DNA of 35,168 bases from an uncultured Candidatus Melainabacteria bacterium (GTDB taxonomy: Bacteria > Cyanobacteriota > Vampirovibrionia > Gastranaerophilales > Gastranaerophilaceae): positions 1 through 35,168 of the forward strand of contig CATJOM010000056.1 of the NCBI GenBank assembly GCA_949741915.1. The letters are read 5' to 3'. Under the pieces are notes generated by a model, which saw nothing but the letters and a program-made list of their open reading frames with translations, searched no databases and had not been told where the DNA came from. Positions 1 to 35,168 of the stretch are shown here, one piece after another; the stretch's first letter is position 1, and every line of letters starts with the position of its first letter. A program made the position numbers and the translations under genes.

Positions 1-482
1 GATACAAAAAGAAAATTTAATATATAATACCAAGTTAAATGAATCAATAGTGGAACTTCATAAATCTAAAAAATCATAAATTTAAAATATTAAAACAATT
101 CCTAATAAAAAACAATTATGTCGACATAATCGAATATCGTAAAGGCAATACCGGTCTAGAGATTTATGTTGGAAATATATAATTTATTAAAAAATATAAC
201 AAAAGATGATGTAATAAATCAAGCAAGTATGTTCGATTTCATTTTGCTACAGAAATTATTAGATAAGCTTCGTGATGATTACCTGCTTATTAAAAAGTTT
301 TATGCTTAAATAAAAATAAACATGTCAAAACTTGGTAATTGCCTGCCACAAAGGGTTTCATTTAGATTGTTCAACATGTTCATTTTCTTAAGAAATACTT
401 TGTTACTCCAAAATTTGAAACAGGATTGCCAATTGATTTAAGTCACATAGGATGCAAGATAAGGAAAGTGTAACATGGAAGA
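1..482. other. Gene-poor left edge with coding remnants
   Basis: No convincing intact gene is visible here. An open frame from base 2 to a TAA at 77-79 could be the last 25 codons of a gene that begins outside the window. A 47-codon frame at 166-309 (starts MLEIYNLLKN) has no ribosome binding site and no family I recognise. A third short frame around 114-180 reads IIEYRKGNTGLEIYVGNI before a stop and looks protein-like, suggesting a decayed gene. A perfect 16-base palindrome lies at 115-130. The stretch from about 310 to 482 is probably the non-coding left end of the adjacent IS110 element; it contains two copies of ACATGT (320-325 and 374-379). Confidence 0.4.
115..130. repeat. Perfect 16-bp palindrome
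   Basis: ATTATGTCGACATAAT reads the same on both strands. It sits between two coding remnants. It could be a regulator site or a chance palindrome in AT-rich DNA; nothing adjacent tells which. Confidence 0.35.
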
Positions 483-1447
483 ATGTTATCTCAACCAAAG
501 AAGAAAACTATCGTAGGCGTGGATGCACACAAAGATACTTTGGCTTGTTATTGTAATGGAGAATTTAGAGAATTTAAAACAAATTTAAAGGGATTTGAAC
601 AAGCTTTAAAATGAGCACCCGAGGATTGCAATTGGGCTATCGAGGAAGCTTATTGCTTTAAAAGTGCATTTTCTTCTTTTTTTACAAAAGAAGGATGTAA
701 AGTATATGATATCAATCCATTACTTACTAAAAACTGGAGAAATACTCTTAAAGCAACATCGCCAAAGAATGATTATGGAGATGCTAAAGTTATTTCTCTG
801 TTTGCTGATATTGATAACATAGAAGAAGTATCATTTAAAACAATAAAATTAAAAGAAAAACCAACAACAAGAAAACTGTTAATTAAACAAAAGACACAAA
901 TTGCAAATTCCATTAAAATGTTATTCTATACAAGAGGTCAAAAACTTCCATTTAAAACTCTCGATAGCAAAAAAGCAGTAAAATACCTTCTTGATGAAGA
1001 AGATATTATTTTAAAAACCAATAGAAAAATACTAAAGACATTATAAGAAAGTATTAAACTAATAGAAGAACAACTTAAACAAGAAATACCAACAAAAGCA
1101 AAAAGGTTGACTAAAATGGAAAGCACACCAACAATAACTGCTTGTACAATATACGCAGAAATCAAAGGAAGACTATTAACAAAAGAAAAATGCAAACTTC
1201 TGTGGTATTGCTCCGATTGATTATTCAAGTGGAAAAATACAAAAAAAGTAACAATAAAGGTGGTAATAGAATTTTAAATAATGTGTTCTATTCCCTATCA
1301 ATACATCAAAAAAGATACAATCCTATTGCAAAACAATACTATGAAAAGAAAATACAAGAAGGAAAAGTAAAAAGACATGCAAGAAAATGTCTTGAAAGGC
1401 AATTGCGTAACATTGTATTTAAGATTCTAAATCAAGAGCAAGAGTAA
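483..1447 (+). pseudogene. Degenerate IS110-family transposase
   Basis: From the ATG at 483 the frame encodes the N-terminal DEDD (RuvC-like) part of an IS110-type transposase: VGVDAHKDTLAC with the first catalytic Asp at residue 14, then WAIEEAY, then KNDYGDAKVISLF. The C-terminal transposase_20-type region is also recognisable: FCGIAPIDYSSGK, then NNKGGNRILNNVFYSL, then NPIAKQYYEKKIQEGK. The gene is broken by an in-frame TGA at 612-614, an in-frame TAA at 1044-1046, a frame change near 1195, and a second one in the A-rich run near 1241-1248. The last frame ends with TAA at 1445-1447. IS110 elements normally lack terminal inverted repeats, and I could not define the ends. metK uses TGA as its stop, so recoding does not rescue this gene. 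It is a dead insertion-sequence remnant. Confidence 0.9.
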
Positions 1448-1516
1448 TAGAACAGGTTTTATTAAAATTACTAGAAATATCTAAATTAATACTTTTTTGG
1501 GGTTAAAACAATGCTA

Positions 1517-1550
1517 AAAAGCTGGCTAATACTAATAATAGCCAGCTTTT
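1517..1550 (-). terminator. Hairpin terminator for aspS
   Basis: Perfect 12-bp arms AAAAGCTGGCTA (1517-1528) and TAGCCAGCTTTT (1539-1550) enclose a 10-base loop. On the minus strand the stem is followed by a run of T, about 28 bases past the aspS stop codon. It may also stop transcripts arriving from the IS remnant. Confidence 0.85.
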
Positions 1551-1577
1551 ATATCTAATTTTGCTTTAAATTTTATC

Positions 1578-3353
1578 TTATATCTTTACAGGGTTTCTTA
1601 GCCTTATATGGAGCTCTCTCAGTTGTTCCTCGCTTGCTATACCTGGGGCATTTGTCATAAGGTCTTTTGCCTGAGAATTTTTCGGAAATGCGATAACATC
1701 TCTTATTGAGTTCGAGCGCGTTAGAAGAGCTATGAGTCTGTCTAAGCCTAGTGCTAAGCCGCCATGCGGCGGTGTGCCGTATTGAAATGCTGTTACAAGA
1801 AATTCAAATTTTTCTTGGATGTCTTCTTCGCTTAATCCAAGCGCCTTAAAGATTTTTTCTTGTATTTCAGCATCATGAATCCTGATAGAACCGCCTCCAA
1901 GCTCGTTTCCATTATATACAACGTCGTAAGCTATTGATTTTACATTGCCTTTGTCGTTTTCCAATTTGTCTACATCCTCAAGTGCAGGCATTGTGAAAGG
2001 ATGGTGCACTGAAACAAATCTTTCATCCTCTTCGGAGTATTCAAATAATGGGAAATCCACTACCCACAACAGGTCATGCTTGTCTTTGTCAATTAAATTA
2101 AGTCTTTCGCCAAAATATAGCCTAAATCTGCCCAAAACATCAAAAACAATTTTTGGCTTATCTGCCACAAAGAAAACAATATCACCCTTGTCGGCATTTG
2201 CCCTTGTTTGGATTTCATTTATCTGCTCTTCATTTAAGAACTTAAACACGGGTGATTTTACACTTCCGTCTTCAAGGTAAGTAACCCAGGCAAGGCCCTT
2301 TGCTCCAAATTTAATTGCAAGATTTCTCACATCGTCCATTTCTTTTCTAGAATATCCTGCAATTCCAGGTATTTTAATTGCCCTTACTGTGCCGCCATTG
2401 TTTATAACGTTTTTAAATGCTTCAAAAGTTGAAGCTTTCATAATGTCTGTTACGTCAAATAATTCTAGTCCAAACCTTGTATCGGGCTTATCTGAACCGT
2501 ATTTTTCCATTGCCTCTTTCCAGGTGAGTCTCTTAAACGGTGTCTGAATTTCAACTCCTGCTGCCTTAAATGCATCTTTCAAAAGGCCTTCTGTCATATT
2601 GAGGACATCTTCCTGCTCTACAAAGCTCATTTCAATATCTACCTGTGTAAATTCAGGCTGTCTGTCAGACCTCAAATCCTCATCCCTGAAGCATTTTGCT
2701 ATCTGGTAATATTTTTCAATTCCGCCAACCATCAGTAGTTGTTTAAAAATCTGAGGAGACTGAGGCAGTGCAAAGAATTTACCATCAAAAACCCTGCTTG
2801 GAACAAGATAATCTCTCGCGCCCTCAGGTGTGGTCTTTATTAATACAGGGGTTTCTACTTCTAGAAAATCAAGTCCATTGAGATAATTTCTTATTGCTGT
2901 CACTACCTTGTGTCTTAACTGCAGGTTTTTCAGCATTTTTTCGCTTCTAAGATCAAGATATCTGTATTTTAGTCTTATATCCTCTGAAACAGTCTCATCA
3001 TCAAGCACAAAAGGCAATGTTTTTGATGATGATAAAATTTTAATTTCATTTGGATAAATTTCTATTGTGCCTGTTTTTAATCTCTGATTAATGGTGTCAT
3101 CAGGCCTTTTAGAAACAATTCCCTTAACCTGTACAACAAATTCGCTCCTTAGTTTACCAAAGGTTTCATAAACTTCGGGGTTAATTTTAGGGTCTGCAAC
3201 CACTTGAAAAAGTCCGCTTCTGTCCCTTATTTCAACAAAAATAATACCGCCAAGGTCGCGTACAGTTGAAACCCAGCCAGCAAGCTGACATTCTTGTCCG
3301 ATAAAATCTTCTGTTATTTCTGTGCAATTTTGTTTTTTATAGGTTAATTCCAT
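1578..3353 (-). CDS. aspS: Aspartyl-tRNA synthetase
   Basis: Class IIb aminoacyl-tRNA synthetase that charges tRNA-Asp (and possibly tRNA-Asn if non-discriminating) in the cytoplasm. The 591-residue length is normal for the bacterial type. The order is: N-terminal OB-fold anticodon-binding domain (about 1-105, with GWVSTVRDLGG), the start of the catalytic core, motif 2 (FRDEDLRSDRQPEFTQ, about residue 217), the bacterial GAD insertion domain in the middle, and motif 3 (GLALGLDRL, about residues 532-540). The ATG at 3353 is preceded by a good Shine-Dalgarno AAGAGGA about eight bases away. It is transcribed alone, from its own promoter (3387-3416) to a strong terminator at 1517-1550. Whether it is a discriminating AspRS or an AspRS/AsnRS-type enzyme cannot be decided without knowing if asnS and gatCAB are present. 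Confidence 0.98.
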   Translation of the reverse strand: MELTYKKQNCTEITEDFIGQECQLAGWVSTVRDLGGIIFVEIRDRSGLFQVVADPKINPEVYETFGKLRSEFVVQVKGIVSKRPDDTINQRLKTGTIEIYPNEIKILSSSKTLPFVLDDETVSEDIRLKYRYLDLRSEKMLKNLQLRHKVVTAIRNYLNGLDFLEVETPVLIKTTPEGARDYLVPSRVFDGKFFALPQSPQIFKQLLMVGGIEKYYQIAKCFRDEDLRSDRQPEFTQVDIEMSFVEQEDVLNMTEGLLKDAFKAAGVEIQTPFKRLTWKEAMEKYGSDKPDTRFGLELFDVTDIMKASTFEAFKNVINNGGTVRAIKIPGIAGYSRKEMDDVRNLAIKFGAKGLAWVTYLEDGSVKSPVFKFLNEEQINEIQTRANADKGDIVFFVADKPKIVFDVLGRFRLYFGERLNLIDKDKHDLLWVVDFPLFEYSEEDERFVSVHHPFTMPALEDVDKLENDKGNVKSIAYDVVYNGNELGGGSIRIHDAEIQEKIFKALGLSEEDIQEKFEFLVTAFQYGTPPHGGLALGLDRLIALLTRSNSIRDVIAFPKNSQAKDLMTNAPGIASEEQLRELHIRLRNPVKI

Positions 3354-3386
3354 ATAATTTTCCTCTTATATTTAATGTTTGTGCTA

Positions 3387-3416
3387 ATTATAAAATAAAA
3401 ATAATAAATTAGCCAA
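3387..3416 (-). promoter_or_regulatory. Promoter of aspS
   Basis: On the minus strand, TTGGCT (3416-3411) and TATAAT (3392-3387) are 18 bases apart. The predicted transcript starts near 3380, leaving a short leader that holds the AAGAGGA ribosome binding site. Confidence 0.6.
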
Positions 3417-3565
3417 ATTATTTATTTAACTTTCCTTTATTTTTATTCTTATGGTATTATTTTCTATGTGAATTATATGTTGTGTAGCTAGCATATAATT
3501 TGAATGAACTTAATAGTATAAAAGATACGGGTAAATAGAGATTGGAAATTGAAAGGAAAAAAATC

Positions 3566-3871
3566 ATGGATGAAAAAACCCTTGGAATTTTTGGTACAAT
3601 AGCAGTAATTCTTCTTGGCGTAATAGGCAGCCTTGTTGCTTGGTTTCTTGGCGGAAAAGATTTGGAAGGCAATAAAAGAGAAATATTAAGACAAATGCTT
3701 AATTTTGAAATTACTCTTATTATTGTAAGCTTTTTAGGTCTGATTCCTTTTGTTGGAATAGTTGTAGGACTTGCTGTTTTGGTTGGTAATATTGTTTTTG
3801 CAATCAAGTCATTCCAAGCGTACAACAACGATACAGAATTCAAAGCTCCTGCTTTTGATTTTGTAAAATAG
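3566..3871 (+). CDS. Small DUF4870/Tic20-like membrane protein
   Basis: A 101-residue integral membrane protein. It has one hydrophobic helix at about residues 7-29 and a hydrophobic segment at about 50-81 that is probably two helices, separated by a basic segment with the LRQMLNFEITL pattern typical of DUF4870 proteins. The C-terminus is a short soluble tail. The ATG at 3566 was chosen over the upstream in-frame TTG at 3542 because AAAGGA (3552-3557) lies eight bases before it. A TATAAT at 3494-3499 may be its -10 element, but no good -35 is visible. A strong terminator follows at 3894-3930. The molecular function of the family is unknown. It lies between aspS and metK with no obvious link to either. 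Confidence 0.75.
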   Translation: MDEKTLGIFGTIAVILLGVIGSLVAWFLGGKDLEGNKREILRQMLNFEITLIIVSFLGLIPFVGIVVGLAVLVGNIVFAIKSFQAYNNDTEFKAPAFDFVK

Positions 3872-3893
3872 TTTTAATTAATAAAACTTGGTT

Positions 3894-3930
3894 AAAATGT
3901 GCAGACATAAAGGTATGTTTGCACATTTTT
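3894..3930 (+). terminator. Hairpin terminator after the DUF4870 gene
   Basis: AAAATGTGCA (3894-3903) pairs with TGCACATTTT (3920-3929), with an additional inner ACAT/ATGT pairing, followed by a T run. It separates the DUF4870 gene from the metK promoter. Confidence 0.85.
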
Positions 3931-3993
3931 GTGTATTTATCATTTTTTGCAGAAAAACACATAAAACTTAACATTCCTTGCCTTCTTTCAGCT

Positions 3994-4023
3994 TTGTACT
4001 ACAATGTTACTTAACGATATTAT
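3994..4023 (+). promoter_or_regulatory. Promoter of metK operon
   Basis: TTGTAC (3994-3999) and TATTAT (4018-4023) are 18 bases apart. The predicted first transcribed base falls at about 4029-4030, exactly where the leader hairpin begins. Confidence 0.6.
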
Positions 4024-4028
4024 TTTTT

Positions 4029-4075
4029 GCCGGGTCGGAATTAAAAACCTTACCGGCTGAATAGAAATTAAGGAG
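4029..4075 (+). promoter_or_regulatory. metK leader pseudoknot, candidate SAM-responsive switch
   Basis: GCCGG (4029-4033) pairs perfectly with CCGGC (4053-4057), closing a 19-base loop. The 3' end of that loop, CCTTA (4048-4052), is the exact complement of TAAGG (4069-4073), which is part of the metK ribosome binding site. The result is an H-type pseudoknot in which the second helix hides the Shine-Dalgarno sequence. SAM-II, SAM-V and SAM/SAH riboswitches share this general architecture, and SAM/SAH riboswitches are known in front of metK in Rhodobacterales. I cannot match the conserved bases of any of these classes with confidence. The ACC bases at 4047-4049 could alternatively pair with GGT at 4033-4035, which would free the ribosome binding site. 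The assignment as a switch is inference from structure and position. Confidence 0.5.
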
Positions 4076-4081
4076 AGAAGA

Positions 4082-5347
4082 ATGTCACTAAAAAACTTTT
4101 TATTTACATCTGAATCTGTTACAGAAGGGCATCCCGATAAGGTTTGCGACCAGATCTCAGACGCTATTCTTGATGAATTTTTAACACGTGACCCAAATTC
4201 AAGAGTTGCTGCAGAAACTACTGTAACAACAGGTATGGCGCTTGTATGCGGCGAGATTTCATCAAATTGCTATGTAGATATCCCCTCGGTTGTAAGAAAT
4301 ACAATTAAATCTATTGGCTATAAAGGCGAAGAAGGCGGCGGATTTGACTATAAAACCTGTGCTGTTTTGACAAGCATTGATGAACAGTCAACTGACATTG
4401 CAGGTGGTGTAAATAAGGCTCTGGAATCAAGAAGCGATAACTCTGATACATCAAATCTTGAAACCGAAGACATTGGTGCGGGTGATCAAGGCATTATGTT
4501 TGGCTATGCCTGCAATGAAACCCCTGAATTAATGCCACTTCCTATATCTTTGGCACACAGATTGTCTTATAAATTGGCTGAAATTAGAAAAAATCATACT
4601 GTTAATTATTTGAGGCCCGATGGCAAATCTCAGGTTACGGTTGAATACAGAGATGGAAGACCATATAGAATTGATACAATTGTTCTCTCTACCCAGCATG
4701 ATCCTGAAATAAATGGCGTTTCAGACAATAAGAAGATTCAGGAAATCATAAGAACTGATTTAATTAAATATGTTATTGAGCCTGTTTTTGCAAATGATGC
4801 AATTAAGCCTGACTCTAATACAAAATATCTAATTAACCCCTCAGGAAGATTTGTAATCGGCGGTCCTCAGGGCGATGCGGGTCTTACAGGAAGAAAAATA
4901 ATTGTTGATACATATGGCGGCTATGCTCGTCATGGCGGTGGCGCCTTCTCCGGAAAGGATCCTACCAAGGTAGATAGATCTGCTGCATATGCTGCAAGAT
5001 GGGTTGCAAAAAATATTGTAGCAGCAGGCCTTGCAGAAAAGTGTGAAATTGAATTAGCTTACGCTATTGGTGTAAGCAGACCGGTTTCTGTTTTGGTTGA
5101 TACGTTTGGCACAGGCAAGGTTTCTGATGAAACGTTAAGTGAAATTGTTACGCAAAACTTTGATTTGAGGCCTAATGCTATAATTAAGCAGTTTGATTTA
5201 AGGAATTTGCCAGCTAAAAACGGTGGTAAATTCTACCAAAAACTAGCTGCTTACGGCCACATCGGTAGAGTTGATTTTGCTGTGCCCTGGGAAGAAGTGC
5301 AAATGGCAGAAAAACTTCAAAGTGAAGCCTTGGCCCTTCGTGTATGA
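4082..5347 (+). CDS. metK: S-adenosylmethionine synthetase
   Basis: Makes S-adenosylmethionine from methionine and ATP in the cytoplasm. The protein has 421 residues, somewhat longer than the 384 of E. coli MetK. Visible signatures are [16 protein letters not shown] starting at residue 16 (ATP and metal binding), [12 protein letters not shown] at about 132, and [14 protein letters not shown] at about 259, followed by the glycine-rich [20 protein letters not shown] that completes the active site. The start is certain: ATG at 4082 with AAGGAG just upstream. It is the first gene of an operon that continues into the dciA-like gene 10 bases later. Regulation is likely at translation through the leader pseudoknot at 4029-4075. 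Confidence 0.98.
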
Positions 5348-5357
5348 AAAGCAAAGT

Positions 5358-5906
5358 ATGAAAAATAATAATTTTTCAAAAATTTCTGATATTTTAAATG
5401 AGTCTGTCCTTGCTAATCAAAAGCTTGGACAGGCTTTTGATAAATGCATGCTTTTTGATTTTTGGAAAAATGTTGTCGGAAAACGTTTTGAAAAATTTTC
5501 TGTTCCCTATGATCTAAAGGGCGCAGTTCTTTTTGTTTCAGTATCAAGCCCTGCAATAATTCAGGAATTGAGTTTTTATAAGGCAGATATTATAAAGAAA
5601 TATGCCCCTTATGCAAAAGGGCTTAATTTTAAAATTGTTGATGTAAGATTTGATTATAAAAATTGGGGAAATATTAAAAAAGGCGGACAATCAGACGCCT
5701 TTGATGTTGACACCCCAGATGTTTACAGTGAGGATGATTTTGAGGGTGTGATTTTGGATGAACAAGAAGAATCTGAATTTAAACAATTGCAAAAAAATAT
5801 ATCTGACATTGATTTTTTGCCTGAAACCCTAAAAGAAAAAATATATACCAATGCCAAAAATTCATATAAAGCTCAAAAACTTAGAAAAGACTGGAAAAAA
5901 TCCTAA
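5358..5906 (+). CDS. dciA: DciA-like DUF721 protein
   Basis: A 182-residue protein whose first ~95 residues match the DUF721/DciA pattern: KISDILNESVLANQKLGQAF, then FDFWKNVVGKRF, then LFVSVSSPAIIQELSF and the basic KYAPYAKGLNFKIVDVRF. DciA proteins help recruit or load the replicative helicase DnaB in bacteria that lack DnaC/DnaI; that role is known for the family, not shown here. The C-terminal ~85 residues are acidic then basic, and look poorly structured. The frame is open back to 5271 inside metK, but the ATG at 5358 gives the recognisable N-terminus and lies 10 bases after the metK stop. Co-transcription with metK is likely. Confidence 0.8.
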   Translation: MKNNNFSKISDILNESVLANQKLGQAFDKCMLFDFWKNVVGKRFEKFSVPYDLKGAVLFVSVSSPAIIQELSFYKADIIKKYAPYAKGLNFKIVDVRFDYKNWGNIKKGGQSDAFDVDTPDVYSEDDFEGVILDEQEESEFKQLQKNISDIDFLPETLKEKIYTNAKNSYKAQKLRKDWKKS

Positions 5907-5951
5907 AAATTTATTAAAATAAACTTAAGGATAAAAATTGGAGTAAAAAAG

Positions 5952-6206
5952 TTGTCAGACGATAAAAAAGTTATTTCATTCGGCAAAAAGCAGAATAAGC
6001 AAGATAAAGAAGAACCAAATAATTTGGAATACTGCAGTTTCTGTAAACGCCCTAATACCGAAGTGCCTAAAATGGTAAAAGGGCCTGATGTTAATATCTG
6101 TTCAGAATGTGTTTTAATTGCTGTTCAATATTTGATTTTGCAAGATGGCATTTTATCTGGTCAAGCTCAAAAGATTTTAAATCTTCTTTGGGATATTAAA
6201 GAATAA
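5952..6206 (+). CDS. Stand-alone ClpX-type C4 zinc finger protein
   Basis: An 84-residue protein starting at TTG 5952 with GGAG at 5940-5943. After a charged, probably flexible 24-residue N-terminus comes a zinc finger with four cysteines, C28-x2-C31 and C50-x2-C53, in the context YCSFCKRP...NICSECV. This is the pattern of the N-terminal zinc-binding domain of ClpX, but there is no AAA+ domain, only about 30 further residues forming a likely helix. In ClpX this domain dimerises and recruits substrates and adaptors. A free copy might bind ClpX, its adaptors or another partner; this is inference. It sits between the dciA-like gene and an unrecognised gene, only seven bases before the latter. 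Confidence 0.75.
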   Translation: MSDDKKVISFGKKQNKQDKEEPNNLEYCSFCKRPNTEVPKMVKGPDVNICSECVLIAVQYLILQDGILSGQAQKILNLLWDIKE

Positions 6207-6213
6207 GTAATAT

Positions 6214-7845
6214 ATGCAGGAAACCAAAATACAGCAAAGAGCATATATATTGCAGGAAGTCGCAAGATTAAAAAGTCTGCCTGCAGTTTCTGATTCTGAT
6301 ATTAAAATTAGTATTGAGAATTTGTCCTTAATTCATGATAAAGCCTTTTTGTGCGCTACCTTGATAAGAGAAATTGACGGCTCAATAAGTTATTTTGATG
6401 GCGTCCTTTCCATTTTGGCAATGAATTTGGCTTCAAATGTTCTAGAAAAAACAATCTTTGAATTCCTTGAAAAACCTTCAGTTTCGGAAGAAAAAAAATT
6501 GTTCCTCATAAATCTTTTAAGGCAAGCAGGATTTAGCGTAGAACCAAATCTTGTTCATTCGTATATAAAAAATGTAGATAAGCTTGTAGATTCTGAGACG
6601 GAAAAGTTTTTACATATAGCTGAATTAAACCCTGAAGCGCAAATTGATTTTTTGGATTTTTATTTTGGCATAAATGATTCCGATAGAGTCATCCTACTTG
6701 AATCCATAATTGAAAGCTATTCTGGCGATTTGCTTGCAAATATCCTTGTTCCTCTTATTTATTTAATTAAAGATTCCAATGCCTTAACAATGTGTATTAA
6801 TGGACTCTTGAATTCTAAATCTTATCTTGCCTTTTCACCTCTTAATTGGCTGATAATGACATCGAATAATCCATCCATTGTTTCTCTTTCAAAAAAAATC
6901 AAAAATGAACTTAAAATCTTTGGGCTAAGGAAGGATTTCATACCTGTTGAATATTATAGAAACCTTTTTACTGATTCAAAACCCCTAAGCTGTTTTGTTT
7001 CATCTATTGACGGTTCTTCAAATTTTTCATTAGTATTTGCGCGTCAACATAAAACTGGCGCTGTTTCGACATTTTTTGCTGTACTAAATCTTATATCAGG
7101 GCCAATTTCTTGTTTTGGTTTGTCGAATATTTCTAAAAATGAATATGAGAATATTTTGTCAAGATTCTTTAAAGATACTGATAAAATCCCTATTAATATA
7201 CAGTTTGGCAGACTTTTAATTGATGAATCCATTGAATTGGCATTAAAAAATAATGAAAATGTTCCCTATGAGCTATTGTGTTGGCGCCAATTAACTTATG
7301 ATATTGTTCCTTTGGAAATATCGTCTGCTGATTATATTGAATCTTGCCTTAAAGATAATTCTTTCAAACTAGAAGATAATGATATACAAAGAATGATAGG
7401 GTCCGAATATTTTTCCAAATGGTTTTATTCTTGCTCGGTTAATTATCCTGAATTTAATTCTCTTATTGATAAAATTTGTGCTCTAAACGAAAATAATTTT
7501 GCTGACTTTGAAGTTTTAACAAATGAATTTATTTCAAATTCAAAAGAAAGCAGGCTTTTTTTTGAACTAAAGACAAGATTCTTTTATCAGGCATACTTTC
7601 TAAAGTGTCTGAAATTCAAAAACCTTTCATCTCTGTTTTACTCTGTAAATCTAGATGATACGGCGCTTCAAAAGGTTTATGGGTATTCTGTTAAAAAAAG
7701 CGTGTATGAATTTTTCCTTAGTCTGCAAAATCTAAAAGACAACACTGATAAAAATAATATTTTTGCAAAACAAAAAAAAATTAAATTTTTTGATTTTAAT
7801 TCAAAATTAATGCTGGAGCTGATTGAGAAAAAATGGATAAATTAA
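6214..7845 (+). CDS. Unrecognised 543-residue helical protein
   Basis: I do not recognise this protein. It has no signal peptide, no clear membrane segment and no catalytic motif that I can see. The first ~230 residues look like successive amphipathic helix pairs, as in HEAT/armadillo-type solenoids. The middle part (about 240-400) is more mixed, with a possible beta-rich section around SSIDGSSNFSLVFARQ. The C-terminus is helical and basic. The start at 6214 has no Shine-Dalgarno sequence, but it follows the zinc finger gene by seven bases, so translation is probably coupled. Its 3' end overlaps the start of ruvX by 13 bases. The context suggests a cytoplasmic housekeeping role in the same operon as the dciA-like gene and ruvX. 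Confidence 0.8.
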   Translation: MQETKIQQRAYILQEVARLKSLPAVSDSDIKISIENLSLIHDKAFLCATLIREIDGSISYFDGVLSILAMNLASNVLEKTIFEFLEKPSVSEEKKLFLINLLRQAGFSVEPNLVHSYIKNVDKLVDSETEKFLHIAELNPEAQIDFLDFYFGINDSDRVILLESIIESYSGDLLANILVPLIYLIKDSNALTMCINGLLNSKSYLAFSPLNWLIMTSNNPSIVSLSKKIKNELKIFGLRKDFIPVEYYRNLFTDSKPLSCFVSSIDGSSNFSLVFARQHKTGAVSTFFAVLNLISGPISCFGLSNISKNEYENILSRFFKDTDKIPINIQFGRLLIDESIELALKNNENVPYELLCWRQLTYDIVPLEISSADYIESCLKDNSFKLEDNDIQRMIGSEYFSKWFYSCSVNYPEFNSLIDKICALNENNFADFEVLTNEFISNSKESRLFFELKTRFFYQAYFLKCLKFKNLSSLFYSVNLDDTALQKVYGYSVKKSVYEFFLSLQNLKDNTDKNNIFAKQKKIKFFDFNSKLMLELIEKKWIN

Positions 7846-8249
7846 ATAGAATCATAGCGCTTGATATAGGAGATAAAAGAATAGGTGTAGCATTCAGTGA
7901 CCCTTTTGGCCTTTTTGTATCGCAAACAGCATTGATACTTAGGAATACTGATAAAGCCGCTTTGGATGAAATTGAAAACTATTGCAAAACTTATAATGTG
8001 CAAAAAATTCTTGTCGGGGTTCCATATAATATGGATGGCACACTTGGCTTTCAGGCCAAGAAAAATTTAGATTTTATTTCACCATTAAAAGGGAAATATG
8101 AGATGATTTATTGGGATGAAAGACTAACCTCGTTTCAGGCTGAGGAAATTTTAAAAAAACAAAAAGTTAAATATACGAAAAATAAAGGACTTGTAGATAT
8201 TAAAAGTGCGTGTATAATTTTAGAAGATTATTTAGGAGAACAAAAATGA
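7833..8249 (+). CDS. ruvX: RuvX/YqgF-family RNase H-like protein
   Basis: A 138-residue protein of the RuvX (YqgF) family, with the RNase H-like fold of Holliday-junction resolvases. E. coli YqgF has been linked to pre-16S rRNA 5' processing, and the family has also been proposed to resolve Holliday junctions. Family motifs are all present: IIALDIGDKRIGVAFSD with the acidic residue D11, ILVGVPYNMDG in the middle, YWDERLTS with the conserved Asp-Glu, and DIKSACIILEDYL near the end. The ATG at 7833 lies inside the last codons of the preceding gene, and the stop overlaps the next ATG (ATGA), so the three genes are translationally coupled. Length and motifs are normal for the family. Confidence 0.95.
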   Translation: MDKLNRIIALDIGDKRIGVAFSDPFGLFVSQTALILRNTDKAALDEIENYCKTYNVQKILVGVPYNMDGTLGFQAKKNLDFISPLKGKYEMIYWDERLTSFQAEEILKKQKVKYTKNKGLVDIKSACIILEDYLGEQK

Positions 8250-8545
8250 GTAGATTTGATGATATGGAAAAACGCGACTTGCAGATAATCCAAACAATTG
8301 GCGAAGATGGTGAAGAAGTGACATTAAAATTGCTGGATGTAGTTACGGTAGGCGATTTTGACTATGCACTTTTGCTTCCTGCTGATGAAAACCTGGACGA
8401 GGAAGAATGCGAAGTTATTCTTATGCGCCTAAAGCAAAACACATCTGAATATGTTTTTGAAACCATTGAAGATGATGAAGAATTCAATATGGTTTCAGAA
8501 GCAATTCTTGAAGAAGAAGGCTATGAAGACATAGAAGAGGAGTAA
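8246..8545 (+). CDS. DUF1292 acidic protein
   Basis: A 99-residue, strongly acidic protein with the DUF1292 pattern: an N-terminal beta-rich part (IGEDGEEVTLKLLDVVTVGDFDYALLLP) and an EEECEVILMRL strand, ending in a Glu/Asp-rich tail. In Firmicutes, DUF1292 genes commonly sit next to ruvX, as here. Its biochemical role is unknown. The ATG at 8246 was chosen over the upstream frame because it overlaps the ruvX stop in ATGA and has AGGAG at 8234-8238. The 3' end overlaps the end of the convergent gene by 25 bases, and no separate terminator is visible. Confidence 0.85.
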   Translation: MSRFDDMEKRDLQIIQTIGEDGEEVTLKLLDVVTVGDFDYALLLPADENLDEEECEVILMRLKQNTSEYVFETIEDDEEFNMVSEAILEEEGYEDIEEE

Positions 8546-9570
8546 ACAAGCTCTTTTTCTTGTGAAAATCTTGTGCCGGCACGTTTTTTTCTGTAGAGCA
8601 TATCGCAGAAAGCTTCAAGTCTTGTCACAAAGCCGGCCTCGCCTGTATGTTCATCAATTGTGAGGTTTAACAAGGGTTTGTTAAAGTTTCGCGATTTTCT
8701 TTTTATATCCTCAATCATCAATGAATCAGGCCCACATCCGAATGCAGTTATTGTAATTAATCCGTCGATTGAATCACTTTTTAGGTAATGTCCCGCTGCG
8801 CCTGTCATTTCAAGCTGGTTTGCCCAATATAATTCGGCCTCAAGAGTGTTTATTCCATCTCTTAATTGTTCATCAGTTAGTTGAAGTGCGCTAAACACCT
8901 TTACACCAAGGTCCTTTAGCTTTTTGAAAACATCCATACATATTCGTTTATCGTATATATTATAGCCGTGTGCAACCAGAGCAACATTTATTCCTTCTGT
9001 TTCTTCGTCTTTAGAGTTTATTACAACTTTTCCTTCTCTGGCATTTTTTAGCGCTTTTTCAAACGTTAGATTGTGCTGCATCATGACCTTGAAATTATTA
9101 TGCAATACAAAGCCTGCCTTCAATGCAGCCTTAATTTTATCTTTATCAAGTATTCCAAAAGGTTTTACCGCCTGTTCTAAAAATTCCATCAAGCCCAGAT
9201 TTTTTTCAGATTTATCTAGAGTTGCTTCTATTAGGTTGTAATCTCCCTTTACGACATTTCTAATTAAATCAGGAAGCCCTCTTATTTTTGAGCAATTGTA
9301 AATTTTTGGTGCAACAGACTGAATTGACGGAGTAAAAATATTTTTAACTCCTTTTTCAATCAAATTTATAACATGCCCCACATATACTTTTATAGGAAGA
9401 CATGTTTCTGTTACAACAAGTGAAGCCCCATCCACTAGTGTTTTTTTGGTTGTAGGGTCTGATAAAATGATTTCAAAGCCCAGATTTGTAAAAAAACCGC
9501 ACAAAAACGGGAAATAATTATAGAATGTAAGTGCTCTTGGTATTCCGATTATTTTTTCTTTTAGTGTCAT
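8521..9570 (-). CDS. 2-hydroxyacyl-CoA dehydratase/activase-related protein (DUF2229-like)
   Basis: A 349-residue cytoplasmic protein resembling the DUF2229/HgdB-like part of CoA-substrate-specific enzyme activase proteins. It starts IGIPRALTFYNYFPF and has cysteines suitable for an iron-sulfur cluster: FLCGFF at about 24, TETCLPIKVYVGH at about 57, YNCSKIRG at about 93, and FGCGPDS towards the end (before the TIDEHTGEAGFVTRLEAF segment). Related activases inject electrons, driven by ATP, into radical dehydratases in strict anaerobes. The ATP-binding ASKHA activase domain is absent here, and no partner gene is nearby, so the substrate is unknown. The ATG at 9570 has a GGAGG ribosome binding site. 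A weak TATTAT -10 lies upstream. Confidence 0.75.
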   Translation of the reverse strand: MTLKEKIIGIPRALTFYNYFPFLCGFFTNLGFEIILSDPTTKKTLVDGASLVVTETCLPIKVYVGHVINLIEKGVKNIFTPSIQSVAPKIYNCSKIRGLPDLIRNVVKGDYNLIEATLDKSEKNLGLMEFLEQAVKPFGILDKDKIKAALKAGFVLHNNFKVMMQHNLTFEKALKNAREGKVVINSKDEETEGINVALVAHGYNIYDKRICMDVFKKLKDLGVKVFSALQLTDEQLRDGINTLEAELYWANQLEMTGAAGHYLKSDSIDGLITITAFGCGPDSLMIEDIKRKSRNFNKPLLNLTIDEHTGEAGFVTRLEAFCDMLYRKKRAGTRFSQEKELVYSSSMSS

Positions 9571-9721
9571 CTTTGCCTCCGGCCTTTGAAATTGTCCTAT
9601 TAACAGTCTTTATCTATAATACTTTAAACATTAAAAAAATGCATGATTAATATAAATTTACTTTCTTAATAAAACTTAATATTACTTAGGTAGTTCAAGC
9701 AATAATTTTTTATTTTCAGTT

Positions 9722-9750
9722 TTAATAAATAAGTATAGCTATTGTAAAAT
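9722..9750 (+). promoter_or_regulatory. Predicted leaderless promoter of M16 gene
   Basis: TTAATA (9722-9727) and TAAAAT (9745-9750) are 17 bases apart. Only six bases separate the -10 from the ATG at 9757, and no Shine-Dalgarno sequence is present, so the transcript should begin at or next to the start codon. Confidence 0.45.
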
Positions 9751-9756
9751 TATCAT

Positions 9757-12700
9757 ATGTTAAATTCTGTTCAAAATATTCAAAACTCGCAAATATATGG
9801 TGCTAATCCTTCTTCTGACATTTCTGTTGTCAGATTATTTTCTGCACTTGCTGCAAAACAAATTATTCAGCAAAATGGGCATTATTATTCAAAAGAAAAT
9901 GTTCAAAACAGTCCTCTGCACCCTGTCTTAGGGTTATATAATAATTTTGTAAATCCTAATGTACCGACAGGGTACAGCTATCTTGGGGTTGAAAAAACCC
10001 CAAACGGCGATAATATTCATCTTTTCATGCTTCAAAATGGCCAAAGGGTTGCAATAATGCCAAAAAAAGGCACAACGATTGTTAAAACCTTTATTGACTC
10101 TGGCTCTATGAATGAAACAGATAGGGTTAGAGGAATAAGCCATTTTATTGAACATAATCTTTTTAATGGCAGCAAAACGCTTCCGCTGGGCAGTTTTTTT
10201 AATGAAACCTCAAAAATGGGCGCAAGTACTAATGCCTCAACTGACTATGCTCAGACTGATTACTATATAGAATCAGCAATTATGTCTGATTCTGATTTAT
10301 CTAAAACAATTTCAATGCATGCTGATATGCTAATAAATCCACTTTTTCCTAATGATATGATTGAAAAGGAAAAAGGTCCTGTGACATCTGAAATTAGCAT
10401 GGTCAATGATGATATGGTATCTGTTGCAGCTAATGATGCAATAAAAAATCTTTTCCAGATAAAATCAAAATCCGATAATTTGGTTGCAGGCTCAATCCAA
10501 ACCGTAAATTCTCTCAACAGAAATGATGTTGTTGATTATTGGAAGAGGCACTACACGCCTGATAACCTTTATACTGTTGTTGTTGGAGATGTGGATGTTC
10601 AAAAAACAATGGAATTGATTTCAAAAAATTTCACACAAAAAGCTGTTCCTGATGCCCAACTGCGCAGGCAATCTGAAACACTAATTCCTATAAACTCTTC
10701 AATAAGAGCAGATTATAAATCTCCAACAGATAACGCTGCCTCTGTTATTGTCGCTTTTTCAGGCCCAGCTGCAGGAGATTTTAGCTCAAACATTAAAACC
10801 CAGGCGCTTGGTGCATTTTTAACGGGCAGCGTGCATTCAAGATTAACCCATGCGCTTGAAGATGTAAATGCATACGCTGATTTTCAAATCCAAAAGGTGG
10901 GCTTAAAAAAAGATGATCCACAGGCATTCTTGTTTCAGTTGTCTTCCCCTTCTGGTAAAGAGCAAGAAGCCTTGGATATTTTTTATTCTACAATAGAGCA
11001 CCTTGCGTATAATCCCCCTACTGAGCTTGAAATGAAGGTGCTAAAAAATAATCTTTATAAAAATGTTGCCGCAAGCTTTCAAGATTCAATTTCAATGTGT
11101 GACATCATAGGCACTAGCATGTTAGATGGTGATTTTAATTCAATTTCTGAATATAAAAATGCTATAGCCAAACTTACGCCCTATGATATTCAAATGGCTG
11201 CAAAACAATATGTTGACCTAAATAAAGCTTCAATTGCTGTGGTTCATCCAATGAATGTTAACAATGATGATATTATGGAAAACTACAAAAAAAGCAACTA
11301 TTCCATGTATTCAAAAAATGCTGATACAATGAACAGAGCAGCTATGTACAACAGTAATATATTTTATAATATGCCATTTGGACCATCATTTAGAAGTAAT
11401 TTAAAACCCCAGAATCATTATTTTGCCAATAGTACAAGCGCTGCACAGACAAAACAAAGTGTGCAAAAAATTATCCCCTGCGAACAATCTTTGCTTGTAA
11501 ATGATGTGACAGAGGCAGTTTTGCCTGATAACACACATATTGTAATGAATGATTACCCAACAGAGCCCTGTTATATGGAATGGAGACTTACATCAAAAGA
11601 ATCAGTGCCAGAAAATCCTGCTGTTGCCTATATTTTATCAGAACTATTAAACAGTGGCAGTTTATATAAAAGTAAGGAGCAGTTTGCGCTTGATGCTGAA
11701 AGTAATGGAATTTCATTTGGCGCAGATGCAAATGGTTTTCAGATTTCTCTTTCTGCGGATTGCCTTGAAGATGGCATAGGGAAATCTATTGATACAATGA
11801 AGGAAGCATTGTATCATCCTAATTTTGATGAGAAAAATTTTAAAAAAGCAAAGAATGATTTGATAACATATTTTGAATCTCTAAGCAAAGATGCATCAGA
11901 TAACTTGCTGGATAAATTATTTGGAAAATATTTTGCCAAGCCAGAGTTAATCCTAGAGGGCTTAAAAACTGCAACTTTGAAGGATGTTGTGAAACATTAC
12001 GATGATATGCTTTCTAATTCAACATCTGCTTTTGTTATAAGTGCACCTTTTAAAAGCAATCCAATCCTTAAAGACGAGGTTCTCACTAAAATAAATTCTA
12101 AAGGAGTGGAGTTCAAAAAGCTCTCTCCTGCCTATATGCCTGTATACAATAAATTTCAAGCCAACCAGACTTCTAAAATTTTGATTGATTCTGAAGAAAG
12201 AAACCAAGCACAAATTGCAAAGACATATTCTTTTAAAATGAATGGTAATATTGAAGATGAAGTTAAGTTTGAGCTTTTGAATACTATTCTTGGTGGAACG
12301 CCATCTTCAAGGCTTTTTCAAGATTTAAGGGAAAAACAAAAACTTGCATATAGGGTTTCAAGCAATGTAAGGTCATTCGAAGATACTGGAATCCTAACAA
12401 TGTCTATACTGTCAACAACAGATGATAAGAAGCAAAATGATATTAAATATGACAATCTTCAAAAATCTCTTGATGGATTTGCTTCGCATTCAGAAAAACT
12501 TTTAAATGAGCTTGTGAGTGAAGAAGAGCTAAATAGTGCAAAAAAAATATTAAAACAAAATTATGCAAGACAAACAGAATTACCCGATTCTAAAACGGGT
12601 ATTCTAGCTATGAGCCTGCATCAACCCTATGGAATCAAAAGGATGGATGAATATATAAAGACTATAGATAAAATTACCCCGGAAGATATTCAGGCAGCAG

Positions 12701-12846
12701 CACGGCATATTTTTTCAAATAAACCAGTGTATTCAATTCTTGCAAGTAAAGACACAATTAATAATCAATTGAATTATCTGAATAGCCTTGGTGAAGTTCA
12801 ATATATGGGTAATTCGCGAAATATATTAGCCGCAAGTGCTGCCTGA
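9757..12846 (+). CDS. M16-family (pitrilysin-type) zinc metallopeptidase
   Basis: A 1029-residue, double-length M16 peptidase. The N-terminal half carries the inverted zinc motif HFIEH (H129, E132, H133) and the third ligand Glu at about 212 (VTSEISM), so it should be catalytic. The C-terminal half has the same fold but lacks HxxEH, and should form the other side of the closed chamber. The RxY-like pair that contacts substrate in active M16 enzymes may lie around KLAYRVSSN. M16 enzymes degrade peptides and small proteins. I see no signal peptide: the first ~70 residues are polar and Asn/Gln-rich, so either the protein is cytoplasmic or export uses an unusual signal. It diverges from the activase gene and converges on the AsmA-like gene, with a 12-base gap. 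Confidence 0.93.
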   Translation: MLNSVQNIQNSQIYGANPSSDISVVRLFSALAAKQIIQQNGHYYSKENVQNSPLHPVLGLYNNFVNPNVPTGYSYLGVEKTPNGDNIHLFMLQNGQRVAIMPKKGTTIVKTFIDSGSMNETDRVRGISHFIEHNLFNGSKTLPLGSFFNETSKMGASTNASTDYAQTDYYIESAIMSDSDLSKTISMHADMLINPLFPNDMIEKEKGPVTSEISMVNDDMVSVAANDAIKNLFQIKSKSDNLVAGSIQTVNSLNRNDVVDYWKRHYTPDNLYTVVVGDVDVQKTMELISKNFTQKAVPDAQLRRQSETLIPINSSIRADYKSPTDNAASVIVAFSGPAAGDFSSNIKTQALGAFLTGSVHSRLTHALEDVNAYADFQIQKVGLKKDDPQAFLFQLSSPSGKEQEALDIFYSTIEHLAYNPPTELEMKVLKNNLYKNVAASFQDSISMCDIIGTSMLDGDFNSISEYKNAIAKLTPYDIQMAAKQYVDLNKASIAVVHPMNVNNDDIMENYKKSNYSMYSKNADTMNRAAMYNSNIFYNMPFGPSFRSNLKPQNHYFANSTSAAQTKQSVQKIIPCEQSLLVNDVTEAVLPDNTHIVMNDYPTEPCYMEWRLTSKESVPENPAVAYILSELLNSGSLYKSKEQFALDAESNGISFGADANGFQISLSADCLEDGIGKSIDTMKEALYHPNFDEKNFKKAKNDLITYFESLSKDASDNLLDKLFGKYFAKPELILEGLKTATLKDVVKHYDDMLSNSTSAFVISAPFKSNPILKDEVLTKINSKGVEFKKLSPAYMPVYNKFQANQTSKILIDSEERNQAQIAKTYSFKMNGNIEDEVKFELLNTILGGTPSSRLFQDLREKQKLAYRVSSNVRSFEDTGILTMSILSTTDDKKQNDIKYDNLQKSLDGFASHSEKLLNELVSEEELNSAKKILKQNYARQTELPDSKTGILAMSLHQPYGIKRMDEYIKTIDKITPEDIQAAARHIFSNKPVYSILASKDTINNQLNYLNSLGEVQYMGNSRNILAASAA

Positions 12847-12858
12847 TTCGAAACTTTA

Positions 12859-15800
12859 TTATTCCTGTGAAACGCTGGCATTGCTTTTCGTTCCATCATT
12901 TTGGAATTTTAGTGATTTAATTGAACTTGGTTTTGCAATTGGCCCTAGTATTGTTACCTGAAAGTTTTTTGCTGCTTCTGTGTCATTACCATACAATGCT
13001 GGCACATTTGCAGTATCGTTCGCTGGAATGGGTCCAAATAAAGGATTGGTTTTTTCTTTTATTATGCTTGTCAAAACCTGTCCGGCAGTTTTTTGCTCTC
13101 CCTGGGTTTCATTTTGTTCGGTGGTGTTTTGAGCATTCTTGATTGAGCCTAATATTGCAAGTCCTGTTTGTACTGCCTTGTTGTCAGAGTATTTACTGCT
13201 TAAATTATCAACAGCCTTATTTATTGTATTTTCAGCAACAGTTGTTACTTTTTCAACCGTAGATTGCATTTTATTAACACCCAGGTTTCCAAGTACATCT
13301 GCAACCTTAGAGGAAACTTTTCCTGTTATCTTCAGGTTTGCATTATTATTCATTAGATTATAGGTACCACTTGCATAAAGGCTCATATTGGGACCTTGCG
13401 ATTTAAAGTTTGAAACTCCTGCTATACCTTTGTTAAATGTAAGAATTCCTGTTATATTCTTAAATTCTTGCGTATTAAGTGTGCTTACCTTTGATGTTAC
13501 GTTGTTTAAAATTGCATTAAATGTTCCAAGATTTAGTACATTCGCAGCATTTATAAATTTTGCAAAACTTATGTTTTCGCCATACTCGCCATCTTTAACT
13601 TCAAATGTTACAGTGCCACTTAAGGTTCTTAGTTGTTCTTCAAGTGTTGCGCCTGAAAGGCTTACCTTTGCGCTGCCAGCGAGTGTTCCGCTTCTAACAA
13701 TGTCTATACCTATAAATGCCTTTGAGGCATCCCTCATAGCTATGTTTTCAGCTTGCATGTCAACACCTATTTTGCCATTTAATACATTGTAAGAGCATTT
13801 TCCGCTTGCTGTTCCTTGTGCAAACTTTGCGTTTAAATTGTTTAAATTGTAAATATTTTTTAATAGATTGTGTGAGTAATTAATATCCTCAATTATTAAC
13901 CCGCCTGATTTTAATTTGGCAATTTTTGCATTTCCTGTATTAATTGTGGCACCTAAATCTTGCGGTTGTGTATTTTTGACAGAAGATGCAGTTTGGGCTG
14001 GGGCTGGCATGGTTTTTATAATCTTGTCTGCAAGCTTAATCAAGGCATCGGTATCAATATAGTTTGAGTTGTAATTTAAACTGTTGATTATAATTCCTTT
14101 GCTAAAGTTTGTTGAAATGTTGGCGTCTCCTGAGAAATCAGAATTTGCAACCTTTACATTGTCAAGCTTTGCACTCATAATACTTTTGTTAAAATTCATT
14201 GCCAAACTTTCAAGTGTCAAGCCATAATCAGGATAATTTAGTGCATCAATGTTGAGATTACCAGTTATATTGGGTGAAAAAGCTTTTCCTGAAAGACTCA
14301 TATTTCCTATTATATTCATGCTTGCCCTCCCAAGCATTGGAATTACAAGTTTTGTCTTATTTGGAATATTTATATTTATATTTGAAATGATTGGCTCTTT
14401 TGCGTAAATATTTTTAACCTGCCCTTTTATTTCAGCCAACTTTCCGCTTGAGGATTTTGCTGAAATTGTATCAATCTCAAGCGCGTCGTTTTTTACTGCC
14501 ATTTCTAAATTTAAGCTGTTTACTAAACCATTAACAGCAGGAATTTCAACAACACTTATATAATTAGCTGGGTTTGATGAAACAGTTCCATTTATTCTTA
14601 TATTATCAAGCGCCCCTATAACCGTAGCATTGTATGGCATATTTCCTTGATGGGTCACAGAGCCTCTGAATTCTTTTGGAATAAAAGCTAAAACTGTTGC
14701 GGGGTGTACATTTCCGTTAACTTTGATATTAAGCTCAGGATTTTGCATATAATTTTTAATATCGCCCGAAATGTTTATTTTTGTTCCCTCTAGAGATGAA
14801 TTGAATGGCTCAAGAGTGATATTTGTCATATCTGCTGCAATTTTTATATGTGCCGCATTATAGGCGAGTTTAGGTTCTTGCATTGATGCGCTTACGTTTT
14901 TAACATTTATTGCGGCATTAATATCATTTTTGTCCTTTGGTCTTGCAATAATATTGATATTTTCAACACTTAATGGCATCTGTGCGCTTTTTACAAGCAT
15001 ATTAAAGTTGTTTATATCAACATCTGCCTTTGGCTGAATATTTTTAAAATCTCCTAAGATATTTACAAGTACAGTTAAATCGCCGTTATTAAACTGAAAA
15101 TCAGCAATATCCTTTTTGTTTACAAGTTTAAACTCAGTTGCGATATTAATCAAATCCTTGATTTTCAACGGGTCTGATTTTATGTTTAAATTTACATCGG
15201 AATTTGAGGCAATTTCACCATTAATGCTAAATTTTGCGCCATTCACCAAGGCGCTTGTATCTTTAATGTTTAATGCATTGTTTGAAAAATCTAGGAATGC
15301 CTGCATTTGGCTTAAAAATAAACCTGCGTTCGCATAGCTTATATTTCCATCAACAAGCCTTAATTCGCCGTTTGATTTTATTGTTTTTAAATTCGTATCT
15401 AAATTGAAGCCGCCCTTAATATAGCCTGCAGCAGTCATATTCTTTATGTCATTATCAACACAGCATATATCAAGCAATGCAGCTGCAATATTAACCAGGC
15501 TCTCTAAGGCAATTTTATCTGTCCTAATATCTAAATTGAGCTTTGGTTTTTTTCCAGTCCTAAAGCCGCTTTTTGTTTCAATAAATTCTGCATTTGATAT
15601 AAAAAGCTTTGAATTAATATCTATATCTCTGTCCTTAAAGTTAAGATTGAGGTAACTTTCAGGAAGTTGTATGTCGCTTAATTTAAGGCTAAAATTTTGG
15701 ATATCAACATTGCCCTTTGCCCTGAAGTCTTCAACATTTTTTATATCCAGTTTGGCAATAATATCGGTTTTTAAATTAAAATCTTCTAAAGTCTTAAATG

Positions 15801-16605
15801 GGTTAAAAATCAATTCAGGCATTTCTTTGCCATCTTGTTTTTTGCCTGCAGTCTCTTCATTTGTTGTAATTTTAGGGAGTTTTGTCTTAAAATCTATATC
15901 GAAATTGGCAAATTTGATATCAGTATCCTTAATCCCCACAAATCCCTTTGTTTTAAATGATACAGGGCCCGATAATGATTTCATTGAAAATACAGAATTG
16001 TTTAGTTGCGTTAGATAAGTCTTATTTTCGTTTTCATCAATCACATGAAGTGCAATTTTCCCGGCCTTTATGTTTATGTTCTGAATTTTAACTGGGAAAT
16101 TGAAGCCTTGGCTATTTTGCTGTGTCTGTTGTTCGCCACCGGCTTCTGCTGTCTTTAGAATATTATCTACATATTCCATTACAGTGTATTTTTTATCTTT
16201 TGTAAAAATAAGGTAGCCACCAGCTTCGTCGGCCTTGATTTTATCAAGGTTTATATGCCCGATTAAAAGCGTAGGTATATTTAATTCTATTTCAGGATTT
16301 TTAAGGTTAAATAATGGACTATTATCTTTATAGTTTATTGCAAAGCTGTCTGCCTGCAGTTTTATGCCAAATTTAAAGGTGGTTCGGAGTTTGACATTAT
16401 CAGCAGCAAGTTTCAGGTCACTGATTTTTTCAACCTCGCTTGACACCATTGGTATAAAATTGTTAAGATTTATGAAGTATGGCACTATTAAAAATAAGAT
16501 ATAAACTGCTGCAAAAATTCCTCCAGTAACAGCGGCAGTTATTTTGAGTTTTTTCTTTGCTGTTTCATTAATATTTAATATGCCCTTAAAACTTTTAAAA
16601 TCCAT
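12859..16605 (-). CDS. AsmA-family giant envelope protein
   Basis: A 1248-residue protein with one N-terminal membrane helix (about residues 22-46). An AsmA-type N-terminal region follows, then a long series of beta-strand repeats. The C-terminus has an AsmA-like domain (LRTLSGTVTFEVKDGEY, then ITGILTFNKGIAGVSNFKSQG, then LYASGTYNLMNNNANLKITG). Such proteins form long hydrophobic grooves in the periplasm; relatives (TamB, YhdP, YdbH) are implicated in moving phospholipids to the outer membrane. It is the last gene of the tonB-exbB-exbD-exbD cluster, with a 38-base gap after the second exbD. The ATG at 16605 is preferred; a GTG two codons upstream (16611) is possible. The C-terminal ~100 residues are Asn/Gln/Thr-rich and probably disordered. 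Confidence 0.85.
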   Translation of the reverse strand: MDFKSFKGILNINETAKKKLKITAAVTGGIFAAVYILFLIVPYFINLNNFIPMVSSEVEKISDLKLAADNVKLRTTFKFGIKLQADSFAINYKDNSPLFNLKNPEIELNIPTLLIGHINLDKIKADEAGGYLIFTKDKKYTVMEYVDNILKTAEAGGEQQTQQNSQGFNFPVKIQNINIKAGKIALHVIDENENKTYLTQLNNSVFSMKSLSGPVSFKTKGFVGIKDTDIKFANFDIDFKTKLPKITTNEETAGKKQDGKEMPELIFNPFKTLEDFNLKTDIIAKLDIKNVEDFRAKGNVDIQNFSLKLSDIQLPESYLNLNFKDRDIDINSKLFISNAEFIETKSGFRTGKKPKLNLDIRTDKIALESLVNIAAALLDICCVDNDIKNMTAAGYIKGGFNLDTNLKTIKSNGELRLVDGNISYANAGLFLSQMQAFLDFSNNALNIKDTSALVNGAKFSINGEIASNSDVNLNIKSDPLKIKDLINIATEFKLVNKKDIADFQFNNGDLTVLVNILGDFKNIQPKADVDINNFNMLVKSAQMPLSVENINIIARPKDKNDINAAINVKNVSASMQEPKLAYNAAHIKIAADMTNITLEPFNSSLEGTKINISGDIKNYMQNPELNIKVNGNVHPATVLAFIPKEFRGSVTHQGNMPYNATVIGALDNIRINGTVSSNPANYISVVEIPAVNGLVNSLNLEMAVKNDALEIDTISAKSSSGKLAEIKGQVKNIYAKEPIISNININIPNKTKLVIPMLGRASMNIIGNMSLSGKAFSPNITGNLNIDALNYPDYGLTLESLAMNFNKSIMSAKLDNVKVANSDFSGDANISTNFSKGIIINSLNYNSNYIDTDALIKLADKIIKTMPAPAQTASSVKNTQPQDLGATINTGNAKIAKLKSGGLIIEDINYSHNLLKNIYNLNNLNAKFAQGTASGKCSYNVLNGKIGVDMQAENIAMRDASKAFIGIDIVRSGTLAGSAKVSLSGATLEEQLRTLSGTVTFEVKDGEYGENISFAKFINAANVLNLGTFNAILNNVTSKVSTLNTQEFKNITGILTFNKGIAGVSNFKSQGPNMSLYASGTYNLMNNNANLKITGKVSSKVADVLGNLGVNKMQSTVEKVTTVAENTINKAVDNLSSKYSDNKAVQTGLAILGSIKNAQNTTEQNETQGEQKTAGQVLTSIIKEKTNPLFGPIPANDTANVPALYGNDTEAAKNFQVTILGPIAKPSSIKSLKFQNDGTKSNASVSQE

Positions 16606-16643
16606 ATTCACTTCTTCATCTTCCCTGTTTATTATATTTATTT

Positions 16644-17030
16644 TTAGAATTCAGTTATTGAAATGCTGTTAATTCCAGTATTTCTTGCAGTATCCATTAG
16701 TTTTACAACGGCTCCATGGTCACTGTTGCCATCGGCTTCAATCATAAGACCACCGTTTAATTCTCTTGATTTTTCTTTTAATGTGGATGCAAGCAATTTT
16801 TCTGGCACTTCGGCATCATCTATAATGTATTTGTTATCTTCAGTTACAGTGACTGTTAAAATTTTGTTTTCCTTTGGTGTGTCGTCAGTTTTTTCAACAT
16901 AATCTGGTATAGCAAGGTTTAACCCTTGTTGATCAAGCATTGGCGCTATAACCATCATAATAATCAGCAGTACCAAAAATATATCTGTTAATGGTGTTAT
17001 GTTAATTTCATTAAAGGTTTGTCTTTTCAT
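16644..17030 (-). CDS. exbD: ExbD/TolR family protein, second copy
   Basis: A 128-residue inner-membrane protein with a short cytoplasmic N-terminus and one membrane helix containing the proton-pathway aspartate D16 (in ITPLTDIFLVLLI). A periplasmic domain ends in the typical IEADGNSDHGAVVKLMDTARNTGINSISI pattern, given here only as a position guide (about residues 95-125). Together with ExbB it converts proton flow into motion of TonB/TolA. AGGAAAGA precedes the ATG by a few bases. It follows the first exbD by eight bases. Its membrane-helix DNA is identical over 80 bases to that of the neighbouring copy, while the periplasmic domains differ strongly. The two copies may form a mixed ExbD dimer. 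Confidence 0.92.
   Translation of the reverse strand: MKRQTFNEINITPLTDIFLVLLIIMMVIAPMLDQQGLNLAIPDYVEKTDDTPKENKILTVTVTEDNKYIIDDAEVPEKLLASTLKEKSRELNGGLMIEADGNSDHGAVVKLMDTARNTGINSISITEF
16940..17019. repeat. 80-bp perfect direct repeat, copy A (second exbD)
   Basis: Bases 16940-17019 are identical to 17407-17486. The block encodes the FNEINITPLTDIF...VIAP membrane helix region of both exbD genes. Flanking coding sequence has diverged, so identity at all synonymous positions suggests recent gene conversion or a recent partial duplication. Confidence 0.9.
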
Positions 17031-17038
17031 TGTCTTTC

Positions 17039-17524
17039 CTATTGAATATTTTGGCTTTCTTCGTTGTCTTGTTTTAGTTTTTCTTGTTCTTTTTTGCTTA
17101 AAGGCTCTCCCGCCACAACAAGTTTTTCAAAACCTGCTGCCTGCGCTGCCCTCATTATTTTCATAATTTCAGAGCTTTTAGCCTTTTCATCAGCTTTTAC
17201 AACTACTTCCTTTTTATCTTCATCCTTGGTGGCAGAAGATGCAATTTGGACTAGTTTTTCCTCAAGAGTAGTTTCATCGGCCATTTTTTCTCCATTCAGG
17301 AAAAACTCACCTTCTTTTGTTAGTGAAACAGTCGCATTCTTTTCCTCAATGCTTAAACCTGAATTAATCTCTGGCATTTTGATATTATTATCCATGGATT
17401 GAAAGCTTGGCGCTATAACCATCATAATAATCAGCAGTACCAAAAATATATCTGTTAATGGTGTTATGTTAATTTCATTAAAGGTTGAGCGTTTTCCGTC
17501 TTTAGCTGTTGTTCTGATTGCCAT
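17039..17524 (-). CDS. exbD: ExbD/TolR family protein, first copy
   Basis: A 161-residue homologue of the next gene, with the same membrane helix and conserved aspartate (D25 in ITPLTDIFLVLLI). Its periplasmic domain is longer and more charged (EEKNATVSLTKEGEFFLNGEKM, then EVVVKADEKAKSSEIMKIMRAAQAAGF as the family's C-terminal pattern, cited by position about 55-140). The C-terminal tail is Lys/Glu/Gln-rich. AAGGAC lies upstream of the ATG at 17524. It follows exbB by 19 bases. Two exbD genes after one exbB are known from other TonB and Tol clusters, where both can be needed. Confidence 0.92.
   Translation of the reverse strand: MAIRTTAKDGKRSTFNEINITPLTDIFLVLLIIMMVIAPSFQSMDNNIKMPEINSGLSIEEKNATVSLTKEGEFFLNGEKMADETTLEEKLVQIASSATKDEDKKEVVVKADEKAKSSEIMKIMRAAQAAGFEKLVVAGEPLSKKEQEKLKQDNEESQNIQ
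17407..17486. repeat. 80-bp perfect direct repeat, copy B (first exbD)
   Basis: Identical to 16940-17019 in the same orientation, 467 bases away. Because both copies hold the same reading frame position, recombination between them would delete one exbD and leave a single intact hybrid gene. Confidence 0.9.
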
Positions 17525-17543
17525 TTTGTGTCCTTTTGGTTAA

Positions 17544-18191
17544 TTATAGAGATAAACTGCTTGCATCTGTATATTTTGTTTCTTCATCGGAATCAATAAA
17601 ACTTAAGAATACAAGTTTGATTAATTTAAAGTCTGATTCAAAGCGGGTAACGACACTCTGAAAATAGTTAAACAATACAACTGCAACAATAGCAACACCA
17701 AGACCGAAAGCAGTTGCAATAAGTGCTGAAGCGATACCGGTTGCAACGGCTGCTGATTGGTTTCCTTGTACAGCTAAATCTTGGAAAGTATATAGAATTC
17801 TTACAACTGTGCCAAATAATCCTAGGAATGGAGCAACGCCGCCAATTGTACCTAATATATTTAAGCCCTTTTCAAGTTTTCTTGCCGCAAGAGATGATGA
17901 GATATCATATGCTCTTGAAAATCCGGATCTTTGTTCTGTATAGATTCTAAGGCCTTCATCTACCATTTCTGCAATTATTCCGCCAAGCTGCGCTGAAATC
18001 CTCTGAGCTGCGCCTATATTGTTTTTTGCAAGAGCTTTTTGAAGACTTTGTATGAATTCTCCAATATTTCGCTGGTTTTGCTTATAATAGATTAATTTAT
18101 TTATGGCAACTGCGATAACTAAAACCGAGCAAATAAATATCGGCGTTAGAACGGGCCAATCCATTTTAATTGATTCAAAAAGTAAATCCAT
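17544..18191 (-). CDS. exbB: ExbB/TolQ/MotA-family proton channel protein
   Basis: A 215-residue inner-membrane protein with three membrane segments (about 15-32, 108-133 and 145-175). The family signature is the helix pair GTIGGVAPFLGLFGTVVRIL and AVATGIASALIATAFGLGVAIVAV. The cytoplasmic loop lies between the first and second helix (GEFIQSLQKALAKNNIGAAQRI). It forms the pentameric stator around the ExbD dimer and drives TonB/TolA. AAAGGAT lies upstream of the ATG at 18191. It is the second gene of the cluster, 30 bases after tonB. The family alone cannot tell ExbB from TolQ; the TonB-type first gene favours ExbB, but no pal or tolB is nearby. Confidence 0.93.
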   Translation of the reverse strand: MDLLFESIKMDWPVLTPIFICSVLVIAVAINKLIYYKQNQRNIGEFIQSLQKALAKNNIGAAQRISAQLGGIIAEMVDEGLRIYTEQRSGFSRAYDISSSLAARKLEKGLNILGTIGGVAPFLGLFGTVVRILYTFQDLAVQGNQSAAVATGIASALIATAFGLGVAIVAVVLFNYFQSVVTRFESDFKLIKLVFLSFIDSDEETKYTDASSLSL

Positions 18192-18221
18192 AATTTTATC
18201 CTTTATTTTCTGTATTTATCT

Positions 18222-19445
18222 TTATCTGTAGCTTGCGCCAAGTACATTGTAGTCAAATGTGAATTCAATATCGATACTGCTTCCTTTAAATTCAGGAGGA
18301 AGGGGTTTAAATGGTGCTGTTAATTCAATTGCTGCCTTTGCGGCTTCATCATTGGCTACAGAGCCTGAGCTCTTTCCTACCCTTATTGACAGCAGCCTAC
18401 CGTCTCTGCCTATTTTAAATAGTACTACTACGCGCTTTGAGGCATCTCCCTTTGGCGGGTTCCAGTTGCGTTTTATTCTTCGTTCAAGCTCGCGCATATA
18501 TGGTCCCCAATCAGGTGATTTTATTGCATCTATGCCTGGAGGGCCTGAGGGGTTGCCGGGGCCGGGGTTACCCATATTTCCTCTGCCATAGCCGGTTCCT
18601 CTTGAACCTGTGCCACCAGATGTTCCTCTTCCGGCCGAAGTGCCTCTTGAGGTTGAAAGTTGTGGAGAAGGCATTGAAGTTCCAGAGCCTCTGCCAGCAG
18701 AAGTGCTTCCTCCGCCAGAAGCGGGGCTGCCGCTTGATGTACCAGTGCCTGCGGATGGTCTTGGTCCAACTGGTGCTGCAGTTTTGGGCACTGCTACACT
18801 GAATGGGCTTTTTGGAGCTGTTGCAAGCTTTGGCATCGCTGGTTTTGGTGGTTCCGCTGATGGTTTATAAACAGGCCTTTGAACAGGCGCCATAGTTTGT
18901 GAAGGCTTTTGTGGTGCCGGCTTTTGCTGCACTGGGGCTTGAGTTTGCGTAGGTTGCTGGATTGGTTTCTGAACAGGTTTTACCTGCTGTGGCTGTACCC
19001 GTTGCGGAGCTTGTGGCGCAGGTTTATTCTGCTTTGGAGCCGGCTGAGGTGCGGGACTTGGAGCAGGAGATGGCGAAGGCGATGGCTCTGACACACGCTT
19101 GTTTGGGTCATGAATACCGCCTGCTCTTGAATTTCTGTCTGATCTGTATTTTGTATTTTTATCAATAGGTTCTGCTTCATTTGTCACAATGACAAACTCT
19201 AAGTCTTTCTTTTTCCAGTCTGGTCTGTCTGCCTTTGGTACAACCAAACCAAGCAAAGTAAGCCCTATAATAATAAGCCAGAGCATAAATACGCACAAAG
19301 GGTGCAATATTAAAGATATCACTAGAGATTTAACCAGAGACATCTCATCTTCTGTATTCGTAAACGAATTTGGAAGAGTTTTTAATTCGCTCTGTGCTGG
19401 TTCGTTCAAATCCTCGAAATCAAATTTACTTCTTAACTGTGTCAT
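18222..19445 (-). CDS. tonB: TonB/TolA-type energy transducer
   Basis: A 407-residue protein that spans the inner membrane once (about residues 41-69) after a cytoplasmic N-terminus of ~40 residues. A long Pro/Gln/Ala-rich periplasmic linker (about 115-210) is followed by a Gly/Ser/Thr-rich linker (about 225-300), which can cross the periplasm. The C-terminal TonB domain begins DWGPYMRELERRIKRNWNPP and continues with VVVLFKIGRDGRLLSIRVGKSSG and AIELTAPFKPLPPEF. It would transmit ExbBD-generated force to outer-membrane receptors or, if TolA-like, to the Tol-Pal complex. The long cytoplasmic N-terminus is unusual for TonB. The weak CGGAA upstream of the ATG at 19445 is the only ribosome binding site candidate. 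No TonB-dependent receptor gene lies in this window. Confidence 0.88.
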   Translation of the reverse strand: MTQLRSKFDFEDLNEPAQSELKTLPNSFTNTEDEMSLVKSLVISLILHPLCVFMLWLIIIGLTLLGLVVPKADRPDWKKKDLEFVIVTNEAEPIDKNTKYRSDRNSRAGGIHDPNKRVSEPSPSPSPAPSPAPQPAPKQNKPAPQAPQRVQPQQVKPVQKPIQQPTQTQAPVQQKPAPQKPSQTMAPVQRPVYKPSAEPPKPAMPKLATAPKSPFSVAVPKTAAPVGPRPSAGTGTSSGSPASGGGSTSAGRGSGTSMPSPQLSTSRGTSAGRGTSGGTGSRGTGYGRGNMGNPGPGNPSGPPGIDAIKSPDWGPYMRELERRIKRNWNPPKGDASKRVVVLFKIGRDGRLLSIRVGKSSGSVANDEAAKAAIELTAPFKPLPPEFKGSSIDIEFTFDYNVLGASYR

Positions 19446-19548
19446 ATTTTTCCGTTGTTTTTGTCTTTGATTATTATTTATTACATATTGTTAATAAATA
19501 AAATAGCCAGACTAACTAATCTATTTTGACAGTATAAACAAAATGAAA

Positions 19549-20271
19549 CTAATAATTATATATATTTGGTGCTGAAACCGTTATTGGCTGGGTAAAATAA
19601 ATATCAAGCATGACATTTGCTGGTATTTCAACATTTTCTCCCTTTTGTCTTGCGGCATTGGCAACTCCTATCCCGGCACCTACGGCTGTGCCATATATAG
19701 CACCTCTGCCGACAGAACCTCCTGAAAGTGCTCCCATTGCTGTACCTAGTGCGGCACCAGCGCCTGCACCAGCAATAGTGTTTTTGCCGTAATCTTTTGC
19801 ACTGTCAAGTTTTGTCCCGCCTTTCAGGATTCCAGTGTTGTCATCTGTTTTAAATACTGCATTTATGGCGATATTATATCCTTGAGGTGTCCTTAAATTG
19901 TTAAATATTACCTTTATTTGTCCATTTCTGTTTGCAAAGCCGGCCTTTTTGCACTTTACAACCGTGCCAAGCAGTGTGCTTCCTTCTTGCGCAATAGTTT
20001 GTCCATTATAAGTAATTGCATTTGGCAGTGTCACCATAACAGAAGAGCCAAGAGAAGTTGTTTGAGAGCTTAATGGTGCCGATAAAATAGCTGGCGCTGT
20101 AATTCCTGCAGGAACGTATACAACCTGCCCTTGCAGGGTTCCTGAATTAGAATAAGCGCTACTTTGTGTGGTATATGAATAATTTGAAGCTCCAAAAGCG
20201 GCAGGCAAAAATGTTGATATTAAGCAAAATCCAGCCATAAAAATGCTGAATTTTTTTATTATATTTTTCAT
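19549..20271 (-). CDS. Exported glycine-zipper protein with VirB10-like beta domain
   Basis: A 240-residue protein with a clear signal peptide (KNIIKKFSIFMAGFCLIST, cleavage probably after AAFGA near residue 28). A beta-rich domain follows (about 48-150: YVPAGITAPAILSAPLSS, then GSSVMVTLPNAI, then AQEGSTLLGTVVKC) whose layout resembles the VirB10/TrbI C-terminal fold. Next is a glycine zipper (about 168-208: AGAGAGAALGTAMGALSGG), then a last strand region with VEIPANVMLDIYF. Glycine zippers often insert into or cross membranes. The likely location is periplasm or outer membrane. GAGGAGG lies just upstream of the ATG at 20271. It ends 103 bases before tonB and may belong to the same transcription unit. 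Confidence 0.7.
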   Translation of the reverse strand: MKNIIKKFSIFMAGFCLISTFLPAAFGASNYSYTTQSSAYSNSGTLQGQVVYVPAGITAPAILSAPLSSQTTSLGSSVMVTLPNAITYNGQTIAQEGSTLLGTVVKCKKAGFANRNGQIKVIFNNLRTPQGYNIAINAVFKTDDNTGILKGGTKLDSAKDYGKNTIAGAGAGAALGTAMGALSGGSVGRGAIYGTAVGAGIGVANAARQKGENVEIPANVMLDIYFTQPITVSAPNIYNY

Positions 20272-20300
20272 ACTTTATATCCTCCTCATAATGTACTTGT

Positions 20301-20328
20301 ATTATACTATATAATTCCCATAGGTAAA
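20301..20328 (-). promoter_or_regulatory. Promoter of the glycine-zipper gene
   Basis: On the minus strand TTTACC (20328-20323) and TATAAT (20306-20301) are 16 bases apart. The predicted start near 20294 gives a ~22-base leader carrying the GAGGAGG ribosome binding site. It could drive tonB and the downstream genes as well. Confidence 0.55.
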
Positions 20329-20350
20329 ATTTTTAAGAAAATTTTAACAC

Positions 20351-20977
20351 TTATTTGTATAATTCAAATCTTTCAATGTCATCAGACATTGAATTGTAAT
20401 CTTCATCCAGCATTATATATACAATATCACTTGTAGGTATTGTTAAATGCCTTCCCATTTCATACTCTCCGCTTGGAACATACTGTAAAACACCAGCTCT
20501 TTTCCAGTACATGCCTTCCCTTGGGTGAACAGTTTTGTTATAAGATGCGGGGGGAGTCAGATCTCCGCCAAGCTGAGTTTTACCATTTTGCACAATTGTT
20601 CCTTTTATTTTTTTAATTGTGCCATCAGGAAGAATGCCTTCTGTAATTTTAATTACAATTGCAGCATTTATGCCTTTTATAGGCATTTTTAGCATTTCAA
20701 TATAGCCCCTAAAGTAAGTATTTTTTGGAAGAACTTTAACTTCTTCCATCCAAAGGTCTGTAGGGTTGATAAAATAAACAATATCACCCTCATTTAATGC
20801 TGCTGTAGATATTGTTTTTGCAGGGTATGCCTGCAGCATTACTCCTTTTGAAATTATTGCGCTGTTTTCAAAGCTGGTTGCTGAAAAAGCAGCTTGAGAA
20901 TCAAAAGCTTTATTAAGTATCGATATGCAGCATATTGTAATCAGAATAAAAATATTAATTAAAATTCTTTTTGCCAT
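20351..20977 (-). CDS. Exported beta-rich protein, possible relative of the glycine-zipper protein
   Basis: A 208-residue protein with an N-terminal signal sequence (ILINIFILITICCISIL; cleavage perhaps near residue 30, DSQAAFSA). The mature part is beta-rich. It follows the same order as the neighbouring glycine-zipper protein: a variable start, GDIVYFINP, a KVLPKNTYFRGYIEMLK stretch parallel to AQEGSTLLGTVVKCKK, a hydrophobic strand, and a closing LTIPTSDIVYIML parallel to VEIPANVMLDIYF. It has no glycine zipper. I do not recognise a named family. The ATG at 20977 has no Shine-Dalgarno sequence; a TAAAAT lies seven bases upstream, so a leaderless transcript is predicted. It diverges from the 1537-residue AsmA-like gene and is followed 79 bases later by the glycine-zipper gene. 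Confidence 0.7.
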   Translation of the reverse strand: MAKRILINIFILITICCISILNKAFDSQAAFSATSFENSAIISKGVMLQAYPAKTISTAALNEGDIVYFINPTDLWMEEVKVLPKNTYFRGYIEMLKMPIKGINAAIVIKITEGILPDGTIKKIKGTIVQNGKTQLGGDLTPPASYNKTVHPREGMYWKRAGVLQYVPSGEYEMGRHLTIPTSDIVYIMLDEDYNSMSDDIERFELYK

Positions 20978-20984
20978 AATACAT

Positions 20985-21036
20985 ATTTTAAGCTATTTTT
21001 CAATTTTTGCAAAAAATCGGTTTTGTGTTCTATAAT
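20985..21036. promoter_or_regulatory. Divergent promoter pair sharing one palindromic -35
   Basis: TTGCAA at 21007-21012 is its own reverse complement. On the plus strand it is 18 bases from TATAAT (21031-21036), which ends six bases before the ATG at 21043. On the minus strand it is 16 bases from TAAAAT (20990-20985), which ends seven bases before the ATG at 20977. Neither gene has a Shine-Dalgarno sequence. Both transcripts are therefore predicted to be leaderless. A single RNA polymerase could occupy the site at a time, so the two promoters should exclude each other. Confidence 0.55.
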
Positions 21037-21042
21037 TTTTTT

Positions 21043-24000
21043 ATGAAGCATGACGAGAGCAAAAATAATAATAAATTTATAAATGTTGGTTTGATATTTA
21101 GAATCATCAATATTGTAGTCTGTGTGCTCTTTGTCTTCTGTCTTTTGATTTATGCAAATCTAGGGAAAATTGCAACATCTATATTGAATCCTGATACAAT
21201 CAAGCAGGCTGTTAATAAAAATACCGGGCTGCTATTAGATTTATCTGAGCCTAAAATTTCTTCAACAAAGGATTTGTGCATTAAAATTACCGCACCTGTA
21301 ATTATTCTGTCAGAGCCCAATAACAGTCCTTCAAATCTTTTAAATATTAAAAATGCTGAAGTGAGCCTCAAAATATTGCCACTGCTTTTTAAAAAAGTTG
21401 AGTTTAAAAAGCTCACAGCGGATGACTTAACTATAAATATAATCCGAGCAAAGGATGGCGTATTTAATTTTCAAAAATATCTGAAAAATGATGCAAAAAT
21501 GCCATTTAAGTTGCAGGCAAAAAATACTATTATTCTGGTTGATAAATATACCTTGGATTTTAACGATGAGATAAACAATACAAAGGCGCAAATTTCGGGT
21601 GAAAACCTTATATCATCAGAGTTTAATCTTGATAGCTATGCAGATATTAAAACTAAAGGCATAATTAAAATCGCAAACCGGAATAAGGCCCAAAATTCGC
21701 CGTTTGCGCTAGATATCAAGCTAAAATTTCCGCTAGATAAAAATCTTGGTTTTGATCACTCAAAATTTACAGCAAGCGTGCAGGATATTGATTTTTCACT
21801 TTTTAAACCATACATTTCAGAATTTATATCTAAAGATATCAGGGATTTTAGTGGCCATGGCACCTTGTTTATTATGCCTTCAGGAAACACTCAGAACTCT
21901 ATTACCTTTAAATTGAATACCAGTGATTTATTTATAAAAATTTACAAAAATAAACATGATAACTTTATTAATATAAAAGATAAGGCCGATATTCTCCTTG
22001 CTGCCCGTTTCAAGAAAAAAGAGTTAATTGTTGATGATTTTAGTTTTCAAAAAAATAAAATAAATATAACAGCCAAAGGCACTATTAAAAACATAACCAA
22101 AAATTTTAACAGTATAAATCCGGACATAGTTTTAAAAATAAAAAATTCATCTCTTGCTGAGGGTTTAAAAACTGCTCCTGATTATCTTTTTAAGATGCAG
22201 CAGGATTATATTCCACTCTTAAAAAAATACAATGCTAATGGCATTGTTAATGGCGAATTCAGGGTTAAGGACCGTGTCAGGTTTCCTAATATGTATGGAT
22301 ATATTAAACTTGATGATGTTTATCTTCTTGAAAGGCCGAAGAATGCAAAAACTTCGTCAGGCGAAGTATTATTTGACGGCTCAGATGTTACAATAAATAT
22401 AAATGCCAATTGCCCTAATAATCAAAAAGTTATAGTAAAGGGAAGAACTGAAATAAAAGAAGTTCCTTTTGCAAAGTTTGATATTCAATCAACCCCGGCT
22501 ATTGATATTGAATTTGCCCATAAAATTTTAATTCCTATCCATGAAATTTTTGGTTTTCAGCTCGGCCCACTTCCTTTTATGAAAGTTTCAGGTAATGGTC
22601 AGATTTCACTTAAAACTGAAGGTACAAGGGAAAGTGCTAAATTAAATGGTTTCTTTAGGACAAAAAATGGCAGGGCTTCCCTTGATGGGCTCAATACGAC
22701 CCTGTATAATGGCAATTTGAATCTTTTATTTAACGGAAAAAAGATTGTTTTCGATAATACAACAGGTTTGGCAGAGGGTGCAAAAGTTAAAATTGATGGC
22801 AATTCTGATGTTGAGGGTAATCTTGATTTATATGTAAAAATATTTGATGTAAATGCAGAAAAGGCGCTTGGTGTTGTAAAAACAAGTGAAATGATTTTAG
22901 GCCTCTTGAATGGAGGTGCTTTTCTTGATTCTTACACAAATCCCAAGGGAAATATTGATTTTAATATGCGTCTTTGGGGAAAGGCTGAGGAGTTTAGTGG
23001 TTCAATGAATTTTGAACCCAATGATAACCTCAAGGCTAAAGGCATAATATTATTTAAAAATAATGCTATAGATATTTTTCCCGAGATTAAAGCCTCAAAA
23101 GTAAATGGAAATCTTGAATTTACAGATTTTGTCACCCTTAATCTAAATGCGAATATTTATAATTCACCATTCAACATAACTGGTACTATTAAGCCTGATA
23201 CAAAAGCTTCAAAAATAAGAGCCGAGCAGCCACAGATTGTGGATTTAGCATTTAAATCAAAGTCTGCTTCGTCTTATGATTTATATAAATTTTTCTACGA
23301 TAATCAAGATGCGTTTCAATCTAAAAACAAAATAAGCAGGGAATTATATGAATTTTTGAATAAAATTAATTTTAAGTTTGCAGCCGATATAAGAGCAAAG
23401 GGTAAAGTTAATCCAACCGACACCATTCTTGATATGAAAAAATTCACTCTTGATGGCTGGGCAGTTGGTTTAAATAATAAAAATTCAGACGTTTTGTTTA
23501 ATTCAGGTATGGTTAAATTCAAAGACCAAAAACTCCTGTTTAATAATTTGAATGCAACCCTCTGGAATGCAAATGTAATAACAAATGGCAATGTTGATAA
23601 AATTTTTGATGATATATTTATACCTGATTTGAAATTCAACCTGGTATCATTTCCATTCTCAAAAATAACAGACCTTACATCTGTAATTGATGAAGATAAA
23701 ATCAAAAAGATACTCAATGATTATACTGATTTTTCAGGAAGTATAAGTGGTGATTTTTTCTATAATAAAAATGGTTTCAGTGGAAACACTAATTTAAATA
23801 AAGTTTCTCTGTATGATAAAAAAAGAGACGTACCTGTAAACTTAAATAGTGGTGACTTAAGATTCTCAAATAATCAACTCAGACTAAATGCTCTTAATAT
23901 GACATATGGCGCGACACCAGTCTATCTTGATGCCGTTATTGATGATATAAATTGCGCTCTTCCAAGGTTTAATGTCTATGTTTCAACTAATTTGAATGAG

Positions 24001-25656
24001 GAAAGCCTCGATAAACTTTTAAACCCTATGCTGCAGTTTCCACTTAAAACAAAAGGCGAACTAACACTAAAAGGCAGACTCAGGGGGCAGTTTGATAATT
24101 ATACAGCATTTGGAACAGTTATATTAAATCCTCAAACAGATTTATATTTTATGGGAGCAAACCTTGGCGATACTCAAAGCAAGAGAGAAATAAATACAAG
24201 AATTGATTTTAGAAATGATGAAATAAGAATAGGGCACATAAAATATCAAAAATACATACTATCTCAAAATAATAAAGAAACTCCTTATGAAATGCTAAAT
24301 GTTTCAGGGCTAATTAAGACTATTGGAAAAGATATCATTTTCAATAATCTCAGGGTAAAAACCCCAAATCCTGCTCCTGCAAGGCTGTTAAACCCTGTAT
24401 TTAAAAAATCAGTCTTAAAGCAGGGAACCCTTAGTGCTGATATTTTATTTAATGGACCTATTTTAAAACCAAATGTTAATGGTAGTGCCAGGCTTTCTAA
24501 TGTTGATGTGCCTTTGTATGAGACACAGGTAAGAGACGTTGACTTAACGCTTGATGATAAGTTTATAAATGCCGTTCTTGAAGGTGAAGGCATGGGCTCT
24601 GATGTCAAATTTAAAGCGCAAATTATAAATAGTGCTGCTTTGCCGGTTGTTGTAAATAAGGCAGAAATTACATCAAAAAAACTTAATTTAAATAAATTTA
24701 TCAACAGTCTATCCAATATTTCAAAAGCGCAAAAAACTACCGATCCTGCAAATAAACAAACGCAATTATTATCGCCTGCTGATTTTGAAATCAAAAATGG
24801 CAAATTTACCGTCGATGAAATTTATTATAATAACATTAAAGCCTCTAATCTTTCAGGCTCCTTTAAACACACAAAAGATGGTAAGTTCATATTTAATGAC
24901 ATTCTTTTTGATATCGCAGGCGGTAAAATAAAAACAAATGGCAGCTATGAATTTGCTACCACGAAATTTACTATAAATTCTGAAATTACCGATTGTGATG
25001 CCAATACCCTGGTTACAGATATTCTTGGCGCCAAAAACCAAGTTTTTGGTAAAACAAACGGCAAAATTTACTTCACAGGAACGGAACTAAATACCGCAAG
25101 CAGTATAAACAAAGTGAAGGCTAATGTGGATTTTGCCATATATGATGGCAAAATGCCAAAGCTGGGCTCTCTTGAGTATCTCTTAAGGGCGGGAAATCTC
25201 GTAAAAAGCGGCATTCTTGGTTTTACCATAAATAATGTTATAGAGGTGTTGATTCCATATAAAACTGGTGAATTCAAAAAAATATCGGGTGATTTTATTA
25301 TTGAGGATGGTAAAATTGACAAAATGAGTATATATTCAAAAGGCGATAATTTAAGTATATACACAAATGGCAGTTATGATATCGCAACTAAAATCGGTGA
25401 TTTTGAAGTTTTTGGAAAACTTTCTACTAAAATTTCAAATCTGCTCGGTCCGGTTGGAAATGCTTCTCTTAACTCTTTTTTAAATCTTTTCACTGATGAT
25501 AAAATTGATAAAAAAACAAAAGAAGGTATAATTAAGGATGTTGAAAAAATACCGGATATTGCAGGCTCGTCTTCTGATTTTAGGCTTTTTGCCGTTAAGA
25601 TTTTAGGAGATATGAATGCTGATAATTTTGTAAAAAGTTTTAACTGGCTGAACTAG
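21043..25656 (+). CDS. AsmA/TamB-like giant envelope protein
   Basis: A 1537-residue protein with a short cytoplasmic N-terminus, a membrane helix at about residues 14-36 (IIN...VLFVFCLLIYANLG), and then some 1450 residues of beta-strand repeats as in AsmA, YhdP and TamB proteins. An AsmA-like C-terminal domain is visible (KVKANVDFAIYDGKMPKLGS, then GDFIIEDGKIDKMSIYSKG, then IGDFEVFGKLSTKISNLLG). It probably forms an elongated hydrophobic groove across the periplasm and could move lipids to the outer membrane; that role is family knowledge plus inference. The ATG at 21043 was chosen rather than the in-frame TTG at 21007, since the latter is the proposed -35 box. It is the second giant of this class in the window, flanking the ton cluster on the other side. 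Confidence 0.83.
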   Translation: MKHDESKNNNKFINVGLIFRIINIVVCVLFVFCLLIYANLGKIATSILNPDTIKQAVNKNTGLLLDLSEPKISSTKDLCIKITAPVIILSEPNNSPSNLLNIKNAEVSLKILPLLFKKVEFKKLTADDLTINIIRAKDGVFNFQKYLKNDAKMPFKLQAKNTIILVDKYTLDFNDEINNTKAQISGENLISSEFNLDSYADIKTKGIIKIANRNKAQNSPFALDIKLKFPLDKNLGFDHSKFTASVQDIDFSLFKPYISEFISKDIRDFSGHGTLFIMPSGNTQNSITFKLNTSDLFIKIYKNKHDNFINIKDKADILLAARFKKKELIVDDFSFQKNKINITAKGTIKNITKNFNSINPDIVLKIKNSSLAEGLKTAPDYLFKMQQDYIPLLKKYNANGIVNGEFRVKDRVRFPNMYGYIKLDDVYLLERPKNAKTSSGEVLFDGSDVTININANCPNNQKVIVKGRTEIKEVPFAKFDIQSTPAIDIEFAHKILIPIHEIFGFQLGPLPFMKVSGNGQISLKTEGTRESAKLNGFFRTKNGRASLDGLNTTLYNGNLNLLFNGKKIVFDNTTGLAEGAKVKIDGNSDVEGNLDLYVKIFDVNAEKALGVVKTSEMILGLLNGGAFLDSYTNPKGNIDFNMRLWGKAEEFSGSMNFEPNDNLKAKGIILFKNNAIDIFPEIKASKVNGNLEFTDFVTLNLNANIYNSPFNITGTIKPDTKASKIRAEQPQIVDLAFKSKSASSYDLYKFFYDNQDAFQSKNKISRELYEFLNKINFKFAADIRAKGKVNPTDTILDMKKFTLDGWAVGLNNKNSDVLFNSGMVKFKDQKLLFNNLNATLWNANVITNGNVDKIFDDIFIPDLKFNLVSFPFSKITDLTSVIDEDKIKKILNDYTDFSGSISGDFFYNKNGFSGNTNLNKVSLYDKKRDVPVNLNSGDLRFSNNQLRLNALNMTYGATPVYLDAVIDDINCALPRFNVYVSTNLNEESLDKLLNPMLQFPLKTKGELTLKGRLRGQFDNYTAFGTVILNPQTDLYFMGANLGDTQSKREINTRIDFRNDEIRIGHIKYQKYILSQNNKETPYEMLNVSGLIKTIGKDIIFNNLRVKTPNPAPARLLNPVFKKSVLKQGTLSADILFNGPILKPNVNGSARLSNVDVPLYETQVRDVDLTLDDKFINAVLEGEGMGSDVKFKAQIINSAALPVVVNKAEITSKKLNLNKFINSLSNISKAQKTTDPANKQTQLLSPADFEIKNGKFTVDEIYYNNIKASNLSGSFKHTKDGKFIFNDILFDIAGGKIKTNGSYEFATTKFTINSEITDCDANTLVTDILGAKNQVFGKTNGKIYFTGTELNTASSINKVKANVDFAIYDGKMPKLGSLEYLLRAGNLVKSGILGFTINNVIEVLIPYKTGEFKKISGDFIIEDGKIDKMSIYSKGDNLSIYTNGSYDIATKIGDFEVFGKLSTKISNLLGPVGNASLNSFLNLFTDDKIDKKTKEGIIKDVEKIPDIAGSSSDFRLFAVKILGDMNADNFVKSFNWLN

Positions 25657-25693
25657 CCTATATGTGCATTTTTGTCAATAAACTCTTTAACAG

Positions 25694-25725
25694 TTGTACT
25701 AATTTTAAATTTAATGTATTATAAT
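25694..25725 (+). promoter_or_regulatory. Possible promoter of TPR gene and lgt
   Basis: A perfect TATAAT (25720-25725) is preceded by TTGTAC (25694-25699), but the spacer is 20 bases, longer than usual. The leader would be about 38 bases and contains AGGGAG. Confidence 0.4.
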
Positions 25726-25769
25726 ACACGAGACTTGAGGTTATATTTTTAGGGAGATTCTCTTTTACA

Positions 25770-26405
25770 ATGCAAAGACTTTTGGTTTTTTTGGCTATAT
25801 TAGTTGTTAGTGTTATGTCAAGCGCCTGTATAAATAATTTTGCAATTCAGGAACTTAATACCAAAGCTAAGGAATATCTTGATAAAGGTGATTATGATGA
25901 AGCAATAAAGCGCCTTGAATCAAGTGTTGATTTAGATGGCTCAATATATGAAGCAAGATACAATCTTGCAGTTGCTTATGTTCATAAAGAAGAATTTGCA
26001 AAAGCAGTTGTTCAGCTGAATGAAGCAATTAAATTAAATGCACAAAATCCTGATGCTTACTACACTCTTGGAGTGGCATTAGAGGGGCTTGCAAATTCTA
26101 AGATTACAGATGAAGCTAAAAACTGTGAAGAATCTCCATCTGGCTGTGAAGATAAAGTATCGGAAGATAATGAATTCTCTGTTTCATTTAAAACCGCTGA
26201 TGATGCCAAATACACTATTGATAAGTTAGATGAAGCAATTGAAGCGTATAAAAAATATCTAAATATTGCAGGCATTCCTGAAGATGCAGAAAAAGTAAAT
26301 GCTCACATAAAAGATTTAGAGGATGATAAAAACAGCTATCAAAAAGAATATGAAGCAATGATGAATCCTCTCTCAGGCGACAATCAAAATGCGGATTTAA
26401 ATTAA
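25770..26405 (+). CDS. TPR-repeat protein, probable lipoprotein
   Basis: A 211-residue protein with an N-terminal hydrophobic signal (LLVFLAILVVSVMSSAC) whose Cys at about residue 20 could be lipidated, although SSA-C is a weak lipobox. Two to three tetratricopeptide repeats follow (AKEYLDKGDYDEAIKRLESS, then YEARYNLAVAYVHKEEFAKA, then PDAYYTLGVALEGLAN). An acidic insertion with two further cysteines comes next, and then a helix (DEAIEAYKKYLNIAG) that may complete a repeat. TPR proteins are scaffolds for protein contacts. AGGGAG (25751-25756) lies 13 bases before the ATG at 25770. The TAA stop and the lgt ATG share one base, so the two genes form an operon, which fits a lipoprotein being made with its own acylating enzyme. 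Confidence 0.8.
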   Translation: MQRLLVFLAILVVSVMSSACINNFAIQELNTKAKEYLDKGDYDEAIKRLESSVDLDGSIYEARYNLAVAYVHKEEFAKAVVQLNEAIKLNAQNPDAYYTLGVALEGLANSKITDEAKNCEESPSGCEDKVSEDNEFSVSFKTADDAKYTIDKLDEAIEAYKKYLNIAGIPEDAEKVNAHIKDLEDDKNSYQKEYEAMMNPLSGDNQNADLN

Positions 26406-27199
26406 TGTTTAAAGCACCTGCAAGTGTCGCGTTCAGCGTTTTTGGTTATGATATCAAATATTATGGTGTAATGCTTTTTTTTGCCATGCTTATTGGCATT
26501 TCAACAACGGTTTTTGTATCAAAAAAATATTATAAAAATATTGATTTAGATACTCTTCTAGATTTTTTTCCATGGCTTATTGTGATTTCAATAATTTCAG
26601 CAAGAATTTATTACGTTTTATTAAGTCTTGATTTCTACCTTAAATATCCAAAGGAAATCCCTGCAGTCTGGCATGGAGGGCTTGCAATCCATGGGGCTAT
26701 TTTTGGTGGCTTAATATTTGGCATTATTTATTTTAAAATTATTAAAAAATATCCAGTGCTGCCTTATGCGGATGTTGTATCATATGGACTTTCGCTTGGT
26801 CAGTCTATTGGAAGATGGGGAAATTTTTTTAACTCGGAAGCCTTTGGGACACCCTGTAATCTTCCTTGGAAATTATATATAGCACCGATAAACAGGCCGT
26901 TTGAATATATGTCAAGTGAATATTTTCACCCCACATTTCTATATGAATCAATCTGGGATATTTTTGTATTTTTTATCCTCTTTTTTGTTGTTCGAAAATT
27001 AGCTAAAAATACACCAGGCTTTATATTCTTTTCCTACCTTGCTCTTTATTCTCTTGGCAGAATCTTTATTGAAAATATTAGAATAGACAGTGTTTTAAAT
27101 ATAGTGGGCATTCCTGTTGCACTTTTAGTGAGCCTGATTGTCTTCTTGTTATCAATATTTGCACTTATTTATCTTACCAAAATGGCAATAAGGAAATAA
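26405..27199 (+). CDS. lgt: Phosphatidylglycerol-prolipoprotein diacylglyceryl transferase
   Basis: Inner-membrane enzyme that transfers diacylglycerol from phosphatidylglycerol to the cysteine of prolipoproteins, the first step of lipoprotein maturation. The 264 residues contain about seven hydrophobic segments. Family motifs are present: WHGGLAIHGAIFGG at about residues 90-103 with the conserved His, the Lgt signature GRWGNFFNSEAFG at about 136-148, HPTFLYESIWD, and LGRIFIENIR near the C-terminus. There is no Shine-Dalgarno sequence; translation is probably coupled to the TPR gene through the TAATG overlap. A hairpin terminator lies about 175 bases downstream. Confidence 0.96.
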   Translation: MFKAPASVAFSVFGYDIKYYGVMLFFAMLIGISTTVFVSKKYYKNIDLDTLLDFFPWLIVISIISARIYYVLLSLDFYLKYPKEIPAVWHGGLAIHGAIFGGLIFGIIYFKIIKKYPVLPYADVVSYGLSLGQSIGRWGNFFNSEAFGTPCNLPWKLYIAPINRPFEYMSSEYFHPTFLYESIWDIFVFFILFFVVRKLAKNTPGFIFFSYLALYSLGRIFIENIRIDSVLNIVGIPVALLVSLIVFLLSIFALIYLTKMAIRK

Positions 27200-27373
27200 A
27201 GAGATAGCAAGATTATATTTGTAAATTCTAAATTTTGTGAATATATTCTGCTAGGCTTTCAAGATTTTATTTTGCCCAGAACCTAATAATCTCTTTTACT
27301 TATTTTATTATAGAATTTTCTAAATACAGGAGTGAAAGCGAGAATCCTTATTGATTATTTATCACAAGACAAC

Positions 27374-27419
27374 AAAATTGCCTGCTTTGTATAGTGATGT
27401 TCAAAACAGGCAATTTTTT
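27374..27419. terminator. Bidirectional terminator between lgt and gpmI
   Basis: AAAATTGCCTG (27374-27384) pairs with CAGGCAATTTT (27407-27417), with TTTG/CAAA extending the stem inwards. It is followed by T runs on both strands, suiting the two convergent genes. Confidence 0.85.
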
Positions 27420-27453
27420 ATGGTATTTTTTCAAATGGCGCAACTATACTAAA

Positions 27454-28971
27454 TTAATGCTCTATCATTGATTTTCCACTCATCTCTTCGGGCTTTTGGA
27501 TTCCCATTAAATCAAGCACGGTTGGTGCAATGTCGCATAGGGCACCGGTTTCTCTTAACTTATAATGTTCTTTATCAACAACAATAAATGGCACAATATT
27601 TGTCGTGTGGGCTGTTTGCGGAGCATGGGTTTTTTCATTAAACATGCTTTCGGCATTTCCATGATCTGCTGTGATTATCATCCTAACGCCATTTTCAAGA
27701 GCTTTCTTGGAAATTTTTCCAATGCAGTCATCTACAGCTTCAATAGCCTTTATTGCTGCATCCATCGAGCCTGTGTGGCCTACCATATCAGGGTTTGCGA
27801 AGTTTACAAGAATAAACCCATATTCATCATTGTTCAATGCTTGTAGTACATTGTCACAGACTTCATAAGCACTCATCTCGGGTTTCATATCATAGGTTGC
27901 AACCTTTGGAGAAGCTACAAGCTTGCGCACTTCAAGTTTTCCAGGTTCTTCTACGCCACCGTTAAAGAAAAACGTGATATGGGCATATTTTTCCGTTTCT
28001 GCGGTTCTAAATTGCTTAACGTTGTTTTCATCAAGCACATCACCTAAAATATTGGTCAAATGCTGCGGCTTGAAGGCAACGGCTAGGTCGAAATTCTCAT
28101 CATACTGTGTCATGCAGACATAGAATATATTCTTTAAAACCTTTTTGCGGTTGAATCCATCAAAGTCGGCGAAGGTCAAAGCCTTTGTAATTTCTCTTGC
28201 TCTGTCTGGCCTGTAATTAAAGAATATGATTGAATCTCCATCGTTTATCCTATCGCCTCCGATGACAGCAGGTTCTACAAATTCATCGCTTATATCTTTG
28301 GCATATGATTCTTTTATGGCATCAATTGCGCTATTTGCCTTATTGCCTTCGCCTAAAACAAGGCAGTTATAGGCTTTTTCTACCCTGTCCCATCTATTGT
28401 CCCTATCCATAACATAATATCTGCCAATAACACTAGCAACTGGTGGTAGATCGTATTTTTTTAATGTTTTCTCAACTTCTGAAACAAACGTTTCAGCGCT
28501 TCTTGGCGGGGTATCTCTGCCATCAAGGAATGTATGAACGTAAACTTTTTTTAAGGAATTCTCTGCAGCCATCTTTATTAAGGCTTCAAGATGTTTCATG
28601 GAGCTATGAACACCTCCTGATGAGGTTAAGCCCATAATATGAAGTGCCCCACCTGTTTCTTTGGCGTGCTTTATAGCATGCAAAAATTCTTCATTTTTGA
28701 AGAATTCTCCTTCATCTATTGCTTTATTAATTCTTGTGAGCTCTTGATATACAACCCTTCCGGCACCGATATTTAGGTGTCCCACCTCGGAATTTCCCAT
28801 TTGGCCCTCAGGAAGCCCCACATTCAATCCGTCAGCATGGATTGTTGTATTTGACATATTTTTTAGTAAACCATCAAAATTCGGCGTGCTGGCGGCCTCT
28901 ATTGCGTTATATTTTTTATCTTTTGAAATTCCCCAGCCGTCTAAAATGCACAGCAAAACTCTTTTGTCCAT
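27454..28971 (-). CDS. gpmI: 2,3-bisphosphoglycerate-independent phosphoglycerate mutase
   Basis: Glycolytic/gluconeogenic enzyme that interconverts 3- and 2-phosphoglycerate with two Mn ions and no bisphosphoglycerate cofactor. The 505-residue length is normal. Visible parts are the N-terminal metal site (CILDGWG, D11), the catalytic serine S61 in GNSEVGHLNIGAG, the substrate-binding LDGRDTPPRSAE at about 150, and the C-terminal metal ligands in NPDMVGHTG, TADHGNAE and HAPQTAHT. AGAGGAT lies upstream of the ATG at 28971. It is transcribed alone, and diverges from the 149-residue hypothetical gene with a 62-base gap. Confidence 0.97.
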   Translation of the reverse strand: MDKRVLLCILDGWGISKDKKYNAIEAASTPNFDGLLKNMSNTTIHADGLNVGLPEGQMGNSEVGHLNIGAGRVVYQELTRINKAIDEGEFFKNEEFLHAIKHAKETGGALHIMGLTSSGGVHSSMKHLEALIKMAAENSLKKVYVHTFLDGRDTPPRSAETFVSEVEKTLKKYDLPPVASVIGRYYVMDRDNRWDRVEKAYNCLVLGEGNKANSAIDAIKESYAKDISDEFVEPAVIGGDRINDGDSIIFFNYRPDRAREITKALTFADFDGFNRKKVLKNIFYVCMTQYDENFDLAVAFKPQHLTNILGDVLDENNVKQFRTAETEKYAHITFFFNGGVEEPGKLEVRKLVASPKVATYDMKPEMSAYEVCDNVLQALNNDEYGFILVNFANPDMVGHTGSMDAAIKAIEAVDDCIGKISKKALENGVRMIITADHGNAESMFNEKTHAPQTAHTTNIVPFIVVDKEHYKLRETGALCDIAPTVLDLMGIQKPEEMSGKSMIEH

Positions 28972-28997
28972 TTGTTACATCCTCTTCTATTCTGCTA

Positions 28998-29026
28998 TAG
29001 CCAATATACCATAAAAATGTTAGAAT
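28998..29026 (+). promoter_or_regulatory. Predicted leaderless promoter of the 149-residue gene
   Basis: TAGCCA (28998-29003) and TAGAAT (29021-29026) are 17 bases apart. Seven bases separate the -10 from the ATG at 29034, and there is no Shine-Dalgarno sequence. The -35 is weak (4 of 6 bases). Confidence 0.4.
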
Positions 29027-29033
29027 AATTATT

Positions 29034-29483
29034 ATGCAAAACCATATCCTTCAAAATACAAACAAAAACACGTTTGATTCATCACTAAAACCCTTGCTTG
29101 ACAATGCAATTGGGATGACTAGTCCATTTGCATCAAGAATAAAAAGTCCTGCTTCTAATTATAATCTTGAAATTTCTCAAAAACAGATTGAGATTTTGGA
29201 GGATGCAATCAGGCGTTATGAAAAACTTGAAGATATAAAAAAGTTTTCACATCTTGCGCTTGAAGATATTGAAAATGTGACCGAAGAAGATATCCAAAGA
29301 GCCCTTGAAATTGAAAATATGGTCTCCATTGAGGATGAAAAAGCTGTTTTAAACCTGATTCAGAATGAAGGGTTTTTAAAAGACTTGGAAAGTTCAGATT
29401 TTTCAAAACTTTTATCCAAAACTCCCCTAACTGAAGATGACACCACTTTTATTGATGATGATTTTTCGGACTTTGATTTCTAA
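29034..29483 (+). CDS. Hypothetical acidic helical protein
   Basis: A 149-residue protein of unknown function. The N-terminus is polar (QNHILQNTNKNTFDSSLKP). The central part is predicted to be helical with possible short coiled coil (NLEISQKQIEILEDAIRRYEKL). The C-terminus is strongly acidic (DDTTFIDDDFSDFDF). It has no signal peptide or membrane segment. It diverges from gpmI and is followed by the cysteine-cluster gene 114 bases later. The codon use is like its neighbours, and the acidic, repetitive style resembles other small lineage-specific proteins here. Confidence 0.6.
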   Translation: MQNHILQNTNKNTFDSSLKPLLDNAIGMTSPFASRIKSPASNYNLEISQKQIEILEDAIRRYEKLEDIKKFSHLALEDIENVTEEDIQRALEIENMVSIEDEKAVLNLIQNEGFLKDLESSDFSKLLSKTPLTEDDTTFIDDDFSDFDF

Positions 29484-29597
29484 AAATCAAGCTGCAAGTC
29501 ATTTTCATTGTTGTAATTACAAGATAAACAGCTAGGCTTCCTCTCCTTTTTCTTTTAAAGTTTTATAAACTTTTACAGACTGCCAAACATAACGCTA

Positions 29598-30119
29598 ATG
29601 AAAATAAAAAACATAATAATATTTAAAACCCTAAAATGCGCTATAAGACCATACATGCGGTTTATTCTTTGTTATAAAAAATATTTTTTAAAACTAAAGC
29701 TTAAATTAAGGAAATTTTTCTATAAAAGAATCCTGGGTAAAAAATACTACAGGATAGGCAAATGCAGCCGCTGCGGCCGTTGCTGTAAAAATATCTATGT
29801 AAAACATGGAAAAAAATTTATCACCAATAAAAAGCTTTTTAACAGCCTAAAACCTTTACACCCCTTTTATTTTGACCTTGAAATAATAGGAAAAGATGAA
29901 ATAGGCCTGCTTTTTGCCTGTAAAAACCTTGATGAAAAAACAAAAATGTGTAAAATTCATAAGAAGCGTGCTAAAATTTGTCGCGATTATCCTATGGAAG
30001 AAATCCTCAAGATGGGCGGCACACTTGCAGAAAACTGTGGTTTTCATTTCGAGCCTATCGATAAATTTAAAGATATTTTAGACAAAGAAAAAAGAAAAAA
30101 CACCGCTAAGCATAGCTAA
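29598..30119 (+). CDS. YkgJ-family cysteine cluster protein
   Basis: A 173-residue protein with a very basic N-terminal ~50 residues (rich in Lys, Arg, Phe and Tyr). A YkgJ-type cysteine cluster follows: CSRCGRCCKN at about residues 57-66, FACKN, then KMCKIHKKRAKICRDYPMEE. The cluster probably binds iron or zinc, or a small Fe-S centre; the biochemical role of the family is not established. A further Cys lies in LAENCGFHF. The basic N-terminal extension might contact membrane or RNA; this is a guess. No Shine-Dalgarno sequence is visible before the ATG at 29598. Confidence 0.8.
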   Translation: MKIKNIIIFKTLKCAIRPYMRFILCYKKYFLKLKLKLRKFFYKRILGKKYYRIGKCSRCGRCCKNIYVKHGKKFITNKKLFNSLKPLHPFYFDLEIIGKDEIGLLFACKNLDEKTKMCKIHKKRAKICRDYPMEEILKMGGTLAENCGFHFEPIDKFKDILDKEKRKNTAKHS

Positions 30120-30272
30120 ATGCCAAAATATACCTGTAGAGTATTTGTATGCCTAAGTCTTTATCGCTATTTTGCAGCATGTGTCTTGCAATGTCTTGAT
30201 GCATAAATAATGAAACTAAATTTTTAGTATGCCAAATTACACAGGTTGCAAGAATCTCTCCCAAGTTGCTTG

Positions 30273-31475
30273 CTAACAGTATTGATATATTCTTTCGGCT
30301 AAATCAAGCATTAACTTAGTTTTTGACACATTGTGAACTCTTATAATGTCAATGCCTTTAGTTCCAAAATAAAAGCTCAAGCCTGCCGTTAAATTGTCAA
30401 GTGTATCAAGGGTTTTATTGGCTGCATCGTCATTATAAGATGTGAATTTATTTTCATCTAAAATGCTTTTTATGAATCTTTTCCTTGAAAGTCCCGCAAG
30501 CACTCGAAAACCCATACTCTTAAACTCTTCAATTCTTGTTAAAACTTCAAAATTTTGTTCATTATTTTTTGCAAAGCCAAAACCAGGGTCGATTATAATT
30601 TTTTCAGGTTTAACTCCTGCCTCAAGCGCTTTTTGAACCCTTGCTTGTAGTTCAAAATAAACTTCATCCATTACGTTAATATAATGATTTAGATTGTCCA
30701 TATCCTCTGGTGTGCCTCTAGAGTGCATAATTACAGTCTCAAGCCCTGTCTCATTAACAATTTTTGGCATATCCTTATCATGGGTAAAACCTGAAACATC
30801 GTTGATAATATCTGCCCCAAAATCCGCCATTCGCTGTGCAGTCATCGCATTTCTGGTATCTATACTTATTTTAATTTCCGAATTTTTTCTTAACTCTTTA
30901 ATAACGGGCAAAATTCTCTCTATCTCGATTTCAGGAAGTACTCCTTTGCTTCCTGGGCGCGTACTCTCGGCTCCTATATCTATAATTCTAGCCCCTTCTT
31001 CTATCATTTTTAGGGCATGGTCTATTGCTTTTTTTGGTTCTAAAAATCTGCCGCCATCTGAAAACGAATTGTCTGTTATATTTAAAATACCCATTATTTC
31101 AGGCCGAATGCAACTGTTGCAGCTGTTAAAAATTTCAATTTGCTTTATAATTTCAATGGATAGTTTTCCCATTGAAAATTGCTGATTTTTTAATTTTTCA
31201 GCTATAGTTTGCATCTGTGCTGCTGTTGCAGAGAGAATAATATTGCTTTTGCCAACACTGTGGTTTAATACACCAAAATGCACAGCTGCATCAGCATTGG
31301 AGGCTAGTGCGGTTTGTTTTATTATTGTTGCCTGAACTGGCGACAGGTCATAAATTTTAATATTTAAAAATTTATGTTTTAATGCCCCTAAATCAAGATA
31401 TGACGGGCTAAAGCCTATGTTTTTAATTTCTTTTTTTATATTATTGCTTAAAATTCTTCTTACTTTAAATTGCAT
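30273..31475 (-). CDS. folP: Dihydropteroate synthase with N-terminal extension
   Basis: Condenses p-aminobenzoate with 6-hydroxymethyl-dihydropterin pyrophosphate in folate synthesis. The TIM-barrel domain starts near residue 125. Its motifs are GILNITDNSFSDGG (canonically with TPDS), IDIGAESTRPGS, ISIDTRN, INDVSGF, IIDPGFGFAKN, LAGLSRKRFI and IRVHNVSK. The first ~124 residues (from RRILSNNIKKEIKNIGF to SMGKLSIEII) form an extra alpha/beta domain, as in some clostridial-type homologues (recalled, not checked). The ATG at 31475 has no Shine-Dalgarno sequence; TAAAAT ends six bases before it, so a leaderless mRNA is predicted. It diverges from rplY across a 75-base region with interlocking promoters. 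Confidence 0.95.
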   Translation of the reverse strand: MQFKVRRILSNNIKKEIKNIGFSPSYLDLGALKHKFLNIKIYDLSPVQATIIKQTALASNADAAVHFGVLNHSVGKSNIILSATAAQMQTIAEKLKNQQFSMGKLSIEIIKQIEIFNSCNSCIRPEIMGILNITDNSFSDGGRFLEPKKAIDHALKMIEEGARIIDIGAESTRPGSKGVLPEIEIERILPVIKELRKNSEIKISIDTRNAMTAQRMADFGADIINDVSGFTHDKDMPKIVNETGLETVIMHSRGTPEDMDNLNHYINVMDEVYFELQARVQKALEAGVKPEKIIIDPGFGFAKNNEQNFEVLTRIEEFKSMGFRVLAGLSRKRFIKSILDENKFTSYNDDAANKTLDTLDNLTAGLSFYFGTKGIDIIRVHNVSKTKLMLDLAERIYQYC

Positions 31476-31516
31476 TTTACTATTTTACAAATATAATTAA
31501 CATAGTGCAATGCACT
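31470..31516. promoter_or_regulatory. Interlocked folP/rplY promoters with a dyad
   Basis: Minus strand (folP): TTGCAC (31510-31505) and TAAAAT (31487-31482) are 17 bases apart and end six bases before the ATG. Plus strand (rplY): TTGCAT (31470-31475) and TATAAT (31492-31497) are 16 bases apart, with a predicted start near 31504. A perfect dyad AGTGCA-A-TGCACT (31504-31516) covers the folP -35 and the start of the rplY transcript, making it a possible operator. The rplY -35 overlaps the folP start codon. Confidence 0.5.
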
Positions 31517-31550
31517 TTTGTGGAAAAATAATTAAAACTAGGAGATAAAA

Positions 31551-31838
31551 ATGAGCGAACAGACAATTGTAAAAATCAGTGCTGAAAACAGAAATATGGA
31601 TAAAAATCCGCGCCAATTAAGAAGTGAAGGCATTCTTCCTGCAACAGTTTATGGCAAAGGTATGGATTCAAAAAGCATTCAAATTAACGCCCATGAATTC
31701 GCTATGGCATACAAGAATGCAAAAAATGCCGTTTATGAAATCACTCTTGGTAAGGAAACTTTTAAAACCGTTGTGCAGGAAGCACAAATGCAGTATTCAG
31801 ATAATAAATTGATGAATGTTGAATTTAAACTTGCATAA
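31551..31838 (+). CDS. rplY: Ribosomal protein bL25, short form
   Basis: A 95-residue bL25-type protein that binds 5S rRNA in the large ribosomal subunit. Typical features are the N-terminal NPRQLRSEGILPATVYGKG, the central AVYEITLGKE, and the end MNVEFKLA. It is the short form, like E. coli L25, without the C-terminal CTC domain. AGGAG lies eight bases before the ATG at 31551. It has its own promoter with a ~47-base leader and a weak terminator after the stop. Confidence 0.9.
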   Translation: MSEQTIVKISAENRNMDKNPRQLRSEGILPATVYGKGMDSKSIQINAHEFAMAYKNAKNAVYEITLGKETFKTVVQEAQMQYSDNKLMNVEFKLA

Positions 31839-31855
31839 ATTTTGTGCAATTTTTT
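31827..31855 (+). terminator. Weak terminator of rplY
   Basis: TTGCA (31831-31835) pairs with TGCAA (31845-31849) and is followed by six T. Flanking A and T bases extend the stem slightly. It overlaps the rplY stop codon. Confidence 0.45.
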
Positions 31856-31888
31856 GTTGCTTTACAAGTAAGTTTATATTTTAAATGT

Positions 31889-32200
31889 TTATGCCGAATC
31901 TTTATTTTCACCAATATTGTCTATATTTGTTGAATAAAATTCGGCATAATCGTTTAGCGAATTTATAAAATGATTGTATCTTTCAATCCTGAGTTTTAGC
32001 CAAGCCAGCATAGAATTTGAGCCCTTAATTCTTACAATTCTTGTTTGTGCAAAGCATTTTCTTGCAGTGTAGTATTTTTCTTCAAAAAATGTTTGGCATT
32101 TGCAGTTTAATTCATCCGCAAGCTCATAGAGCGTTTCTAGCCATGCGCTTTGCACGTTTGCTTCATCAATTCTAAATTCCAGTGTTGAATTTTGCGCCAT
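31889..32200 (-). CDS. Hypothetical 103-residue protein
   Basis: I do not recognise this small soluble protein. It starts MAQNSTLEFRIDEANVQSAW and appears largely helical. It has a cluster of two cysteines (LNCKCQTFFEEKYY) and a third one (RKCFAQTRIVRIKG), and an amphipathic segment LAWLKLRIERYNHF. The ATG at 32200 was chosen because AGAGGTG (32213-32207 on the minus strand) lies at ideal distance; the upstream in-frame GTG at 32209 is part of that ribosome binding site. It converges on rplY. Confidence 0.65.
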   Translation of the reverse strand: MAQNSTLEFRIDEANVQSAWLETLYELADELNCKCQTFFEEKYYTARKCFAQTRIVRIKGSNSMLAWLKLRIERYNHFINSLNDYAEFYSTNIDNIGENKDSA

Positions 32201-32347
32201 ATTTGTCACCTCTTAAATATTATTTGTAGGCTGATTCATAGTTATTTATATTACCTAGATGGGAAAATTTGCTAAATACGACATTTATAGTATGCTATTA
32301 TTATGTCTTAATTATATCAAAGTTATTGCGTTTTTAAAGGGTTGGCA

Positions 32348-32686
32348 ATGAAATTTTGTAAAGTTTTGTTAAATGGTGAAGTGCTTTTCGAAAAGGCTCG
32401 TCTTATGAATTCTTTTTTTGAAAGACTTACGGGGCTTATGTTTCAGGAGCATCCTAAGCATAAAGTCTTAATATTTAAGGACTGCACCTCGATTCATTCT
32501 TTTTTTTGCTTACTGACTTTTAATGCTCTATTTATCGGAAAAAATGGTAAAATCTTGAATCATTTTACGAATATTTCAAGAAATAAAATTCTGCCTGTGG
32601 TTTTTGGCGCAAAATATACTATAGAATACCTTGAAAAACCCCTGAATTTCAGCTTAAATGATATAATAGAGATTGTCGAAATCTAG
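32348..32686 (+). CDS. DUF192 family protein
   Basis: A 112-residue protein with the DUF192 pattern: LMNSFFERLTGLMFQEHPKHKVLIF, then CTSIHSFFCLLTFNALFIGKNGKIL, and VFGAKYTIEYLEKPLNF. The fold is a small beta barrel of unknown biochemical role. Here the hallmark GLMFR...M.F....  I..FWMK region reads GLMFQ and SIHSFFC, and no signal peptide is present. The ATG at 32348 was chosen over the TTG two codons upstream because AAGGG lies just before. It ends 29 bases before uvrC and probably forms an operon with it. Confidence 0.75.
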   Translation: MKFCKVLLNGEVLFEKARLMNSFFERLTGLMFQEHPKHKVLIFKDCTSIHSFFCLLTFNALFIGKNGKILNHFTNISRNKILPVVFGAKYTIEYLEKPLNFSLNDIIEIVEI

Positions 32687-32715
32687 AATTTTAGTCTTAA
32701 TATTACTTAATAATT

Positions 32716-34392
32716 ATGCCAAAAGAAAATGTGTCAAAATTTGTTCTAGAACAAGTAAAAATGATGCCCAAACTCCCTGGGTGTTATCAGTATTATGATG
32801 CTAAAAACGAGGTTATATACGTTGGAAAGGCAAAAAACCTCTACAATAGGGTAAAAAGCTATTTTGTAAATAATGACTCAATTAAGGTAAATGTTATGGT
32901 GCCAAAAATTGCCCGAATTGAGTGCATTGTGGTGGATAGCGAGGTTGAGGCATTAATTCTTGAAGCAGAGCTTATAAAAAAGTACAAACCAAGATATAAC
33001 GTACTTTTGAAGGATGATAAAAAATTTCCTTATTTTTTAATCACCGATGAAGAATACCCAAGAATTACCGTAGTTAGAAAAGCAAACAAAAACCCGCTGA
33101 AAGGTAAGTATTTCGGCCCTTACACCGATTCAAGGGCAATGTGGGCTACTCTTGAATTGTTAGGAAAAATTTTTCCCCTAAAAAAATGTAAAACTCCAAA
33201 ATTCACCTCTCGCCCTTGTCTTTACTACGATATAGGCCAATGCACAGCACCATGCCAAAAAATGATTTCGTCAGCTGAATATAAAAAAATTTTAAAAGAG
33301 GCCCAAATGTTCCTCTCTGGCAGACAGAATGAGCTTTTAAGTGCCCTTGAAGCTGAGATGAAAAAATATGCTAAAAATCTTGAATTCGAGAAGGCTGCAA
33401 GGTATCGAAACTCTTATCTTGACATTAAAAAAACAATGGAAAAGCAAAAAATTGTTTCTGAAAACACCAAGCTAAATCAGGATTTTATTGGCATTGTAAA
33501 ACAAAATAACCTGTATTCCGTTAGTATGCTTGAAATTCGGGAGGGCAGGCTTATAAATAAAAAAGATTTTGATTTCTCAAAATATTCTGGTGAAATTAGC
33601 GATGATTTAAATGAAGTTTCAAAGGCTGTAATGCGTGAATATTACTCCATTTTGGGCGATTCAGATATTCCAAAATCAATAATTTTAACAGCCCTGCCTG
33701 AGGATAAAAACATCTATGAGGCCTGGCTTTCAGGTAGATTGAATAAAAAAGTTACGCTTTCGCTCCCAAAAAATAAAAAAGAGGAGGAAATCCTTGCACT
33801 GGCACAGAAAAATGCTGAATTTAACGTGGAACAGCTTCGCTTGAAAGAGTTTGCGGCTCTTCAAAATGACTATAATGAAGTTGGAGCTTACATTCAGGAT
33901 AAATTGTCACTTTCAAAATTTCCTCACACGGTGGAATGCTACGATATATCGCATATTCAGGGCACAAATACGGTCGCAAGCCGTGTGGTGTTTGAAAATG
34001 GCATGCCAAAAAAATCTCAATACCGAAGATATAAGCTAAGAACTATTAAAAAAGGCGAAGTGGATGATTTCAAGAGTATGAGAGAGGTGCTGTCGCGACG
34101 TTTTAAGCGGATTACATCAGGGGATGACACACCGCCTGATTTAATCATAATTGATGGCGGAAAGGGGCAATTATCAAGCGTTGACGCCATAATGAAAGAA
34201 TTTAATTTGAAGATAGATCTTGTTTCTCTTGCAAAGCGTGAAGAGGAGGTATTTAAGCCAAACCAGCCAGATTCAATTATTTTTCCTCTGAAATCGCCTG
34301 CGCTGCATATGTTTCAGCGCATAAGAGACGAGGCTCACCGCTTTGCAGTCACGTACCACAAGCATTTGCGCAGTAAAAATATGCTAAAATAA
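32716..34392 (+). CDS. uvrC: Excinuclease ABC subunit C lacking the C-terminal HhH domain
   Basis: Nucleotide-excision-repair nuclease that, with UvrA and UvrB, cuts on both sides of a lesion. The 558 residues contain an N-terminal GIY-YIG nuclease (GCYQYYD...YVGKAKNLYNRVKSYF, about residues 22-50, with R45), a cysteine region CLYYDIGQCTAPC, a UVR domain that contacts UvrB (about 215-250), and the C-terminal RNase H-like nuclease (VECYDISHIQG, LIIIDGGKGQLS, RDEAHRFAVTYHK). The protein stops straight after that, without the ~50-residue tandem helix-hairpin-helix domain found in most UvrC. The last codons form a terminator arm, so the end looks genuine. There is no Shine-Dalgarno sequence. Confidence 0.95.
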   Translation: MPKENVSKFVLEQVKMMPKLPGCYQYYDAKNEVIYVGKAKNLYNRVKSYFVNNDSIKVNVMVPKIARIECIVVDSEVEALILEAELIKKYKPRYNVLLKDDKKFPYFLITDEEYPRITVVRKANKNPLKGKYFGPYTDSRAMWATLELLGKIFPLKKCKTPKFTSRPCLYYDIGQCTAPCQKMISSAEYKKILKEAQMFLSGRQNELLSALEAEMKKYAKNLEFEKAARYRNSYLDIKKTMEKQKIVSENTKLNQDFIGIVKQNNLYSVSMLEIREGRLINKKDFDFSKYSGEISDDLNEVSKAVMREYYSILGDSDIPKSIILTALPEDKNIYEAWLSGRLNKKVTLSLPKNKKEEEILALAQKNAEFNVEQLRLKEFAALQNDYNEVGAYIQDKLSLSKFPHTVECYDISHIQGTNTVASRVVFENGMPKKSQYRRYKLRTIKKGEVDDFKSMREVLSRRFKRITSGDDTPPDLIIIDGGKGQLSSVDAIMKEFNLKIDLVSLAKREEEVFKPNQPDSIIFPLKSPALHMFQRIRDEAHRFAVTYHKHLRSKNMLK

Positions 34393-34414
34393 CCCTAAAT
34401 TTTGGCATATTTTT
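34375..34414 (+). terminator. Terminator overlapping the end of uvrC
   Basis: AAAAATATGCTAAAAT (34375-34390) pairs with ATTTTGGCATATTTTT (34399-34414) over 16 positions including one T-G pair. The left arm is the last codons of uvrC, and the right arm ends in a T run. Confidence 0.8.
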
Positions 34415-35159
34415 GCCCGTGCTAATTTTCATATCACGAAAAGCTTTTATTTATAAACTTTTGAGCGATTTTTGAGTGTGAAAATCCAATAATATCGCAA
34501 TTATTTTAATTTTATTTTTCTGAAACATCATTGTGAAGCGTTTTTTGCGCGTGTTGGTATTGTTTTGTGTTATAATTTGCCAAAAACTCTTTAATCGTAG
34601 AATTTTGCTCCGTGTGCAGGCCTTAAAATGATTGCTACATAAGCAGTTTAGTTTGTTTAAATTTTTTTGCAAATTCTAAATTTTATACATTAGGGTGTCA
34701 AAAATCTTAAATAGAGTATTTTTTCACATTTATATTTCCGTAAAATGCTTATCAATGGCGGATTTTGGTATATGAAATATTTATTAAGGCCTGTTAATGC
34801 TGTATTTCAGCTGTGATAAATCTCTAAAATCATTGCAGACAAACTATTTTAGCCTATTTTACATTGTCCGAAAATTTTTTGATCACAAAAATTATATGCA
34901 GTCATTTGCACGTGTTTGTAACAATGTTTACAATGCAATTCCTGTTCTATTTAATTTTTTTAATAAAAGTTAATAATTATCTTGATAGATTTTTTTTGGA
35001 TAAAAATTAAGATATTTAATTAAAGCGTGTAAATTTTTCTTAACAATCTTATTTCCATGTCATGCAAATCGGCAAATATTTTTCATTTTATGTTTTTATA
35101 CCTGTATACACAGCCTATATAATAATATTTTAAGGATTTTTTTTAAGGATTTTCTAAAA
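34415..35159. other. Long AT-rich non-coding stretch
   Basis: About 745 bases with no credible gene on either strand. A TATAAT at 34571-34576 lacks a well-placed -35. A nested dyad at 34906-34938 combines TTGCA/TGCAA outside with TTGTAA/TTACAA inside, and could be a regulator site for the gene that begins at 35160. A TATAAT at 35118-35123 is the best -10 for that gene. I see no tRNA, known small RNA or cluster of DnaA boxes. Confidence 0.5.
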
Positions 35160-35168
35160 ATGAATGTA
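35160..35168 (+). CDS. Start of a gene running off the window
   Basis: ATG at 35160 is preceded by AAGGA (35145-35149) at 10 bases and by a TATAAT at 35118-35123. Only three codons (M-N-V) are visible, so the product cannot be named. Confidence 0.35.

Follow-up and report, generated by a model that had tools for sequence, protein, structure and literature searches.

A conserved pair of predicted leaderless promoters with one common palindromic -35 hexamer between divergent envelope operons of Melainabacteria

RESULTS

Two divergent envelope operons separated by 65 bp

Can a single hexamer act as the -35 element of two promoters facing away from each other, and if so, does this serve to balance the genes on either side? 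The question is raised by a 65-bp gap in a 35,168-nucleotide stretch of DNA from an uncultured Candidatus Melainabacteria bacterium (assembly GCA_949741915.1, contig CATJOM010000056.1), which is referred to here as the window. The initial annotation had proposed that TTGCAA in this gap is read as a -35 on both strands by two leaderless promoters, forcing mutually exclusive initiation for two envelope genes as a compact way to balance them. The features concerned are the following (g1 is the genus of the window, g27 the next genus).

12859-20271, minus strand: rest of the presumed minus operon (ORF order, short gaps; NCBIfam and Pfam matches)
20351-20977, minus strand: 208-aa exported protein, heads the presumed minus operon (signal-peptide-like N-terminus; without a named family)
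20985-20990, minus strand: TAAAAT, predicted minus -10 (spacer 16; direct reading; kept in 11 of 11 g1 and g27 genomes)
21005-21014, no strand: TTTTGCAAAA, palindromic core around TTGCAA (invariant alignment columns)
21007-21012, no strand: TTGCAA, palindromic hexamer, putative -35 in both directions (direct reading; unchanged in 11 of 11 g1 and g27 genomes)
21031-21036, plus strand: TATAAT, predicted plus -10 (spacer 18; direct reading; invariant in 11 of 11)
21043-25656, plus strand: AsmA-like 1,537-aa protein with a membrane anchor, heads the plus unit (Pfam PF05170)
25770-27199, plus strand: TPR protein and Lgt, possible rest of the plus unit (ORF list, family search)

Envelope functions had been proposed for both sides, and the gene content of both units agrees with this. 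The first plus gene had been described as AsmA-like, which was confirmed by a match to Pfam PF05170 (AsmA; 36.7 bits, cut-off 29.8). The first minus gene had been taken to encode a secreted beta-rich protein. A signal-peptide-like N-terminus is visible in this 208-aa protein; family searches with this protein gave no match, and its single-sequence fold prediction was unusable (mean pLDDT 36). Homologues of the 208-aa protein were found in 57 of 59 related genomes, and the same number holds for the 1,537-aa AsmA-like protein. Downstream of the 208-aa gene, the presumed minus operon encodes a 240-aa exported protein, a TonB/TolA-like, a TolQ/ExbB-like, and two TolR/ExbD-like proteins, and an AsmA-like protein of 1,250 aa. 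The AsmA-like proteins of the two divergent units (12859-16611 and 21043-25656) are homologous to each other (BLASTP, E=5e-15). Similarity was also looked for between the 208-aa protein and the one encoded at 19549-20271; as none was found, the idea that the two are paralogues was rejected.

On direct reading, the coordinates, hexamers, and spacers given in the initial annotation proved exact to the base, as did the distance of 66 bases from one start codon to the other, counted between their first positions. TATAAT is separated by 6 bases from the ATG at 21043 and TAAAAT by 7 bases from the ATG at 20977, and transcription is predicted to start at about 21043 on the plus strand and at about 20977-20978 on the minus strand. 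In both genes the -10 stands just before an ATG that, as claimed before, lacks a Shine-Dalgarno-like sequence, and on both strands a TTGNNN-type -35 and a TANNNT -10 are found at a spacer of 16 to 19 bp, as in sigma70-type promoters. TTGCAA itself agrees with the consensus TTGACA at four of six positions. Both ATGs are credible starts, because a signal-peptide-like or membrane segment comes after each of them; the next in-frame methionine codon lies far downstream.

Chance expectation for the promoter motifs

When the AT-rich region was scanned for generic consensus promoters, 9 sites were found compared to 9.7 in shuffled sequences, which is chance level, and motif matches by themselves therefore prove nothing. 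This result would suit a reading in which one promoter is genuine and its partner is a chance match in AT-rich DNA, the gene on that side being read from elsewhere. We defined the full configuration as two -10 elements with at least 5 of 6 matching positions, located 5 to 8 nt from the ATG, each with a TTG-type -35 at 16 to 18 bp. When the 65-bp gap was shuffled 100,000 times with its dinucleotide composition preserved, the plus promoter occurred in 186 of the shuffled sequences and the minus promoter in 341, and both together in none. Conservation is stronger evidence than these shuffle statistics, and it is the comparative evidence that is decisive.

Leaderless promoters as a minority class in the genome

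Genome statistics were obtained for 612 kb of the 2.45-Mb assembly, comprising 419 genes with upstream sequence. In this sample, hexamers resembling a -10 peak at 6 and 7 bases before the first ATG (22 and 12 of the 419 genes), while at internal ATGs, which served as control, about 1% per position carry such a hexamer. About half of all genes in the sample have a Shine-Dalgarno-like sequence. Of the 34 genes in the peak, 14 have a TTG upstream of the -10 at a spacer of 16, 17, or 18; at other offsets the count is mostly 0 or 1. Across the whole assembly, TATAAT-N6-ATG occurs 93 times versus 42 times for the reversed pattern. As judged from these sequence statistics, leaderless promoters with a real -35 form a genuine minority class in this genome. 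Divergent gaps of 50 to 100 bp are numerous in it as well; a further one, of 62 bp, lies in the window itself at 28971-29033 and has a leaderless-type -10, TAGAAT, 7 bases from the start on its plus side.

Conservation of the layout in two genera

The comparison included 11 genomes that keep the gene pair, namely both genomes of g1 and the nine examined of g27. In all 11, one TTGCAA serves both sides, with TATAAT at a spacer of 16 to 19, TAAAAT at a spacer of 16 or 17, each -10 located 6 to 7 bases from its ATG, and a start-to-start distance of 64 to 68 bp; the promoter survey from which these counts were derived did not force the -35 to be shared. In the alignment, TTTTGCAAAA and TATAAT are invariant, and each of the 11 genomes has ATTTTA, the minus-strand TAAAAT, at the spacings given above. 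The plus spacer is 16 in one g27 genome and 19 in another, with the elements themselves unchanged. Between g1 and g27 the intervening bases are only about 50% identical and the elements are unchanged, although the 100% figure for the motifs holds partly by construction, as they were located by searching for them. The 208-aa proteins of these genomes are about 45 to 55% identical. All 11 genomes may trace back to one ancestral event.

Loss of TTGCAA or of its spacing in close relatives had been named beforehand as an outcome that would speak against the proposal. Neither was lost in the same genus (G001) or in g27, and the existence of two leaderless promoters with a common -35 is supported by this conservation together with the genome-wide leaderless statistics.

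Separate or different promoters in other genera

The gene pair is arranged head to head in five genera of the family. In g53, the starts are about 97 bp apart, the minus -35 is TTGCAA or TTGGCA, and a separate plus -35 lies about 31 bp away. Some g53 minus promoters were mislabeled by the automatic calls (gap 4, spacer 19); by eye they read TTGCAA-16-TAATAT-7-ATG. In g22, the starts are mostly 83 to 104 bp apart, the minus -35 is of the TTGAAA type, and the plus promoter is separate, with about 18 to 38 bp between the two -35 elements. In g3, the distance from start to start is merely 39 to 40 bp. TATAAT adjoins the AsmA start in most genomes of g53, g3, and g22 too.

These observations bear on the reading that only one promoter is real. 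Both -10 elements are kept at both spacings in 11 of 11 genomes, most genomes across the five genera have the plus -10, and g53 retains the minus promoter (with TTGCAA or TTGGCA) even though its plus promoter is elsewhere. We therefore consider a chance match on one side very improbable.

Two further sequence blocks were noted in these genera. In the 39- to 40-bp gap of the same gene pair in g3 (L035, L074), a palindrome, TATAATTATA, is present, which could be a two-strand -10 of a bidirectional promoter with -10 symmetry, as discussed below, that replaces the shared -35. Upstream of the plus -10, a conserved block is found in g53 (AAATATGAAGAATTTTTAC; L076, L081, L100, and others) and in many g22 genomes (TTGTATGAATTTTTAGCC; L094, L099, and others). 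This block is absent from g1 and g27 and has the appearance of an additional promoter or regulatory element.

In a tree of the 208-aa protein, g1 and g27 group together (93/72), g3 is next, and g53 and g22 are outside; the support for the g1-g27 grouping is moderate. The simplest history that we infer from these sequences is that the shared -35 is derived, and that it arose when the g1/g27 ancestor lost about 30 bp in one event, after which the minus -35 acted for the plus promoter as well.

Recurrence of a shared TTGCAA at other loci

A search of 363 genomes of the family returned the pattern ATTTTA-(16-18)-TTGCAA-(16-18)-TATAAT-N6-ATG in 25, and the reversed control gave 0. Apart from the present locus, the pattern is found at unrelated divergent gene pairs. 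In 11 g53 genomes it marks a glycosyltransferase/TPR gene pair, in which both genes are of the leaderless type in the genomes examined; the gene names at this and the other shared loci are our reading of the sequences, made without family searches. In three g53 genomes (L186, L187, L188), TTGCAA at this pair is located 17 bp from both -10 elements, and both of these are 6 bases from the ATG. The g53 locus is a cleaner example of a shared TTGCAA than the window. The pattern also occurs in g25, where an unnamed protein is paired with a CorC-like membrane protein, and at a g7 pair (an exported protein and a TPR protein). In these two, the minus -10 precedes the minus ATG by 22 to 32 nt, so that the minus gene would carry a short leader. 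A stricter pattern, with both genes leaderless, returned g27, g53, and a TPR/NagZ-like pair in G004, again with 0 in the control.

When any WWSSWW hexamer was allowed as the center, TTGCAA accounted for 14 of 30 places, compared to about 1/64 expected by chance; after manual grouping by locus, it accounted for 4 of about 16 distinct loci. Divergent gene pairs with closely spaced starts, each ATG having a -10 exactly 6 bases away, were present in 174 of 288 genomes of family f1, versus 14 with control matches. From sequence, compact double-leaderless promoters look like a trait of this family. Among the matches listed, judged by eye, no peak was visible at the spacing of a shared -35, and all distances were represented. 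Given this spread among the listed pairs, the shared -35 is one arrangement among several and not the rule.

The wider palindrome suggested another reading, namely that a dimeric regulator controls both operons with TTTTGCAAAA as its operator, the match to a -35 being incidental. The sequence forms a perfect palindrome of 10 to 12 bp between two divergent operons, invariant beyond the hexamer. However, TTTTGCAAAA has 27 copies in the 612 kb, most of them within genes, and AAAAGCTTTT is about as frequent; the present locus is the only one of the 27 copies between two close divergent starts. In half of the g53 genomes the palindrome is broken to TTTTGCCAAA, yet the TTGGCA -35 at spacer 17 is retained, and the other shared loci retain TTGCAA alone, without the wider palindrome. 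In addition, the element is always positioned 16 to 19 bp from a -10. An operator was therefore rejected as the main reading, on the grounds that the palindrome is common within genes and is broken in g53 while the -35 is kept; we regard it as highly unlikely.

DISCUSSION

Proposed mechanism

We consider it likely that two leaderless promoters of the sigma70 type overlap in the 65-bp gap and have one -35 in common. According to this proposal, which is drawn from sequence comparison, RNA polymerase bound in one orientation would start the AsmA-like transcript at about the A of its ATG, whereas polymerase bound in the other orientation would start the exported-protein/TonB-TolQR operon at about its ATG. 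Both mRNAs would be leaderless or have a leader of 0 to 2 nt and would be translated without a Shine-Dalgarno sequence. The single TTGCAA would be the -35 of both promoters, used in turn. One 6-bp site cannot hold two sigma region 4 domains, and with starts about 66 bp apart the polymerase footprints would lie on top of each other. A polymerase bound in either orientation would need these six bases, leaving room for one enzyme at a time. The two promoters thus probably compete for polymerase, and mutually exclusive initiation, which follows from the geometry, is plausible. The layout probably originated when an older divergent region with separate promoters was shortened in the g1/g27 ancestor, and was probably maintained afterward by selection on both promoters.

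Purpose of the common -35

A different question is what the sharing is for. It might reflect mere compaction, in which streamlining pushed two leaderless promoters together until the common -35 gave the smallest working gap, any interference being tolerated without a regulatory role; this explanation bears on the purpose of the shared -35 and not on its existence. In agreement with it, the pair is kept with separate -35 elements in g53 and g22 and at 39 to 40 bp from start to start in g3, divergent gaps of 50 to 100 bp are common in the genome, and leaderless pairs in divergent orientation abound, the listed matches covering all distances. Bidirectional promoters of Escherichia coli at low activity fit it as well: little competition is reported at the basal level, although it becomes clear once one direction is activated (PMC12825309). 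What compaction explains less directly is that the layout and the exact 10-bp palindrome are unchanged across two genera and that TTGCAA is commoner as a shared center than expected, although both observations also fit plain selection on two promoters. On balance, we lean slightly toward compaction.

Alternatively, the arrangement could be a selected device for mutual exclusion, such that a start in one direction prevents a start in the other and the two envelope operons are inversely coupled. The geometry, with one hexamer for two sigma domains and starts 66 bp apart, is consistent with such a device, as are its maintenance in 11 genomes and its recurrence at other loci, and a coupling would make biological sense since both units encode homologous AsmA-like proteins. 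However, the arrangement is absent from g3, g53, and g22, which retain both genes with separate or different promoters, so that exclusivity is unnecessary for the pair, and the E. coli promoters tested showed weak basal competition (PMC12825309). We consider such a device unlikely, and the original proposal of a way to balance the two genes is not upheld by these two lines of evidence; any balancing by these promoters is conjectural. As the pair works without sharing in three genera, we favor selection for both promoters within a shortened gap over a dedicated balancing switch. The broader idea that TTGCAA is a true two-way -35 in this bacterial family, selected repeatedly as the core of very compact divergent promoters of the leaderless type and imposing mutual exclusion on two operons, appears rather doubtful.

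Comparison with known promoter arrangements

Overlapping back-to-back divergent sigma70-type promoters are a known arrangement of bacterial operons. At the present locus, too, the footprints of two sigma70-type promoters would overlap in the space between divergent genes; it differs in that one palindromic hexamer would form both -35 elements and that no 5' UTR is predicted on either side.

Leaderless genes with a -10 adjoining the ORF are well known, according to the excerpts considered of Zheng et al. 2011 (PMC3160421) and of a study on Deinococcus-Thermus (PMC12340547). The genes described there share with ours a -10 about 6 to 7 bases before the ATG, the lack of a Shine-Dalgarno sequence, and the status of a minority class; the same excerpts treat single promoters, unlike the pair found here. 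Most such leaderless genes of Deinococcus are without a classical -35 (PMC12340547, same excerpts), in contrast to the TTG at spacer 16 to 18 in 14 of 34 such genes here. In a literature search of incomplete coverage, we found no description of a palindromic -35 common to two leaderless operons and no work on leaderless genes in Melainabacteria.

A close parallel is provided by bidirectional promoters with a symmetrical -10 (Warman et al. 2021, as presented in excerpts of PMC10268837 and PMC12825309), whose starts are 7 to 25 bp apart, typically 18, and for which one of the two RNAs is often non-coding. Common to these promoters, as described there, and the present pair would be one symmetrical core element, polymerase in two orientations, divergent transcripts, and a possible steric competition. 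In those promoters the -10 is shared or overlapping, whereas here it would be the -35 that is shared; the -10 elements lie 40 bp apart, the predicted starts 66 bp, and both RNAs are predicted to be leaderless mRNAs. The present pair would thus be the -35 analogue of the symmetrical -10 promoters, and the arrangement is a variant of known overlapping and bidirectional promoters. Two full predicted promoters within 65 bp matter for the annotation of gene starts and promoters in AT-rich metagenome genomes, and a -35 shared between leaderless operons would give a simple natural test of polymerase competition. As the known bidirectional bacterial promoters rest on -10 symmetry, a conserved symmetrical -35 would be a second route to the same end.
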